NCBI RefSeq assembly: GCF_900683735.1 | Contig: NZ_LR215979.1 | Span: 2,232,001 to 2,296,000, forward strand | Reading direction: 5' to 3' | DNA from: Fusobacterium ulcerans ATCC 49185 | GTDB lineage: Bacteria > Fusobacteriota > Fusobacteriia > Fusobacteriales > Fusobacteriaceae | Length of the DNA stretch: 64,000 nucleotides | In this document: piece after piece, positions 1 through 64,000 of the stretch | Position numbering within the stretch: position 1 is the first letter of the stretch | Layout of the letters: each line of letters starts with the position of its first letter | Program-made: the position numbers and the translations under genes | The notes under the pieces: generated by a model | Database searches by the model: none | What the model was told of the DNA's origin: nothing | Seen by the model: the letters and a program-made list of their open reading frames with translations, nothing else

Positions 1-102
1 GAAGGAGAGACTAAATCTGTATATTGCAATGCAGTAGTAGATGCTCATCAGTTTGTTCGTTCGTTGATTATTCAAGGAAAATTAACTGTAGAAAATCTAT
101 AA
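1..102 (+). CDS. C-terminal end of an unrecognised protein (partial)
   Basis: The reading frame is open from the first base and closes with TAA at 100-102. The last 33 residues end in ...GKLTVENL. The piece is too short for me to assign a family. It precedes the DJ-1-type gene by 30 bases with a strong ribosome-binding site in between and no terminator, so the two may be co-transcribed. Confidence 0.6.
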   Translation, partial: EGETKSVYCNAVVDAHQFVRSLIIQGKLTVENL

Positions 103-132
103 TTAAATAAAATATACCAAGGAGGCATCAAT

Positions 133-678
133 ATGAAAAAAGTTTATGTTTTATTAGCAGATGGTTTTGAACTCATTGAAGCCCTAACTCCTGTTGATGT
201 GTTGAGAAGAGGTGGAGCAGATGTTATAACTGTTTCTATCACATCTGAAAAGGATGTTATGTCAGCTCAAAAAGTACTTGTTAAAGCTGATACTACTTTA
301 AAAGAAACTGATATAAAAGATGGAGATATGATTGTACTCCCTGGAGGAAATCCCGGATATATCAATCTTGGAAATTCCAATGAAGTAGTAGAAATTGTCA
401 GATTCTATGCAGCTAATGATAAATTTATAGGTGCTATATGTGGAGCTCCTTCAATTTTAGCAAATCATGACATTGCTTCTGGAAAAAAAGTGACATGCCA
501 TACTTCGATTAAAGGGCTTATGAAAAATTATCAATATGAAGAAAAAAATATTGTCAAAGACGAAAAACTTATAACTGGTATGGGTGCTGGACATTCTTTA
601 GCTTTTGCTTTTAATTTAGCCGAAGTTTTACTGGACTCAGATACTATTAATCAAATAAAAACTGGTATGGAATTATAA
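133..678 (+). CDS. DJ-1/PfpI family protein (YajL-like; glyoxalase/deglycase or chaperone)
   Basis: A 181-residue cytoplasmic protein, the normal length for the DJ-1/YajL group. Seen directly: the nucleophile elbow AICGAP with Cys103, the conserved acidic residue Glu16 that in DJ-1 contacts the reactive Cys, and a CHTS segment at about 122-125 that supplies the nearby His. Family members protect proteins and nucleotides from glyoxal-type damage or act as redox chaperones; which activity applies cannot be read from the sequence. AAGGAGG lies 7-8 bases before the ATG. The neighbour upstream is a truncated gene of unknown function. A Cys protease-type activity is a less likely alternative for this subgroup. 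Confidence 0.85.
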   Translation: MKKVYVLLADGFELIEALTPVDVLRRGGADVITVSITSEKDVMSAQKVLVKADTTLKETDIKDGDMIVLPGGNPGYINLGNSNEVVEIVRFYAANDKFIGAICGAPSILANHDIASGKKVTCHTSIKGLMKNYQYEEKNIVKDEKLITGMGAGHSLAFAFNLAEVLLDSDTINQIKTGMEL

Positions 679-729
679 AAATTAGTCAATTTTTGTTATT
701 TTTTTATTTGATTGCAAAAAATTTTAATA

Positions 730-758
730 TTGACTAAAAATAATAGATGGGGTATACT
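730..758 (+). promoter_or_regulatory. Sigma-70-type promoter of a possible small RNA
   Basis: TTGACT at 730-735 and TATACT at 753-758 are separated by exactly 17 bases. No open reading frame follows before the T-run at 822-828, so if the promoter is active it makes a short untranslated RNA. The TTGACTAA also forms the right half of an inverted repeat with TTAGTCAAT at about 682-690. Confidence 0.5.
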
Positions 759-764
759 TTAATC

Positions 765-828
765 GAGACTGACACAGTAAATTAGATTTCTGTAACCCCC
801 AGAGTCTATTTTTAGTCTTTGTTTTTTT
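765..828 (+). ncRNA. Candidate small RNA between the DJ-1 gene and its terminator
   Basis: A transcript from the promoter at 730-758 would start near 765 and could end at the seven-T run at 822-828, about 64 bases. The interval has nested pairing potential: AGACT (766-770) with AGTCT (803-807 or 814-818), and ACAG with CTGT inside. No coding capacity was seen. An alternative is the remnant of an insertion-sequence end, because the GAGACTGACACAG segment resembles a terminal repeat. I recognise no known RNA family. Confidence 0.3.
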
Positions 829-847
829 AACACTCCCCCGTGTTATA

Positions 848-880
848 AAAAAAGCCCCTCTATTGCAGAGGGGATTTTTT
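848..880. terminator. Bidirectional intrinsic terminator
   Basis: CCCCTC (855-860) and GAGGGG (868-873) form a perfect 6-bp stem with a 7-base loop, flanked by A-runs on the left and T-runs on the right. It lies between the plus-strand DJ-1 gene and the 3' end of the minus-strand alcohol dehydrogenase, and can serve both. Confidence 0.85.
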
Positions 881-906
881 TATTCAAATATTTTATTTTT
901 GTAATT

Positions 907-2070
907 TTATCTTGCCAGTTTTAATATTTCAAATACATCATTTTCATACAATTTTTTGAAATTTCCCTGTGGTCCTTTTCTGCAGCATTTCTCTGCCATT
1001 TCCTTCAGTCTGTCATCAGGAATATCTACCTCTTTCAAATATACAGGAAGTCCTAAACTGTAATAAAATTCTTCCAGTTTTTGAATTCCCTGTTTTACTA
1101 CAAGCTCCTTATCTGTAAGAGTCATACTCACTCCAAATACACGAACAGCAAACTGTACAAATCTATCCATATTCTCATGGCAAACATATTTCATCCATGC
1201 AGGGAATACAATGGATAATCCTGCCCCATGAGCTATATCATATATAGCACTGATTTCATGCTCTATCTGATGAGAACCCCAATCTCCAAGACGTCCTGTG
1301 TTTAAAAGACTGTTATGAGCTATAGTTCCTGCCCACATAATCTCAGCACGTACATCATAATTTTCTGGCTCTTTAAGTGCAAGAGGAGCATAATCTATAA
1401 CTGTCTTCATAGTAGCTTCTATCAATCTGTCTGTAAAATCCACATGCTCTACTTGTGTGAAGTAACGCTCCATAAGGTGAGCTAATATATCTGAAGCTCC
1501 ACAAGCTGTCTGATAACTTGGAAGAGAGAATGTAAATTCTGGATTCATTATTGCAAACTTAGGTATCATAGAAACATTTCCACATGATCGTTTTAAAAGT
1601 CCTTCCTCTTTTGTAATAACACTTCCCATACTTGATTCGCTTCCTGCTGCTGGTATAGTCAGTACTACCCCAATTGGAAGAGCTTCATCTGGTCCTGCTT
1701 TTCTTTCATAAAAATCCCATACATCTCCATCATAATTTACCCCTGCTGCTATTCCTTTGGCAGTATCTATTGTACTTCCTCCACCTACAGCCAGTATTGC
1801 ATCAAGATTATGCTCTCTGCACAGTTTAATACCTTCTTTTACCAATTTTAATCTTGGATTAGGCTGCACTCCCCCAAGTTCTACAAAAGAGATATTTTCG
1901 GCATTTAAAGCCTTCACAACAGTGTCATATAACCCTATTCTCTTAATAGTTCCTCCACCATATACTAAAAGTACACGGCTTCCTAGTTTTTTCATTTCTT
2001 TTCCTACTTGATTTTCAGTTCCTTTTCCAAAAATAATTTTCGCTGGGTTGTAAAAAGTAAAATTATCCAT
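907..2070 (-). CDS. Iron-containing alcohol/aldehyde dehydrogenase (YqhD/BdhA type)
   Basis: A 387-residue group III (iron) alcohol dehydrogenase, the same length as E. coli YqhD. The nucleotide-binding GGGST motif sits at 97-100. The four metal ligands are present as Asp194, His198, His267 and His281, the same numbering as known for YqhD. The family reduces aldehydes to alcohols with NADPH in the cytoplasm (butanol dehydrogenase or broad aldehyde reductase); the physiological substrate cannot be told. ATG is preceded by GAGGAGG. The gene is transcribed alone from a promoter with an unusual 19-base spacer (see 2104-2134), which suggests induction by aldehydes through a MerR-type activator located elsewhere. 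Confidence 0.93.
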   Translation of the reverse strand: MDNFTFYNPAKIIFGKGTENQVGKEMKKLGSRVLLVYGGGTIKRIGLYDTVVKALNAENISFVELGGVQPNPRLKLVKEGIKLCREHNLDAILAVGGGSTIDTAKGIAAGVNYDGDVWDFYERKAGPDEALPIGVVLTIPAAGSESSMGSVITKEEGLLKRSCGNVSMIPKFAIMNPEFTFSLPSYQTACGASDILAHLMERYFTQVEHVDFTDRLIEATMKTVIDYAPLALKEPENYDVRAEIMWAGTIAHNSLLNTGRLGDWGSHQIEHEISAIYDIAHGAGLSIVFPAWMKYVCHENMDRFVQFAVRVFGVSMTLTDKELVVKQGIQKLEEFYYSLGLPVYLKEVDIPDDRLKEMAEKCCRKGPQGNFKKLYENDVFEILKLAR

Positions 2071-2103
2071 ACTATACTTTCCTCCTCGTTCTTTCCTATA
2101 CTT

Positions 2104-2134
2104 AGTATATACATTAGACTATACTTTAAGTCAA
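2104..2134 (-). promoter_or_regulatory. Alcohol dehydrogenase promoter, possible MerR/AdhR-type site
   Basis: On the minus strand TTGACT (2134-2129) and TATACT (2109-2104) are separated by 19 bases. The spacer begins TAAAGTATAGTCTAATG. This resembles the CTTAAAG/TTAAG operators of MerR-family aldehyde regulators such as AdhR, which act on promoters with long spacers. A normal 17-base reading (TATATA as -10) is also possible, so regulator control is an inference. Confidence 0.5.
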
Positions 2135-2140
2135 GAACAA

Positions 2141-2207
2141 AAAATAAAAAAAGATGATTTTCAAAATAATTCAAGCTTTAGACACTTTTATTTTAACAAA
2201 TCATCCT
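2141..2207 (-). terminator. Terminator of lrgAB
   Basis: GATGATTT (2153-2160) pairs with AAATCATC (2198-2205) across a long loop. On the minus strand the stem is followed by two T-runs. It lies just after the lrgB stop codon. Confidence 0.6.
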
Positions 2208-2227
2208 TGATATATTATTGTATTTTT

Positions 2228-2920
2228 TTAAACAAACATTCTTACTAATGGAGCTATAACTATTGTAAGTATTCCTGCAATAACTATTGATAAAGCACTC
2301 ATAGCTCCTTCTATTTCCCCCATTTCTATTGCTCTGCTGGTTCCTACAGCATGGCTTGATATCCCTATTCCAATACCTTTAGCTACTGGATGTTTTACTC
2401 TGAATATCGAAAGTATATATGGAGCAGAAACATTTCCTGTTATCCCTGTTATTACTATTGCAAAAACTGTTATTGAAGGTATTCCTCCAAGAAGTGTTGA
2501 AAGCTCTATTCCAATAGGTGTAGTAATAGATTTAGGCATAAATGAAAGTAAAAGCTGTTCATCTATTCCCATTAATTTTCCTAAAACAACTACTGAAACA
2601 ATAGCAACAATTGATCCAACTATACCCCCACCCATTATAGGAACAAAATTCTTTTTCAAAAGATCTATCTGTCTAAAAAGGGGGATAGCTAATACAACAG
2701 TAGCTGGTGCCAGAAAGAAAACTATGAAATTTCCTCCCTGCATATAATTATTCACAGATATTTTGAAAAAATGAAGAAAAAGTATAACTATGATAGTTCC
2801 AATAAGAAGAGGATTAAATAATGCCATTTTTGTTTTTTTAAATACCAGCTTACCTATTTCAAAAGCTACTAAACTTATTATTACTCCAAAGAATGGAGTA
2901 CTAGTTAATACTTCCACCAT
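2228..2920 (-). CDS. lrgB: LrgB/CidB family membrane protein
   Basis: A 230-residue, highly hydrophobic protein with about six membrane segments. It carries typical LrgB stretches such as LSFMPKSITTPIG, VTGITGN and GISSHAVGTSRAIEMGE. In other bacteria LrgB works with LrgA as a holin/antiholin-like pair that affects murein hydrolase activity, and has been linked to pyruvate or glycolate-type transport. Its start lies inside the end of lrgA (20-base overlap), so the two are translationally coupled. No LytSR system is adjacent; the LytS/YesM-type kinase at 21950-23656 sits with a different transporter. Confidence 0.9.
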   Translation of the reverse strand: MVEVLTSTPFFGVIISLVAFEIGKLVFKKTKMALFNPLLIGTIIVILFLHFFKISVNNYMQGGNFIVFFLAPATVVLAIPLFRQIDLLKKNFVPIMGGGIVGSIVAIVSVVVLGKLMGIDEQLLLSFMPKSITTPIGIELSTLLGGIPSITVFAIVITGITGNVSAPYILSIFRVKHPVAKGIGIGISSHAVGTSRAIEMGEIEGAMSALSIVIAGILTIVIAPLVRMFV

Positions 2921-3266
2921 ATTTTTTCTCCTTTCTCTCTATGAGATATTGTACAGTAATTCCTGTCACTACCATTGTCAATAAAGTTGTAAAAACAAGC
3001 AGAAATAAAATTTTAAATAAACCTGTTTTTAATAAATATAATGATTCAATAAGTTTTACAGAAGGAGGCATAAAAAATATTGTCATATTCAGCAGCAAAA
3101 AATCTCCTGCTTTTTCTATCTTTTCCAACTTCAGCACCTTAAAATAAAGCAGTGCAAAGAGCAAAAGCATTCCACTAATCGTTCCTGGAATTGGCAAATT
3201 AAGCACTTCTGTAAGAATAATCCCAATATAATTAATTATAAAAATAATTAAAAATTCTTGTATCAT
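2901..3266 (-). CDS. lrgA: LrgA/CidA family holin-like protein
   Basis: A small four-helix membrane protein of the LrgA/CidA family, partner of LrgB. The frame is open to 3305, but I chose the ATG at 3266 (MIQEFLII...) because AGGAGGG lies 6 bases before it; this gives 121 residues, the usual family length. Recognisable are the NLPIPGTISGMLLL stretch after the first helix and a FFMPPSVKLIES segment in the middle. The pair is transcribed from the promoter at 3296-3324. Confidence 0.88.
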   Translation of the reverse strand: MIQEFLIIFIINYIGIILTEVLNLPIPGTISGMLLLFALLYFKVLKLEKIEKAGDFLLLNMTIFFMPPSVKLIESLYLLKTGLFKILFLLVFTTLLTMVVTGITVQYLIERKEKKYGGSIN

Positions 3267-3295
3267 TTTCTTCCCTCCTACATTCTTAAAAAAAT

Positions 3296-3324
3296 ATTTT
3301 AGCACATTTTGTTCTTAGTTGCAA
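3296..3324 (-). promoter_or_regulatory. Promoter of lrgAB
   Basis: On the minus strand TTGCAA (3324-3319), 17 bases, then TAAAAT (3301-3296), about 30 bases upstream of the chosen lrgA start. Confidence 0.6.
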
Positions 3325-3364
3325 AGTAAAAAAAATATTTTTTTCTTTTTATAAATACTTTTAT

Positions 3365-3420
3365 ACTAAAAAAGTACACCTCAAAAGAACATTTTAATTC
3401 TGCTCCTATTGGTGTACTTT
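3365..3420 (-). terminator. Terminator of the mutL-lysS operon
   Basis: AAAGTACACC (3371-3380) and GGTGTACTTT (3411-3420) form a perfect 10-bp stem. On the minus strand it is followed by a run of T. It lies 33 bases past the lysS stop codon. Confidence 0.75.
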
Positions 3421-3452
3421 AATATTTATTCTACATTATTTTAAAATTTAAA

Positions 3453-6375
<2,923 letters not shown>

Positions 6376-6432
6376 TTTACCTCCCGTTTATAAAAATAGA
6401 GCATAAATCAGATATGCTCTATTCAAAGATTA

Positions 6433-6801
6433 TCAATATTCTTTAATGGTAATTGAAATATTATTGACTTCTTCTCCATTATCTAATATTTTATAGGAAA
6501 ATTCCAATATATTTTGTTTATAAGTTATTTTCTCTCCCAATATATGAAAGTTTTTCTCAAATCCTTCACCGCAGTACAAAAATTCAGTCATATTGTCTAA
6601 ATCAACTTCTATAACATTTTTTATACCATTATTTTCCCTCTGAATAAATACTTTATTATCACAAAAAGATATTTTGCAATCACCTAATTTACTTTTGTAT
6701 TCATAGATAATTTTATTATTTTCCTCTTTTTTTAATCCAGTAACCATTTCAAATGATTTTTCATTGTAACTATCCAGACTTTTTATCATGAACTTATTCA
6801 T
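6433..6801 (-). CDS. Uncharacterised 122-residue protein
   Basis: I do not recognise this family. It is a soluble, strand-rich protein without signal peptide or membrane segment; the pattern of alternating charged and aliphatic residues suggests a small beta-barrel or lipocalin-like fold of the DUF1934 type, but this is a guess. Its start overlaps the stop of the upstream DUF1292 gene by one base (TAATG), so the two are translationally coupled within the mutL-lysS operon. Confidence 0.7.
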   Translation of the reverse strand: MNKFMIKSLDSYNEKSFEMVTGLKKEENNKIIYEYKSKLGDCKISFCDNKVFIQRENNGIKNVIEVDLDNMTEFLYCGEGFEKNFHILGEKITYKQNILEFSYKILDNGEEVNNISITIKEY

Positions 6802-7136
6802 TAATAGTATTCCTCTTCATCTTCATAGTAATCTTCATTGTCAAATTTTTCACTGTAGTCATCTTCTCTGTCATAATATTCATCTTCTTCATAGTCACCT
6901 ATATCATCACCAGACAGATATTCTTCTCTCCAATATTCTATAACTTCCATAGCATCACTATCTTCCATTAAATAAATATCTTCTTCATCCTCATTGTATA
7001 AAAACACATGGATTTGTCCATCAAAATCCTCTGCAATTATATACTCCTTATCTCCCATTACAACATTTTCAATTACATGTAATTCGTACTCTTCATCATC
7101 AATGTCATGATAAAAAGTTTCTCCTTGCGAATACAT
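6801..7136 (-). CDS. DUF1292-like small acidic protein
   Basis: A 111-residue cytoplasmic protein. Residues about 8-60 (DDEEYELHVIENVVMGDKEY, then IAEDF and a VFLYNEDEED strand) match the pattern of DUF1292/YrzB proteins, which are small proteins of unknown role common in Firmicutes. The C-terminal 40 residues are almost only Asp, Glu and Tyr, a low-complexity acidic tail. It lies 50 bases after rlmH and is coupled to the next gene by a TAATG overlap. Function unknown. Confidence 0.7.
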   Translation of the reverse strand: MYSQGETFYHDIDDEEYELHVIENVVMGDKEYIIAEDFDGQIHVFLYNEDEEDIYLMEDSDAMEVIEYWREEYLSGDDIGDYEEDEYYDREDDYSEKFDNEDYYEDEEEYY

Positions 7137-7186
7137 AGCTCTTCCCTCCTAAATTTTATTAACTTTAAATATTTTTGCTGACTTTA

Positions 7187-7654
7187 TTATTTATGGTATT
7201 TAGTATTTTTTATAATACTGAACCATCTGTAAATTTGCTCACTGAGTATCAATCTCATTAACTGATGAGGAAAAGTCATTTTAGAGAAGCTTAATCTCAT
7301 ATCTACTGCTTTTCTTACATTTTCTGATACTCCATATGAACCACCAATTATAAAATTTATACTGCTCACACCATTTACTGTAAGTCTTTCTATTTCTTCA
7401 GACATTTCCTCTGAAGAAAAGTTTTTCCCTTGAATATCCAGAAGAATATTATATCCACCTAGTTTTTCCATAGTCTTAAGAATGTCTTCTGATTCTTTTT
7501 CAATAGAAATATTTCTATTGGTATCATTTCCATCTTCTTTCAATTCCACAATTTTCATTTTAGCAAAAGACTGCATTCTTTTCAAGAATTCATTTATTCC
7601 CTCAATTATATACTTTTCTTTTACTTTTCCTACACATATAATAGATACATTCAA
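7187..7654 (-). CDS. rlmH: 23S rRNA (pseudouridine1915-N3)-methyltransferase
   Basis: A 155-residue SPOUT-class methyltransferase, exactly the usual length. It modifies pseudouridine 1915 of helix 69 in 23S rRNA using S-adenosylmethionine. The binding knot is visible: LDIQGKNFSSEEM (72-84), FIIGGSYG (101-108) and the C-terminal LSEQIYRWFSIIKNTKYHK, which carries the conserved QxYRWxxIxxxxxYHK signature. It follows mutL by about 30 bases in the same operon. Confidence 0.95.
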   Translation of the reverse strand: MNVSIICVGKVKEKYIIEGINEFLKRMQSFAKMKIVELKEDGNDTNRNISIEKESEDILKTMEKLGGYNILLDIQGKNFSSEEMSEEIERLTVNGVSSINFIIGGSYGVSENVRKAVDMRLSFSKMTFPHQLMRLILSEQIYRWFSIIKNTKYHK

Positions 7655-7684
7655 AATATACTCCTTTTTTCAAAAAAATTCAAT

Positions 7685-9607
7685 TTATTTTCTCTTAAAA
7701 AGTTTTTCTAAATCATTCAGAGTAATTTTTACTATAATTGGTCTTCCGTGAGGACAAGTATATTTACCTATTTCATGAAGTTTCTTTATTATTGTTTCCA
7801 TTTCACTAATAGAAAGTTTTTCATTGGCTTTTATAGCCCCTTTACATGACATTGAAATTATAATACTTTCTCTGATATCTGTTTCTTTATTCTCTTTAAG
7901 ATTTTTAATTATATTTCTGAAAATATTTTCTGTGCTGTCCCTAAAATTCATTACTGGAACTGATCTTATTACTACTTCATTCTCATCAAACTCATCAATC
8001 TCAAATCCAAACTCTGTAAAATATTCCATATTTTCAAAAATAAGTTCTCTCTCCCTTGGGTCAAGATTTATTCTTATTGGCACCAAAAGCTGCTGTCTGC
8101 TCACACTTGTTCCATAATATTCTTTTTTTAATTTCTCATAAAGTATTCTCTCGTGAATTATATGCTGATCATATATTTCAAATACTCCATCTCTTTCAAC
8201 TAAAATGAACGAATCAAATATCTGTCCTAAAACTTTAAAATCTATTTTAGGAACAGCATTCTTTTCTTCTGGTATAACAGCTTCTTTAATTTCAGGTTTT
8301 ACTTCTAAAATAACATTGCTTTTCATTGTATCAGATTTTTCATTTTCTTCAAATGCTTTTATTTCTTCTTTTATCTCAAAAACAGAATTTTTCTTCTTCT
8401 CACTGAACATATTTTCAAAATCATCTTCATCTGATTTTTCAATCTTCTCAGTTTTTTCAATTTCTTCTTTTACCTCTATGTCAGAAATTTCTATCTCTCT
8501 TTCTGCTTTAGGATATTTTTTCACTTCAAGTCCTTCAAACTTTGTATTTTCTGCCTTCATAGGAACAAATTTTGAAAATTCTGTAAAGTCTATTAAAGCT
8601 TCTTTTTCCTTTTCAATATTCTTTTCCATAGTTGGAGAAACAAAAACATCATCACCTTCAAAACAATTTTCAATTTCTCTCAAAACTTTTCCATATATAT
8701 TAGATTCATTTGAGAATTTCACTATTTTCTTTGAAGGATGTACATTAACATCTACCTCTTTAGGATCTATCTCTAGGAACAAAATTGCAAAAGGATATTT
8801 TCCTTTCATAAGCTTTGTATAGTACCCATCAATAATAGCGTTCTCCAGAAGTTTTGATTTTACCATACGCCCATTTACAAATGTAAATATAGAATCTCTT
8901 GTAGCTCTATACAATGAAGCATTTCCCAGATACCCCATAGAAAAAGCTTTTGAATTTTTTAAAACATTTCTTCCAAATATTTCTACAATAGTATTCTCTA
9001 TCCCATTTCCTGTTGTCTTTATACTCACTTTATCATCAAGTATAAGAGTTATAGCAGTATTAGGATTTCCCAGTGCTTCCTGTACTATTATATCTTTTAT
9101 ATTCATATATTCTGTTGTAGTCTTTCTCAAAAACTTTAGTCTTGCAGGAGTATTAAAAAACAAATCTTTTATTTCTATGGTAGTTCCCACATTTCTCTGA
9201 ATTTCTTTAAGACCTGTTATTTTTCCACCAGAAACTGTTATTGCTGATCCTACTTCATCATCTTTAGTTCGAGAAGATAAAGACATTTTTGATACTGCTG
9301 AGATAGAAGAAAGTGCCTCTCCTCTAAACCCATATGTAAAAAGATTATATAAATCTTCCTTTTTAGCTATCTTACTTGTAGCATGTCTTTCTACAGAAAG
9401 AAGCAGATCATCTTGAGTCATTCCCTTTCCATCATCAGATATTATCACATGTCTTCCGCCAGATTTAACCTCTATTTTTATACTTTTGCTCTCTGCATCT
9501 AGTGAGTTTTCCAAAAGTTCTTTCAGCATACTGGCAGGATTTTCAACTACTTCCCCAGCTGCAATTATGTTAGAAACTGATTCGTCTAATACTTTTATTA
9601 TTCCCAT
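7685..9607 (-). CDS. mutL: DNA mismatch repair protein MutL
   Basis: A 640-residue MutL. The N-terminal GHKL ATPase has the expected motifs in order: ENSLDAE, DDGKGM and YGFRGEALSS. An acidic, Lys/Glu-rich linker (about 345-445) leads to the C-terminal dimerisation domain. This domain carries DQHIIHERILYE, which fits the metal-binding nuclease motif DQHA(X)2E(X)4E apart from one Ala-to-Ile change, and the matching CPHGRP motif near the end. MutL should therefore nick DNA itself, as in organisms without MutH. The frame extends to GTG at 9613, but that codon overlaps the AGGAGG site; the ATG at 9607, 5 bases after it, is preferred. First gene of the operon that ends with lysS; mutS is not in the window. 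Confidence 0.96.
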   Translation of the reverse strand: MGIIKVLDESVSNIIAAGEVVENPASMLKELLENSLDAESKSIKIEVKSGGRHVIISDDGKGMTQDDLLLSVERHATSKIAKKEDLYNLFTYGFRGEALSSISAVSKMSLSSRTKDDEVGSAITVSGGKITGLKEIQRNVGTTIEIKDLFFNTPARLKFLRKTTTEYMNIKDIIVQEALGNPNTAITLILDDKVSIKTTGNGIENTIVEIFGRNVLKNSKAFSMGYLGNASLYRATRDSIFTFVNGRMVKSKLLENAIIDGYYTKLMKGKYPFAILFLEIDPKEVDVNVHPSKKIVKFSNESNIYGKVLREIENCFEGDDVFVSPTMEKNIEKEKEALIDFTEFSKFVPMKAENTKFEGLEVKKYPKAEREIEISDIEVKEEIEKTEKIEKSDEDDFENMFSEKKKNSVFEIKEEIKAFEENEKSDTMKSNVILEVKPEIKEAVIPEEKNAVPKIDFKVLGQIFDSFILVERDGVFEIYDQHIIHERILYEKLKKEYYGTSVSRQQLLVPIRINLDPRERELIFENMEYFTEFGFEIDEFDENEVVIRSVPVMNFRDSTENIFRNIIKNLKENKETDIRESIIISMSCKGAIKANEKLSISEMETIIKKLHEIGKYTCPHGRPIIVKITLNDLEKLFKRK

Positions 9608-9640
9608 CTCCACCTCCTAAAAAACAAAATACTGCTTTCC

Positions 9641-9669
9641 ATTATCTAATATATTTCAAATAATTTCAA
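9641..9669 (-). promoter_or_regulatory. Promoter of the mutL-lysS operon
   Basis: On the minus strand TTGAAA (9669-9664), 17 bases, then GATAAT (9646-9641), 34 bases before the mutL start. The intergenic region also serves the divergent gene at 9771. Confidence 0.6.
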
Positions 9670-9770
9670 TATTTTTTTTTAAAAATAAAAAAATAATATA
9701 ATTGTTGCCATTTTTAAGTAATTTTGCAATAATTATAGTAGCATATATTTTAATAAGAGGTGTCTAAAAA

Positions 9771-11618
9771 ATGAGAAAAATATTTATGATTTTATTCTTT
9801 ATTATAAATAGTTTTATGGCTTTTACCTATACTTATGAAGATTATGATATTTTCATTCAGGGAAAAAATGCTTATTACAACAGAGAATATGAAGAAGCTC
9901 AGAATAAATTTGAAACTCTTCTGAACAGTTATTCCTTTTCTCCTATCTTAAAAAATAATTATGCCTTTTATTTTATAGGAATGACTTACTATAGAATGGG
10001 AGATTGGAAAAAGGCTGTCTTCTATCTTGAAAAAGCTGTTTTCAGCCATAAACTTTCTTTTTTTAATCGAGGGTCGGAAATAGAAAAAAATATTTACTTT
10101 GCTGAAAGAGATTACTCCCTTGGAGATGCTCTTATAAAAACTGGAAATAAAGAAACTGGACTAGTATATCTAAAGAGGCTGGATTACTCTACTTTTTCTC
10201 CTCTCACTTCACATTTTGAAGAAAAAGCTCTCAGCCTGCTGTCAAAAGAAGATATTTCGTATCAAAATTATTATAATCTAAAATTTAAAGGTGATTTCTC
10301 TCACATTAAAGAAATTTCTACAAAGGAGCTTTTAAAAGCTGCTCATTTTTTCTTTTCAAAAAAAGAATACGAAAAAGCTGAAAAACTCTATAAAGAAATT
10401 TTAAAAACTCCTGATATTACAAAAGCTGATAAAGAAAAAGCTGAATCTGAACTTTTCAGAACATTAATCAGAGCAAAGAAAAATAAAGATATTATTACCT
10501 TAACAAATGAATATGGGAAAAATGGAAATAAAGATTTATACTTCTTCTACAAAGGACTTGCTTACTACAGAATGAAAGATTTTTCAAGATGCCTTTATGC
10601 TTTTGAAAATGTAAAAGGAGGAAGATATGCTTCTCTTGCATTATTCTATAGAGCTGGTATTTATTATTCCTTTGGAGATTATGAACAGGTATTAAAAACA
10701 ACTGCTAAAATACCTCATAAAAACATAATAACTGAAATAATGATTGCAAATTCATATTTAAAACTTGGAAATGATAAATTTTTTGAGAAAAAAGCTGAAA
10801 ATATAATAAAAAAATATCCTAATTCATATGAGGGAATGTTTTATTCTTTTCTTTTAAAAAATAATGGCATTGATATAAATAATCATAATTCTGTTTTTAA
10901 AGTTGGACTAATACTTGACAATCTTCTTGCAAACTGTAAAAATATAGATGATAATTTTATCAATACAGTAGATAAGTTGGAAATTGAAAAACTTTCATCT
11001 ATTGCAGCTATGAAAGATGAAGAGCTTATAAAAATAGAGATAGAAAACAGTAGCTTTATTAATAAACATTCTATTCAAAATGGTTATGCAATAACTACAA
11101 TTCTTGAAAAAGGAGAGTTTTTTGATCTTGCCTATAAAAATTCTTCTACATACAGAAAAGATTTTTTTGAATACAAAGATTTAATAAAATATAGTTATCC
11201 TTTATATTATAAATACTCTGTAGAAATGAATTCAAGAAAATATGATGTTCCACAGGAACTTATTTATTCGACAATACTTATTTCCAGCAAATTTAATAAA
11301 AGACTTTTATCTGAAAATTCTAAAATAGGTCTTATGCAAATACCTTATACTTCTCGAGAAGAAATAGTTACACTCTTTGACCCAGATACAAATATAGCAA
11401 TGGGAACAGAGAAATTAAAATCCCTTCTTGAAACTTATAAAGGTGATAAGCTTAAATCTCTTATAGCATATGTTTACGGAGAGGAACTGTTAAATAGAAT
11501 TCAATTTGATTATGATGGAGATCTGAATTTAGATTTAGTAGCTGATCCAGAAGAAAGATATGATTTACAAAACTTAATACTTACATATATGTTCTACAAG
11601 AAACTATACAACTTTTAA
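9771..11618 (+). CDS. TPR protein with degenerate lytic-transglycosylase (SLT) domain
   Basis: A 615-residue secreted protein with an N-terminal signal sequence (about 1-20). Tetratricopeptide-like helical repeats fill about 25-460, as in the superhelical ring of Slt70. Residues about 475-615 resemble the SLT lysozyme-like domain: YDVPQELIYSTIL, then IGLMQIPYTS (the usual GLMQLMP), a DPDTNIAMGTEKL segment (usually DPxxNIxxGxxYL), and a C-terminal Tyr-rich helix. The catalytic Glu of the ESxF motif is missing: the aligned segment is ISSKF, with Ser505 where the Glu should be. The protein is therefore probably a non-catalytic peptidoglycan-binding scaffold. It lies 10 bases before recJ and is co-transcribed with it. 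Confidence 0.75.
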   Translation: MRKIFMILFFIINSFMAFTYTYEDYDIFIQGKNAYYNREYEEAQNKFETLLNSYSFSPILKNNYAFYFIGMTYYRMGDWKKAVFYLEKAVFSHKLSFFNRGSEIEKNIYFAERDYSLGDALIKTGNKETGLVYLKRLDYSTFSPLTSHFEEKALSLLSKEDISYQNYYNLKFKGDFSHIKEISTKELLKAAHFFFSKKEYEKAEKLYKEILKTPDITKADKEKAESELFRTLIRAKKNKDIITLTNEYGKNGNKDLYFFYKGLAYYRMKDFSRCLYAFENVKGGRYASLALFYRAGIYYSFGDYEQVLKTTAKIPHKNIITEIMIANSYLKLGNDKFFEKKAENIIKKYPNSYEGMFYSFLLKNNGIDINNHNSVFKVGLILDNLLANCKNIDDNFINTVDKLEIEKLSSIAAMKDEELIKIEIENSSFINKHSIQNGYAITTILEKGEFFDLAYKNSSTYRKDFFEYKDLIKYSYPLYYKYSVEMNSRKYDVPQELIYSTILISSKFNKRLLSENSKIGLMQIPYTSREEIVTLFDPDTNIAMGTEKLKSLLETYKGDKLKSLIAYVYGEELLNRIQFDYDGDLNLDLVADPEERYDLQNLILTYMFYKKLYNF

Positions 11619-11628
11619 AGGAGCAAAA

Positions 11629-14211
11629 ATGAGAAATACAAGATGGGTTTACAGAGATAATTCTCTGAAAAACAACAAAGATATTCAAAATCTTAATTTA
11701 GATAAGGATATCCTTAATCTTTTATATAATAGAAATATAACAGAGAAAGAAGATATAAAAAATTTCCTTGATGTAAATATAAAAAATATAGCTGATCCTT
11801 TTTCTTTAAAAGATGTTGATAAAGCAATTAAAAGACTTACTCAAGCAAAAGAATCAAATGAAACTGTATGGGTATATGGAGATTACGATGTTGATGGAAT
11901 CACATCAGTTTCTTTATGTTATTTAGCCTTGAGTGAATTAGGAATCAATGTAAAATATTATATCCCCTTAAGAGATGAAGGATATGGACTTAACAAGGAA
12001 GCAATAGATCATATAAAAAGTGAAGGAGGAACCCTTATCATAACTGTTGACTGTGGTATCTCCTCACATGAAGAAATAACTCATGCTTCATCTTTGGGTA
12101 TAGATATGATAGTTACTGACCATCACGAGATAAATAATGGCAATCCTGAAGCTCTAGCAGTTATTAATCCTAAAAGGGAGGATAATGAATATGGATTTAA
12201 ATATTTAGCAGGAGTAGGAACTGCTTTTATGATGATATCTGCCCTTTTTAAAACTCTTGATAAAGAAGAAGATGTTTATAAATACCTTGATATAGTTGCA
12301 ATAGGTACTGTAGCAGATATTGTTCCCCTTCTTAAAGAAAATAGAATATTTGTGAAAGAAGGGCTGGAATATCTCAAAAGAAGCAGATGGCTTGGACTAA
12401 ATATGCTTATTAAAAAAATTTTTGAAGATTATGATATAAGAAAATTCAATACTTATGATATAGGATTTATCATAGCCCCTATATTTAATGCTGTAGGAAG
12501 ACTGGAAGATGCTAAAAAAGCTGTTGAACTTTTTATAGAAAAAGACCATAGAGTATGCTCTGCAGCAATAAAAGACCTTTTAGAAAAAAACAGCGAAAGA
12601 AAAGAGATACAAGAAGAGATATTCCAAAAGGCTATTGAAAAAATAGAGAATGAAAAACTTTATGAAAACAGTGTTCTCATAGTGGGAGAAGAGGGATTTC
12701 ATCATGGAGTTATTGGTATAGTTGCCTCTAAAGTTCTGGACAGATATTACAAACCTACTATAATTATGGAAATAAAACCTGATGAAGGAATTGCCACTGC
12801 TTCATGCAGAAGTATAGAGGGATTCAATATAATAGAAGCTATTAATAATTTTTCAGACCTTCTTGTCAAATATGGAGGACACAGTGGAGCTGCTGGTTTT
12901 TCAATCAAAATAGAAAATATTGAGGAGTTCAGCAAAAAACTTAATGAATATGCTAAAAATGCCATGGAAGACAGTACTCTTGTAAAACCAGTTAAAGTGG
13001 ACAGACCTCTTCCTTTTTATAAAATATCATATGATTTCCTGGATAAGATCTCACTTCTTGAACCATTTGGTTTTGGAAATCCCTCTCCTTTATTTTCACT
13101 GGATAACTGTCAGTTTGATGGATTGAGACTTATAGGTAAAGATAAGAAACATCTTATGATGAATATTATAAAAAATGGAAATGAAATAAGAAACTGTGTG
13201 TGGTTTAACAGTGATGATGTCTTTGAGGACCTTGTTAACTTAAGAAATATAGATATTGCCTTTAAGCTAAAACTGGAAACATACAAAGACAGATACCAAT
13301 ATAAAATGTATGTTGAAGATATAAGAGAGACTATTCATACTTCAAATGAAACAGAAAATATTTTTGATCTTTATGATATACAGTTTCCAATAGAAACAGT
13401 TATTTATACCAGAAGAAAAATGGATTCTCCAAAAATAAGGCTTACTTTCTCTGAACAGGGAATAACTGTAGCTAATGATCGTACATATCTGGGAAGTTTA
13501 GATGCTCAGACTGAATATATACTAAGTTCTTTAAAAAAAATGTATAACGTTGAATTCTCTGCTGCTGTAAAAGATGTTATATTAAAAGATGAAAATTACA
13601 ATGTTCATCTCCTTATTGATAAAGATTATACTTTTTCATCTTATGCTATAAAACAAAGTGAATTATTCAAGGAAATAAAGAATTTTCTTATAGGAGAATT
13701 TAATTATAACTATATTCAAAAGAAAACTTTAGCATCTGTTTTTAAAGATAAAAATAATACAATAGCAATTATAGAAAAAGGAAGAGGAATTGAAACTATA
13801 ATTCAAACTATAGGACTTTATTACAAAAATATAAATGAAAAAGCTCTTCTTGTAACAAAAGAAAATATATCTAAAAAAACTATTTCAAGTATAGGAATAG
13901 GGGATAAATTTATTGGAGGGTATGATTTTTATATTTTCCTTAATCCTGAAAAATCTCAAATAGAAAAATATATTGATAGAAAAATTCTAGTAATAACAGA
14001 AGATAAAACTTTTAATATAGATGGATTCAGTAATATTGTTGATGACTATGAGATTCCACAAAATATAAGATTTGTATCTGAAGAGGAGCTTAAAGATAAA
14101 AATATAATTTTCAGTAAAAAGCTTCCTTTAGATAAAAAAATTCAGGTTATTAAAAATCTAAAAACTTACTTAGAGGTGTATTCAACAAAGAATATACTTC
14201 CATATCTATAA
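11629..14211 (+). CDS. recJ: Single-stranded-DNA-specific 5'-3' exonuclease RecJ
   Basis: An 860-residue cytoplasmic nuclease of the DHH family used in recombination and mismatch repair. The DHH core shows GDYDVDG (84-90), TVDCGIS (139-145) and VTDHH (162-166); the DHHA1 half shows GGHSGAAGFS. The OB-fold follows. The remaining 250-300 residues form a C-terminal extension longer than in E. coli RecJ (about 577 residues) and closer to Firmicute proteins; its late part has the look of a degenerate helicase-like domain (IAIIEKGRGIETIIQTIG). AAGGAGC precedes the ATG. Together with mutL across the divergent promoter region, this is a repair neighbourhood. Confidence 0.95.
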   Translation: MRNTRWVYRDNSLKNNKDIQNLNLDKDILNLLYNRNITEKEDIKNFLDVNIKNIADPFSLKDVDKAIKRLTQAKESNETVWVYGDYDVDGITSVSLCYLALSELGINVKYYIPLRDEGYGLNKEAIDHIKSEGGTLIITVDCGISSHEEITHASSLGIDMIVTDHHEINNGNPEALAVINPKREDNEYGFKYLAGVGTAFMMISALFKTLDKEEDVYKYLDIVAIGTVADIVPLLKENRIFVKEGLEYLKRSRWLGLNMLIKKIFEDYDIRKFNTYDIGFIIAPIFNAVGRLEDAKKAVELFIEKDHRVCSAAIKDLLEKNSERKEIQEEIFQKAIEKIENEKLYENSVLIVGEEGFHHGVIGIVASKVLDRYYKPTIIMEIKPDEGIATASCRSIEGFNIIEAINNFSDLLVKYGGHSGAAGFSIKIENIEEFSKKLNEYAKNAMEDSTLVKPVKVDRPLPFYKISYDFLDKISLLEPFGFGNPSPLFSLDNCQFDGLRLIGKDKKHLMMNIIKNGNEIRNCVWFNSDDVFEDLVNLRNIDIAFKLKLETYKDRYQYKMYVEDIRETIHTSNETENIFDLYDIQFPIETVIYTRRKMDSPKIRLTFSEQGITVANDRTYLGSLDAQTEYILSSLKKMYNVEFSAAVKDVILKDENYNVHLLIDKDYTFSSYAIKQSELFKEIKNFLIGEFNYNYIQKKTLASVFKDKNNTIAIIEKGRGIETIIQTIGLYYKNINEKALLVTKENISKKTISSIGIGDKFIGGYDFYIFLNPEKSQIEKYIDRKILVITEDKTFNIDGFSNIVDDYEIPQNIRFVSEEELKDKNIIFSKKLPLDKKIQVIKNLKTYLEVYSTKNILPYL

Positions 14212-14242
14212 AATAGAACTTTTCAATTTATTTTCAATATAG

Positions 14243-14277
14243 AAAAAGAGCAGTATATATTTCCCCTGCTCTTTTTT
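14243..14277. terminator. Bidirectional terminator after recJ
   Basis: An 11-bp stem, AAAAAGAGCAG (14243-14253) with CTGCTCTTTTT (14266-14276). It separates plus-strand recJ from the minus-strand outer-membrane gene and can end both. Confidence 0.85.
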
Positions 14278-14292
14278 GTTATTGCTTTTTAA

Positions 14293-14937
14293 TTAGAAAT
14301 TAAATTTGTATCCAACAGAAAGTGTTACTCTTGAATAGTCTAAATCTTTTTTAATTCTTTCTCCATATATATCAGCTTTTATTTTAGCTTTATTTACTTT
14401 ATACATTAAATCTACTACAAAATTATTATATTCTGCTCCTGCACCTATTCCATAATATAGTCCGTTTTCTACTTTTGTAAGAAAATTTAATCCAAGTTCT
14501 GAACTACTTATTTTTACATCTCCATTTTCATCATTAAATGAATATCCTAAATCCGCTTTCAAATATGGTTTTACATTTCCTTCTACTGGAAAATTATACT
14601 TAGCTGTTACATATAGTGGTACTGATTTAAATCCTGGAATTTCACTCTTAATATTTTCATCTACATAATATGTAGTTACTGACTTTGGATTACCATGATC
14701 CTGATAAGATAGTCCAAGTCCTAATTCTAAGTTAGAGTAAACTTCTCTCATTACTTCTACTGTTAATTCGTAACCAAAGTCATCTCCCTTATCTTTGTTT
14801 ACCTTTTCCCCTTCATCTTTTACCTCATCAAATCTTTGAAATACATCTGCTCCTGCTTTCAAATATACATTTGTCCCCTCAGCTGCTAAACTTACACATG
14901 ATAATGCTGCTAATCCTAATAATACTTTTTTCATCAT
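14293..14937 (-). CDS. Outer-membrane beta-barrel protein
   Basis: A 214-residue exported protein. A typical signal peptide with an AlaXAla-type end (LSCVSLAAEG) occupies residues 1-19. The mature part shows alternating-residue strands, Tyr/Phe-rich, and ends in SVGYKFNF: a C-terminal aromatic residue, the usual signal for outer-membrane barrel insertion. The size fits an eight-stranded barrel (OmpA/OmpW-like size class), function unknown. AGGAG lies 8 bases before the first of two adjacent ATG codons. The upstream region carries a TATAAT -10 element at 14980-14985 and, directly behind it, the 264-bp inverted-repeat element, whose edge falls in the -35 region. Expression may therefore depend on that element. 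Confidence 0.75.
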   Translation of the reverse strand: MMKKVLLGLAALSCVSLAAEGTNVYLKAGADVFQRFDEVKDEGEKVNKDKGDDFGYELTVEVMREVYSNLELGLGLSYQDHGNPKSVTTYYVDENIKSEIPGFKSVPLYVTAKYNFPVEGNVKPYLKADLGYSFNDENGDVKISSSELGLNFLTKVENGLYYGIGAGAEYNNFVVDLMYKVNKAKIKADIYGERIKKDLDYSRVTLSVGYKFNF

Positions 14938-14979
14938 AACTATCTCTCCTTTAACTATATTTTTATGAAATATAGAGTA

Positions 14980-15008
14980 ATTATATGCTGTTCAGTTTAC
15001 CCATAAAA
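14980..15008 (-). promoter_or_regulatory. Promoter of the outer-membrane protein gene, -35 at the edge of the inverted-repeat element
   Basis: TATAAT on the minus strand (14985-14980). With a 17-base spacer the -35 hexamer would be TTTTAT at 15008-15003, inside the terminal bases of the element that begins at 15001. The -35 is poor, so the promoter may be weak or activator-dependent. Confidence 0.4.
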
Positions 15009-15264
15009 ACTTAACAATTGGTAAGTATTCTCTTTTGTATATAAAAGCGAAGTTTTTATTATTCTATCTAGGCTTTAAAATGTAATTTTTAAGATATTTT
15101 ACAAAGAAATAAAGAGAAGATTTATTAAATTTAGATTGCTTAATTTAAAATTTTATGTTATAACTTAATTGTTGGAATATAGAAGGTTTTAATTTGTTTT
15201 TTTTATAATTCTGTTCGCTTTTATATACAAAAGAGAACACTTATCTATTCTTTAATTTTTATGG
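15001..15264. repeat. 264-bp element with 51-bp terminal inverted repeats (MITE-like or invertible segment)
   Basis: The left arm 15001-15051 and right arm 15214-15264 are reverse complements over 51 bases with 6 mismatches. The inner 24 bases (15028-15051 and 15214-15237) match perfectly. The 162-bp interior has no coding capacity. The same three bases, TAC, flank both ends (14998-15000 and 15265-15267), as expected for a short target duplication. Two readings are possible: a non-autonomous transposable element, or a promoter segment that inverts. No recombinase gene is nearby. The interior holds a fair plus-strand promoter (15136-15164). Confidence 0.7.
15136..15164 (+). promoter_or_regulatory. 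Promoter-like sequence inside the inverted-repeat element
   Basis: TTGCTT (15136-15141), 17 bases, TATAAC (15159-15164). It points away from the outer-membrane gene in the present orientation and toward a hairpin with T-run at 15278-15310. Inversion of the segment would aim it at the outer-membrane gene. The -35 is weak. Confidence 0.35.
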
Positions 15265-15277
15265 TACTATTAGACTT

Positions 15278-15310
15278 CCTTTGATCAATTATTTCAAAGG
15301 AATTTTTATT
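15278..15310 (+). terminator. Rightward terminator next to the inverted-repeat element
   Basis: CCTTTGA (15278-15284) and TCAAAGG (15294-15300), 7-bp stem and 9-base loop, followed by AATTTTTATTT. No gene lies upstream on the plus strand, so it would end only a transcript that starts in the element. Confidence 0.45.
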
Positions 15311-15315
15311 TCCCA

Positions 15316-15352
15316 TAAAAAAACAGAGGATGCAATAATGTATCACACCCTC
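15316..15352 (-). terminator. Terminator of the ABC importer/antitoxin transcript
   Basis: GAGGATG (15326-15332) pairs with CACCCTC (15346-15352), including one G-T pair; on the minus strand it is followed by TGTTTTTTT. It lies 14 bases after the antitoxin-like gene. Confidence 0.7.
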
Positions 15353-15365
15353 TTCTTAATTTTAA

Positions 15366-15617
15366 CTATGCTCTTTTTTTCTTTAAAATATCAAAGAAAT
15401 TATTACTCATAGCATTTCTTGCCTTTTTTATTGATTCTTTATGATAATGTTCTTTGTAATATCTTAATTCTCTCATTATCTCAATATACTTATCCAACGA
15501 CATTGCAATAACTTTAGAGGAGTCATTTTCAATAATCACATCTTCATAATGAGCTCTTTCCAAATATTTTTCAGATTTTTTTTCAAATTCTCCTCTTTTA
15601 AGTATCAACACGCCCAA
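15366..15617 (-). CDS. Phd/YefM-like antitoxin, no toxin partner seen
   Basis: An 83-residue charged protein. The central segment DSSKVIAMSLDKYIEIMREL resembles the strand-helix signature of Phd/YefM antitoxins (KVVVMSLEEYxSLxET), followed by a helical, basic tail. No RelE, ParE or Doc-type toxin gene lies next to it: the upstream neighbour is the ABC binding-protein gene and the downstream side is a terminator. The start is uncertain. The longest frame begins at TTG 15617 and a GTG lies two codons later; GGTGG-type bases just upstream could serve either. It may be an orphan antitoxin or a regulator derived from one. Confidence 0.5.
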   Translation of the reverse strand: MGVLILKRGEFEKKSEKYLERAHYEDVIIENDSSKVIAMSLDKYIEIMRELRYYKEHYHKESIKKARNAMSNNFFDILKKKRA

Positions 15618-15636
15618 CCACCACCCTTTTCTGTTA

Positions 15637-16578
15637 TTATTTTTTTATGATAGTATTGATATCTATTTTCTTTTCCTGAAGACCATTCTCTATTAAGAAA
15701 TCTTGAGTTTTTACTAAGTCTTCTACATCTGAAGCTTTAATTTCAGTATTAAAATCATATAATGGATAAAGTTCCATTACTTCATCTTTTGAAAGTCCTG
15801 TATCCTCAGCTGTTATTTTCAAAGTAGTTTCAAAGTCATCTTTTATAAACTTAACAGCATCTTCATTTACTTTAAGGAATCTTTCTACAAGCTGTGGATT
15901 TTCTTTAAGGAATTTTCCACTTACAGCAGTAACAACAATTCCCTCTACAAGTCCTTCTCCATTAGTTACTACATTAGCACCATTTTTTATAGCCTTTAAT
16001 GCAACTGGTCCTGCTAAAAGTGCTGCATCCACATTTCCACTTTCAAGTGCTGCCATAGCTTCTGGTAATCCCATATTTATAAATTCTATATCATCAACTT
16101 TTAAATTGTCTTTTCCAAGATAAGTCAGAAGAAGCTGATGAAGTATAGTTCCTTTTGGTCCAGCCACTTTTTTCCCTGCTAAATCTTTAGGTTCTTTTAT
16201 ATCAGCTGATTTAGATATAAGCATAAATCCTTTTGGTGATCTGCTGTAAATATTAGTTATTTTTAAGTCTACACCATTAGAAGCTGCTATAATAGCCGAT
16301 GTTCCTCCAAGTGCATGAAGAAAATCTAATTCTCCTGCTGCTAAAGCTTGTGTTTGTTCTGGCCCTGTTGTAAGTTCATGAAATTTTACTGTTATTCCAT
16401 CTTTTGAAAATTCTTTTCCAAACATATCCTTATTTTTCTCTAAAATGGATGGTATATTTAAAGGAGCTTTTACATAGGTTATATTTATCTCCTTTGGTAC
16501 AGTAGTTTTTTCTTTTCCGCAACCAGCAATAAGAAGTATTGTTCCTACTGCAGCTGCTGCAATGATTTTCTTCAACAT
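15637..16578 (-). CDS. ABC importer substrate-binding lipoprotein (SsuA/TauA/NMT1 type)
   Basis: A 313-residue lipoprotein with lipobox LIAGC (Cys20), so membrane-anchored on the periplasmic side. The body matches the two-lobe SsuA/ThiY-like fold: an N-terminal strand reaching ITYVKAPLNIP, EQTQALAAGELDFLHALGG in lobe one, and ESGNVDAALLAGPVAL after the hinge. The family binds alkanesulfonates, taurine, nitrate or thiamine precursors; the ligand cannot be told. Third gene of the importer: permease, ATPase, binding protein. The spacing to the ATPase is 13 bases. Confidence 0.88.
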   Translation of the reverse strand: MLKKIIAAAAVGTILLIAGCGKEKTTVPKEINITYVKAPLNIPSILEKNKDMFGKEFSKDGITVKFHELTTGPEQTQALAAGELDFLHALGGTSAIIAASNGVDLKITNIYSRSPKGFMLISKSADIKEPKDLAGKKVAGPKGTILHQLLLTYLGKDNLKVDDIEFINMGLPEAMAALESGNVDAALLAGPVALKAIKNGANVVTNGEGLVEGIVVTAVSGKFLKENPQLVERFLKVNEDAVKFIKDDFETTLKITAEDTGLSKDEVMELYPLYDFNTEIKASDVEDLVKTQDFLIENGLQEKKIDINTIIKK

Positions 16579-16591
16579 CTTTTCCCTCCAT

Positions 16592-17314
16592 TTAATTATT
16601 TATTTTTTTCAAAATTTCTTTTTTTAAATTAATAAGCTCCATATCAGCTATATCTCTTGGAAATTTTTTTGCTATATCATAACTGTGTATTTTTCCCTCA
16701 TTTATAACTATTATTCTATGACCAAGCATCAAAGCTTCATCTATATTGTGAGTAACAAAAATTATCCCAGTTTCAGTTTTTTCATATACCTTTATTATCT
16801 CTCTTTGGAGCTGTTCCCTTGTAAAATAATCCAAAGCTGAAAAAGGCTCATCCATTAAAAGTGTATCAGGCTGATATGACAAAGCTCTCGCTATAGCTAC
16901 TCTTTGAGCCATTCCTCCAGATAATTGTGATGGATAAGCATCTTTAAATTCCTCTAAAGATATCATTTTTAAATATTTATCTGTATCTATTTTATTTCCA
17001 TGTATTTCTATATTTTCTTTTACTGTAAGCCAAGGCATTAAACGGCTTTCTTGAAATACCATTCCAATTTTTGCCTTTACCTTTTCTCCACTCTTATTAT
17101 AAAAATCTATACTCCCATATGTTATCTCTTCCAAACCAGCTATCATTCTTAACAATGTAGTTTTTCCACAACCACTTTTTCCAAGAACAACAGTTATTTT
17201 ATTATTATCTATCTCTAAATTCATATTTTCAAATATTATTTTTTCATTTTCGCTTATCTCAAATATTTTTTTGAGATTTAAGACTCTATACATATTATTC
17301 AAAGCAATCACCAT
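16592..17314 (-). CDS. ABC importer ATPase (SsuB/TauB type)
   Basis: A 240-residue nucleotide-binding subunit that powers the importer from the cytoplasmic face. Walker A GKSGCGKTT, the Q-loop in GMVFQESRLMPWLTV, signature LSGGMAQRVAIARAL, Walker B TLLMDEPF and the switch His in FVTHNIDEA are all present. The PWLTV after the Q-loop is typical for nitrate/sulfonate/taurine ATPases. The ATG lies 20 bases inside the end of the permease gene, with AGAGGA in front; a second ATG seven codons later is possible. Confidence 0.92.
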   Translation of the reverse strand: MVIALNNMYRVLNLKKIFEISENEKIIFENMNLEIDNNKITVVLGKSGCGKTTLLRMIAGLEEITYGSIDFYNKSGEKVKAKIGMVFQESRLMPWLTVKENIEIHGNKIDTDKYLKMISLEEFKDAYPSQLSGGMAQRVAIARALSYQPDTLLMDEPFSALDYFTREQLQREIIKVYEKTETGIIFVTHNIDEALMLGHRIIVINEGKIHSYDIAKKFPRDIADMELINLKKEILKKINN

Positions 17315-18065
17315 GTTTCCTCTTTATATAAGCAGAAACGACCATGGAAAATATATTATCTGTTATTATCCCTAAAGTTCCAATCACTATTATTCCCAAC
17401 ATAACTATATCTGACCTTGATATCTGCTGTGCATCTAATATGAGATATCCTATTCCAGAAGAAGCTGCTATAAGTTCAGCTCCAATTATTGCTCTCCAAC
17501 TATACCCTATTCCTAATTTTAATCCTATCAAAATATCTGGAACAGAGTTAGGAAGTATTATTTTTAAAAATATATCCTTTTGCGACATATCAAAAACTTT
17601 TCCTACTTCTATATATTTTTTATCACAACCTTCTACTCCTTTCAGCACATTTAAAAATACTGGAAAAAATGATGCCAATACTATAATCACTATCTTAGAA
17701 GTTTCTCCTATCCCAAACCAAAGAATTATCATTGGTATAAGTGCAAGAGGTGGTGTATGACGAAAAAATTCAAAAATTGATTTGAAATAAACATATATAT
17801 TTGTAAAAACACCAAAAAATATTCCAAGAGGAACTGCTAAAAAAACAGTAATAGAAAACCCTATAAATATACGCCTAAGACTTATACCTATATGTCTTAT
17901 CAATTTTCCATTTTCCACCAGTTTCACAAAGGAACTGATTATCTTTGATGGAGCTGGAATTATATAGCTGTTCCACAGGTTATAGTGTGATCCTACTGTC
18001 CATACAATTAAAATAACTGCTATTAAATATATCCCTTTTAATTTCTCACTCTTCAAACTATCCAC
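17295..18065 (-). CDS. ABC importer permease (SsuC/TauC type)
   Basis: A 256-residue inner-membrane protein with about six helices. It contains the family features PAPSKIISSFV near the N-terminus, RHTPPLALIPMIILWFGIGETSK in the middle and the EAA-like loop around LPNSVPDILIGLKLGIGYSWRAIIGAEL. First gene of the three-gene importer. It starts 32 bases downstream of the promoter at 18097-18125. The substrate is unknown. Confidence 0.92.
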   Translation of the reverse strand: MDSLKSEKLKGIYLIAVILIVWTVGSHYNLWNSYIIPAPSKIISSFVKLVENGKLIRHIGISLRRIFIGFSITVFLAVPLGIFFGVFTNIYVYFKSIFEFFRHTPPLALIPMIILWFGIGETSKIVIIVLASFFPVFLNVLKGVEGCDKKYIEVGKVFDMSQKDIFLKIILPNSVPDILIGLKLGIGYSWRAIIGAELIAASSGIGYLILDAQQISRSDIVMLGIIVIGTLGIITDNIFSMVVSAYIKRKHGDCFE

Positions 18066-18096
18066 TTCACCTTATTTTAATTTTAATATCACCTCA

Positions 18097-18125
18097 AGTT
18101 TAGCATAAATCCAACAAAAATGTAA
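18097..18125 (-). promoter_or_regulatory. Promoter of the sulfonate/taurine-type importer
   Basis: On the minus strand an extended -10, TGCTAAACT, with the hexamer at 18102-18097 and a weak -35, TTACAT, at 18125-18120 (17-base spacer). The poor -35 suggests an activator or reliance on the TGn motif. Confidence 0.4.
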
Positions 18126-18191
18126 TACCTAAAAATCATTCTCAGGAACTAAAAAAAATTTATAACTTTTGTTCTTTTTACAAGAAAAATA

Positions 18192-18244
18192 TGTTACAAT
18201 AAAAAACAAAGACCTTTGACATGAAGACTATATTTTATTAAAAA
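18192..18244 (+). promoter_or_regulatory. Two promoter-like elements ahead of the MATE gene
   Basis: P1: the extended -10 TGTTACAAT at 18192-18200 would start RNA near 18207, before the leader hairpin. P2: consensus TTGACA at 18216-18221 with TAAAAA at 18239-18244 (17-base spacer) would start RNA near 18251, within the left arm of the hairpin. Only the longer RNA could form the terminator. Confidence 0.4.
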
Positions 18245-18288
18245 ATTTACAGATAAATTTATTTTTATTCTGTAAATTTTTATTTTTT
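18241..18288. terminator. Leader terminator/attenuator hairpin before the MATE gene
   Basis: A perfect 13-bp stem: AAAAATTTACAGA (18241-18253) with TCTGTAAATTTTT (18269-18281), 15-base loop, followed by more T. No gene lies between the candidate promoter and this hairpin, so it acts as an attenuator or ends a short RNA. On the minus strand it also has a T-run but no gene to terminate. Confidence 0.65.
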
Positions 18289-18332
18289 ATAATTCTTCAT
18301 TGAAAGTGATTACACTAAGGAGGATTGGCATT

Positions 18333-19709
18333 ATGAAAATAGGTCTCTTATCATCGAATGTCCAAAAGAGACGTGAAATGATTCTCAATGGAAACATTCT
18401 TAACACTCTGCTTTTTTTATCACTTCCAACTATTTTAATGGGTATGGTTTCATCTCTCATACCATTATCAGACGGATTATTTTTAAACCATACCTCAGGA
18501 TATCTTGTGGCAGCAGCAGTTGGTTTTGGACAGCCTATAATAAATATACTGAATGCTCTGTCTTTAGGATTAGGTGTAGCTTCTATGGCTATTGTTGGGC
18601 AGATCAATGGAACTGGAGATCTGGAGAAAGTAAAAAAAGTTTCTACCCAAATCATGGTATTTGCATTTTTTATAGGTCTGCTGGTTGCTCCTACTTCTAT
18701 CATATTTGCTTCTATTGTATCACAAAATATAAGCCCTGAGATAGCTCATCAGGTTTTCCTTTATTTAAGTCTTTATTCAATAGTTATTCCATTATTATTT
18801 ATGGCTGCAATATACAATGCAATAAAAAATGCAACTGGACAGCCTGAAGCAACTCTTATCAGAATAATAATTTTATTACTGTTGAAAATTATATTTAACA
18901 CATTATTCCTTGCTGTTTTTCATCTTGGAATAATTGGAGCTGTTATGGCTTCTCTTTGTTCATACATAATTATAGCTATCTGGATGTTTTATGATTTATT
19001 TGTAAAGAAAAGTGAAACTCAGCTTGTTCTCAGAGGTTATTACCCTGATTTTGCTCTGCTGAAAAAAGTTTTAATTTTGGCTCTTCCTTCTATGATAACT
19101 TATTCATTGATAAACTTTGGATTCTTTCTTATCAATATGGAAGTTGAAAAATATGGAGCAATTGTTCTTACAGCTCAAACTATTGCCAGCAATATCAATA
19201 CTATGTGTTTTACTCTCCCTTCTTCTATTGGTACTACTGTAACTACTATGGTCAGTATGAATATAGGAGCTGGAAAACCAGAAAATGCTGAAAAATCTTT
19301 TAAATATGGTTCATTGGTAAGTTTAGTTATCTCTTTTATTCTTATAGTAATATTTCTTCCAAGTAGTAATTTTCTTGTTAGATTATTTCAGAATCATGAA
19401 GATATAGTAAAATTAGCTGATCACTCATTAAAAATATATACTTTCTCTATTATAGGTTTTGGTTTGTTTATGGTATCTCAAGGTGCTTTCATTGGTCTAG
19501 GAAGAACAAGACTACCTTTGGTTATGGGACTTTTAAGAGTATGGCTGATAAGATATATCTTTATTATTATAACAAAAAAATGGCTTGGAGTAGATTCGGT
19601 ATTCTGGGGAAATCTAGTATCTAATACTGTAGCTGGTCTGTTATTCTACTACATAGTTACAAAGACTCCATGGGTATCAGTAATAAAGAAAGATAAAAAT
19701 TCAATATAA
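18333..19709 (+). CDS. MATE-family efflux transporter
   Basis: A 458-residue inner-membrane protein with about 12 helices arranged as two similar halves. Typical segments: ILNTLLFLSLPTILMGMVSS at the N-terminus, VGFGQPIINILNALSLGLGVASMAIVGQ in half one and ALPSMITYSLINFG followed later by TTVTTMVSMNIGAG in half two. MATE proteins export cationic drugs or metabolites with Na+ or H+ as driving ion. The frame is open from a TTG at 18300, but AAGGAGG at 18317-18323 clearly selects the ATG at 18333. Single gene with its own leader hairpin and terminator. Substrate unknown. Confidence 0.93.
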   Translation: MKIGLLSSNVQKRREMILNGNILNTLLFLSLPTILMGMVSSLIPLSDGLFLNHTSGYLVAAAVGFGQPIINILNALSLGLGVASMAIVGQINGTGDLEKVKKVSTQIMVFAFFIGLLVAPTSIIFASIVSQNISPEIAHQVFLYLSLYSIVIPLLFMAAIYNAIKNATGQPEATLIRIIILLLLKIIFNTLFLAVFHLGIIGAVMASLCSYIIIAIWMFYDLFVKKSETQLVLRGYYPDFALLKKVLILALPSMITYSLINFGFFLINMEVEKYGAIVLTAQTIASNINTMCFTLPSSIGTTVTTMVSMNIGAGKPENAEKSFKYGSLVSLVISFILIVIFLPSSNFLVRLFQNHEDIVKLADHSLKIYTFSIIGFGLFMVSQGAFIGLGRTRLPLVMGLLRVWLIRYIFIIITKKWLGVDSVFWGNLVSNTVAGLLFYYIVTKTPWVSVIKKDKNSI

Positions 19710-19710
19710 C

Positions 19711-19739
19711 AAAAAAAGGATGGGGCGCCATCCTTTTTT
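19711..19739. terminator. Bidirectional terminator between the MATE gene and hslU
   Basis: A 12-bp stem AAAAAAGGATGG (19712-19723) / CCATCCTTTTTT (19728-19739) with the loop GGCG. It serves the plus-strand MATE gene and the minus-strand operon ending in hslU. Confidence 0.9.
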
Positions 19740-19741
19740 CT

Positions 19742-21058
19742 TTAGAGAATATATTTATCTAGATTTTCTTCTTCATTTTCTTTCTTAAACACCTTTTTAA
19801 CAAAATTAGCGTCTATACTCACTTTTTTCTTCTTTTCATATGGAGCTTCATACATCACCTCTCTCAATAGCTCTTCTACCACTGCTGACAGTCTTCTCGC
19901 TCCTATATTTTCTACTTTCTCATTTGCTGCTGCTGTTATATCTGCTATTTTTTCTATAGCTCCCTTTGTAAAAGTAAGCTCTACATTGTCAGTAGCCAGC
20001 ATTGCTGTATACTGATCAAGGAGGTTATACTCTACTTCTGTAAGTATCCTTACAAAATCTTCTTTTTCCAGATTCTTTAATTTTACTCTTATTGGGAATC
20101 TACCTTGTAATTCAGGCATCAAATCAGATGGAGAACTTTGTGTAAATGCCCCTGCTGCAATAAAAAGGATATGATCTGTCTTTACAGGCCCAAATTTTGT
20201 CATAACTGTACTTCCCTCTACTATTGGAAGGATATCTCTCTGTACTCCCTGTCTTGATACTTCCCCTTTTCCTACACCATCTCTTTCAGCGATCTTATCT
20301 ATTTCATCAATAAAAATAATTCCATTATTTTCTACATTCTCTATAACTTCTGCATTAAGAGAATCCAAATCAAGTTTCTTTTCAACCTCTTCATCCATCA
20401 TTATTCCAATGGCATTCTTTACAGTTGTTATCATCTTTTTGCTTTTTCCTGATACTCCTGCCATTACCTGATCCAAAATACTTCCAATTCCAGAAGTATC
20501 ATCACTTCCAGATACAACTTCAATTATTGGAAGATCTAAATCTTTTTTAGTTTTTTCTATCTCAACTTCTGTATCATCATATTTTCCATCATCAATATCC
20601 TGCATTATTTGAGCTTTTTCTTCATCATTAAGAGAATCATATGGTTTTACAAGTTTAGCAGCTTTTTCCAATGCTGTTTCATATGCTTCCTCTCTTAATT
20701 CATTAAATTTCTGTTCTTTCATTTTTCTGTAAGTAAGAGAAGTCAAATCTTTTATTATACTTTCCACATCTTTTCCCACATAACCTACTTCAGTATATTT
20801 AGTGGCTTCTACCTTTAAAAATGGAGCATCAGCTATCTTAGCTATTCTTCTAGCTATCTCTGTTTTTCCAACCCCTGTTGGACCCATCAAAATTATATTT
20901 TTAGGAGTAATTTCCCTCCTTAATTCCTCATCTTCTATATTTTTTCTTCTATCTCTATTTCTCAAAGAAATAGCAACATTTTTTTTAGCTTCATCTTGTG
21001 ATATTATATATTTATTAAGTTCTTCTACTATCTTCTTTGGAGTAAGTCCTCTGTTCAT
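19742..21058 (-). CDS. hslU: ATP-dependent protease ATPase subunit HslU (ClpY)
   Basis: A 438-residue AAA+ unfoldase that feeds substrates to the HslV peptidase in the cytoplasm. Walker A GPTGVGKTEIARR and Walker B FIDEIDKIAERDG are present, as are the pore loop GYVG and the large I-domain (about 105-240). The C-terminal LDKYIL is the tail that docks into HslV. hslV normally lies directly upstream, but here the upstream neighbour is a response regulator gene 86 bases away. HslV must be elsewhere or absent. AAGGAGA precedes the ATG. It may be co-transcribed with the two-component genes. Confidence 0.95.
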   Translation of the reverse strand: MNRGLTPKKIVEELNKYIISQDEAKKNVAISLRNRDRRKNIEDEELRREITPKNIILMGPTGVGKTEIARRIAKIADAPFLKVEATKYTEVGYVGKDVESIIKDLTSLTYRKMKEQKFNELREEAYETALEKAAKLVKPYDSLNDEEKAQIMQDIDDGKYDDTEVEIEKTKKDLDLPIIEVVSGSDDTSGIGSILDQVMAGVSGKSKKMITTVKNAIGIMMDEEVEKKLDLDSLNAEVIENVENNGIIFIDEIDKIAERDGVGKGEVSRQGVQRDILPIVEGSTVMTKFGPVKTDHILFIAAGAFTQSSPSDLMPELQGRFPIRVKLKNLEKEDFVRILTEVEYNLLDQYTAMLATDNVELTFTKGAIEKIADITAAANEKVENIGARRLSAVVEELLREVMYEAPYEKKKKVSIDANFVKKVFKKENEEENLDKYIL

Positions 21059-21144
21059 TATCTCTCCTTTTTCTTTTCCTTCTTTTTATATTTTTACACT
21101 ATGCTTATTATATCACAAAGTTATAAAAGAAAAAACTTCAATTA

Positions 21145-21945
21145 TTATTTTAATATTATGATATTTTGTTTAACAAAATCTCCAGGGGCTGTATCTAAAT
21201 ATTTCTTAAAAACATTGCAAAAATGCTTATAATCTGTAAAGCCTACCATATCAGATACTTCATATATTTTATATTCTTTAGTTAATAATAGCCTTAAAGA
21301 TTTCTGTACTCTATATTTGTTCAAAATATCCAAAAAAGTTTCTCCTGTTACATCTTTTATTTTTCGACTGAGATAACTTACACTTATATCCAGCTCATCA
21401 GCTATATCTTTTATATTCAATTTCTCTGAATAGCAATTCAATATTTTTTCCAGAGTTTTTTCTACATATCTATTTTTATCACTATCTTTTCCAAGATATA
21501 TCCTTGGAGAGAAGAATTCTATATCCTCTTTAGTCTTTGTTATATTTTCAACATCTCTCAATGTATTTTCTTTCTCTATCTTTTCTTTTACTTTTTTCAC
21601 AGCTTTTTCCAAAAGTTCTTCATCTATTGGTTTAAGGATATAGTCTGCTACCCCTAACTTTATTCCCTCTTGAGCATATTTGAATTCTCCATAACTGGTT
21701 AATATTATTTTTTCAAATTTCAATCCTGCTTCTTCTGCAGTTTTCAGCATTTCAAGTCCATCCATTACAGGCATTCTTATATCTGTTATTACAAGATCAG
21801 GAGCAAATTCTTCTATGAGCTTTAATCCTTCTCTCCCATTTATTCCTTCTCCAATTATCTTACAATCCATAGAGAGCCAGTCTATTGTGTTTATCATTCC
21901 TTTTCTTATGATATATTCATCTTCTACTACCAATACTTTTATCAT
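21145..21945 (-). CDS. Response regulator with AraC-type DNA-binding domain (YesN family)
   Basis: A 266-residue transcription factor. The receiver domain (1-120) has the acidic pocket (VVEDE at 6-10), the phosphorylation site Asp55 in VITDIRMP and Lys in YILKPID. The last 100 residues form an AraC-type double helix-turn-helix (IADELDISVSYLSRKIK and VSDMVGFTDYKHFCNVFKK). Partner of the kinase encoded 4 bases upstream. With the importer genes in front, it probably controls them; a pair of direct repeats at 27733-27778 is a candidate site. Confidence 0.92.
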   Translation of the reverse strand: MIKVLVVEDEYIIRKGMINTIDWLSMDCKIIGEGINGREGLKLIEEFAPDLVITDIRMPVMDGLEMLKTAEEAGLKFEKIILTSYGEFKYAQEGIKLGVADYILKPIDEELLEKAVKKVKEKIEKENTLRDVENITKTKEDIEFFSPRIYLGKDSDKNRYVEKTLEKILNCYSEKLNIKDIADELDISVSYLSRKIKDVTGETFLDILNKYRVQKSLRLLLTKEYKIYEVSDMVGFTDYKHFCNVFKKYLDTAPGDFVKQNIIILK

Positions 21946-21949
21946 ATCT

Positions 21950-23656
21950 TTATCCCTCTGTTTTTATGGAAAATACCAATTTTACAATAGTTCCCCATCT
22001 TTCAGAACTCTGTACTTTTATTCCATAATTATCTCCATATATAAGCTGTATTCTTCTGTGAACATTGTATATTCCAATATGATTCCCAATATTCAGCTCT
22101 TTATATTTAAGTCTTTTTCTTAATTCATAGAGTTTTTCTTTTTCTATTCCATTTCCATTATCATATATATCTATTACTAATTTATCTTTTTGTTTTTTAG
22201 TTTTTATAAATATCATCAATTTATTTATCTGGGTATACCCATGCTTAATAGAATTTTCTATTATTGGTTGAAGTACCAATTTAGGAACAAGAAATTTTTC
22301 TGTATCTTTATCTACATCTATATAATAATCAAAATTTTCTCCAAATCTGAATCTCTGTATATCAAGATAATTTCTAGCATATTGCAATTCTCTTTCAAGA
22401 GTTACCTCTGAAGATTTATTTTCTATACTAAATCTCAGGAGTGATGATATATTTAATATTATTTTATTTGCCATGGAAGTATCAGTTTTAATTGTATATT
22501 TCAGCATTTCTAATGTATTGAAAAGAAAATGGGGATTAAATTGACTTTCAAGCTGTTTTATTTCTAAAAGTACTCCATGTTTTACCTCTTCTTTATTTTG
22601 TTCAATGAGAAATTTTATATTTTCCAGCATTTTATTGTATGAATCTGCTATTATTCTAAACTCATCATTTGTTTCTACATATAGAGTATTACTCAAATCT
22701 CCTGTTTTTATATTTTCTATTGCTTCTACTATTTTTTCAACAGCAGCTGTTTTTTTACTGGTTATTATTTTAGCTGCTTTATGCATTGTAAATATTATAA
22801 TCATAAAAACTATACATAAATATACTATTCCATTTACAAAACTATCTGTAAGATGATTCATTCTTGAAACTGTATAAAGCACTAAATTTGAATAATATAC
22901 AGGGCTTTTTGTCACATAAAATTTTTCTTTATTGATACTTACATAATGGTCATCTTCCCTAAGCTTCTTTACTACTTTTCCGAATTTATCTTTAAATATA
23001 TCATTAGTAGTAAATGCTATTTTATTAGTCTTATCAGCAATTATTGTATTGTAAGAACTTCCCTCTCCTACAAATTCTCTTAAATCATCATTCAATATAT
23101 TAAAGACTATATATCCTATAAGCTTCCCAGATTTTTTTACAGCTCTTCCAACAGAAAAAACACTTACACTGTTATTTTTAAAATGCATCTTATTTATATA
23201 AATTATTGTATTATTGATATTATCCTGCATTCTCATAAAAAATCCCCAGCTATACCCATTATCACTTCCTATAAACTGAGCATTATTCATAAGAACATGC
23301 AGCTCCTCATCATAGATTATAAAATTTCCCCTTAATGTTGTAGAATTTATACACTTATAAATTTTTTCATATGCATCCTTATTTGATTTTTTATTAATCA
23401 TAGCATTAATAATAATTTCATCATTATACAAATTTTCTATTTCATTAAAATACTCTCTTACCATATTATCAAGATTTTTGGTCAATACACGGCTGTTATA
23501 TTGATTATCTTTTTTTATAGCTTCAAATTCAAAAAAATATATAAGTCCATAACCTACAAAAGATAAAAAAATTATGGGAACTAATGAATACAAAATCAGC
23601 ACTTTTCTCATTTGTTCTTTAAAACTTACAAATTTACTGTCTTTCATATCCATCAT
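21950..23656 (-). CDS. Sensor histidine kinase, LytS/YesM family
   Basis: A 568-residue inner-membrane sensor. Membrane helices lie at about 17-42 and 273-293, enclosing a 230-residue periplasmic sensor region of Cache-like type. A HAMP segment (about 297-350), the His_kinase domain with QFNPHFLFNTLEMLKYTI (phospho-accepting His376) and an HATPase domain (QPIIENSIKHGY as N-box, DNGNGI as G-box) follow. It pairs with the YesN-like regulator. The start is uncertain: two further ATG codons lie within four codons and no strong ribosome-binding site is seen. It follows the permease gene and likely senses the importer's substrate. Confidence 0.92.
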   Translation of the reverse strand: MMDMKDSKFVSFKEQMRKVLILYSLVPIIFLSFVGYGLIYFFEFEAIKKDNQYNSRVLTKNLDNMVREYFNEIENLYNDEIIINAMINKKSNKDAYEKIYKCINSTTLRGNFIIYDEELHVLMNNAQFIGSDNGYSWGFFMRMQDNINNTIIYINKMHFKNNSVSVFSVGRAVKKSGKLIGYIVFNILNDDLREFVGEGSSYNTIIADKTNKIAFTTNDIFKDKFGKVVKKLREDDHYVSINKEKFYVTKSPVYYSNLVLYTVSRMNHLTDSFVNGIVYLCIVFMIIIFTMHKAAKIITSKKTAAVEKIVEAIENIKTGDLSNTLYVETNDEFRIIADSYNKMLENIKFLIEQNKEEVKHGVLLEIKQLESQFNPHFLFNTLEMLKYTIKTDTSMANKIILNISSLLRFSIENKSSEVTLERELQYARNYLDIQRFRFGENFDYYIDVDKDTEKFLVPKLVLQPIIENSIKHGYTQINKLMIFIKTKKQKDKLVIDIYDNGNGIEKEKLYELRKRLKYKELNIGNHIGIYNVHRRIQLIYGDNYGIKVQSSERWGTIVKLVFSIKTEG

Positions 23657-23708
23657 CCCATAATCGCAATTTTTTAATATATTATACCTTATTTCTAATT
23701 TTTGTACA

Positions 23709-25364
23709 TCAAATATTTACATCTCTTCCACCAGTAGCCTTAAAGAATATTAATAAAGATATTACAGTTGTTATAGTCAAAATCGTAGACAGTGCAGCTG
23801 CTGTTCCATAGCTGGCTCTTATTACCTCTGTATATATAGCTACTGACATAGTTCTTGTAGTCCCTGTGTATAGAATGACAGAAGAACTCAACTCATTGAT
23901 AACTGTTATCCAGCTTAGAATAGCTCCTGATAAAACTCCCGGAAGCATCATAACTGCTGTGACTTTAAAGAACGTTTTTACTGGAGAACATCCCAGGCTG
24001 ATAGAGGCCTCTTCCAAACTTGGACTTATCTGATACAAAATAGCAGCTGAAGAACGAAGTGTATATGGCATTCTTCTTATAACAAAAGAAATTACCAATA
24101 TAGCAGCTGTCCCACTTAATAAAAGTGGTCTGCTGTTAAAAGCTAAAAGAAGAGTTATACCTATTACAGATCCAGGAATTATATATGGAAACATAGTTAT
24201 AGTATCTATTATCCCTGTAAGAAAGTTTTTCTTTCTAGTTGAAATGTAAGCTATGAACATTCCTAGAAATATAATTATAACTATAGCTGTTAATCCATAC
24301 ATATAGGTGTTTAAAATAGCATTTCCCATTCTTGAAAAAACCATCTCATAACTTTCAATTGAAAATTCTCTAACAAACATAGATCCTCTTGTTTTCAAGA
24401 AAGAAGTATATATAACTGTTATTTGAGGGATAATTGACAAAAATACTACTGCATATATAAAAGCATGCATAAGTTTTCCTTTTATTCCTTTAAGTTCAAC
24501 TGGCTGTACTGGTCTTATTGAACTCATAACAAATGATTTTTTATTTACTATATACTTTTGTCCCAAGAATAGAGCTATGGTTATTACTATCATTATTGTA
24601 GCCATGGCAGCAGCAAAGTTTGCACTTCCTCCCATTTCTCCAACAAATTCTGAATATATCAATACAGGCATTACATTATACCCTTCTCCTATCAGCATAG
24701 GAGTACCAAAGTCTGCCATTGCATTCATAAATACCAGAAGGGCTCCAGACATAAGAGTTGGCAATATCAAAGGCATTATTATTGTATATACCTTCTTAAA
24801 AGTACCGCACCCTAAGCTTTCTGCTGCTTCACTCAAAGCCACATCTATTTTTTTCAAAGCTCCTGATACATAGAGGAAAATAAATGGGTATAGCTTTAAA
24901 GTAAATACCAACAATATTCCTGAAAATCCATAGATAGTTGGGAGATTTATATGAAGAACCTCTCTAAAAAAAGTAGTCACTACCCCGCTTCTTCCACATA
25001 AAAGAACCCATGAATATGCTCCAATAAATGGAGGAGAAAGCATTGAAATAATAATAAGAACCTCTACCAATGCCTTAAATTTAACCTTATAAAATGTCAT
25101 AAAATATGCCATTGGAACTCCAATTATGATAGCAATAACAGTAACACATGTAGTGACCTGAAAACTATGAAGAAGCCCTTGATAATAATATTTTCTGCTG
25201 AAAAATCTATGAAAGTTTGTCATACTCCAGTTTTCAGTCAAAGGATCTTTAAAACTGCTGAGCAAGAGAGAAAATAATGGATAAATTAAAAACAATGCAA
25301 ATACAAGAGTTATAACTAAAGTTACAACTGTCCAGAAGTCCCATTTTATTTTTTTAGTCAACAT
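23709..25364 (-). CDS. ABC importer permease, fused double unit (AfuB/FbpB type)
   Basis: A 551-residue inner-membrane protein made of two similar six-helix permease units joined head to tail, as in FbpB/AfuB. The EAA loops are visible as ALSEAAESLGCGTFKKVYTI (about 176-195) and SLEEASISLGCSPVKTFFKV in the second half. It overlaps the ATPase gene by 11 bases. Substrates known in the family are Fe3+, hexose phosphates (AfuABC) and 2-aminoethylphosphonate; a control by an adjacent YesMN-like system would fit a sugar phosphate better than iron, but this is inference. Confidence 0.92.
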   Translation of the reverse strand: MLTKKIKWDFWTVVTLVITLVFALFLIYPLFSLLLSSFKDPLTENWSMTNFHRFFSRKYYYQGLLHSFQVTTCVTVIAIIIGVPMAYFMTFYKVKFKALVEVLIIISMLSPPFIGAYSWVLLCGRSGVVTTFFREVLHINLPTIYGFSGILLVFTLKLYPFIFLYVSGALKKIDVALSEAAESLGCGTFKKVYTIIMPLILPTLMSGALLVFMNAMADFGTPMLIGEGYNVMPVLIYSEFVGEMGGSANFAAAMATIMIVITIALFLGQKYIVNKKSFVMSSIRPVQPVELKGIKGKLMHAFIYAVVFLSIIPQITVIYTSFLKTRGSMFVREFSIESYEMVFSRMGNAILNTYMYGLTAIVIIIFLGMFIAYISTRKKNFLTGIIDTITMFPYIIPGSVIGITLLLAFNSRPLLLSGTAAILVISFVIRRMPYTLRSSAAILYQISPSLEEASISLGCSPVKTFFKVTAVMMLPGVLSGAILSWITVINELSSSVILYTGTTRTMSVAIYTEVIRASYGTAAALSTILTITTVISLLIFFKATGGRDVNI

Positions 25365-26475
25365 ATGGATCTACTCCTTTTATTAAGCTTTTCTTTCCAT
25401 CTTCTGTGAATATATTAATTTTCTTTGCATTTGGTTTTAATACTATCTTTTCTCCTACCTGATATATATGAAGAGCATGTCCTACATCCTGAGAAAATTC
25501 AAGAGCTGGCATACCACTTACTATCTCATCTGCTTTAGCATCTATCTCATAATTAGTATATTTTCCCAAAAACATACTTGTTTTTATAGTAGTTTCAATT
25601 CCCTCATCAGATATAGAAAATTCTTCTGGACGAACTGCAATAACTATTTCCTGTCCATCTTTAACTTCATCTGATAAATTATTCATGCTTACTTTATAAC
25701 CATTTTTAAATACTACATATTTCTTATCACCATCTATTTTGATATTCCCTTTAAAAAGATTTGAATGTCCTATGAAAGTTGAAACAAACTGATTAGCAGG
25801 TCTTGCATAAATATCATGAGGCTGTCCTATCTGTTGAATTTCTCCTTTATTTATTACTGCTATTCTGTCAGATACAGAAAGTGCCTCTTCCTGATCATGA
25901 GTTACATATACAGTAGTTATTCCAACTTTTTTTTGAATATCTCTTATTGCAGAACGCATTTCTACTCTTAATTTAGCATCTAGATTAGATAGAGGTTCAT
26001 CCATCAAGAGTACATTTGGATGAATTACTATAGCTCTGGCTAAAGCTACCCTCTGCTGCTGCCCTCCTGAAAGTCTTTCAGGCAGTCTTTCTTGATACTC
26101 AGTTATTTTTACTACATCAAGTATGTCATCTGTTTTTTCCTTCATTTCTTTTTTGTTTACTTTTCTGAGTTTTAATCCATATTCTACATTTTCTCTTACA
26201 GTCATATGAGGAAAAATAGCATAACTTTGAAATACCATTCCTATATTTCTTTTATGAGCAGGCATATCATTTATAACTTTGTCATCAAAGCAGATTTCTC
26301 CACCCTCTATACTATTGAATCCCGCTATCATTCTAAGCAGAGTAGTCTTTCCACATCCTGAAGGTCCCAGCAATGTAAAAAATTCTCCATTTTTTATATT
26401 AACAGACATTCCAGGTATTATTATATTATCTCCAAATTTCTTTATAACATTACTTACTTTTATAGCTACACTCAT
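25354..26475 (-). CDS. ABC importer ATPase with TOBE domain (FbpC/PotA type)
   Basis: A 373-residue nucleotide-binding subunit. Walker A GPSGCGKTTLL, Q-loop VFQSYAIFPHMTV, signature LSGGQQQRVALARA, Walker B VLLMDEPLSNLD and the His of YVTHDQEEA are complete. The C-terminal 120 residues form the TOBE/MOI-like regulatory domain. AGAGGTG precedes the ATG. It follows the binding-protein gene after a 130-base gap that contains a strong hairpin. Confidence 0.94.
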   Translation of the reverse strand: MSVAIKVSNVIKKFGDNIIIPGMSVNIKNGEFFTLLGPSGCGKTTLLRMIAGFNSIEGGEICFDDKVINDMPAHKRNIGMVFQSYAIFPHMTVRENVEYGLKLRKVNKKEMKEKTDDILDVVKITEYQERLPERLSGGQQQRVALARAIVIHPNVLLMDEPLSNLDAKLRVEMRSAIRDIQKKVGITTVYVTHDQEEALSVSDRIAVINKGEIQQIGQPHDIYARPANQFVSTFIGHSNLFKGNIKIDGDKKYVVFKNGYKVSMNNLSDEVKDGQEIVIAVRPEEFSISDEGIETTIKTSMFLGKYTNYEIDAKADEIVSGMPALEFSQDVGHALHIYQVGEKIVLKPNAKKINIFTEDGKKSLIKGVDPYVD

Positions 26476-26508
26476 TTTACACCTCTTTTAATTTTTTCTG
26501 ATTATAAC

Positions 26509-26558
26509 AATAAGGCTGCTTCAAAAGCTTAATCTTTAGACTTTTGAACAGCCTCATT
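26509..26558 (-). promoter_or_regulatory. Intercistronic hairpin between binding-protein and ATPase genes
   Basis: AATAAGGCTGCTTCAAAAG (26509-26527) and CTTTTGAACAGCCTCATT (26541-26558) form a long stem with one mismatch and one bulge. On the minus strand no clean T-run follows, so it is more likely an mRNA-stabilising or partial-terminator structure. Such structures commonly raise the level of binding protein over the membrane parts. Confidence 0.65.
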
Positions 26559-26606
26559 GTAGGAGTTTATTAATTTAAAAAACAAGTTTTACTTTAAGCT
26601 TTTTTA

Positions 26607-27629
26607 TTATTTAGTATAGATATCTTTGAATTTATCTAACCATACAGGTTTTTGATCTTTTACTACATTAATGTCATCTTCTATAACATAAATATCCTCA
26701 AGTCTTTTTAATCCTTTTCCTGGCTCAACATCTTTTCTTACACTTCTTCTATTTAATTGAGATGAAACCATAGTTTGAGCTTCTTTACCAGTTGCAAAAT
26801 CTACGAATTTTTTAGCATTTTCCATATTTTTACAATTTTTGATTATATATACACCATCTGGTTTTACAATAACTCCCTCTTCCATATATACTACTTCAAC
26901 AGCTGCTCCAGAATTTACATATTTTACTGCTCCTTCTTCAAATGTAAGTCCAACTGTATATTCCCCATCTGCTACACCTTTATATACAGCTGATGATCCA
27001 GAAAGAAGAGTATAGTTTAAGTTTTCCATAAACTTCTCTACATATCCCCAACCATCATTTGGATTTCCTTTTCCCATTGCATAAAGCATATTTACTAAAT
27101 GTTCAAATGAAGATGATGATTTAGCAGGATCTGAAAAAGCTATTTTTCCTTTTAATGCTGGATTTAATAAATCTTCATATCCATTTATTTTTATATCTCC
27201 AATAAGATTTTTATTAATCATAATAACACTTGGAACTGCTGAGAATCTTGTCATATTTCCTTCAACATTTTTATAAGAATCATAAAAAGCTTCTTCATTA
27301 GTTGTAGTATAATTTTCTAAATTATCTTTTATAGGATCTACAACTGTTATTGTTCCTCCCCATAAAATATCTGCCAGAGGATTATCTTTTTCAGATTCAA
27401 CTCTTTTCATCAATTCCCCAGTTCCAGCAGCTATAACTTCTACTGATATACCAGTTTTTGTTTCAAATTCATTAACTAGAGGATTGATGAACTCTAATGG
27501 ATGTGGGCAATAAATTGTAAGATTTCCTGCCCCTTTAGCTTCTGCTTTCTTTTCTTCCTTTTTATCACTACAGCTTATAAATAAAACAGATAATATTAAA
27601 CTAAAAATAACCCAAAATCTTTTCTTCAT
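26607..27629 (-). CDS. ABC importer substrate-binding lipoprotein (AfuA/FbpA type)
   Basis: A 340-residue periplasm-facing lipoprotein with lipobox LFISC. Features of the family-1 binding proteins: LTIYCPHPLEFINPLVNEFE at the N-terminus, TGISVEVIAAGTGELMKRVESEKDNPLADILWGG, a SAVPSVIMINKNLI hinge strand and GWGYVEKFMENL. ADILWGG is typical of FbpA/AfuA/PhnS-like proteins. Whether the ligand is Fe3+, a sugar phosphate or a phosphonate cannot be decided. First gene of the operon that continues with ATPase, permease, kinase and regulator. Confidence 0.9.
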   Translation of the reverse strand: MKKRFWVIFSLILSVLFISCSDKKEEKKAEAKGAGNLTIYCPHPLEFINPLVNEFETKTGISVEVIAAGTGELMKRVESEKDNPLADILWGGTITVVDPIKDNLENYTTTNEEAFYDSYKNVEGNMTRFSAVPSVIMINKNLIGDIKINGYEDLLNPALKGKIAFSDPAKSSSSFEHLVNMLYAMGKGNPNDGWGYVEKFMENLNYTLLSGSSAVYKGVADGEYTVGLTFEEGAVKYVNSGAAVEVVYMEEGVIVKPDGVYIIKNCKNMENAKKFVDFATGKEAQTMVSSQLNRRSVRKDVEPGKGLKRLEDIYVIEDDINVVKDQKPVWLDKFKDIYTK

Positions 27630-27668
27630 ATATTTTTCCTCCCTAATTATTTTATCTACTATAATCCA

Positions 27669-27697
27669 ATGATATTACATTTAAAGGAAACTAACAA
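27669..27697 (-). promoter_or_regulatory. Promoter of the AfuABC/FbpABC-like operon
   Basis: On the minus strand TTGTTA (27697-27692), 17 bases, TATCAT (27674-27669), 39 bases before the binding-protein start. Confidence 0.55.
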
Positions 27698-27732
27698 TCC
27701 CTAAAACTATTTTTTTATACTTAAAAATGAAC

Positions 27733-27778
27733 TTTTTTATATTTATATGTTTTTTTTATAGATTTTTTATATTTATAT
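27733..27778. repeat. Direct 16-base repeats upstream of the importer promoter
   Basis: TTTTTTATATTTATAT occurs at 27733-27748 and again at 27763-27778, a 30-base spacing (about three helical turns), 36-80 bases upstream of the -35. This is the arrangement expected for an AraC-type response regulator, but the sequence is low-complexity in an AT-rich genome, so chance is not excluded. Confidence 0.4.
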
Positions 27779-27801
27779 CAAACAAAAAGATAATAATTCA
27801 A

Positions 27802-27857
27802 CAAAAAAAGAGATTGATTTATAAGCAAAAATCATTTTGCTTTCTAATCAACCTCTT
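27802..27857 (-). terminator. Terminator of the pcrA-lpx-rdgB operon
   Basis: AAGAGATTGATT (27808-27819) pairs with AATCAACCTCTT (27846-27857), with an inner AAGCAAAA/TTTTGCTT stem. On the minus strand a T-run follows. It lies 22 bases after rdgB. Confidence 0.85.
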
Positions 27858-27878
27858 CAATATTGCATATTTATTTTT

Positions 27879-28469
27879 TTAATCTTTTAATATGTTTTCT
27901 AACTCGGCTTCAAGTTTTTTTAATGCATTAGCTCTATGGCTTATTATATTTTTTATATCTGGCATCTCTGCAAGTGTCTTTCCATATTCAGCTACAAAAA
28001 AATGAGGGTCATATCCAAATCCCTTATCTCCTCTTGGTTCATCTATTATCTCTCCTGGAACTTCTCCTCTGAAAGAATAACTTCTTCCATCTGGTTTTCC
28101 CAGAGTAACTACACTTACGAAATGAGCCTTTCTGTTTTCTTTACCTTGTAATTCTTTAATAAGCTTTTTATTGTTGGAATCATCTGTTGCATGTTCTCCA
28201 GAATATCTGGCAGAATATACTCCTGGAGCTCCATCCAGAGCATCTACACATAATCCTGAATCATCAGCTATTGTTATCATTCCAGTATATTTGGCTATTT
28301 CCATTGCTTTCTTAGCAGAATTTGCTTCAAAAGTATCTCCATCTTCTATCACTTCTGGTATATCTATCCCATCTTTAATAGAAAGTATCTCTATATTTTT
28401 TACACTTTTGAAGATAGCTGTTATTTCTTCTATTTTATGTTTATTTCCTGTTGCTAGAAAAATTTTCAT
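27879..28469 (-). CDS. rdgB: XTP/dITP diphosphatase (RdgB/HAM1)
   Basis: A 196-residue cytoplasmic house-cleaning enzyme that hydrolyses dITP, XTP and related nucleotides to monophosphates and pyrophosphate. Present: the substrate loop TGNKHKIEEI (7-16), ADDSGLCVDALDGAPGVYSARY with catalytic acids (about 69-90), GFGYDPHF and the C-terminal SHRANALKKL. Complete length. It follows rph by 5 bases, a common pairing in bacteria. Confidence 0.96.
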   Translation of the reverse strand: MKIFLATGNKHKIEEITAIFKSVKNIEILSIKDGIDIPEVIEDGDTFEANSAKKAMEIAKYTGMITIADDSGLCVDALDGAPGVYSARYSGEHATDDSNNKKLIKELQGKENRKAHFVSVVTLGKPDGRSYSFRGEVPGEIIDEPRGDKGFGYDPHFFVAEYGKTLAEMPDIKNIISHRANALKKLEAELENILKD

Positions 28470-28474
28470 AGTAT

Positions 28475-29239
28475 CTATTCTCCTATTACTTCATTTTGAA
28501 TTCTGATTATCTCTTTTATTCCAACTTCAGCTAAATCAATCAGTTCATTAAGCTCTTTTCTAGTATAAGTAGCCTCTTCTCCTGTTCCCTGTACTTCAAC
28601 AAATTCCCCTTTACCATTCATTACTACATTCATATCTACTTCTGCAGCAGAATCCTCAGTATACATCAAGTCAAGCATTGGAGTTCCTCTTACAATACCT
28701 ACACTGATAGCAGCTACATTAGAAATTATTGGATTTATAGATAGAACTCTATCTTTCATGAGCTTTTTAACAGCTAAAGCAAGAGCTATAAATCCTCCAG
28801 ATATAGAAGTAGTTCTAGTTCCTCCATCTGCCTGAATAACATCACAGTCAATAGTTATAGTTCTCTCTCCTAATTTATCTAAATCTACAGCTGTTCTTAA
28901 AGCTCTTCCTATAAGTCTTTGTATCTCCATAGTTCTTCCAGAAAGTTTTCCTTTTGCAGATTCTCTCTGATTTCTCTCTCCAGTAGCTCTCGGTATCATA
29001 GAATATTCAGCTGTAAGCCATCCTTTTCCTTGTCCTCTCATAAAAGGTGGTACTTTTTCACTTACAGAAGCTGTACATATTACTTTGGTATTTCCAAATT
29101 CTATTAATACTGATCCCTCTGCATAAAGATTGAAATCTTTTGTTATTTTTATCTCTCTAAGACTGTCTACTTTTCTTCCATCTTCTCTTAATTTCAAAGT
29201 TCTTAAATCTTCTTCTATTATCATTTCTTTGACTTCCAT
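28475..29239 (-). CDS. rph: Ribonuclease PH
   Basis: A 254-residue phosphorolytic 3'-5' exoribonuclease that trims tRNA 3' ends. Recognisable: [13 protein letters not shown] near the N-terminus, [29 protein letters not shown] around 55-80, [26 protein letters not shown] with the phosphate-site and metal-binding acids, and [13 protein letters not shown]. The protein has about 15 extra residues before the usual REDGR start; AGAGGAG about 12 bases before the ATG supports the long start. Between the msbA-like gene and rdgB. Confidence 0.96.
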
Positions 29240-29271
29240 TATTCTATTTCTCCTCTTGATCTGTCAATTTT

Positions 29272-31056
29272 TTATGCTAATACTTTTTCCTTTGTCTTTT
29301 CTTTCTTTCCAAATTGTATTTCATAGAAATGTTTATACAATCCTTTAAACTCAAGTAATTCCTGATGAGTTCCTATTTCTTTTATTTCTCCATTTTCCAT
29401 TACAACTATCTTATCTGCATTTATTATAGTTGATAATCTATGAGCTATTACAAAAGTTGTTCTATTGACCATCAATTTATCTAAAGCATCCTGTACTAAT
29501 CTTTCTGATTCAGTATCTAAAGCAGATGTAGCCTCATCCAGTATCATTATTTCTGGATTTTGTATAAGGGCTCTGGCAATAGCTATTCTCTGTTTTTGCC
29601 CACCAGAAAGAAGTACTCCTCTTTCTCCTACCTCTGTTTCAAATTTATTTGGAAGTTCCATAATAAAATCATAAGCATTAGCCATTTTAGCTGCATTCAT
29701 AATTTCCTCTTCTGTTACTCCATTTTTTCCAAAAGATATATTTTGGGAAATAGAACCACTGAAAAGAAAGCTTTCCTGAGGAACTATTCCTATATAATCT
29801 CTATATTTTTTCAATGAAATATTCTTTATATCTATACCATTTACTTTTATAGCTCCCTCTGTAGTTTCATAAAATCTTGGAATAAGGTTTACAAGAGTAG
29901 TTTTTCCACTTCCACTTTTTCCTACAAGGGCTATAACTTCTCCAGCTTTTACATCTAAATTTATATTTTTAAGTATCAATTCTGGAGAATCATCATAATG
30001 GAATGATAAATTTTCAAATTTGATATCTTTTATTTCAGTTTTTAATTCCTCTTCTTTTTCACCATAGTAATCCTGTTCCAGAGGAACATCTAATATCTCT
30101 ATTACCCTGTCTGCTGATGGCAGAGCTTCTTGAAGGTCATTATTTTTATTTATAAGTCTTTTCAGTGGCTGGCTCATCAATCCCAAAGCAGTAACAAAGG
30201 AAATCAAATCTCCTGCTGTCATAGTTTTTAAAACAATTATCTGATATCCTCCATATGAAGCTACCAACAATACCATTACTGTTGTAATTATTTCATTGAT
30301 AGGAGAAACTTTTGCTTTTATCTTTGTACTTTTATATGATTTTTCAAATTCATCCTTACTGATAACTTTATATTTTTCAATCATATCATCACTGTTATTA
30401 AAAGCTTTTATTACAAAGATACCAGAAAGAGTTTCCTGAATAAATGCTGTAACTGCTCCTGAAGTGTCTTGTCTGATTCTACCAGATTTTCTTATCTTCT
30501 TAGTATATTTTTTCACTGTACTTATGATAAGAGGCATTACTATCAAAGCTACAAGTGCCAAAATATAATCCACCTGAAACATTCTGAAAGTAAGAGCAAC
30601 CACTGTAAGAAATTCTTTAAACATATCAAATATGATAAATCCTATTCTCCCTAAAGTTGCAGAATCCCCAGAAAGTCTTGCCATTACATCACCCAGTTTA
30701 TTCCTTTTAAAATATGACATAGGGAGTTTTTGAAGATGAGAATATACGTCTATTTTTATATCTCTCTTTATTGTTTCTGTTACATAGTTTGATGAAATAG
30801 AAGCAAAATATCCAGTTACTACTTTAAGTATAGTAGAAACAAATATTCCCCCTATTACCATAGCCATCATTCTTGCATTTTTATTTACTAATACATCATC
30901 TATAAGGTATTTGCTCAGCCATGCTGGAACTGCTCCCATAGCTGAACTAAAGGCAGAAGTAAATACTACTGCTCCCATTACCCACTTATATTTAAAACTA
31001 TATTTCAAAAATGTATTTAATGATTTATTTTTAAATATACTTAATTTTTCTATCAT
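29272..31056 (-). CDS. msbA: Lipid A exporter, MsbA-like ABC transporter
   Basis: A 594-residue half-transporter: six membrane helices (about 15-310) followed by a nucleotide-binding domain. Walker A GKSGSGKTTLV, Q-loop GIVPQESFLFSGS, signature LLSGGQKQRIAIARAL, Walker B IMILDEATSALD and the His in VIAHRLST are all present. The type (LSGGQKQR with FSGS after the Q-loop) fits MsbA and multidrug exporters alike. Its position directly downstream of lpxB, with a 4-base overlap, supports flipping of lipid A or core LPS across the inner membrane. Confidence 0.85.
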   Translation of the reverse strand: MIEKLSIFKNKSLNTFLKYSFKYKWVMGAVVFTSAFSSAMGAVPAWLSKYLIDDVLVNKNARMMAMVIGGIFVSTILKVVTGYFASISSNYVTETIKRDIKIDVYSHLQKLPMSYFKRNKLGDVMARLSGDSATLGRIGFIIFDMFKEFLTVVALTFRMFQVDYILALVALIVMPLIISTVKKYTKKIRKSGRIRQDTSGAVTAFIQETLSGIFVIKAFNNSDDMIEKYKVISKDEFEKSYKSTKIKAKVSPINEIITTVMVLLVASYGGYQIIVLKTMTAGDLISFVTALGLMSQPLKRLINKNNDLQEALPSADRVIEILDVPLEQDYYGEKEEELKTEIKDIKFENLSFHYDDSPELILKNINLDVKAGEVIALVGKSGSGKTTLVNLIPRFYETTEGAIKVNGIDIKNISLKKYRDYIGIVPQESFLFSGSISQNISFGKNGVTEEEIMNAAKMANAYDFIMELPNKFETEVGERGVLLSGGQKQRIAIARALIQNPEIMILDEATSALDTESERLVQDALDKLMVNRTTFVIAHRLSTIINADKIVVMENGEIKEIGTHQELLEFKGLYKHFYEIQFGKKEKTKEKVLA

Positions 31057-32126
31057 TGTTCTCCTTTAATCAGAAAATTTCCATAGCTCTTTACAACATC
31101 TTTTCCTGATAGTTTTTTTCTCACTTCAGCTATGTCTTCAGCTATTTTTTCTTTGGAATTTTCAAAGTAATCAAGATATTTTTCTATCTCTTCTGGATTG
31201 CATTTTTCCTGTAATAATTCTGGGTATACTTCTCTATTAAGCGTAAGATTAGGTAAGGAAACAAATCCTACTTTCAAAATATGTCTTGCTATGAAGGCAT
31301 TTATAAAGCTTGTCCTATACACAACAATAACAGGAATACCCATCAAAGCAAGTTCCAGTGTTACTGTACCAGAAGCTGCTACAGCTGTTTTTGATTCTTT
31401 TACACATTCAGCCAGACTTTTATCTGATACTATCTTTAAATTTTCAAATTTATTCAAATCTTCATCTATCCATTTCAGATGTTCACTACTGGAAAGTTTC
31501 AAAAGAAATGTTTCTTCTTTTTTCTTTTCTACTACTTTCAGCATTACAGGAATAAGTGTTCTTATTTCCTGTTTTCTGCTTCCTGGAAGAAGAAGTATAT
31601 TATTTCCTGTTCTCTCAATTACTGAATACTTATCTACAAATGGATTGCCAAAGTATACAGCGTCTACTCCATGTTTCTTGTAAAAATCTACTTCCCAAGG
31701 AAAAATAACCATTATGTGATCTGCTTTCACCAGCTTTGTTATTCTATTTTCTCCCCATATCCAAAGTTTTGGGGGTATGTAATAGTAAACTTCTACTTCT
31801 GGTACTTCTTTTTTTAAAAGTTCAAGAAATTTGAGATTAAACCCTCCATAGTCCACAAGAATCACTTTGTTTATTTTTTCTTTCTTTATAAAATCAATAT
31901 ATTCATTTGCTTTCTTTTTTAAGAAACTATACTTTTTGAACACTTCGGTAAATCCCATTACAGCAAGCTCTTCTATGTCCTGTATCACTTCTACTCCTTG
32001 AGCTCTGCTGTGATTTCCTGCTGCACCATAAAATTTCAGATCTTTATTTTGTTCAAGCATAGCTTTTACTAAATATGAAAGATGTAAGTCTCCTGAAACT
32101 TCTCCTGTAGATACAAAAAATTTCAT
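31053..32126 (-). CDS. lpxB: Lipid-A-disaccharide synthase
   Basis: A 357-residue peripheral membrane glycosyltransferase (GT19). It joins UDP-2,3-diacylglucosamine and 2,3-diacylglucosamine-1-phosphate. Signature segments: STGEVSGDLHLSYLVKAM at the start, GFTEVFKKY, VDYGGFNLKFL, YYIPPKLWIWGENR, LLPGSRKQEI and VAASGTVTLELALMGIPVIVVYR. Complete length. It follows lpxI by 12 bases and overlaps the exporter gene. Confidence 0.96.
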   Translation of the reverse strand: MKFFVSTGEVSGDLHLSYLVKAMLEQNKDLKFYGAAGNHSRAQGVEVIQDIEELAVMGFTEVFKKYSFLKKKANEYIDFIKKEKINKVILVDYGGFNLKFLELLKKEVPEVEVYYYIPPKLWIWGENRITKLVKADHIMVIFPWEVDFYKKHGVDAVYFGNPFVDKYSVIERTGNNILLLPGSRKQEIRTLIPVMLKVVEKKKEETFLLKLSSSEHLKWIDEDLNKFENLKIVSDKSLAECVKESKTAVAASGTVTLELALMGIPVIVVYRTSFINAFIARHILKVGFVSLPNLTLNREVYPELLQEKCNPEEIEKYLDYFENSKEKIAEDIAEVRKKLSGKDVVKSYGNFLIKGEQ

Positions 32127-32138
32127 AAAAATCTCCTC

Positions 32139-32942
32139 TTAAGCTTTTATTCCCATAATAAAAAGAGAGTTCTCTTCAGCAAGCTTTACAGCTTCATCTC
32201 TGTTAAGAAAAAGCATTTTCCCAGCTTCTCCAACAATTCCCTTTGCCCCTATCTCTACTGCTCTCTTTATGGTTTCTATTCCCACTGCTGGTATATCTAC
32301 TCTCATATCCTGCTGGGGTCTTGACATCTTTACAATTATTGTTCCTGTTCCAGCCAGTTCTCCAGCTCTTTTAATAGTTTTATCTGTTCCTTCTATTCCT
32401 TCCAATGCCACAACAGAAGAATCCTTGCATACAACAGTCTGTCCAGCATCCACTTCACTTAAAGCTTTAGCTGCTTCCATTCCGATTTTTATAGTTTTCA
32501 TATCCTCTTTCGAAGGTTTGTTCCCTGTATAGCACTTCTCTTGAAACATAAAATTTTTCAAAAGATAGTTCTGTGGCAGAACTTTTATTCCATTCAATCT
32601 AAAAAATGCAATAATTGCAAAAAGGAGAGTTTCATCTTTTTTGTCTGGTAACCTTTTAAGAAGCTCCTCTCCATATTTGTCTAATTTCATCTCTTTAAAA
32701 ATAATTTCTTTTTCAACTTTACCAAGCATAATGATCTCTCTTATATCATTCAAGAGAAAATGTTTCACTATAGCTCCTACTTCACCTATATTAAAAGCTT
32801 TAAAGTTGCTGCAACTTTTGATTTCAGGTTCAATAGTTTCAAAAAGACCTATGGGAAAAACATTGATCTTCTGCTTTTCAGCTTCCTGCAGGAAATAAAG
32901 GGGCAGTTTTCCATTACCAACTATTATCCCTAATTTATCCAT
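32139..32942 (-). CDS. lpxI: UDP-2,3-diacylglucosamine pyrophosphatase LpxI
   Basis: A 267-residue protein of the LpxI (DUF1009) family, which hydrolyses UDP-2,3-diacylglucosamine to lipid X in bacteria that lack LpxH. Typical parts: LGIIVGNGKLPLYFLQEA, GEVGAIVKHFL, the central EVDAGQTVVCKDSSVVALEG followed by the EGTDKTIKRAG motif, and MSRPQQDMRVDIPAVGIETI. No LpxH-like gene is in the window. Its ATG shares a base with the lpxA stop (TAATG), so translation is coupled. Order lpxA-lpxI-lpxB is that of the pathway steps. Confidence 0.95.
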   Translation of the reverse strand: MDKLGIIVGNGKLPLYFLQEAEKQKINVFPIGLFETIEPEIKSCSNFKAFNIGEVGAIVKHFLLNDIREIIMLGKVEKEIIFKEMKLDKYGEELLKRLPDKKDETLLFAIIAFFRLNGIKVLPQNYLLKNFMFQEKCYTGNKPSKEDMKTIKIGMEAAKALSEVDAGQTVVCKDSSVVALEGIEGTDKTIKRAGELAGTGTIIVKMSRPQQDMRVDIPAVGIETIKRAVEIGAKGIVGEAGKMLFLNRDEAVKLAEENSLFIMGIKA

Positions 32943-33715
32943 TATCTAGTTATCCCCCTATTACTGTTATTTATGAAATCCAGTAAATATTTTATATTGT
33001 CATCTTCACCATACTCTTCCTCTACCTGCTTAATAGCTTCTTTTAAAGGAAGACCATTTCTAAATATTATTCTATAAGCTTTCTTCAGATTTGACAATGT
33101 TTCATCAGAAAAACCTCTTCTTCTGAGTCCAATACTATTTAATCCTCTTACTTCAGCTTTATTCCCTTCAGCAAGTACGAAAGGACAAATATCCTGATTT
33201 ACAGCACTTGCCCCTCCTATCATAGAATAAGAACCTATTCTGCAGAATTGATGGATAGGAGTAAGCCCTCCTATTATTGCAAAGCTATCAACTACAACAT
33301 GTCCTGCCAGAGTGACATTATTTGCAAGTATACATCCATCACCAATGATGACATCATGGGCAACATGAACATAGGCCATAAGAAGATTCCCATTTCCTAT
33401 TCTTGTTTCCCATCTGTCATCTGTTCCTCTGTGAATAGTAACAAATTCCCTTATTGAGTTTTTGTTTCCTATAATAGTTTTTGTGGGTTCATTTTTATAT
33501 TTTAAATCTTGAGAAGCTTTTCCAATAGAAACAAATGAGTAAATAGTATTGTCTTCCCCTATTTCTGTAATTCCTTCTACAACTACATGAGATTGTATAA
33601 CTGTATTTTTTCCTATTTTTACATCTTTTCCTATTACACAGTAAGGTCCTATCTTTACTCCATCTTCTATAATTGCTCCTTCTTCAATTATAGCAGTGCT
33701 ATGAATATCTACCAA
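32942..33715 (-). CDS. lpxA: UDP-N-acetylglucosamine O-acyltransferase
   Basis: A 257-residue left-handed beta-helix enzyme that adds the first hydroxyacyl chain of lipid A. Hexapeptide repeats ([ILV]GxxxxI type) fill residues about 5-185. The catalytic His lies in MAYVHVAHDVIIGDG, and the C-terminal helical domain contains GLNSIGLRRRGFS. Complete. Between fabZ and lpxI; lpxD, which normally accompanies these genes, is not in the window. Confidence 0.97.
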   Translation of the reverse strand: MVDIHSTAIIEEGAIIEDGVKIGPYCVIGKDVKIGKNTVIQSHVVVEGITEIGEDNTIYSFVSIGKASQDLKYKNEPTKTIIGNKNSIREFVTIHRGTDDRWETRIGNGNLLMAYVHVAHDVIIGDGCILANNVTLAGHVVVDSFAIIGGLTPIHQFCRIGSYSMIGGASAVNQDICPFVLAEGNKAEVRGLNSIGLRRRGFSDETLSNLKKAYRIIFRNGLPLKEAIKQVEEEYGEDDNIKYLLDFINNSNRGITR

Positions 33716-33732
33716 AATGAATTCCCCCTAAT

Positions 33733-34158
33733 CTATTTGTCTGTTATACAGAATGTAAATGTAGCTTCACATGCTAAAACTCCATCTACTTTTGCCACTC
33801 CATGAGCCTTTACAAAGTTTCTTTTTATTTTTTCTACTTCTACTTCATAAATAACTTGATCCCCAGGTTTTATTGGACTTTTAAATTTAGCACTTTCAAC
33901 ACCTACGAAATATGGAACTTTCCCTTCTACTCCATCCATTACAAGTACACCTAAACATTGTGCCATTCCTTCTACTATAAGTACTCCTGGCATAATTGGG
34001 TGTCCTGGAAAATGTCCGTTAAAAAATTCTTCATTGATAGTAACATTTTTCAATCCTTTTATTTTTTGCTCTTCTTTGTTCACTTCAAGAATTCTATCAA
34101 CAAGTAAAAATGGATATCTGTGTGGGATTCTTTTCATGATTTCTAAAGTATCTAACAT
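33733..34158 (-). CDS. fabZ: 3-hydroxyacyl-ACP dehydratase FabZ
   Basis: A 141-residue hot-dog-fold enzyme of fatty acid synthesis. HRYPFLLVDRI (13-23), the catalytic His in NGHFPGHPIMPGVLIVEGMAQ (His49 region, Glu near 63) and KFKSPIKPGDQ are present. Clustering with lpxA and lpxC is common, as both compete for 3-hydroxyacyl-ACP. GGAGG precedes the ATG. Confidence 0.97.
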   Translation of the reverse strand: MLDTLEIMKRIPHRYPFLLVDRILEVNKEEQKIKGLKNVTINEEFFNGHFPGHPIMPGVLIVEGMAQCLGVLVMDGVEGKVPYFVGVESAKFKSPIKPGDQVIYEVEVEKIKRNFVKAHGVAKVDGVLACEATFTFCITDK

Positions 34159-34186
34159 ATTTTTTTCCTCCTAAGATTTAAATAAA

Positions 34187-35011
34187 TTATAAATTTTTCA
34201 GTAATTTTGCAAATTCTATATCTAAAGCATGCCCTGCCTTTACTGCTATTATATGACCTTTGATAGGTCTGTTCAATATTTTTAAGTCCCCTATGATATC
34301 AAGCATTTTATGTCTTACAAACTCATCTTCATATCTTAGTCCTTCTGGATTCATTACACCATCTTTTTCTATTACTATGGCATTTTCAAGAGTTCCTCCT
34401 AAAGCGAGGTTGTTTTTTTTAAGGTATTCTATTTCATAATCAAATCCAAAAGTTCTTGCTGGAGCTATCTCTTTTTTATAATTTTCAAGATTTATTTCAA
34501 ACTCTGCCAACTGTGATTTTAAAAAACTATGTTCAAATCTGATAGCATATGTTATTTTATATCCATCATATGGAAGAGCTACTATATTTTTATCACCTAC
34601 TGTAAGATATATTGGTTTAGTTATAACTATAGGCTCAACCTCTCCATCTAGTTCTTTTATTCCAGCATTTTCAAAAAGATCTATAAATCTTCCTGCACTT
34701 CCATCACAGATAGGAAGCTCATTTCCATCAAGCTCTATTACAAGGTCTGTTATTTCCGCTGCATATAATGCTGATAAAAAATGCTCTATTGTATGAACTT
34801 TTGCTCCAAACTCATTTTTTAAATTAGTTCCTCGCGTAAGGTCAAAAGTATTTTCTATATCTAATTTTATTTCATTTTTTCCATCTTCAAGATCAACTCT
34901 TTTGAAAATTATTCCATTGCTCCCAGGGATCAGCTTCATATCGATATTTTCTCCTTTATGGAGTCCAATACCTGAATATATAATCTCTTTTGCCAGTGTT
35001 TTCCTTTTCAT
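34187..35011 (-). CDS. lpxC: UDP-3-O-acyl-N-acetylglucosamine deacetylase LpxC
   Basis: A 274-residue zinc deacetylase, the committed step of lipid A synthesis. Present are the start KRKTLAKEIIYSGIGLHKGE, the zinc-ligand segment VHTIEHFLSALYA (His of the EHFL motif), and HKMLDIIGDL with the second His and the Asp ligand. The catalytic His near the end lies in VKAGHALDIEFA. The length is slightly shorter than E. coli (305) because of a shorter tail; that tail controls FtsH degradation there. GGAGGG lies before the ATG. Confidence 0.96.
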   Translation of the reverse strand: MKRKTLAKEIIYSGIGLHKGENIDMKLIPGSNGIIFKRVDLEDGKNEIKLDIENTFDLTRGTNLKNEFGAKVHTIEHFLSALYAAEITDLVIELDGNELPICDGSAGRFIDLFENAGIKELDGEVEPIVITKPIYLTVGDKNIVALPYDGYKITYAIRFEHSFLKSQLAEFEINLENYKKEIAPARTFGFDYEIEYLKKNNLALGGTLENAIVIEKDGVMNPEGLRYEDEFVRHKMLDIIGDLKILNRPIKGHIIAVKAGHALDIEFAKLLKNL

Positions 35012-35024
35012 CTTCCCTCCTTAT

Positions 35025-37202
35025 CTAGTTTTTTGTTAAAAATTTATCTGCAACTGCCATTGCAATTTCTCTTTTTCCATCTACAAAGTCTACTTCAACT
35101 TTTTTATCTGTTACTCCTCTTACCACTCCCAACCCAAATTTCTTATGCATAACCTTTTCTCCAACAGAATAAGGATATTCCTTATATGTTTTGTTCAAGT
35201 CTTCTATAGTTATCATTTTTTTGAATTGTTGTTTCACTGGAGTTTTTGTAGGATTTATTGCTTCTCTCTTAAATTGAGATTCTATATTACTTTCAAGAAG
35301 ATTCTCAGGAAGTTCATTTATAAATCTCGATTTAGTTCTGAAACTTTCCTCTCCATACATAAATCTGCTTGCAGCATAAGAAATATATAACTTATCCTCT
35401 GCTCTTGTTATTGCCACATAACACAATCTTCTTTCCTCTTCAAGCTCTCTAGGTTCAAAGTCAGCTTTTTTCCCTGGGAAGACTTCATCTTCAGCTCCTA
35501 CTAAAAATACTGTAGGAAATTCAAGTCCCTTTGAGTTATGAATAGTCATGAGTTTTACATAATCTTTCTCTTCTTCCAGATTATCTGTAGCACTTACCAA
35601 TGATATATTCTCTAAATATTCTCTTAAAGTAAGAGTTTCTATTATCTTTTCCATTTCTGTAATAGAGTTTCTTAATTCCTCTATATTGTTTATTCTATTC
35701 TCACTGTCTTCATAGTTTGATTCCAGATAATCAAAGTATTTTATACTTTTTATTACTTTATCAAAAAGTTCTGAAACAGCTTCACTTTCGCTCATATCAA
35801 TAAGTTCCATCATCATTTTATGGAATTCTTCTAATACTATTTTCATATTAGCTGTAAGAGTATCTATCTCTTTTGCTCTTCCTAAAGCTTCAAAGAGAGT
35901 AAGTCCATTTGCAGAAGCAAACTCATTTATTTTTTCTAAACTCTTATCTCCTATCTTTCTCTTAGGTACATTAAGTATTCTGCTCAGGTTAAGACTGTCT
36001 TTAGGATTATTGATAACAGCCAGATAAGCAACTATATCTTTAATTTCTGCTCTTTGATAGAACTGCATTCCACCAAATATTTTATATGGTATATTGAATC
36101 TCAAAAAACCTTCCTCAAAAAGTCTTGATTGAGCATTCATTCTATAAAGAATAGTAAAATCTCTATATTTCTTACCTTGATTTTTCCCTTTAATTATCTC
36201 TTCAATTATGACATTTACTTCCTGTCTTCCATCATTACATTGAAGAAGAGTTATTTTTTCGCCAGTTGTTTTCTTAGTCCAAAGTTTTTTATCCCTTGCA
36301 CTTGAGTTGTTACTGATTACAGCATTGGCTGCATCCAGTATCACTGAAGTAGAACGATAATTTTCTTCTAATTTTACAACTTCTGCATCAGGATAATCTT
36401 TTTCAAAATCAAGAATATTTTGAATATTAGCTCCTCTGAATCCATATATACTTTGGTTTTCATCCCCAACTACACATAGATTTCCATATTTACCAGCTAT
36501 TTTATTAATTATCTTGTATTGAATATTATTTGTATCCTGGTATTCATCAACCATTATATATCTAAATTTATCCTGAACTTTATTTAAAATATCAGGTATC
36601 TCTAAAAGTTTTGCTGTATTGATTAATATATCAGAAAAATCCATTCCATTATTGTTTTTAAGAGCTATATTATATCTTCTATATACTTCTGACACTATAG
36701 CAGCATTCATATTATATTTATTTTCTGCTTTCTCATATTCATCAGCAGATACTTCTTCTTCTTTCAATTTTGAAATAAGAGAAACTACCATACCTTCTGT
36801 AAGATTTTTGTCTTTGACTACCAGCTCTTTCATTATACCTTTTACTACTCTTTTTTGATCATCAGCATCATAAATAGTAAAATTAGCTCCATAGCCAAGT
36901 CTGTCCCCATATGTTCTTAAAAGCCTTACACCAAATGAGTGAAATGTAGAAACCATTGTTCTTTTCCCATCTTCCCCTATAAGATCTTCAACTCTTTCTT
37001 TCATCTCTTTAGCTGCTTTATTGGTAAATGTCACAGCTAATATTTTATATGGAGATATCCCTAATTCTTGAATCATATGGGCTATTCTATAAGTTATTGT
37101 TCTTGTTTTTCCAGAACCTGCTCCAGCAAGTATAAGCAATGCCCCTTCTATTTTCTCAGCAGCTTTTCTCTGTCTGTCATTTAATTTTTCTAATATGCTC
37201 AT
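35025..37202 (-). CDS. pcrA: ATP-dependent DNA helicase PcrA/UvrD
   Basis: A 725-residue SF1A 3'-5' helicase for repair and for removing stalled complexes. The motifs are complete: LNDRQRKAAE (Q motif), GAGSGKTRTIT (Walker A), VDEYQDTNNIQ (motif II), VGDENQSIYGFRGA (III), ENYRST (IV), TIHNSKGLEFPTVFL (V) and YVAITRAEDKLY (VI). The last 55 residues form the Tudor-like RNA-polymerase-binding domain (YPYSVGEKVMHKKFGLGVV...). First gene of the lpx operon; its promoter lies at 37232-37261. Confidence 0.96.
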   Translation of the reverse strand: MSILEKLNDRQRKAAEKIEGALLILAGAGSGKTRTITYRIAHMIQELGISPYKILAVTFTNKAAKEMKERVEDLIGEDGKRTMVSTFHSFGVRLLRTYGDRLGYGANFTIYDADDQKRVVKGIMKELVVKDKNLTEGMVVSLISKLKEEEVSADEYEKAENKYNMNAAIVSEVYRRYNIALKNNNGMDFSDILINTAKLLEIPDILNKVQDKFRYIMVDEYQDTNNIQYKIINKIAGKYGNLCVVGDENQSIYGFRGANIQNILDFEKDYPDAEVVKLEENYRSTSVILDAANAVISNNSSARDKKLWTKKTTGEKITLLQCNDGRQEVNVIIEEIIKGKNQGKKYRDFTILYRMNAQSRLFEEGFLRFNIPYKIFGGMQFYQRAEIKDIVAYLAVINNPKDSLNLSRILNVPKRKIGDKSLEKINEFASANGLTLFEALGRAKEIDTLTANMKIVLEEFHKMMMELIDMSESEAVSELFDKVIKSIKYFDYLESNYEDSENRINNIEELRNSITEMEKIIETLTLREYLENISLVSATDNLEEEKDYVKLMTIHNSKGLEFPTVFLVGAEDEVFPGKKADFEPRELEEERRLCYVAITRAEDKLYISYAASRFMYGEESFRTKSRFINELPENLLESNIESQFKREAINPTKTPVKQQFKKMITIEDLNKTYKEYPYSVGEKVMHKKFGLGVVRGVTDKKVEVDFVDGKREIAMAVADKFLTKN

Positions 37203-37231
37203 TCTATTTTATCCACTCCTTCTAAAAGTTA

Positions 37232-37261
37232 ATTATACCATAAAACACCTGCTCTTATCAA
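37232..37261 (-). promoter_or_regulatory. Promoter of the pcrA-lpx-rdgB operon
   Basis: On the minus strand TTGATA (37261-37256), 18 bases ending in TGG, then consensus TATAAT (37237-37232). Extended -10 type. Confidence 0.65.
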
Positions 37262-37331
37262 TTAGAAGTCATCAACACTCTATAATATTCAATATCTTTT
37301 ATTTATGGTTATCATTTATTGAGCAGTCTAT

Positions 37332-37360
37332 AAAAAAAGGAAGAAGCTCTGCTTCTTCCT
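37332..37360 (-). terminator. Terminator of the SRP RNA gene
   Basis: GGAAGAAGC (37339-37347) and GCTTCTTCC (37351-37359), a perfect 9-bp stem with a 3-base loop, followed on the minus strand by seven T. Confidence 0.9.
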
Positions 37361-37378
37361 ATGTAAGCTTTTTTAAGT

Positions 37379-37501
37379 GTCGTGAAAACTGAAAGAAGTT
37401 TTAACTCACACCCACAATAAATACCTTAGTGCTGCTTCCTTCCAGACCTGACACGGTTCGATAATATTGCGCCATGAGATTCCTCAGACAATTTCCACGA
37501 C
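37379..37501 (-). ncRNA. ffs: Signal recognition particle RNA (4.5S-like)
   Basis: The minus strand contains the invariant SRP tetraloop/asymmetric-loop core: GTCAGGTCTGGAAGGAAGCA (complement of 37435-37454), with GCAC after it, as in 4.5S RNA. The ends close the rod: GTCGTGGAAA at the 5' end pairs with TTTTCACGAC at the 3' end. The length of about 123 bases means a small SRP RNA without Alu domain. The RNA guides Ffh to signal sequences at the ribosome. A consensus promoter ends 6 bases before the 5' end and a strong terminator lies 19 bases after the 3' end. Confidence 0.95.
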
Positions 37502-37506
37502 GATTA

Positions 37507-37535
37507 ATTATATCAAGTTTTTATAATTCAGTCAA
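37507..37535 (-). promoter_or_regulatory. Promoter of the SRP RNA gene
   Basis: On the minus strand TTGACT (37535-37530), exactly 17 bases, TATAAT (37512-37507). This is one of the best promoters in the window, as expected for an abundant RNA. It overlaps the last codons and downstream edge of the gene ending at 37548. Confidence 0.85.
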
Positions 37536-37547
37536 CAATTTTATTCC

Positions 37548-39260
37548 TTAAAATCTTTTAAACAATTCATTTAATATATCTTTCTTGTTTTTTGACTTTA
37601 AAAAATTTATCTGCTCCTCAATTTTACTAAGCTCATTCATCTGAATTTCCAGTCCATCTTCTGATTTTTTTCGTATATCTTCCTCTTTTGCTTTTAAAAT
37701 TTCTTCATATTTAGCAATTTCTTTTTCGCTGTTTTTCTTCATGTCTTCAATTATTTTCTTTTTCCAGTATCCATCTTTGTTATTTAATACCTTTAATATT
37801 TTTTCAGAAAGATTACTTTTTACAGTTACTCTTCTTGTATTAGAATTATAATTGTAACTGATATCCCCATCTCTTACATCACTAAGAAGAGGTATTATCA
37901 TATCTCTAAGCAAAGGTATTTTTATATTTAAAGAATCTGTTATCTTCTGCCCATTAAGATCCATATTATGTATATTAAGTTTACCATTTATAACTATATC
38001 ATTTTTTGAAAGAACAGTTTTTTGCGAAAGCCCTGCTGAACCTCCAAGTATATATTCATTAAGTTCTTTCAATTCTTCAAGATTAACTTTTGAAATATCT
38101 ATATTTATGTACCCTTCTAAAGTATTTACATTAAAATATCCATCCATTTTCCCATAACTGTCTTTTTTATTTCCATTTAAAAAGAATGTTACATTATCTT
38201 CGTTTCTTGAAAGTCTACTTGAAATATTATTTAATTCTCCATTTAAAGAAAATCCATATAATTCAGATGTAAGATCAATCTTTTCAACATATATTTCCCA
38301 TTTATCTTCTTGCTGCAAGTCTTCATTTTTTCTAAGTTCAATTTCTTTTAAAACATCTCTGTATTTTACAACTATTTCATATATCTTCTTTTCATAAACT
38401 TCATTAAGATATATATTTACAAGAGAATCTAAATCTTTTATTGCTATTTCTCCATTTTGTACAAAAGCCTCTACCCCTTTTTCCACAGAGAATTTTAATT
38501 CAGGAGAATTTTTCATATCTTCCAAATCTAATCTTATCTGTTCTTTCTCATCTTTCAGCTGATCGTTTAATACTTGGGCAGATTCTATTATATTTTTTAC
38601 CTCTCTATCCATTTTGAAGATATCCAATGGATTTTTAAGGCTTGTTACTTTTTTCAAATCTTCTCTTATACTTTTAAATTCTTTCCCTTTTTCTATCTCT
38701 TTTATTCTAGTTTCCCAATAATTTCTCTTTTCTTCCAAAAGTTTATTATTTCTTTCATATTCACTTTTCAAAATATTCTCAAGATTCAAGTCATTTATTT
38801 TCATACTATCTAAATACGAATTTTCTATTTCTGTTACCAATACCTCTTTATTTTTTTCATCATCATCTGGGATAAGGACTTGTGAAGCATCTAATGGAGC
38901 ATTTTCTTTTATTCCAATAGTTCCATCTGTCTTTCTGTCTGTAAGAAAATCTACATTTATTATATGAGCTTCACTTATCAAAACTTTTTTATCTGAAATA
39001 TAAATATCATAATCAGCATTAAATTCTTTTACTGTTACAAAATTTTTCATGCTGTTTCTCTGACTTGTTGCTTCTATATCTCTAACTACTATTCTCTTAT
39101 TAAAAGGAGAGAACTCAACTTTTCCTATATCTACCTTACCTTTATTTATTTCTGTAAGTTTTTTCTCTAAAATATTTTTCACTATGATGTTTCTGGCAGC
39201 ATATACTCCAATTACTATTATAATAATTCCTGCTGCTAAATACATAATTAACTTTTTCAT
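37548..39260 (-). CDS. AsmA-like inner-membrane-anchored protein (TIGR03545-like)
   Basis: A 570-residue protein with one N-terminal membrane helix (about 4-24) and a large periplasmic part. After the helix comes a segment reading VDIGKVEFSPFNKRIVVRDI, the usual start of AsmA/TamB-type proteins, which span the envelope and move lipids. The centre (about 150-310) is a long charged coiled coil; beta-rich parts flank it, and the end (about 495-570) is again coiled coil. I recall the AsmA-like family TIGR03545 as fitting this layout, but cannot check it. It follows the YlmH-like gene by 12 bases; AGGAGTTG precedes the ATG. Confidence 0.7.
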   Translation of the reverse strand: MKKLIMYLAAGIIIIVIGVYAARNIIVKNILEKKLTEINKGKVDIGKVEFSPFNKRIVVRDIEATSQRNSMKNFVTVKEFNADYDIYISDKKVLISEAHIINVDFLTDRKTDGTIGIKENAPLDASQVLIPDDDEKNKEVLVTEIENSYLDSMKINDLNLENILKSEYERNNKLLEEKRNYWETRIKEIEKGKEFKSIREDLKKVTSLKNPLDIFKMDREVKNIIESAQVLNDQLKDEKEQIRLDLEDMKNSPELKFSVEKGVEAFVQNGEIAIKDLDSLVNIYLNEVYEKKIYEIVVKYRDVLKEIELRKNEDLQQEDKWEIYVEKIDLTSELYGFSLNGELNNISSRLSRNEDNVTFFLNGNKKDSYGKMDGYFNVNTLEGYINIDISKVNLEELKELNEYILGGSAGLSQKTVLSKNDIVINGKLNIHNMDLNGQKITDSLNIKIPLLRDMIIPLLSDVRDGDISYNYNSNTRRVTVKSNLSEKILKVLNNKDGYWKKKIIEDMKKNSEKEIAKYEEILKAKEEDIRKKSEDGLEIQMNELSKIEEQINFLKSKNKKDILNELFKRF

Positions 39261-39272
39261 CTTTTCAACTCC

Positions 39273-40043
39273 TTAGCTGAATTTTTTTATCAGTATCCTT
39301 ATTTTTCCCTTTTTACTCTCACCTAAAACAGAATCAATCAAAAATTTTCCTTTTCTCCTTATGGATATAATATCCCTCTCCTTTACTACTCTGCTTTTAT
39401 CTTTATCAGTATTGTAGTTCAATGCTACATCTCCAGCTTCTAAAGCTTCTATTGCATTATTTCTGGAAAAATTTCCTAAAGCCGCTGTTATTACATCCAG
39501 CCTTAAAGATGCTATACTTTCTACCAATTCCTTGAATTCTGTTTCTGGAATATCTCCAGAAATTATCTCTTCAGCTTCTACAGGGATTTTACCTATCATC
39601 TTAAGGTTTTCCTTTAAAAACGTAAATAATTCTTCATTTATTATACCATAACATATCCCATCTTTTACAATCAAATCTCCTAATATTTCTCTTTTTAATC
39701 CCAAAGACATAATACTCCCAAGATAATGTTTATGTTCCAGCTCCTTGAACTTAGATCCATTGGCTATTTTAAAATATTTAACTGGAAAACTTAACATAGC
39801 TGAATCAAAATCTTTTGGATATACTCCTATCATTTTCTTTTCGCAGCTGTCATTGATTCCCAAAAAAGAAAACTTTACCCCTAGGTTTAAATTCTCTAAT
39901 CTAGTCCAAAAATTAGGTGGATAAAAATATCTGCTGTACACAGGATAATCTATCTCTTCACAAAGTTCTATATCATCACATATTGCTCCTACTAAAAATT
40001 CATCTATATCAGGAAATACTGATTGAAGTTTTTTTCTGTTCAA
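39273..40043 (-). CDS. S4-domain RNA-binding protein, YlmH-like
   Basis: A 256-residue cytoplasmic protein. The N-terminal two-thirds match the YlmH layout, including a YPVYSRYFYPPNFWTRL stretch, a LGINDSCEKKMIGVYPKDF strand and the LGSIMSLGLKREILGDL motif. The C-terminal S4 RNA-binding domain covers about 183-245 (LRLDVITAALGNFSR, then SRVVKERDIISIRRKGKF). YlmH proteins bind ribosomes and have been linked to rescue of stalled translation. The start is TTG at 40043 with AAGGAG 7 bases before it. An unrelated AsmA-like gene follows. Confidence 0.88.
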   Translation of the reverse strand: MNRKKLQSVFPDIDEFLVGAICDDIELCEEIDYPVYSRYFYPPNFWTRLENLNLGVKFSFLGINDSCEKKMIGVYPKDFDSAMLSFPVKYFKIANGSKFKELEHKHYLGSIMSLGLKREILGDLIVKDGICYGIINEELFTFLKENLKMIGKIPVEAEEIISGDIPETEFKELVESIASLRLDVITAALGNFSRNNAIEALEAGDVALNYNTDKDKSRVVKERDIISIRRKGKFLIDSVLGESKKGKIRILIKKFS

Positions 40044-40186
40044 AATTTTTCTCCTTTTTTATTTTTCTCTACATATATGATTTTATATGATTTTTTTCAG
40101 AAAAGGAATACCTAAAAAAAGTTTTTTTATTTAATATAAAAATAATGGATATTCTACTACTTCAGATGCTTGTATTCAACATTAGA

Positions 40187-40215
40187 TTGAAAATTTGTTT
40201 TTTTTATGCTAAAAT
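40187..40215 (+). promoter_or_regulatory. Promoter of pssA
   Basis: TTGAAA (40187-40192), 17 bases ending in TGC, TAAAAT (40210-40215): an extended -10 promoter 40 bases before the pssA start. Confidence 0.65.
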
Positions 40216-40255
40216 TAAATGAATATTTTTCAACATTAAGGAGATGAAAATTAAA

Positions 40256-41032
40256 ATGGTAAAAAGAAAGTATATAGCACCTAATGCAATCACTGCTGCT
40301 GGTTTATTTTTAGGTTATTTAAGTATCACAGCATCAATTAAGGGTGAATTTATACGTGCTATAGTCTTTATTATATTGGCTATGGTTTGTGATGGATTAG
40401 ATGGAAAAACAGCAAGAAAATTAGATGCTTTTAGTGAATTTGGTAAGGAATTTGATTCCTTTTGTGATGCAGTTTCCTTCGGTCTTGCTCCAAGTCTTTT
40501 AGTTTATTCTATATTGACGCAAAAAATTGCAGCCAGCCCATTTATAGTTCCAGTTTCATTCTTATATGCTCTGTGTGGGGTAATGAGACTTGTAAAATTT
40601 AATATTATCACAGTTGCTTCAAGTGAAAAGGGTGACTTTAGTGGAATGCCTATTCCAAGTGCAGCTTCTATGGTTTGCTCTTATTTCCTTTTCTGTTATA
40701 TGGTAAACAAACATTTAGGAATTGACCTTTTTAATATAGATGCTCTTATGGCTATCACTGTAATTGCTGCTGTACTTATGGTAAGTACTATGAAATTCAA
40801 AACTCCAGATAAAGCATTTCCTTTTATTCCAAAGAAATTTGCTGGTGCTTTTATAATTTTAGTAGTTGTTACACTTCCTATAAGCTTATTTATAGTAACT
40901 TATGCTTATGTTCTCATAAATATCATGTCTCATGTTACAAAGAGATTCTTTGGTTCTGAAAATCCAGCTGATGATAATGATGAAATAGAAGAAATAATAG
41001 AAGTTATGGAAGAAGAAGAAAAAGATAAATAA
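40256..41032 (+). CDS. pssA: CDP-diacylglycerol-serine O-phosphatidyltransferase
   Basis: A 258-residue inner-membrane enzyme that makes phosphatidylserine, the precursor of phosphatidylethanolamine. The CDP-alcohol phosphotransferase motif is complete: DGKTAR, then G and two Asp in GKEFDSFCD (pattern DGxxARx8Gx3Dx3D). Eight or so membrane helices and a very acidic C-terminal tail follow. The frame starts at ATG 40244, but this directly abuts AAGGAG; the ATG at 40256 (MVKRKYIAPNA) has a usable distance and is preferred. A phosphatidylserine decarboxylase gene is not in the window. Phosphatidylglycerolphosphate synthase is excluded by the N-terminal pattern typical of PssA. Confidence 0.9.
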   Translation: MVKRKYIAPNAITAAGLFLGYLSITASIKGEFIRAIVFIILAMVCDGLDGKTARKLDAFSEFGKEFDSFCDAVSFGLAPSLLVYSILTQKIAASPFIVPVSFLYALCGVMRLVKFNIITVASSEKGDFSGMPIPSAASMVCSYFLFCYMVNKHLGIDLFNIDALMAITVIAAVLMVSTMKFKTPDKAFPFIPKKFAGAFIILVVVTLPISLFIVTYAYVLINIMSHVTKRFFGSENPADDNDEIEEIIEVMEEEEKDK

Positions 41033-41052
41033 AACTATATTTAAAATATAAA

Positions 41053-41089
41053 AAATGGGCAGATTGATAATATCAAATCTGTCCTTTTT
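41053..41089 (+). terminator. Terminator of pssA
   Basis: GGGCAGATT (41057-41065) pairs with AATCTGTCC (41076-41084), one G-T pair, followed by TTTTT. Confidence 0.8.
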
Positions 41090-41169
41090 GTATTGAATTA
41101 AATATATTTCTTATTTTTTCAAATATATGATATCATATACATAAGGCTAAAAAAACGAGGTGATTTAAT

Positions 41170-42408
41170 TTGGACTTTACATTAAAGCTAAAACAGGAAA
41201 TGAAACTTTCTTTAACACAGGAAATGAAAATTTCTATGAGTATACTTCAAATGTCTTCATCTAACCTAAAGGATTTTATCGAAAAAGAAGCATTAAAAAA
41301 TCCAATGCTGGAGGTAACATATTCTGCTCCTGCAGCAAAATATAATTCTGATGAAGAAACTCCCTCTCCCTTTGACTTTATCATTGAAGAAAAAACTTTA
41401 ATTGATTTTTTAGAGGAACAACTTGGTTATTTAAAAATTTCACCTAAAATAAAATCTATATGTGAATATGTAATAAATAATTTAGATGACAGAGGATACC
41501 TTTCTATGTCTAAACTGGAGATAAAAAAAGCTCTCAAAGCTTCTACAGCTCAAATGAAAGAGGCTATGGATATTATATATTCATTAGAACCAACTGGTAT
41601 AGGTGCTGAAAACTTAAAAGAAAATCTAAAAATACAGCTTCTGGCTAAAAATATTACTGATGAAAAACTTTTCTATCTTATAGATGATTTTCTGGAAGAA
41701 CTTGGAGATAAAAATTATTCCCTTATAAGTGAAAAATTAAATATCTCTATTGAGCAGATAGAAGATTACCTTGATATAATCAAGACATTAGAACCCATAC
41801 CTGCTAGAGGATATTTTGTTGGGAATAAAACAAACTATGTTGTCCCAGAAGCTAAAATAGAGATAGTTGATGATGAACTTATAGTTACATTAAATGAAGA
41901 GGCTATTCCTAAAATCAAAATAAGCAGTTCATATGAATCTACAAATTCATTGTCTGATAAAAACAATATGTACACAGCTATAAATCTGATTAAAAGTATT
42001 GAGAAAAGATATATCACTTTAGAAAGAGTTTTAAATCAACTGATAATAAAGCAGAAGGATTTCTTTTTTAAAGGCAAGGATTTTCTACAGACTTTAACTT
42101 TAAAAGATATTGCAAAGGAATTGAATCTTCATGAATCTACTATTTCTAGAACTGTAAGAGATAAATTTATAGAAACTCCTCAAGGAATGATTGCTATAAA
42201 ATCTTTATTTTTATTAAATTCAGAATGCCTTGAAATAAAAAAGACCATTGAGAATCTTGTAAAATTAGAAGATAAAGCTTCTCCTTTATCAGATGAAAAA
42301 ATATCCCTGCATTTTAAAAATAATGGATGTAATGTAGCTAGAAGAACAATAGCTAAATATAGAGAAGAACTTGGAATTGCTTCTACCAGAGAAAGAAAAA
42401 GAAAATAA
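41170..42408 (+). CDS. rpoN: RNA polymerase sigma-54 factor
   Basis: A 412-residue alternative sigma factor for promoters with -24/-12 elements, which need an AAA+ activator. Region I is Gln-rich with LTQEMKISMSILQMSSSNL (about 15-33). The core-binding region follows, then the helix-turn-helix DIAKELNLHESTISRTVRDK, and the RpoN box ARRTIAKYREELGI with the basic end TRERKRK. Start TTG with AGGTGA before it. Length is slightly below E. coli (477) because the acidic region II is short. A matching activator and a sigma-54 promoter lie within 6 kb (45543-47148). Confidence 0.95.
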   Translation: MDFTLKLKQEMKLSLTQEMKISMSILQMSSSNLKDFIEKEALKNPMLEVTYSAPAAKYNSDEETPSPFDFIIEEKTLIDFLEEQLGYLKISPKIKSICEYVINNLDDRGYLSMSKLEIKKALKASTAQMKEAMDIIYSLEPTGIGAENLKENLKIQLLAKNITDEKLFYLIDDFLEELGDKNYSLISEKLNISIEQIEDYLDIIKTLEPIPARGYFVGNKTNYVVPEAKIEIVDDELIVTLNEEAIPKIKISSSYESTNSLSDKNNMYTAINLIKSIEKRYITLERVLNQLIIKQKDFFFKGKDFLQTLTLKDIAKELNLHESTISRTVRDKFIETPQGMIAIKSLFLLNSECLEIKKTIENLVKLEDKASPLSDEKISLHFKNNGCNVARRTIAKYREELGIASTRERKRK

Positions 42409-42433
42409 AAAGAAGCTAACTTAAGAATAGTAT

Positions 42434-42478
42434 AATTTTAGAACTTTTCCAGTAGAAAGGTTCTAAAATTTACTTTAT
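42434..42478. terminator. Terminator between rpoN and the AtuA-like operon
   Basis: AATTTTAGAAC (42434-42444) and GTTCTAAAATT (42460-42470), an 11-bp stem followed by TACTTTAT. A second outer pairing, AAAAAGAAGCTAA with TTAGCCTCTTTTT (about 42407-42500), encloses it and can work on the minus strand. Confidence 0.7.
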
Positions 42479-42524
42479 CTTTCTAATTAGCCTCTTTTTC
42501 CCCTATGTTTTTATATAGCTTTTT

Positions 42525-42824
42525 TTAAATTTCCATCTCTAGCAGAGCTGAAGATAAACTTTTCCCATGTTTATCCAAAGCCAGAGATCTTGTTACTCCC
42601 CCACCTAAAGCTTCATCCATGACAAAGTTTAAAGCCCCTAAATTTGGTATTTCATATCTAACTACTTCTCCATGTACTATATCTTTAAAATATTCTTTTA
42701 CTTTCTCAGCAGTTACTTTTTCACGAATTAATTCATAATCTTTTTCATCATAAACTATAAGAGAAATATTTGAAATATTTCCTTTATCTCCTGTTCTTGA
42801 ATGAGCTATATCTAATAATTTCAT
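42525..42824 (-). CDS. AtuA-associated small subunit (C-terminal AtuA-like domain)
   Basis: A 99-residue protein beginning MKLLDIAHSRTGDKGN, the pattern of the C-terminal domain of AtuA-type proteins, which in many bacteria is fused to the DUF1446 domain. It probably forms a complex with the protein encoded just upstream. The frame is open to 42839, but that ATG includes the ribosome-binding site of the better ATG at 42824. Only one base separates the stop of the large-subunit gene from this start, so translation is coupled. Last gene of the sigma-54 operon. The reaction is unknown. Confidence 0.8.
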   Translation of the reverse strand: MKLLDIAHSRTGDKGNISNISLIVYDEKDYELIREKVTAEKVKEYFKDIVHGEVVRYEIPNLGALNFVMDEALGGGVTRSLALDKHGKSLSSALLEMEI

Positions 42825-42825
42825 T

Positions 42826-44178
42826 TTAAACCTCCTCATACATAACTTCGACTTTTATATCTTCTCTAGGAACAAATATAGAACATATTGAAACTACTTC
42901 ACTTACGCTCTTAGTTACTCCTCCGCCACCAGATGGTCCATTAGTATAAAGAGTTTCTACTTCATTTACTATTTTAGTTGCTTCTGCTTTATTTGCTGTT
43001 CTTCCTGCTACTCTCAATCTTACTTCACCTAAAGTAGATGGATCACATAATTTTCTTCCAATAGTATCTCCATAAAGAGAATTTACTCCTAAAAGATCTA
43101 TTTTCAATTCTTCAAATTTTACTCCTGTATACTCTAATCTTTTCTTAACTACTTCTCCTGCAAGAGCTGCTTTGGCATAAGCAGTTGAACCTCCATAGCT
43201 GATTCCAGCATCTCCTATAAAGCAATCTCTATATCCAATACTTACTTTTAAAGTTTTTGGTTTTTCTTTTCCTGTTGCTCCAGTTAGTAATACTTTATCT
43301 TCTCCTATTTCTTTTAATGAAATAGTTGTAAAATCAGCTACTCCATCAGGAGTTAAGTAATTTGCTGGGTCATGTATTTCATATATAAGCTGTTCTTTAC
43401 AAGTGTGAGTAGTTACAAGTCCACCAGTTGTTTCAGTTTTTGTAATTACTACTTCACCATTCTCACTTACTTCAGCAATAGGGAATCCTACATTCCATAG
43501 ATCTTTTACTTCATTGTATCCAGGTACTGCAAAATATCCTCCACATACCTGAGCTCCACATTCAAGAAGATGTCCTATCATAATCCCTTTTCCAATTAAA
43601 TCAGCATTATTTACATCCCAACCAAATTCATAAATCAATGGAGCCATGAATATTGCAGGGTCAGCACAACGACCTGTAACTACTATATCTGCTCCATTTT
43701 TCAATGCCTCTACTATTCCATCAGCACCTAAATATACATTTGCAGATATTAATTTATCTTCTAGATTTTTTAAAGGCATACCTAATTCTAATATATCACG
43801 ATCAAGGTATTTTCCAAGATGTTCAGATATATCATCTCCAATTACTGCTGCTAATTTAAGATTTTTTATTCCCATAGATTCTGCCATTGATTTAATTTTT
43901 TTGATAGCACTCAATGGATTAGCAGCTCCCATGTTAGTTATTACTTTTATTTTTTTCTCTGAGCATATAGGAAGTATTTTCTCAAATCTATATTCAAGCA
44001 GACCATTATATCCCTTGTTTGGATCTTTTAATTTTTCCTGTTGAGCTATTGCTATTGTTCTTTCTGCAAGACATTCAAAAACTATATAGTCAATATTTCC
44101 ATTGAGCATTAAATCTACAGCTGGCTCTATTCTATCTCCAGCATAACCTGCTCCTGAACCTATTCTTACTTTTTTCAT
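42826..44178 (-). CDS. AtuA/DUF1446 family protein (acyclic terpene utilisation type), large subunit
   Basis: A 450-residue cytoplasmic protein of the DUF1446 family. It starts with RIGSGAGYAGDRIEPAVDLM and contains IDYIVFECLAERTIA, ITNMGAANPLSAI, GADIVVTGRCADPAIFMAPLI and an LYTNGPSGGGG loop near the end. In Pseudomonas the name-giving AtuA is needed for citronellol breakdown, but family members in anaerobes act on other, unidentified compounds. Fusion proteins of about 560-600 residues carry the C-terminal domain in the same chain; here it is a separate gene. The CitMHS transporter is encoded 19 bases upstream, which suggests an organic acid as substrate. Confidence 0.85.
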   Translation of the reverse strand: MKKVRIGSGAGYAGDRIEPAVDLMLNGNIDYIVFECLAERTIAIAQQEKLKDPNKGYNGLLEYRFEKILPICSEKKIKVITNMGAANPLSAIKKIKSMAESMGIKNLKLAAVIGDDISEHLGKYLDRDILELGMPLKNLEDKLISANVYLGADGIVEALKNGADIVVTGRCADPAIFMAPLIYEFGWDVNNADLIGKGIMIGHLLECGAQVCGGYFAVPGYNEVKDLWNVGFPIAEVSENGEVVITKTETTGGLVTTHTCKEQLIYEIHDPANYLTPDGVADFTTISLKEIGEDKVLLTGATGKEKPKTLKVSIGYRDCFIGDAGISYGGSTAYAKAALAGEVVKKRLEYTGVKFEELKIDLLGVNSLYGDTIGRKLCDPSTLGEVRLRVAGRTANKAEATKIVNEVETLYTNGPSGGGGVTKSVSEVVSICSIFVPREDIKVEVMYEEV

Positions 44179-44197
44179 TTTAACCTCCTGAAGTTAA

Positions 44198-45478
44198 TTA
44201 TCTATATAAAGCACCTGTTACTATTGCTACTATAAGCATTACTATTGTAGTTAAAAACGCATATGGAATTGTTTTCTTTTGATGTTCTCCAAGTTCTACT
44301 CCTGTCAATCCAACCAAAAGGAAAGTTGACGCTGTAAGAGGACTTACTGGGAATCCAGTCGTCATTTGTCCTAATATAGCCGCTCTTCCAACTGCTATTG
44401 CTGAACTTCCAAATTCTTGAGCTGTACTTGCAAGAACTGGTAGTACTCCAAAGTAGAATGAATCTGGATCAAACAGTAAGCTTGCTGGCATACTTATTAC
44501 TCCTGTAATAACTGCCATATAACTTCCCAATGATTTAGGAATTGTTTTTACTATAACTGTAGACATCTCTGTTATCATTCCAGAATTTTGCATAATTCCA
44601 ATAAATGCACCTGCTGCAAATAATATACTCGCCATCATAAGAGCTGCTTTTGCATGAGCATCCACTCTTTCTTTCTGCTCTTTTACAGAAGGAAAGTTTA
44701 TTACTATTGAGATACAGAAAGCAATCATAAATACAACTGTTGGAGATAATTTTCCTGATACAAGAACTACTATTGCAACTATTATCGTCAAAATATTTAC
44801 AATAAAGTTTCTGCTTTCTTTCTTTTCTCCCAGATTCTCTGTATCAATATTTATATTTTCTATATTTCCAATTCTAACTTTTTCATCTCTTCCTAATTTA
44901 AAAGCTACAAAAAGAACAAATAATATTCCTGCTAAAACAGGTATAAGTAAAGGATTAAAAAGTTCTGTTACTGGTATTTTTAAAGAAGTTGCTGCTCTGA
45001 TTGTAGGTCCTCCCCATGGAAGGATATTCATTACCCCTGCTCCTAGTGCTACTATTGTAGCAAGAGTAGTTTTTCTCATTCCTAAAGCTTCATATAGAGG
45101 AAGCATTGCTGGAACTGTTACCAGAAATGTTACTGCTCCTGAACCGTCAAGATGTACTATCATAGCTAGTATTGCTGTTCCTATTGCTATTCTTATTGGG
45201 TCTTTACCAACAATTTTTAAAATTTTATCAATTATCGGCTGGAAAGTTCCTGCATCTGTAAGAATCCCAAAGAATAAGATTGCAAAGATAAACATAGTTC
45301 CAGTTGGAGCTATTGATTTTACCCCATCATTAATATATTTTCCAATATTTAACCCATGTCCTCCTATAAGTGCTGTTATTACAGGCACAGATATAAGTGC
45401 TACTAATGGAGACATTTTTTTCAACATTATTACTGCTAATAGTACAATGATCGTTATAAATCCTAAAGCCGCTACCAT
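44198..45478 (-). CDS. CitMHS-type organic acid transporter
   Basis: A 426-residue inner-membrane protein with about 11-12 helices. Typical segments of the citrate-metal/H+ symporter superfamily are ILFFGILTDAGTFQPIIDKILKIVGKDP (about 67-94), HLDGSGAVTFLVTVPAMLPLY and MPASLLFDPDSFYFGVLPVL near the C-terminus. CitMHS proteins import citrate complexed with Mg2+ or Ca2+; related members take other di- and tricarboxylates. First gene behind the sigma-54 promoter at 45543-45557, hence probably induced by its own substrate through the activator at 45796-47148. Confidence 0.88.
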   Translation of the reverse strand: MVAALGFITIIVLLAVIMLKKMSPLVALISVPVITALIGGHGLNIGKYINDGVKSIAPTGTMFIFAILFFGILTDAGTFQPIIDKILKIVGKDPIRIAIGTAILAMIVHLDGSGAVTFLVTVPAMLPLYEALGMRKTTLATIVALGAGVMNILPWGGPTIRAATSLKIPVTELFNPLLIPVLAGILFVLFVAFKLGRDEKVRIGNIENINIDTENLGEKKESRNFIVNILTIIVAIVVLVSGKLSPTVVFMIAFCISIVINFPSVKEQKERVDAHAKAALMMASILFAAGAFIGIMQNSGMITEMSTVIVKTIPKSLGSYMAVITGVISMPASLLFDPDSFYFGVLPVLASTAQEFGSSAIAVGRAAILGQMTTGFPVSPLTASTFLLVGLTGVELGEHQKKTIPYAFLTTIVMLIVAIVTGALYR

Positions 45479-45542
45479 ATTTTCCTCCCTTAATTTTATT
45501 AATATTTATTTTCGTCTGACATTTTCTTTGTTAAAATATAAA

Positions 45543-45557
45543 GCAAATCCTATGCCA
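45543..45557 (-). promoter_or_regulatory. Sigma-54 promoter (-24/-12) of the CitMHS-AtuA operon
   Basis: On the minus strand TGGCATAGGATTTGCT: -24 TGGCAT and -12 TTGCT with the correct 5-base spacing (consensus TGGCACN5TTGCW). The transcription start would be near 45531, about 50 bases before the transporter ATG. rpoN and a sigma-54 activator are both in the window. Confidence 0.88.
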
Positions 45558-45629
45558 TAGTAAATATTTTTTAATTGCCTTGATTTATCAGGGTTCAGAA
45601 AATTTAAAATAAATTTTATATAAAAAAAA

Positions 45630-45645
45630 TTCTAATTTTTTAGAA
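45630..45645. promoter_or_regulatory. Activator-binding palindrome, site 1
   Basis: TTCTAA-TTTT-TTAGAA, a perfect 6-4-6 palindrome 73 bases upstream of the sigma-54 -24 element. The same motif occurs at 45741 and 45773. Confidence 0.65.
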
Positions 45646-45646
45646 A

Positions 45647-45704
45647 TAAAAATGTGAATGACTTTTAAGCAGAAATATAATCTAGCTTTTTGATCATTCA
45701 CATT
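45647..45704 (-). terminator. Terminator of the activator gene
   Basis: AATGTGAATGA (45651-45661) and TCATTCACATT (45694-45704), an 11-bp stem; on the minus strand TTTTATTTC follows. It separates activator palindrome 1 from palindromes 2 and 3. Confidence 0.7.
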
Positions 45705-45739
45705 GACAATTTTACAACTTAATAATTCTTAAATACATG

Positions 45740-45757
45740 TTTCTAATTTTTTAGAAA
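45740..45757. promoter_or_regulatory. Activator-binding palindrome, site 2
   Basis: TTTCTAATTTTTTAGAAA, an extended copy of site 1. Site 3 begins 32 bases further on (about three helical turns), as expected for cooperative binding of activator dimers. Confidence 0.7.
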
Positions 45758-45771
45758 TAATTACTGTTCTA

Positions 45772-45789
45772 TTTCTAGTTTTTTAGAAA
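45772..45789. promoter_or_regulatory. Activator-binding palindrome, site 3
   Basis: TTTCTAGTTTTTTAGAAA, one base different from site 2 and 7 bases beyond the end of the activator gene. Confidence 0.7.
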
Positions 45790-45795
45790 CAAACA

Positions 45796-47148
45796 TTATC
45801 TTTCCAGTTTATTATATAATGTAGCAAGAGATATATTCAAAGCTTTAGCTGTTTTTTTCTTCCCCTCTACACTGTCACCATATATCTCTATTACTTTTTT
45901 CAAATAATTCTGCTCTGCTTTCCTTACTATTTCACTAAGAGGGAGGATATTTTCATTCTCATTTATATCATTCTTTATAGTTATTGGAAGATGTTCAGCT
46001 TTTATTTCATTTCCTTCAGCCATATTAAATGTAAATTCAACAATATTTTTTAATTCTCTTATATTTCCTGGCCAGTCATATTCTTTTAATACTTTCAAAG
46101 CATTTTCATTTAATCTTACTTCTTTCCTATATTTCATTGAAAGATCACAGAGAAATTTTTCTGCTATTGCTTTTATATCATTCTTTTTCTCTCTCAATGG
46201 AGGTATAGACATAGGCATTATTGCAATTCTATAATAAAGATCTCTCCTGAAAGTGTTCTCTTCTATCATTTGTTCCAGATTTTTATTAGTAGCACAAATC
46301 AGTCTTACATCTATTGGTATTTCTTTTGATCCACCAATTTTTCTTATACTTTTTTCCTGAAGCACTCTAAGAAGTTTTCCCTGCAGTCCATATTCAAGTT
46401 CTCCTATCTCATCTAAAAACAGAGTTCCTCCCTGGGCAAGTTGGAACAACCCAGTCTTACCATTTTTCTTCGCTCCTGTGAAAGACCCCTCTTCATAACC
46501 AAAAAGTTCACTCTCTATTAAATTTTTCTCAAAAGAAGCACAATTTACAGGAATAAACGGAAAATCTTTTCTTGGACTGAAATTATGAATAGCACTTGCA
46601 TAAAGTTCTTTTCCAGTTCCACTTTCCCCTGTTATCAATACATTAGAATCAGCCAGAGCTATTCTCTTTGCAAATTCTTTTACTTCCATACTTTTTTCAT
46701 CTACAGCTATAATATCATCAAAACTGTATTTCCCATTTCCTAATGTTTTTACATGCTCTTTTAAATTTTGAATTATTATTTTTGAAAGATTTAATTTTTC
46801 TGTAAGCTTATAAATATCTATCAGTTCATTAAGAAGAGATATTCCCCCTATAACCTTTCCATTTTCATAAATAGGCACCATATTTACAAGATATTCTACT
46901 TCTCCCATCTTTCTGTGAGCTCCCAGTTCCATTTTTTCATCTTTTACAACATCTGTAAGGCGGCTTCCAGGACGTACTTCAGAAAGATATTTTCCTATTA
47001 TATTTTTTTCTTCTACTTTTGTTATTCTTGTATATGCAGGATTTATGTATCTTACTATCCCTTCTTTATCTACTATAAGTATTCCATCATAAAGTGAATC
47101 AAATACAAGTTTTGCATGCCCTGTTATTTTTATCATATTATTCTCCAT
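45796..47148 (-). CDS. Sigma-54-dependent activator (PAS, AAA+, Fis-type HTH)
   Basis: A 450-residue enhancer-binding protein. The N-terminal PAS domain (about 10-115) has [20 protein letters not shown] and probably binds a small ligand. The AAA+ domain (about 145-385) has Walker A GESGTGKE (174-181), the sigma-54 contact loop GSFTGA (221-226, Ser in place of the usual Ala), Walker B LFLDEIGE and the arginine fingers around REL. The C-terminal helix-turn-helix (about 405-450, [15 protein letters not shown]) is of the Fis type. It should act on the promoter at 45543-45557 through the three palindromes. Its start lies 11 bases inside the end of the acid phosphatase gene. Confidence 0.95.
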
Positions 47149-47935
47149 TCCATATTTTTAAACTTTTGTATCTTAACTCAAGTTTCTCCTCTGGAGTCTT
47201 TTTCCAATAATCCTTATATAGTCCTCCCTCCCAATCTCCATACATTGGATTTGGAAAAACTATATATTTAACTCCATATTCAGCCTTATTTTTATCCACA
47301 TGTTTTATTCTTTCCTCATTGCCTTTTTTCCTAATTTCAGAATCAAAATCATCTAAGTTATCCCCTAAAAGCATTACTATTTCATATCCACTTTTTTCTA
47401 TTTGCTTTCTTCTTTTTGCTTTATCTGATGTTTCTTTTACCAGTAAAAGAGTTTCTTCTGTAACTTCTGGAAATCCTAAAGCTATGAGATTTTCCTTTAT
47501 AGCATCAAATTCCTTATGAGAACGATTAGATATATAAAACATCTTGCCACCATTTTCATTTACATATTTTGAAAATTCAACAGCTCCTGGTATAGCTTCT
47601 GCTTCCTTTGCTTGAGCCCATTTGTGCCATGCATCTGAACTGTATGTCACCCCATTTTCTATCTGCCACCCTGCCATTTTTCCATTATCTACCAATGTTT
47701 CATCGAGATCAGACACCACTGCCTTTTTCTTTCCATCTTTTGCTTTTATATTATCAAAAGATAATTTTGCTGTATTAAAAGTCTGATACACTAATGCTCT
47801 ATATTCTCCTGACTTCTGCATCCAAAGAGTTGCAAGCACCATTTGATCAACAAGTCTTCCATTCATATCCTTTTTTAACTCTTCTCCAAATAAAAGGCTT
47901 GTAACTATAAATAGACCCAAAATTATTTTTTTCAA
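47138..47935 (-). CDS. Class C (e(P4)-type) HAD acid phosphatase / 5'-nucleotidase, secreted
   Basis: A 265-residue exported phosphatase. A signal peptide covers about 1-17 but has no lipobox Cys, so unlike Haemophilus e(P4) it is not a lipoprotein. The nucleophile motif [12 protein letters not shown], the Thr/Ser motif [10 protein letters not shown], the Lys-bearing helix and the GDNLDDFD metal motif are present. The family cleaves nucleoside monophosphates such as NMN and 5'-nucleotides in the periplasm. TTG is the start codon, with GGGGG 7 bases before it. It is co-transcribed with the overlapping sigma-54 activator gene, with no obvious functional link. Confidence 0.88.
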
Positions 47936-47970
47936 TTTTATGCCCCCATTTTTATATATTTTCTATATCA

Positions 47971-47998
47971 ATTATACTATAAGAATCTATTATTTCAA
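47971..47998 (-). promoter_or_regulatory. Promoter of the acid phosphatase-activator operon
   Basis: On the minus strand TTGAAA (47998-47993), 16 bases, TATAAT (47976-47971), 36 bases before the TTG start. Confidence 0.65.
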
Positions 47999-48020
47999 GA
48001 ATACATTTTTTTAATCCTAA

Positions 48021-48064
48021 TAAAAAAGAATGACTGAAAGCTAAATTTTACTTTAAGTCATTCT
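48021..48064 (-). terminator. Terminator of the Na/Pi transporter gene
   Basis: AGAATGACT (48027-48035) and AGTCATTCT (48056-48064), a perfect 9-bp stem followed on the minus strand by TTTTTATT. Confidence 0.8.
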
Positions 48065-48081
48065 ACCTATTTAAATTTATT

Positions 48082-49707
48082 TTAGATACTGTATACCTCT
48101 ATAATATTAAAGATATGATCTCTTACTCTTCTGTAATGATTTAAAATATCCATATAACTTGTAGTAAGCATAGCTATTGGATTTTCCTGTCCACCATCTT
48201 GAAGATGTATCTGTTTTGCCTTTCTATATTTTTCAGTTATTTTGTTAGCTTTGGTTATAGCTTTCACAAGTATATCTCTATTTTTTAAAGCATAAGCTGT
48301 ATTTACATTTCTAAATAGTTCTCTTGTATCTTCATTAAATTCCTTCAATGTACTTTTTTCTTCATCAGTAAGGCTTATAGAGTTGTCCTGGAGTTTTTTA
48401 AGCGAATTAGTTACTCTCATGAGATAATCACTGATAGTTTCATATTCATCACACACTTCCAGATTATTTCTAGTATCCATTTTCATTTTATCAGTTATAT
48501 TCTTATTCAATATCACAAAGTTTGCATCTGTTATTTCTTTCTGAAAAAGGTCTAGATCATTTTCTATTTTTCTCATTTGAGCTACTTTTTCCTCAGTTAT
48601 AAATTCATCATTTATATAAATATTATCTAGAGCTCCAAACATTTCTTCAATATATTTTCCCATTGTAAGTATTTCTGTCTTTGTCTGCCCTACAACCACG
48701 CTTGGAGTTTTAAGCATAAGAAAATCAATTTTAGTAACTCTTTCATCTTTTTTTCCATCATCTTTTACTATTTTAGTTAAAAGGTCAGCCATAACCCCTA
48801 TAAAAGGAGTAAATATTATCACATTAGTCACATTAAACATTGTATGAGCTGTGGCTATTGCCATAGTTATATTGGCCTCTGGACTTCCAAAATTTGAAAG
48901 AAATTTTAAATAATATGGAAAGACTGCTGTTACCCATATAACTCCCAAAGTATTTATAATAGTATGAGCATAAGCAGCTCTCTTAGCATTTACATTTGCA
49001 TTTAATGTTGCGAGTATAGCAGTTATTGTAGTTCCAACATTTTCTCCAAGAACTAAAGCAACAGCTGTTGGATAATCAATAAGTCCTTGAACTGCAAGAG
49101 TTATTGTAATACCCAGTGTAGCAGATGATGATTGAACAACAGCAGTTATCAATGCCCCAATTGCTGCAACTTTTATTACTCCAAAATATGTATCAGCAGA
49201 GAACATATGAAACATACTCACAAATTCTGGCATACTTCTAATAGGTTTCAATCCATTGCTCATTAATTGAAGTCCTAAAAAAATCATTCCAAGCCCCATA
49301 AAAGTAAGAGCTTTTGTTTTTGCCCTATCTCCTTTTAAAAACATATATAATATAGCTCCTGCCCCAACAATTGGCAGCCCATATTTCCCTATATTCAATA
49401 CAAGTATCCATCCTGTTATTGTAGTTCCTATATTAGCTCCAAATATTACTCCAAGTGCCTGTTTAAGCGTCAGTAATGAAGCATTTACGAATCCGATTGT
49501 CATAACTGTACTTACAGATGATGATTGAACCAACATAGTTACTCCCATTCCCATAAGTATGGCCATAATTCTGTTTGTTGTTAATAATGCAAGTATTTTT
49601 TTTAATCTCTGTCCTGCTAATTTCTGCATTCCTGATGACATACTATCCATTCCATAAAGAAATATTCCCAATCCCCCAAGAACATTAAAAATGATATCTA
49701 AATACAT
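48082..49707 (-). CDS. Na+/phosphate cotransporter family protein with PhoU-like tail
   Basis: A 541-residue protein. The N-terminal 310 residues hold two inverted repeats of the Na/Pi cotransporter fold, each with the QSSSxxT signature (MLVQSSSVSTVMTIGFVNA and VVQSSSATLGITITLA). The C-terminal 210 residues are helical and PhoU-like. The family (NptA/YjbB) moves inorganic phosphate with Na+, in bacteria often outward. The frame is open to 49758, but AGGAGG lies 4 bases before the ATG at 49707 (MYLDIIFNVLG), the correct start. Single gene with its own terminator. Confidence 0.9.
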   Translation of the reverse strand: MYLDIIFNVLGGLGIFLYGMDSMSSGMQKLAGQRLKKILALLTTNRIMAILMGMGVTMLVQSSSVSTVMTIGFVNASLLTLKQALGVIFGANIGTTITGWILVLNIGKYGLPIVGAGAILYMFLKGDRAKTKALTFMGLGMIFLGLQLMSNGLKPIRSMPEFVSMFHMFSADTYFGVIKVAAIGALITAVVQSSSATLGITITLAVQGLIDYPTAVALVLGENVGTTITAILATLNANVNAKRAAYAHTIINTLGVIWVTAVFPYYLKFLSNFGSPEANITMAIATAHTMFNVTNVIIFTPFIGVMADLLTKIVKDDGKKDERVTKIDFLMLKTPSVVVGQTKTEILTMGKYIEEMFGALDNIYINDEFITEEKVAQMRKIENDLDLFQKEITDANFVILNKNITDKMKMDTRNNLEVCDEYETISDYLMRVTNSLKKLQDNSISLTDEEKSTLKEFNEDTRELFRNVNTAYALKNRDILVKAITKANKITEKYRKAKQIHLQDGGQENPIAMLTTSYMDILNHYRRVRDHIFNIIEVYSI

Positions 49708-49982
49708 TCTTCCTCCTAAGTTTTTATAAACATCTTCAACTGAAAAATATACTATCATTCTAATGTTATTCTATTGTTAATTCTATGTAAAAATTGTGTA
49801 AAAAAATATTATTTCCCCTTAAACCTTTGTTTTTCCTGGATTTAAAAAGAATATTTTTATTAAAATTTCTGTATTTTTTTTATATTCTGTTGTAAAAAAT
49901 ATGTGAATATATAAAAAATAGAATATTATCTCTTGGAATGCAGACCAAAGACTATAGATAATTTTAATCATCTACAGCCTGA

Positions 49983-50006
49983 GGCAACTTGTAGGTTGTC
50001 TTTTTT
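49983..50006 (+). terminator. Terminator at the end of a structured leader
   Basis: GGCAAC (49983-49988) and GTTGTC (49995-50000) with one G-T pair, then TTTTTT. The preceding 60 bases can fold: TAGAT/ATCTA around 49956-49975, and CTACA/TGTAG or CAGCCT/AGGTTG as alternatives to the terminator. This is the layout of an attenuator or riboswitch, placed ahead of a decayed transporter gene. No known family recognised. Confidence 0.5.
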
Positions 50007-50020
50007 ATTTTAAAATTAAT

Positions 50021-50299
50021 CCAGACTTAATCTCCTACAATTTGTATATTTTTTCTACTACTTTCATTCCAGTACTGCTTTGTAGATGGATTTACTGCTG
50101 TGGGAAGAATAAAGATAGTTTTTTTCTTTCGATGTTTAGAAAATCAACATATGTTTGTGGATATATGTTTACTCTCACTGATTTTTATAGGGACTAGAAA
50201 TGCTTTCTACACTCGACCTTTATGTGATTTTATAGAAGCTGTGACTCCAACTGTAGTATTCTACTTTGTATTTAACAAACACTTGAAAAAAAGAGACCA
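50021..50299 (+). pseudogene. Remnant of a MATE-family transporter (C-terminal part, frameshifted)
   Basis: Two plus-strand frames together read like the end of a MATE protein. Frame one (from 50021 to the stop at 50195) gives an IYCCGKNKDSFFLSMFRK segment, like the loop before helix 11. The +1 frame then gives NAFYTRPLCDFIEAVTP and a final hydrophobic helix ending in FNKHLKK, like the last helix. At least one frameshift lies between about 50130 and 50190, and the N-terminal three quarters of the gene are missing. Assignment is by pattern only. Confidence 0.4.
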
Positions 50300-50335
50300 G
50301 AGATTAGTGAAAATTAATCTGCATGGTCTCTTTTT
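50288..50335. terminator. Terminator of the D-amino-acid deacylase operon
   Basis: AAAAAGAGACC (50288-50298) and GGTCTCTTTTT (50325-50335), an 11-bp stem with an inner AGATTA/TAATCT pairing, with T-runs on both strands. It follows the transporter gene on the minus strand. Confidence 0.88.
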
Positions 50336-50361
50336 AGATTTAGTTTTTAGGAAGTAAATAT

Positions 50362-51681
50362 TTAGAATAATTTCATTCCGACGAAAGACCAGATGAAAAT
50401 ATAGATAAGAACAACCATTGAAACTCCCCATCCTGCATAGAGCATCGCTTTGATATTATTTGATCTGGCAATTCCCATAGGACTAATCATATTAGTTCCT
50501 GGATAGATAGAACTTGTTATTCTTGAAGCTGCAATTAGAGCTATCGCCCACATTTCCATAGGGACATCTGTGACTTTTAAAGCTGGTAAAAACAGATCAT
50601 GTGTTATCTGCATTTGAGCCACTGCTGCTCCATTTATTCCAAATGCACCAACTATACTTCCCACTATGACAAGAGTTGTCTTTCCTCCTTTATTTATTAA
50701 TGGCATAAATAAATTACTTAATGCTTCAAATCCTCCACCAATGTTTATTAACTCCATAAAGACATTTAAGAATATGAAAAGTAAAAATAGTTTTGCCTGT
50801 TTTGATATTCCTATTCCTAACTCTTTAAAAGTATCATCTAAACCTAAACCTCCAGCTACTCCTATTATAGAAGAAAGAATTAGCATTACAATAATTGTAT
50901 AGTTTGTTCCCTGTTTTGTAAGCAGTCCATATCCCACCATTACCATAAACGAGATACAAAATAGAGTAGTTGTTCTTTTTTGTTTTTGATTGGGAACAAA
51001 TTTTTCTTCAAGCTCTTTAGTCAAATCATATTTTTCTTTTCCCCTTGTTTTTTTTTGTATTTTCAGAGCTAGAAAATATATTGAAATCAGCCAGATTATC
51101 CCAAAAGGTAAGGCGGCCCATATCATCATTTTGCTATATGATAATCCTGTTATAGCCAGTAAGGTTACTACTGGTCCTGTAAATGGTCCCCATATGAGCC
51201 CAGTTTCCCCTGAGGTTTGGAAAACAGCTCCAACTGTACTTGGAGTAAGACCAACAGCAGCTACAACTGGTATTAGAATGGGAGCTATTATAGAGCACCC
51301 ACCAGCTAATGTTCCTAGCAGTCCACAAATCAGGACACATGAAAACATCACTGCTAAAATAGCCTTTTTTTCATTGTTTACCCCTATCTTATTTATTATC
51401 CAAGTGACCATAGTCTGACTGACTCCAGTTTTTGTCATTAGATGTCCTAAACCACTTCCCAGTATGATTATAAATCCAACTATTCCTAATGATGAACCCA
51501 ATGATTTAGCAAATAATTTTCCTATTGATTCTGGACTTTGTCTTGTTATAAAATATCCAAAAATAATAGCAACTCCAGTAGCACCTGTACTGTTTTTTTC
51601 TTTAAATGCTAATATCAAATATACTATCATAGGAATCAATGCAATTAAAGAAGGCGGTTCAAATAAAATTTTTATATCCAT
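50362..51681 (-). CDS. NhaC/GntP-like secondary transporter
   Basis: A 439-residue inner-membrane protein with about 11-12 helices. Re-entrant-type segments TLAGGCSIIAPILIPVVAAVG (about 122-142) and NGAAVAQMQITHDLFLPAL, each followed by Gly/Pro-rich turns, place it in the ion-transporter superfamily of NhaC, GntP and CitMHS. The exact family is not certain. Two bases separate it from the deacylase gene, so it very likely moves the product or substrate of that enzyme (an amino acid, acyl-amino acid or counter-ion). Last gene of the operon. Confidence 0.7.
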   Translation of the reverse strand: MDIKILFEPPSLIALIPMIVYLILAFKEKNSTGATGVAIIFGYFITRQSPESIGKLFAKSLGSSLGIVGFIIILGSGLGHLMTKTGVSQTMVTWIINKIGVNNEKKAILAVMFSCVLICGLLGTLAGGCSIIAPILIPVVAAVGLTPSTVGAVFQTSGETGLIWGPFTGPVVTLLAITGLSYSKMMIWAALPFGIIWLISIYFLALKIQKKTRGKEKYDLTKELEEKFVPNQKQKRTTTLFCISFMVMVGYGLLTKQGTNYTIIVMLILSSIIGVAGGLGLDDTFKELGIGISKQAKLFLLFIFLNVFMELINIGGGFEALSNLFMPLINKGGKTTLVIVGSIVGAFGINGAAVAQMQITHDLFLPALKVTDVPMEMWAIALIAASRITSSIYPGTNMISPMGIARSNNIKAMLYAGWGVSMVVLIYIFIWSFVGMKLF

Positions 51682-51683
51682 AA

Positions 51684-53306
51684 CTATTCACCTCTTTTTA
51701 AAACTACTCCTGAAAATTCTTTTGTTTCCTCATCATTTATAAGTGCTATTTTTCCATTAACTATTACTGTATCTATTCCTTTTGAATATTGTTTTGGATT
51801 GGCATAAGTTGCTCTATCTTCTATTTCTTCCAAGTCAATAATAGTTATATCAGCATAATAATCTTCTGCCAGAATACCCCTATTTTTTAATCCAAGACGA
51901 TTGGCAGGCATAGAAGTCATTTTTTTGATTGCATCTTCTATTGAAAATAGATTCAAATCTCTTGCATATTTTGATATAACACGAGCATGACTTCCAAAAG
52001 CCCTTGGATGTGGTTTCCCTTGTGATAAAATTCCTGTTTCAGATAGACTCATAGCATCTGAACACACTATTGCTAAAGGATGTTTTATTATCTCTCTAAC
52101 ATCATTTTCTGACATACGTTTCAATATTACCTGTACTCTCCCTTTTTCCTTTTGTACTATGTCAAAAACTGTTTCCAATGGATCTTTTTTCCACATCTCT
52201 GCTATTTCTCTAATTGATTTTCCTTCTAATAAATGACTTTCTTCATTGAAAACAGATGCTATCACTACTTCATCCCATGAACCTAAAGTACTGATAGAAT
52301 TCTGCCAGCCTTTGATTCCTGTCTTTATATCTTCACGCATCTGTTCTCTGATTTCTTTTTCCCTAAGTCTCTCTATCAGCTTCTCAACTCCTCCTTCAAA
52401 TCCCCATGGAGGTAGTAGAGAAGAGAGTGAAGTTAGTCCAGCATCATATGGATATACATCGAAAGTCACATCCAATCCATCTGCCTGAGCTTTCTCTATT
52501 CTTTGTAATAATTGATCTGTTTTTCCCCTGTTTTTCAATCCAGCTATTTTCAAATGTGATATGTGTAAAGGAATCTCACTTTTTTCCGCTATAGTTATAG
52601 CTTCTTCTAAAGCCTCAAATATTCCGTCACTTTCTGTACGCATGTGGGTAGTATAATACCCATTATATTTTTTTACTTCCTTGCATAATTCTATTAGTTC
52701 TTCTGTACTGGTATAATCTCCTGGCAGATAAACTAACCCAGATGTGATAGCAAAAGTTCCAGCTTTCATACTTTCATTTACTATTTTTTTCATATTGTTT
52801 AATTGTTCATCTGTTGGAGCTGCCTTGGAGAAGTCCATTTCATTTATTCTCACTACCCCCTGAGCTAACAGAGGAATAATATTTACAGCAGGAGGAGTAT
52901 TATCAATAAAATCGAAATATTCATCTAGAGTATTCCATGGTAATTTTAATTCCACAGGAATACTTCCTATCAGACGAGTAGCAAGATATTTTAGCAAATA
53001 ATCTTTCTTTTCCTCAAAAATAGGTGCTACAGCTATACCACAGTTGCCTATTACTTCAGAAGTTACCCCATCTCTTATCTTGCTGCTGGCGCATCTGTCA
53101 TATATCACTGATACATCTGAGTGTGTATGTATATCTATAAATCCTGGGCAAACCAGTTTGTTCTCAGCATCAATGATTTTTTCTGCATCCTCTTCTATTT
53201 TTCCTATTCTTATTATTTTATTTCCTTTAATTCCTATATCAGCTCTATATCTCTCTTTCCCTGTTCCATCAATTATTTTTCCATTTATGATTTTTATATC
53301 CAGCAT
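51684..53306 (-). CDS. N-acyl-D-amino-acid deacylase (D-aminoacylase)
   Basis: A 540-residue amidohydrolase that frees D-amino acids from N-acyl-D-amino acids. All metal ligands known from the Alcaligenes enzyme are present: His60 and His62 in FIDIHTHSD, Cys89 in GNCG, His221 in YYTTHMR and His251 in HISHLK. The catalytic Asp lies in AIVCSDAM. The ends form the small beta-sandwich domain (VNGKIALIND...). There is no signal peptide, so it acts in the cytoplasm after uptake. GAGGAAA precedes the ATG. Flanked by membrane proteins on both sides in one operon. Some relatives cleave D-dipeptides or related compounds, so the substrate is not certain. Confidence 0.9.
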   Translation of the reverse strand: MLDIKIINGKIIDGTGKERYRADIGIKGNKIIRIGKIEEDAEKIIDAENKLVCPGFIDIHTHSDVSVIYDRCASSKIRDGVTSEVIGNCGIAVAPIFEEKKDYLLKYLATRLIGSIPVELKLPWNTLDEYFDFIDNTPPAVNIIPLLAQGVVRINEMDFSKAAPTDEQLNNMKKIVNESMKAGTFAITSGLVYLPGDYTSTEELIELCKEVKKYNGYYTTHMRTESDGIFEALEEAITIAEKSEIPLHISHLKIAGLKNRGKTDQLLQRIEKAQADGLDVTFDVYPYDAGLTSLSSLLPPWGFEGGVEKLIERLREKEIREQMREDIKTGIKGWQNSISTLGSWDEVVIASVFNEESHLLEGKSIREIAEMWKKDPLETVFDIVQKEKGRVQVILKRMSENDVREIIKHPLAIVCSDAMSLSETGILSQGKPHPRAFGSHARVISKYARDLNLFSIEDAIKKMTSMPANRLGLKNRGILAEDYYADITIIDLEEIEDRATYANPKQYSKGIDTVIVNGKIALINDEETKEFSGVVLKRGE

Positions 53307-53315
53307 AATTTCCTC

Positions 53316-53969
53316 CTAGTTATTATTTTTTTTGTTCATAACATAAACCAATCTGGCACTACTGATTCCTCCAATTACTGTACATAGAGTTACTATACCA
53401 CTAGGTACTCCCAGTTTAGGTAGAACAAGGAAAATAAGTACAGTTAATATTATAGTAAGTATACCTATTTTTCTATCTTTAGACATCATGTCTATATATA
53501 CTGCTGCAAATAGAGATGGTAATATATATGTAAATGAACTTAGAATAAATTTAGGAAGATAAGGCATTATCCCTGCTCCAATCAGAACAAATATACTAAG
53601 AAAACTGAATGTTATAAAATTTGAAGCTGCTACTCCCAATGTAGCTATAACATCTCCCTCTGGAGTTCCTCCTTCATACCCAGTTACCTTCTGTGCCATT
53701 CTGGCTGCTGGCATACGAATATCCCCAACAGATCCAGATAACCATGACATATATGTTCCCCCAGTTCCCAATACTCCAAAGTATGATAATGGTTGTACTA
53801 TCCAGCTAACAAATCTGGCAGAAGCAACAAGTACAAACAGTGTTATGAATTTTGAAGGAAAAACGTGGTGTATTACTGCCAAATAAAGTACTGGAAAGAA
53901 GTTAAAAATAATTGCCAGTGATAAAGTGATGGTTCCTATTTTAATAGATGCTTTAGTAAAACTGCTCAT
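53316..53969 (-). CDS. Membrane protein paired with the DUF5058-type protein
   Basis: A 217-residue protein with about five or six membrane helices and few charged loops. I do not recognise its family by name. A conserved-looking central loop (WLSGSVGDIRMPAARMAQKVTGYEGGTPEGD) contains charged residues between helices. It starts 13 bases after the DUF5058-type gene with GGGAGG in front and lies 9 bases before the deacylase, so the pair is likely a two-part permease for the deacylase substrate. Confidence 0.7.
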   Translation of the reverse strand: MSSFTKASIKIGTITLSLAIIFNFFPVLYLAVIHHVFPSKFITLFVLVASARFVSWIVQPLSYFGVLGTGGTYMSWLSGSVGDIRMPAARMAQKVTGYEGGTPEGDVIATLGVAASNFITFSFLSIFVLIGAGIMPYLPKFILSSFTYILPSLFAAVYIDMMSKDRKIGILTIILTVLIFLVLPKLGVPSGIVTLCTVIGGISSARLVYVMNKKNNN

Positions 53970-53982
53970 AAATTTCCTCCCT

Positions 53983-54702
53983 TTAAAGATATAATTTTAT
54001 TGCATTTGTTATCAGCATTCCACAGAGCATTGCAATTCCTAAGGAAATTTCTTGAATTCTCTGATTTTTTCCAAATAATTTTCCTAGAGCCAGCATTACA
54101 ATTGCAGATATTACTGCTGCCAGTATATAGTAGTTCGGTTTTCCAATTATGTTGCTTGTCAATAGATATCCAAATACTCCCAATACAGAACCTTTCATCA
54201 ATAGTTTTATCCATTTAGGGTCATATTTAGTATTTAATTTTTCAACCATAATTCCCATTTTTCCAGCACATAATAGTGCCATTATCATCCAGCCAACATT
54301 GTTTAATGCCATTGCCCATAGAGAATAACTGAATGCTTCTACTCCATAGCCTGCTGCTCCAGGCTCAACTCCAAATACACTGGCTCCTATAGATACCTGA
54401 GCAATTTCTGATCTTCCTGCTCCTACATCGTTGATACGCATCCAAGCATTAGGGGCTCCAACTACTGCTATTAAAGACATTAGTATTACTATTTGAGCCA
54501 CAGTAGGACCTATGGAAGTCACCATTGCTGATCTGATTCCCTCTTTTATTTTCTGCTGATCCATTCCCAGATTCTTACTTTCTTTCAAACTTACTTTTAC
54601 AAAGAGGACACTTTGAATTATAAGTACTAACATCATAAAACTGCATGCTATCCACATTCCATAGCTGTTCATTATTTCATTTAATTTCAATCCAGTTTCC
54701 AT
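53983..54702 (-). CDS. DUF5058-type membrane protein
   Basis: A 239-residue protein with about six membrane helices, matching the pattern I know as DUF5058: SLKESKNLGMDQQKIKEG after the first helix, IGPTVAQIVILMSLIAVVGAPNAWMRINDVGAGRSEI in the middle, and NNVGWMIMALLCAGKMG. The function of the family is unknown. First gene of the deacylase operon. The conserved loop with Arg and Asp/Glu residues and the pairing with a second small membrane protein suggest a two-component carrier. Upstream lie tandem 9-bp repeats (54781-54800). Confidence 0.75.
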   Translation of the reverse strand: METGLKLNEIMNSYGMWIACSFMMLVLIIQSVLFVKVSLKESKNLGMDQQKIKEGIRSAMVTSIGPTVAQIVILMSLIAVVGAPNAWMRINDVGAGRSEIAQVSIGASVFGVEPGAAGYGVEAFSYSLWAMALNNVGWMIMALLCAGKMGIMVEKLNTKYDPKWIKLLMKGSVLGVFGYLLTSNIIGKPNYYILAAVISAIVMLALGKLFGKNQRIQEISLGIAMLCGMLITNAIKLYL

Positions 54703-54780
54703 ACATTTCCTCCATTTTTATATATTTTGTTACATTTTTAATTCGTTTTTTACAATATATCATAAAGACTTTTGACTGTA

Positions 54781-54800
54781 TATTGTCTTAATATTGTCTT
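54781..54800. promoter_or_regulatory. Tandem operator repeats upstream of the deacylase operon
   Basis: TATTGTCTT occurs at 54781-54789 and 54792-54800, an 11-base period (one helical turn). A partial inverted copy, ACAATAT, lies nearer the genes at about 54752-54758. On the minus strand AGACAA / TATGAT-type promoter bases overlap the repeats. The regulator encoded at 54874-56178 is the likely ligand. Confidence 0.5.
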
Positions 54801-54825
54801 TAAGTGAATTTTATGAAATTTATAT

Positions 54826-54875
54826 AAAAAAAGCTGAAAAATTCAGCAAGTATTTCACTAATTTTTCAGCTTTTT
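54826..54875. terminator. Terminator of the regulator gene
   Basis: AAAAAGCTGAAAAATT (54828-54843) and AATTTTTCAGCTTTTT (54860-54875), a perfect 16-bp stem that runs into the stop codon of the regulator gene. On the minus strand it is followed by T. Confidence 0.85.
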
Positions 54876-56178
54876 AATTAAAATTTATTTTTATTATTCT
54901 GCTTGGTCTTCCATATTGAGTTATAATATTTTTTCCTACAATTTCTATATATCCAGCATTTTCCAGCTTTTCAATTATTCTGTCCATGCTTCTTATTGAT
55001 ATCCCACATTTAGTTGCCAGCTCTTTAGAAGTAAAGTTTTTCTTTTGTTCTCTTTCTATGATATTATAGATTTGAAATATTTTATTTAGACTCACTTGAG
55101 ATTCATCTGCTATTTTATAAAATCTTTTGTTTATCTCTAAAGAATCATCTGTATTATTGTATTTGATAGGACCATAGATTCTATTGCCACTGTATATAAC
55201 ATAGAGGATATTTTCACCTTTCTGTTTTGCTTTTTCCATGGCAATATTTGCATTATATTTAGCTTCTATTGCAGTTTCTCCATATCCTATTCCAATAGAG
55301 ATAGAATTAAAAATCTGATTTTTTAAATTTTCAAAAAGTTCTATATTGTATAAATTATCTGTTTCAGACTCCAAAATTTCCTTAGTGGAGAAGAGTAGAT
55401 AACTATCCTTTGATGGTTCTATTACGGCTGCCTGAATCTTTTGAGCAAAAAAATAAATCTGTTCTGATACTTTCATTTTATCTAAAATATATCTATATTC
55501 ATTTTTATCATTGATTGAATACTCTTTTGGAATATTTATACAGATTGATAAAACAACTAACTGACTTTTTTGATTGATTTTTGCCTGATATTTTAGATAT
55601 GCCTTTTTAAAGGACTCTCTTATGGTATTGTAAGTAGGAACTGCTACAATATGTGGTATTCCCTCTTTTTCTAACATTTTAGTAACTTTATACAATGCAG
55701 TTATACAACAACTTGTTTTTCCCTGCCTATAATTTGTCCTGTGAAATTCAAAAACCCTGTTATTATACTCTACATCTAGTATAGACTCATTGATTACCTG
55801 AATTTTTAAATCCTGAGCAAATCCTATTTCAGCGTATATTTCCTCCAGAACATCTTTAGAATATGTATCAAAACTTATATTTTTTATATCATATCCTCTT
55901 TCTATAACTTCCAGTAAAGCTCTTAGGAGTCTGTCACCATGTCGAGGGAATTTTTCCCAGATAGTCTCAGGTTGAATGTGTTGTAAGGCATATTTATAGC
56001 ATAGCATTCCTGTGAACATCAAAACATCATATTTTTTTTGGATTTTTTCCAACATTTCAGGAACTTTTTTGTAATCATCATAAATAATATTGGTTATATT
56101 TATTTGGTCAAATTCTTTTTTTACAACCATATTTATTTTTTCTATGTATGATGAAGATGCAACTAATCCAACCTTCAT
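54874..56178 (-). CDS. Three-part transcriptional regulator: sensor-like, degenerate cyclase-like and winged-helix regions
   Basis: A 434-residue cytoplasmic protein, not assigned to a named family. Residues about 1-190 resemble the PrpR-N/periplasmic-binding-like fold (VGLVASSSYIEKI, YDVLMFTGMLCYKYAL). Residues about 200-345 look like a degenerate GGDEF or GTP-cyclohydrolase-III-like domain: a FNSISIGIGYGETAIEAKYN stretch, then NIAMEKAKQKGENILYVI, where a GGDEF domain has its second half, but no GGDEF/GGEEF loop. The last 80 residues form a winged helix (KELATKCGISIRSMDRIIEKLENAGYIEIVG). It probably controls the adjacent deacylase operon in response to a small molecule. Its own promoter is at 56201-56228. 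Confidence 0.7.
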   Translation of the reverse strand: MKVGLVASSSYIEKINMVVKKEFDQINITNIIYDDYKKVPEMLEKIQKKYDVLMFTGMLCYKYALQHIQPETIWEKFPRHGDRLLRALLEVIERGYDIKNISFDTYSKDVLEEIYAEIGFAQDLKIQVINESILDVEYNNRVFEFHRTNYRQGKTSCCITALYKVTKMLEKEGIPHIVAVPTYNTIRESFKKAYLKYQAKINQKSQLVVLSICINIPKEYSINDKNEYRYILDKMKVSEQIYFFAQKIQAAVIEPSKDSYLLFSTKEILESETDNLYNIELFENLKNQIFNSISIGIGYGETAIEAKYNANIAMEKAKQKGENILYVIYSGNRIYGPIKYNNTDDSLEINKRFYKIADESQVSLNKIFQIYNIIEREQKKNFTSKELATKCGISIRSMDRIIEKLENAGYIEIVGKNIITQYGRPSRIIKINFN

Positions 56179-56200
56179 TTTCCCCCCCTTTTTTTACTGT

Positions 56201-56228
56201 ATTATAGCATGGGATTTATAGAAGTTAA
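56201..56228 (-). promoter_or_regulatory. Promoter of the three-part regulator gene
   Basis: On the minus strand TTAACT (56228-56223), 16 bases ending in TGC, TATAAT (56206-56201): extended -10 promoter 22 bases before the ATG. Confidence 0.65.
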
Positions 56229-56349
56229 AATAAAAAATCATCTCATAGAATCAGAAACAGGTTTGAAATCTAAAGATGGTTAGTCTTTTAATTATGTAAA
56301 TTCATTTTAAATTTTGTTGTTAAATAGTTTTGGATGAAAGAAAAAAATT

Positions 56350-56544
56350 ATGATTTTCTCTCTTCTTATTCCTTCAACATTATATGAATCTAAATTATCT
56401 ATTGATAATGCATATTTAGGATAATTGTCATTTATATTTTTTAACGGATTTTATCCTTGGGCATTAGTAAAAGAAATAGATATTGAAAAAATAAAATCAG
56501 AAGATTTCAGTTTAGAAAAAACTTTAGAAGGAAAACATTATTAA
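56350..56544 (+). pseudogene. Unrecognised gene remnant with an in-frame stop
   Basis: One plus-strand frame runs from ATG 56350 to TAA 56542-56544, 65 codons, interrupted by a TAA at 56422-56424. The second part reads GFYPWALVKEIDIEKIKSED, which looks like real coding sequence. No ribosome-binding site precedes the ATG, so the N-terminal part may be missing too. Family unknown. The region 56229-56349 holds nothing recognisable. Confidence 0.4.
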
Positions 56545-56561
56545 TAATTTATAATAAAAAA

Positions 56562-56606
56562 AGCTGAGTAACATTTAAAAAAATGTTTTACTCAGCTCTC
56601 TTTTTT
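56562..56606 (+). terminator. Left-end hairpin of the IS91-like element, copy 1
   Basis: AGCTGAGTAACATTT (56562-56576) pairs with AAATGTTTTACTCAGCT (56581-56597) with a small bulge, followed by TCTCTTTTTTG. It stops outside transcription from entering the transposase gene and may be part of the element end. An identical hairpin opens copy 2 at 57999. Confidence 0.7.
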
Positions 56607-57999
56607 GTATAATATAGTTACCACCCTAATTATACAAAGGAGACATACATGCAAATCAAACATATTATCTCTAAAATCAATATAACAAATCTTTTAGGTA
56701 AAATCAAGAAATATTTTAAAAATGAGCATTTTGAGGATGTTAAACAGACTATTCAAAAATTCTTAGCTTGTTCTATTGATAAATCTTTTCTCTCTCTTCA
56801 ATGCCCTAATTGTCATGATGCGCATAAAATTAAAGTTACTTGTAAATCTAGATTTTGTCCTTCCTGCGGTAAACGTTATTCTGCTGTTTGAACTGAAAAA
56901 ACTTCCGCTTCTCTTATTGATGTTAAACATAGAAGTGTCCTTTTTACTATTCCTGAAGAACTTAGAATGTTTTTCTTCTATGATAGAGATCTTTTAACTA
57001 AGCTTGCTTATGCTGTTAATGATGTTTTTAAATATCAATTTCATAACATTAAAGCAAAAAATCAAAGAATTCATAAAATTTCAAAATATTCTTCTAAATA
57101 CTTTACTAACTCAGATATCATTCATTATGGATTGATTACTGTTATTCACACCTTTGGACGCGATCTTAAATGGAACCCTCATATTCATGCTATTGTTACT
57201 TTAGGTGGTTTCAATAAAAACTACCAATTTCTTGAAAAAAAATATTTTCATGTCAATTCCATTGCTGGACAATGGAAAAAAATGGTTATTGATATTGTTA
57301 AATCTGGAAATTATGACAAGCCTGAAATTAAAGCTAAAGCTTATGCTGCTGCTAACTACCTTTATCGCAAAAATACAAGATTCTTTTTCAATGTTGCAAA
57401 AAATGATTTAAATAATAATATTTATGCAATTAAATATATTGGCAGATATCTAGCAAGAGCTCCTATCGCAGAATATAAAATTATTGATTTTTATGATAAT
57501 AAGGTTACTTTCTATTATGAAAGTCTTGCTGATGATAAACAAAGAATTGAGCTTACTTTAGATGCAGAAACATTTCTTTCCAAATTAATTATTCACATTC
57601 CCCCTAAACATTTCAAAATGATTAGGCGCTTTGGAATCTATTCTAGAAATATTAAATCAGAACTTAAAAACATCATGAAATTCATGAGAAAATATGTCTC
57701 TAAATATTCCAATTTTACTTTTTATCAACTTGAAATATGGAAAGCTTTTGGAGTAAATCCTTTTTATTGTTTTAAATGTAATACCAGAATGAAAGTTAAA
57801 AAAATATCATATTTTAATATACATACAGGCTCCATTTGCTGGAAAGAATATCGCTAAATAGCTGATTAACAATCAGCTTTTTTGTGCTGTCAATTTTAAT
57901 CTTATTCAATTAATATATCTAATATGAATACAAAATAATTAACATTTTTTATTTTTTCAACAAATTTATCAAATTATAATTTCCTAAGAAATAAAAAAA
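56563..57999 (+). mobile_element. IS91-family insertion sequence, copy 1 (1437 bp)
   Basis: The first of two direct tandem copies. The unit runs from the left hairpin (GCTGAG at 56563) to the poly-A before the next GCTGAG at 58000. It holds one transposase gene interrupted by TGA, and a right hairpin AGCTGATT/AATCAGCT with T-run at 57860-57883, followed by about 115 bases of non-coding end. No inverted terminal repeats are seen, which fits rolling-circle (HUH) elements. The left edge, the junction and the right edge all show AATAAAAAA. Exact ends are uncertain by a few A residues. Confidence 0.8.
56649..57857 (+). pseudogene. IS91-type HUH transposase, interrupted by TGA (copy 1)
   Basis: A 402-codon frame broken by TGA at 56889-56891. 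The N-terminal part has the IS91-type zinc finger LQCPNCHDAHK and CKSRFCPSCGKRYSAV. The TGA stands where relatives have a conserved Trp (CGKxYxxxW). The rest continues in the same frame: HTFGRDLKWNPHIHAIVTLGG with the HUH motif HIH (Y2_Tnp domain), then YIGRYLARAPIAEYKI with the catalytic-Tyr region, and the HIPPKHFKMIRRFGIYSRN segment typical of IS91. All other Trp codons are TGG. AAGGAG precedes the ATG. The gene is inactive unless the TGA is read through. Confidence 0.85.
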
Positions 58000-59398
58000 G
58001 CTGAGTAACATTTAAAAAAATGTTTTACTCAGCTCTCTTTTTTGTATAATATAGTTACCACCCTAATTATACAAGGGAGACATACATGCACTTTTAGGTA
58101 AAATCAAGAAATATTTTAAAAATGAGCATTTTGAGGATATTAAACAGACTATTCAAAAATTCTTAGCTTGTTCTATTGATAAATCTTTTCTCTCTCTTCA
58201 ATGCCCTAATTGTCATGATGCGCATAAAATTAAAGTTACTTGTAAATCTAGATTTTGTCCTTCCTGCGGTAAACGTTATTCTGCTCTTTGAACTGAAAAA
58301 ACTTCCACTTCTCTTATTGATGTTAAACATAGAAGTGTCCTTTTTACTATTCCTGAAGAACTTAGAATGTTTTTCTTCTATGATAGAGATCTTTTAACTA
58401 AGCTTGCTTATGCTGTTAATGATGTTTTTAAATATCAATTTCATAACATTAAAGCAAAAAATCAAAGAATTCATAAAATTTCAAAATATTCTTCTAAATA
58501 CTTTACTAACTCAGATATCATTCATTATGGATTGATTACTGTTATTCACACCTTTGGACGCGATCTTAAATGGAACCCTCATATTCATGCTATTGTTACT
58601 TTAGGTGGTTTCAATAAAAACTACCAATTTCTTGAAAAAAAATATTTTCATGTCAATTCCATTGCTGGACAATGGAAAAAAATGGTTATTGATATTGTTA
58701 AATCTGGAAATTATGACAAGCCTGAAATTAAAGCTAAAGCTTATGCTGCTGCTAACTACCTTTATCGCAAAAATACAAGATTCTTTTTCAATGTTGCAAA
58801 AAATGATTTAAATAATAATATTTATGCAATTAAATATATTGGCAGATATCTAGCAAGAGCTCCTATCGCAGAATATAAAATTATTGATTTTTATGATAAT
58901 AAGGTTACTTTCTATTATGAAAGTCTTGCTGATGATAAACAAAGAATTGAGCTTACTTTAGATGCAGAAACATTTCTTTCCAAATTAATTATTCACATTC
59001 CCCCTAAACATTTCAAAATGATTAGGCGCTTTGGAATCTATTCTAGAAATATTAAATCAGAACTTAAAAACATCATGAAATTCATGAGAAAATATGTCTC
59101 TAAATATTCCAATTTTACTTTTTATCAACTTGAAATATGGAAAGCTTTTGGAGTAAATCCTTTTTATTGTTTTAAATGTAATACCAGAATGAAAGTTAAA
59201 AAAATATCATATTTTAATATACATACAGGCTCCATTTGCTGGAAAGAATATCGCTAAATAGCTGATTAACAATCAGCTTTTTTGTGCTGTCAATTTTAAT
59301 CTTATTCAATTAATATATCTAATATGAATACAAAATAATTAACATTTTTTATTTTTTCAACAAATTTATCAAATTATAATTTCCTAAGAAATAAAAAA
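58000..59398 (+). mobile_element. IS91-family insertion sequence, copy 2 (1399 bp)
   Basis: The second direct copy, joined directly to copy 1. It differs by a 37-base deletion just after the transposase ATG and by a few single bases near the start of the gene; the last 296 codons encode an identical protein. The copy ends at the poly-A (59393-59398) that is also the T-run of the S9 peptidase terminator. Confidence 0.8.
58085..59257 (+). pseudogene. IS91-type transposase, deletion plus TGA (copy 2)
   Basis: As copy 1, but 37 bases are missing after ATGCA, which throws the start out of frame (ATG-CAC-TTT-TAG). The same TGA is present in place of the conserved Trp codon (58289-58291). Two codon changes near it (Val to Leu before the TGA, Ala to Thr after) separate the copies. 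The zinc finger and HUH domain otherwise remain readable. Confidence 0.85.
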
Positions 59399-59429
59399 GG
59401 ATGATATGAAAATAAATTCACATCATCCT
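59393..59429 (-). terminator. Terminator of the S9 peptidase gene
   Basis: AGGATGATATG (59398-59408) and CACATCATCCT (59419-59429) form an 11-bp stem with one mismatch; on the minus strand TTTTTTATTTC follows. The IS91-like array starts exactly at this T-run. Confidence 0.85.
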
Positions 59430-59451
59430 AATATTTTATTAAAAATTTAAA

Positions 59452-61434
59452 CTAATCTTTTAAATATTTCTCAAACCAGTTAGTCATTTCTTCAAGTCTT
59501 CTTACTCTATGTTTTGGTTTTCCACTTCTTGAAAGTTCATGGTTTTCTCCTCTGAACATGCAAAGTCTAGCTTCCACACCATGATATTTTAAAGCTGTAA
59601 ACATCTGTATTCCTTCAGCAAGCCAGCATCTATAGTCTTCTTCTGAATGGATAAACAATGTAGGTGTTTTAGCTTTATCTGCATATTTCATTGGTGAATG
59701 CCACCATAATTTTTCTTGATTTATCCAAGGAGTTGAAGCATTCTGATCTGCATTGAAATAATATCCTATATCTGTAGTTCCAAACTTAGATATCCAGTTA
59801 GCTATACTTCTTTGAGAAGCAGCACATCTGAATCTGTCTGTATGTCCAATTATCCAGTTAGTCATGAATCCACCATATGACCCTCCAGTTACTCCTACTC
59901 TGTCAGCTTTTATTGGATATTTCTCTAACACTACATCTGTAAATTTCATTAAATCATCATAATCAATAGTTCCATATTTTCCTCTGATATCAGCAAAGGC
60001 ATTCCCTCTTCCATCTCCTCCACGTGGATTACAGAAGAATACAAAATATCCCATATTTGCCCAAACCTGCATTTCATGATAAAATACTTCCCCAAATACA
60101 GTTTTTGGTCCTCCATGAATATCCAAAATAGCTGGATAAGTTTTTGTTTCATCATAATCTACAGGTTTTAATACCCATCCTTCTATTTCAATTCCATCAT
60201 TTACAAAATTACATTTTTCAGGAATAGAAAGTTTTTTATCTGTATATATATTTTCATTGAATGCAGTAATTTGAGTTTCTTCACCATCTTTTAAACTATA
60301 TATTTCTTGAAGTTTTATTCCTCTAAGTCCAATAAAAAGAATTTCATCTCCATGGACATCATAGGCATCTACTGATCCATTAGCTTTAGTAAGCACAGTT
60401 TCATTTCCAGCAAGATCTATAGTATTCAAAAAAGAATCTTTAAATACAGTAGTTGGGAAATACAATTTTCCATTAGCTACTCTGTAAGCTTTTCCTCCAC
60501 CATATCTGCAGTCTGAACCAACAGTATTTATCATCCATGTGTCATGTTTTTTCAACAATTCAACTTTTCCATTTTTAATAACATAGAAACTTGGATTTTG
60601 GTTCATTCCATATTCTTTGCAGTCGTTTAATGCACATATAACTGCATCTTCTAAAAACTCAGCATAACTTACTCTGAAATTTGCATCTATTGGAAGAAGT
60701 GTTTCTGTTTTTTTAGAAGCTATATCATAACAGAATATTCCTTCTCTTTGCTCCAACTTTCCTTCAAATACATTTCCAACATAAAGTACTTTTCCATCTT
60801 TATATGAAAAATAAGTTACAACTGTATGTTCACAAGTCAATGGTGTCACTTCATTAGATACTCTGTTATATAAATAAAGTCTATTTCTTTTTTGATTAGT
60901 AAATCCTCCACCATTACTCCAGAACGGAATTTCATCAAGAACTTCATAATCTTTTTCCTCTTTTAATTTTGCAACAGCTTTAGTCCTCTCTTCTCCTGTC
61001 ATCTCATTCAAATTAATTCCATAGTTGTCATATTTAGCTGTAAGAAGAAAGTTATCTTTATCTATCATCTTTATAGCAGTAATCAAAAGAGGAATCTGCA
61101 TATATTTATCTGCTTCTCCTCCATTGATGTTTATTGAATAATAAGCAGTCCATTTTTCTCCTTGACTTACTTTTTCCTTTAATTTAGCATCTCTTGCAGC
61201 TGGAAAAATAATTGTAGAATCATCTATCCATAAAAATGATCTTTCCTCATTTAAAGATGTCAATTTTGAATATTTTTTAGTTTTATTATTTAGAAGCCAG
61301 ATATTAGATTGATAGTTGTTATCATCATAATTTGTAGTATTTACTACAAAACCTGCATTTTCTCCATTTGGTGAAAATTCAAGATTAGAAAGATATTTGT
61401 AGTCTAAAAAATCTTTTAACTTTAGGTTTTCCAT
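59452..61434 (-). CDS. S9-family serine peptidase (acylaminoacyl-peptidase/oligopeptidase type)
   Basis: A 660-residue cytoplasmic enzyme without signal peptide. The N-terminal 400 residues form a beta-propeller of WD40/DPP-like repeats that limits access to short peptides. The C-terminal alpha/beta-hydrolase domain carries the triad: Ser519 in GGSYGG, Asp600 in HSEEDYR and His632 in GENHELSR. The oxyanion segment ILDIHGGPKTVFGE is present. The family cleaves short peptides or removes acylated N-terminal residues. Single gene with its own consensus promoter; GGAGG precedes the ATG. A role in peptide catabolism fits an amino-acid-fermenting organism. Confidence 0.93.
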   Translation of the reverse strand: MENLKLKDFLDYKYLSNLEFSPNGENAGFVVNTTNYDDNNYQSNIWLLNNKTKKYSKLTSLNEERSFLWIDDSTIIFPAARDAKLKEKVSQGEKWTAYYSININGGEADKYMQIPLLITAIKMIDKDNFLLTAKYDNYGINLNEMTGEERTKAVAKLKEEKDYEVLDEIPFWSNGGGFTNQKRNRLYLYNRVSNEVTPLTCEHTVVTYFSYKDGKVLYVGNVFEGKLEQREGIFCYDIASKKTETLLPIDANFRVSYAEFLEDAVICALNDCKEYGMNQNPSFYVIKNGKVELLKKHDTWMINTVGSDCRYGGGKAYRVANGKLYFPTTVFKDSFLNTIDLAGNETVLTKANGSVDAYDVHGDEILFIGLRGIKLQEIYSLKDGEETQITAFNENIYTDKKLSIPEKCNFVNDGIEIEGWVLKPVDYDETKTYPAILDIHGGPKTVFGEVFYHEMQVWANMGYFVFFCNPRGGDGRGNAFADIRGKYGTIDYDDLMKFTDVVLEKYPIKADRVGVTGGSYGGFMTNWIIGHTDRFRCAASQRSIANWISKFGTTDIGYYFNADQNASTPWINQEKLWWHSPMKYADKAKTPTLFIHSEEDYRCWLAEGIQMFTALKYHGVEARLCMFRGENHELSRSGKPKHRVRRLEEMTNWFEKYLKD

Positions 61435-61481
61435 TTGTGTGCCTCCATCGTTTTAATATATTAATGCTTGAATTACCTAAT

Positions 61482-61510
61482 ATTATATATTAGAATCATG
61501 GACTTTACAA
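61482..61510 (-). promoter_or_regulatory. Promoter of the S9 peptidase gene
   Basis: On the minus strand TTGTAA (61510-61505), 17 bases, TATAAT (61487-61482), 48 bases before the ATG. Confidence 0.7.
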
Positions 61511-61848
61511 TTGATTATTTACAAATTCAAGATGTTTTTTTTATTTAGAGAATTATAATTTTCACTATTATTTTTTCATTATGAAATTTATTATTTCTAT
61601 TAATTATATCAAGAAATTTTTGCAATATATCAGAAATATAAAAAACATAAAAAATAAATTCAAAATAGCAAGATAATAATTTTAATGTTATACTTTATAT
61701 GAAAGGGTAAAATCTTACTTCTTGGATAAAAATCTAAAAACTTTTATTTAAATAAGATTCCCTATTAAAAATAAAATAAATTTATTCTTTATTTTAAAAT
61801 AATAATATATAATCATAAATATAAAAATCATACTTACTAGGAGATATT
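61511..61848. other. AT-rich intergenic region upstream of smc
   Basis: About 340 bases of extremely AT-rich sequence between divergent genes. A weak plus-strand promoter candidate ending in TATACT lies near 61690. No hairpin with T-run, no ORF and no repeat that I could support. Confidence 0.5.
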
Positions 61849-64000
61849 ATGTATTTAAAAGCTGTTGAGATATTTGGATTCAAGTCTTTTGGAGAGAGAG
61901 TATATATAGAATTCAACAGAGGGATTACATCTATTGTAGGTCCTAATGGAAGTGGAAAATCAAATATTCTGGATGCAGTCCTATGGGTACTTGGAGAGCA
62001 GTCCTATAAAAATATCAGAGCAAAGGAAAGTTCTGATGTCATTTTTTCTGGTGGAAAAGATAAAAAACCAATGAATTCAGCAGAAGTTTCATTGTATATA
62101 GACAATACTGATTCTTTTCTCCCATTAGAAAATGAAGAGATAAAAGTAACTAGAAAACTTTATGCCACTGGTGATAATGAATACTATATAAATGATGTAA
62201 AAACAAGATTAAAAGATATAGGAAACCTGTTTCTTGATACTGGAGTAGGTAAAAGTGCTTATTCTGTTATTGGACAGGGAAAAGTAGAACGTATTATTGG
62301 TTCATCTTCAAAAGAGATAAAAGGAATTATTGAAGAAGCCGCTGGAATAAAAAAGTTTCAAATAAAAAAAAATGAAGCTGTAAAAAATCTCAGTAATGTA
62401 GAACTTGAATTAGAAAAAATAGATTTAGTTTTAAGAGAAGTAAAAGAAAACAGAGATAGAGTGGAAAAACAAGCTGGAAAGGCTCAAGAATATCTTAATC
62501 TCAAAGATGAAAGAGATAAACTGGCAAAGGGAATATACCTCAGTGAATTTAATGAGAAACAGACTCAATTAGATGATGGGGATGCTGTAAAGGAAAAGCT
62601 TACATCTGAAGCTGCTGAACTGGAAATGGAATTTAATTCAATTGAAAACAGGCTTGATGAAATCGATAAAGAAAAGCTTGTACTGAAAAAAGAGATTGAA
62701 GAATTAAGTGGAAAAAATCAGGAACTAAAAAGAGAGATTGAGCTTAAAGAAAGAGAAAAAGTAAGAATAAGCGAGAGAGTAGAAGGGTACAAAAGAGAAG
62801 TCAGTGACAGACATGAAAGAATGACAAACAGCGACCTCAAAATATCTGAAAAATCAAAATCTCTTGATATGTTGGTTGAAGAAAGAGAAACGCTCAAGGA
62901 AAAAATAGAAAAACTTTCAGAAGAAAATTTAAAATTTGAATCTCAGTTAAAAGAACTGGAAAATACAAAAAAAGAATTTGATCTGGGAATGGAACTTAAA
63001 AAGAAAAAAGTTATGGAGCTGGAACTAGAAAAACTAAAGCTTCTAAATGAAATAGAAAGTTCAAGTAGAAGAGTAAAAGGAAGCAACACTAAAATTACAA
63101 ATCTTAGAGAAGAACTTTCATCTTATGATATCAAATTAAATTCTGCTGTAACAGAACTAAGAAAAGCTGAAATTTCAAAAGCTGAAAAAGAGAAAAAACT
63201 TATTGAAATTGAAGAAAGAGGAACATTTCTAGAAGAAGAAATAAGCAAACTCAGCCAGAGAAGTAACAAGCTTTCTGAAATAGTGAGAACTGCTGAATAT
63301 GATGAAAAAAGACATTCTGCTAAACTCCAAGCTCTTGTGAGAATGGAAGAAAACAATGAAGGATTCTTCAAAGGGGTAAAAGAAGTACTTAACAGTAAAA
63401 TTATTGGGATAGAAGGTGTATTTATCTCCCTTGTAACTATTCCAGAAAAATTAGAAAAGGCGATTGAAGCTGGAATTCCAGGAAATATACAGGATATTGT
63501 TGTAGATACTGGAGATACAGCTAAAAAAGCAATCAATTTTCTTAAAGAAAGAAAAGCTGGAAGAGCTTCATTCCTTGCTCTTGATACCATCAAAGTCCCT
63601 GTAAAAAGAGAGATAAAAATAAATATTCCTGGAGTAATAGGAAGAGCTGCTGAACTGGTCACAGCTGATGAAAGATACAAAAGTGTAGTTGAATTTGTTC
63701 TTGGAAATCTCCTTATAGTTGAAAATCTGGATACAGCATTAAAAATAGTTAAAAACAATATGTTTATGGGAAATGTAGTAACTCTTTCTGGAGAGCTTAT
63801 GAGTTCAAGAGGAAGAATAACTGGAGGGGATTCTGGCAATTCTACAGCTAGTCAGATATTTGAAAGAAAGAAAGAGATAAGAATCCTTAAAGAAACTGTT
63901 GAAAAACTTACCAGCACCATAAAAAATGCTTCTACTGAACAAAATGAAATAAGTAAAAATCTTGAAAATTTTGAAAATGAAATAGATAAGATAGATTCTT
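61849..64000 (+). CDS. smc: Chromosome segregation protein SMC (N-terminal part, runs off the window)
   Basis: The first 717 codons of an SMC ATPase, which with ScpA/ScpB organises the chromosome. The head begins MYLKAVEIFGFKSFGER and has Walker A GPNGSGKSN (31-39) and the AKESSDVIFSGG segment. Residues about 145-500 form the first coiled-coil arm (Glu/Lys-rich). The hinge spans about 505-660 (GIEGVFISLVTIPEKLEKAI, NIQDIVVDTGDTAKKAINFL, LGNLLIVENLDTALKI, SSRGRITGG). The frame remains open to the end; the second arm and the head half with signature and Walker B are missing from the window. AGGAG lies 5 bases before the ATG. Confidence 0.95.
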   Translation, partial: MYLKAVEIFGFKSFGERVYIEFNRGITSIVGPNGSGKSNILDAVLWVLGEQSYKNIRAKESSDVIFSGGKDKKPMNSAEVSLYIDNTDSFLPLENEEIKVTRKLYATGDNEYYINDVKTRLKDIGNLFLDTGVGKSAYSVIGQGKVERIIGSSSKEIKGIIEEAAGIKKFQIKKNEAVKNLSNVELELEKIDLVLREVKENRDRVEKQAGKAQEYLNLKDERDKLAKGIYLSEFNEKQTQLDDGDAVKEKLTSEAAELEMEFNSIENRLDEIDKEKLVLKKEIEELSGKNQELKREIELKEREKVRISERVEGYKREVSDRHERMTNSDLKISEKSKSLDMLVEERETLKEKIEKLSEENLKFESQLKELENTKKEFDLGMELKKKKVMELELEKLKLLNEIESSSRRVKGSNTKITNLREELSSYDIKLNSAVTELRKAEISKAEKEKKLIEIEERGTFLEEEISKLSQRSNKLSEIVRTAEYDEKRHSAKLQALVRMEENNEGFFKGVKEVLNSKIIGIEGVFISLVTIPEKLEKAIEAGIPGNIQDIVVDTGDTAKKAINFLKERKAGRASFLALDTIKVPVKREIKINIPGVIGRAAELVTADERYKSVVEFVLGNLLIVENLDTALKIVKNNMFMGNVVTLSGELMSSRGRITGGDSGNSTASQIFERKKEIRILKETVEKLTSTIKNASTEQNEISKNLENFENEIDKIDS

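Follow-up and report, generated by a model that had tools for sequence, protein, structure and literature searches.

A DUF5058 membrane protein and its obligate partner: a probable two-part carrier encoded beside amide-bond hydrolases in Fusobacteriota and Bacillota

Organization of the locus

The window analyzed here is a stretch of 64,000 nucleotides from a Fusobacterium ulcerans genome of 3.84 Mb, assembled in a single contig. The locus of interest spans positions 50362 to 56228 of the window and comprises the following features, given in the order of transcription.

54874..56178, minus strand: regulator gene, 434 aa (profile match)
54833..54847, minus strand: terminator-like hairpin in the interval between the regulator and DUF5058 genes
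53983..54702, minus strand: DUF5058 membrane protein, 239 aa (PF16481 match)
53316..53969, minus strand: partner membrane protein (PAR), 217 aa, directly downstream of DUF5058
51684..53306, minus strand: D-aminoacylase-like amidohydrolase, 540 aa (profile match, metal ligands)
50362..51681, minus strand: DctM/DcuC-like transporter of the ion-transporter superfamily, 439 aa (profile match)
about 50289..50335, minus strand: hairpin with T-run closing the operon (read by eye)

The initial annotation described four close-packed minus-strand genes divided from a regulator gene by a terminator, and the coordinates agree with this description: 171 nt containing the hairpin (54847-54833) separate the regulator from the DUF5058 gene, and the gaps that follow along the operon are 13, 9 and 2 nt. 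A purine-rich ribosome-binding site lies ahead of all starts. The four operon genes, at 34-35% G+C, are richer than both the window (29.9%) and the regulator (28%). Immediately 3' of the regulator, positions 54828-54873 contain an extended AT-rich inverted repeat (AAAAAGCTGAAAAATT...AATTTTTCAGCTTTTT) that could be a bidirectional terminator.

Transposase genes start just upstream of the locus, at 56553. Between 56553 and 59257, a Y2_Tnp (PF04986) transposase gene occurs twice in tandem, the two copies being 99% identical and 1.4 kb apart. In the first copy a TGA separates a zinc-ribbon-like N-terminal frame (56649-56891) from the main frame (56967-57857) in the same phase; the leader of the second is 37 bp shorter, as implied by the repeat spacing. 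A further minus-strand group (42525-47148) encodes AtuA-like proteins and a transporter resembling GntP/CitM, all assigned by eye, together with a PAS-sigma54 regulator whose best match is PrdR (427 bits versus a cut-off of 795).

The regulator of the locus had been described as a three-part protein. Its C-terminal winged helix holds up, matching HTH_24 above the cut-off (22.8 bits versus 21.9), but the weak resemblance of the middle to GGDEF/GTP-cyclohydrolase III stays below threshold, and no profile matches the N-terminal part. Members of this regulator family lie within 5 kb of a DUF5058 gene pair in 16 of the 167 loci surveyed below, including a paralogous operon of the same genome. The label NhaC/GntP-like for the last gene has to be replaced: against Pfam and NCBIfam, GntP scores 19.7 bits, below its cut-off of 22.5, and NhaC is absent, whereas DctM (45.8 bits) and DcuC (36.6 bits) both exceed theirs. 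Elsewhere in the same genome (loci L255 and L256), two D-acylase paralogues are accompanied by a homologue of this DcuC-like protein and lack the DUF5058 pair, the DcuC-like proteins of the window and L255 being 55% identical. D-acylase genes thus have the DcuC-like gene as an established companion, and the DcuC-like protein may, by the same arrangement, be the importer.

DUF5058 and its partner form an obligate pair

The first membrane protein of the operon is a clear member of the DUF5058 family, as first labeled: it matches PF16481 at 163.6 bits (cut-off 28.2) over profile positions 1-222 of 222. The Pfam entry gives no function, and a literature search on DUF5058/PF16481 found no paper. 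The partner protein of the window has no Pfam or NCBIfam match, and none of 31 partner proteins scanned against both collections gave a convincing one, so that the family has an obligate downstream partner without a family model of its own. A survey of PF16481 in more than 800 genomes, drawn from relatives, the entire phylum and a number of Bacillota groups, yielded 167 non-redundant loci, and in all 167 the partner gene lies directly downstream of DUF5058 on the same strand; where the genes are further apart, in three loci, the DUF5058 frame seems to be broken. A partner profile, searched independently in 398 genomes, placed partner and DUF5058 in the same 31 genomes. The sole partner-only match (genome G284) was considered as an instance of a partner without DUF5058, but is explained by a contig end that cuts the gene. 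DUF5058 and partner are thus an obligate pair, which bears out the pairing assumed in the initial annotation.

The pair is present in 17 of 98 Fusobacteriota genomes, in 31 of the 398 surveyed from a Bacillota phylum and in 87 of 249 genomes of one order, that of Tissierella. The window's genome carries a second DUF5058 copy (C1:776339-777683) adjoining a homologous partner gene, in an operon of regulator, AbgT, DUF5058, partner, PepT-like M20 and M20D amidohydrolase genes. Much of this paralogous operon recurs in seven further genomes of the same family, where the regulator and AbgT genes may be present or absent, and the loci closest to it belong to Fusobacteriaceae such as Cetobacterium. 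The window-type copy, by comparison, was found in the window's genome only among the 98 Fusobacteriota, and its horizontal acquisition is likely on account of this restriction. Weak matches of the DUF5058 profile (E-values 3e-6 and 6e-4) were also observed within genes for UppP, the undecaprenyl-diphosphatase, of the fusobacterial genomes G025 and G060 (L022 9067-9435 and L023 1889-2236), and a distant relation between DUF5058 and UppP is possible on the basis of these profile matches.

Amide-bond hydrolases adjoin the pair

To describe the neighborhood of the pair, hydrolase families were derived from the neighboring genes themselves, with the help of Pfam and NCBIfam scans. In 147 of the 167 loci, the pair has an amide-bond hydrolase or related gene next to it on the same strand, compared to 4 of 301 background genes located further off in the same stretches, a background that is too low as an estimate for any hydrolase, since the families were picked from the neighbors. 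The adjacent classes are dominated by M20 (124 of 167), followed by glutaminase (9), isochorismatase-type amidase (5), D-acylase (4) and others in smaller numbers, among them M42, M81, amidohydrolase 1, N-terminal-nucleophile acyltransferase and Asp/Glu-type racemase; two more loci have a PGA_cap protein. Nearly all of these classes have C-N bonds or free amino acids as their target. Hence, the pair is not found mostly beside unrelated enzymes, an outcome that would have spoken against the initial annotation. Within 5 kb of the pair, an AbgT gene is found in 4 of 167 loci and a DcuC-like gene in the window only.

A carrier for D-amino acids in general is not supported by this distribution, because M20 peptidases or amidohydrolases are the enzymes usually encoded beside the pair and a D-acylase gene lies within 1.5 kb of it in only 6 of 167 loci, distributed over two distinct clades in the tree of the pair. 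In one of these clades, Asp/Glu-type racemase genes also occur near the pair, at L149 and L198. The other is the window's own clade (support 1.0), where the pair is accompanied by M20 and D-acylase genes at L101, by an M42 peptidase gene at L102, and by M20 genes and a D-serine ammonia-lyase gene (647 bits versus a cut-off of 246) at L165. The deacylases of the window and L101 are sisters across phyla (53% identity, support 1.0), L101 holding the closest relative found. Gene content and phylogeny thus lend moderate support to a role in D-amino-acid metabolism for the window's lineage, and the earlier proposal of a D-amino-acid salvage module is retained for this clade, through the D-serine ammonia-lyase of L165 and the sister D-acylase of L101, but not for the pair in general. 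In a separate arrangement, L235 (1591-10395) carries in one row an NhaC antiporter, an isoaspartyl dipeptidase (430 bits, cut-off 331), an Asp/Glu-type racemase, the DUF5058 pair, two M20 genes and a regulator, and is likely to be a salvage operon for isoaspartyl/D-aspartyl peptides.

The deacylase

The deacylase of the window matches Amidohydro_3 at 82 bits, and its closest solved relative is the D-aminoacylase 1m7j (247 bits); the scores against N-acyl-D-glutamate deacylase and OngB are 230 and 198 bits. All five metal ligands that had been read from the sequence are present (H60, H62, C89, H221, H251), as is the catalytic D417. The residues that anchor the acetamido and carboxylate groups are strictly conserved in D-aminoacylases and OngB (PMC12017989); in the window enzyme K253, Y193, Y285 and R435 are kept and the carboxylate-anchoring Ser is replaced by L291. 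At three positions the enzyme from A. faecalis has Phe, Met and Ser where the window has V192, A255 and L291. Membership in this family is not diagnostic for D-amino acids, since it includes OngB, a close structural relative of D-aminoacylases that acts on N-acetylglucosaminate only (PMC12017989). The fusobacterial relatives of the deacylase that were examined (L258-L273) are mostly found in conserved operons with diaminopropionate ammonia-lyase and a YgeY-type hydrolase, often with an SSS sodium symporter; these operons correspond to the ygeXY genes joined by a D-acylase-like gene and lack the DUF5058 pair.

Predicted topology and structure of the pair

The charge bias of 159 aligned pairs suggests N-out/C-out for DUF5058 and N-in/C-in for the partner, and with this opposite orientations of the two proteins in the membrane. 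Joint structures were predicted with AlphaFold2 for relatives whose two genes are in frame, and could thus be read as one chain with stop codons changed to glycine. The models obtained for L165, from the window's clade (pTM 0.82, mean pLDDT 87.7), and L094, from another clade (pTM 0.86, pLDDT 88.7), are both of joined chains and were run without a negative control, and in both the artificial linker is the only long low-confidence stretch. By our own estimate, a pTM of roughly 0.55-0.6 would be expected if the two halves were rigid but had no fixed position relative to each other, and a defined interface between DUF5058 and its partner is therefore predicted. A confident joint model was thus obtained in two distant clades, where the initial annotation would have been weakened by the lack of a confident interface. 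Direct-coupling analysis of the 159 pairs (effective number 105) gave a ranking that did not separate within-protein from between-protein residue pairs, and its signal was set aside.

Both models present about six long helices per protein and a short helical stretch after the second helix, which in the DUF5058 proteins of these relatives is re-entrant-like. In Foldseek searches of the PDB with both models, the highest-probability matches were membrane transporters of the UraA/SLC26 group, at TM-scores of about 0.2-0.34. A split UraA/SLC26 fold (7+7 repeat), which led the ranking, was rejected at these values, as more than 0.5 is needed, and for the same reason no solved structure in the PDB can be said to share the overall fold of either model. 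Homology between the two subunits was also considered. An 84-column match between DUF5058 and partner (P 0.004) was lost with deeper alignments and shuffled controls, and the hhalign score of 21.9 falls within block-shuffled controls reaching 29.4, so that subunit homology is not supported.

Proposed mechanism and alternative explanations

DUF5058 and its partner probably make up a nutrient carrier in two parts, of an uncharacterized kind, because their genes are inseparable and almost always lie beside enzymes that cut amide bonds of amino-acid compounds; gene context and predicted structure together provide strong indirect support for this reading. We infer transport, its direction, the substrate and the roles of the regulator and last gene as follows. 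The pair would import small amide-bonded amino-acid compounds, such as N-acyl-amino acids, dipeptides or amides, and the hydrolase of the same operon, which differs by lineage, would cut their amide bond in the cytosol. In the window, the cargo would most likely be an N-acyl-D-amino acid or a dipeptide containing a D-residue, since the enzyme of the operon is D-aminoacylase-like. The DcuC-like protein would act as a further carrier, either taking a different substrate or getting rid of the acyl acid, and substrate would turn the operon on through the regulator. Taken as a whole, a two-subunit carrier of the secondary type that feeds cytosolic amide hydrolases, with a D-type cargo in the window, is somewhat favored. 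A broader formulation is more tentative: the pair may represent a new structural class, a two-gene heteromer of six-helix subunits in opposite orientations, through which anaerobic members of the Bacillota and Fusobacteriota would take up amide-bonded amino acids in general, its specificity being matched by the operon hydrolase, here for D-amino acids.

The likeliest of the alternatives concerns the substrate. A carrier-plus-hydrolase unit could also be built around a compound that is not a D-amino acid, and N-acetylated sugar acids, N-carbamoyl compounds and ordinary peptides are examples; the narrow activity of OngB on N-acetylglucosaminate (PMC12017989) and the exchanged residues at 192, 255 and 291 speak for such a substrate. 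Yet the retention of K253, Y193, Y285, R435 and all metal ligands, the higher scores against D-aminoacylase and N-acyl-D-glutamate deacylase than against OngB, and the D-serine ammonia-lyase and racemase genes near related pairs all argue for the D-type cargo, and we regard the alternative as a minority possibility.

The division of labor in the operon can also be read in reverse. Several pair operons already have another transporter (AbgT, NhaC or DcuC-like), and the pair may therefore do something else. In the reversed reading, the DcuC-like protein would import the deacylase substrate, as its association with the D-acylases of L255 and L256 suggests, and the pair would export or exchange a product, either the free amino acid or the acyl acid. 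That the paralogous pair adjoins AbgT, a family annotated for efflux/uptake of p-aminobenzoyl-glutamate, is in keeping with such a role. Most of the 167 loci, however, have no second transporter of these kinds, and an exporting pair would leave the hydrolase there without an importer, which makes this arrangement rather improbable. Slightly less probable still is that the pair is a membrane channel, a sensor or a scaffold for the hydrolase. The want of a solved structure with the same fold leaves room for it, but both proteins are devoid of a soluble or signaling domain, the variety of hydrolase families that accompany the same pair disfavors a specific scaffold, and UraA/SLC26 transporters top both Foldseek runs by probability, albeit with low TM-scores.

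If the pair is a carrier, two orphan families, DUF5058 and a partner lacking a family model, would receive a function at once, and it would become clear by which route N-acyl-amino acids, dipeptides and derivatives of D-amino acids can enter anaerobes. The varied hydrolases beside the pair make the substrate guesses testable one by one.

Comparison with known systems

By sequence, the window enzyme belongs to the same family as D-aminoacylase (1m7j) and N-acyl-D-glutamate deacylase (3gip), with the same metal ligands and catalytic Asp, but it is approximately 55 residues longer and differs in side-chain pocket residues; the family also includes the sugar-acid deacetylase OngB. The utilization of p-aminobenzoyl-glutamate through AbgT and AbgAB follows the same logic as the proposed unit, that is, a carrier together with a cytosolic amide-bond hydrolase (M20D). 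The paralogous pair of the window's genome adjoins both an AbgT and an M20D gene, whereas the window has neither. AbgT is a single polypeptide of another family, while the DUF5058 pair consists of two small proteins without detectable mutual homology. The UraA/SLC4/SLC23/SLC26 transporters (7+7 inverted repeat), at the top of both Foldseek lists, superpose at about 18 Å rmsd and have, on this evidence, a different overall fold. Heteromeric small membrane transporters are known from the paired SMR proteins and heterodimeric Fluc, which have homologous subunits of about four helices each. The DUF5058 pair differs from these in its six long helices per protein and in that subunit homology is not supported, and resembles them in being composed of two small subunits of inferred opposite topology, presumably both needed.
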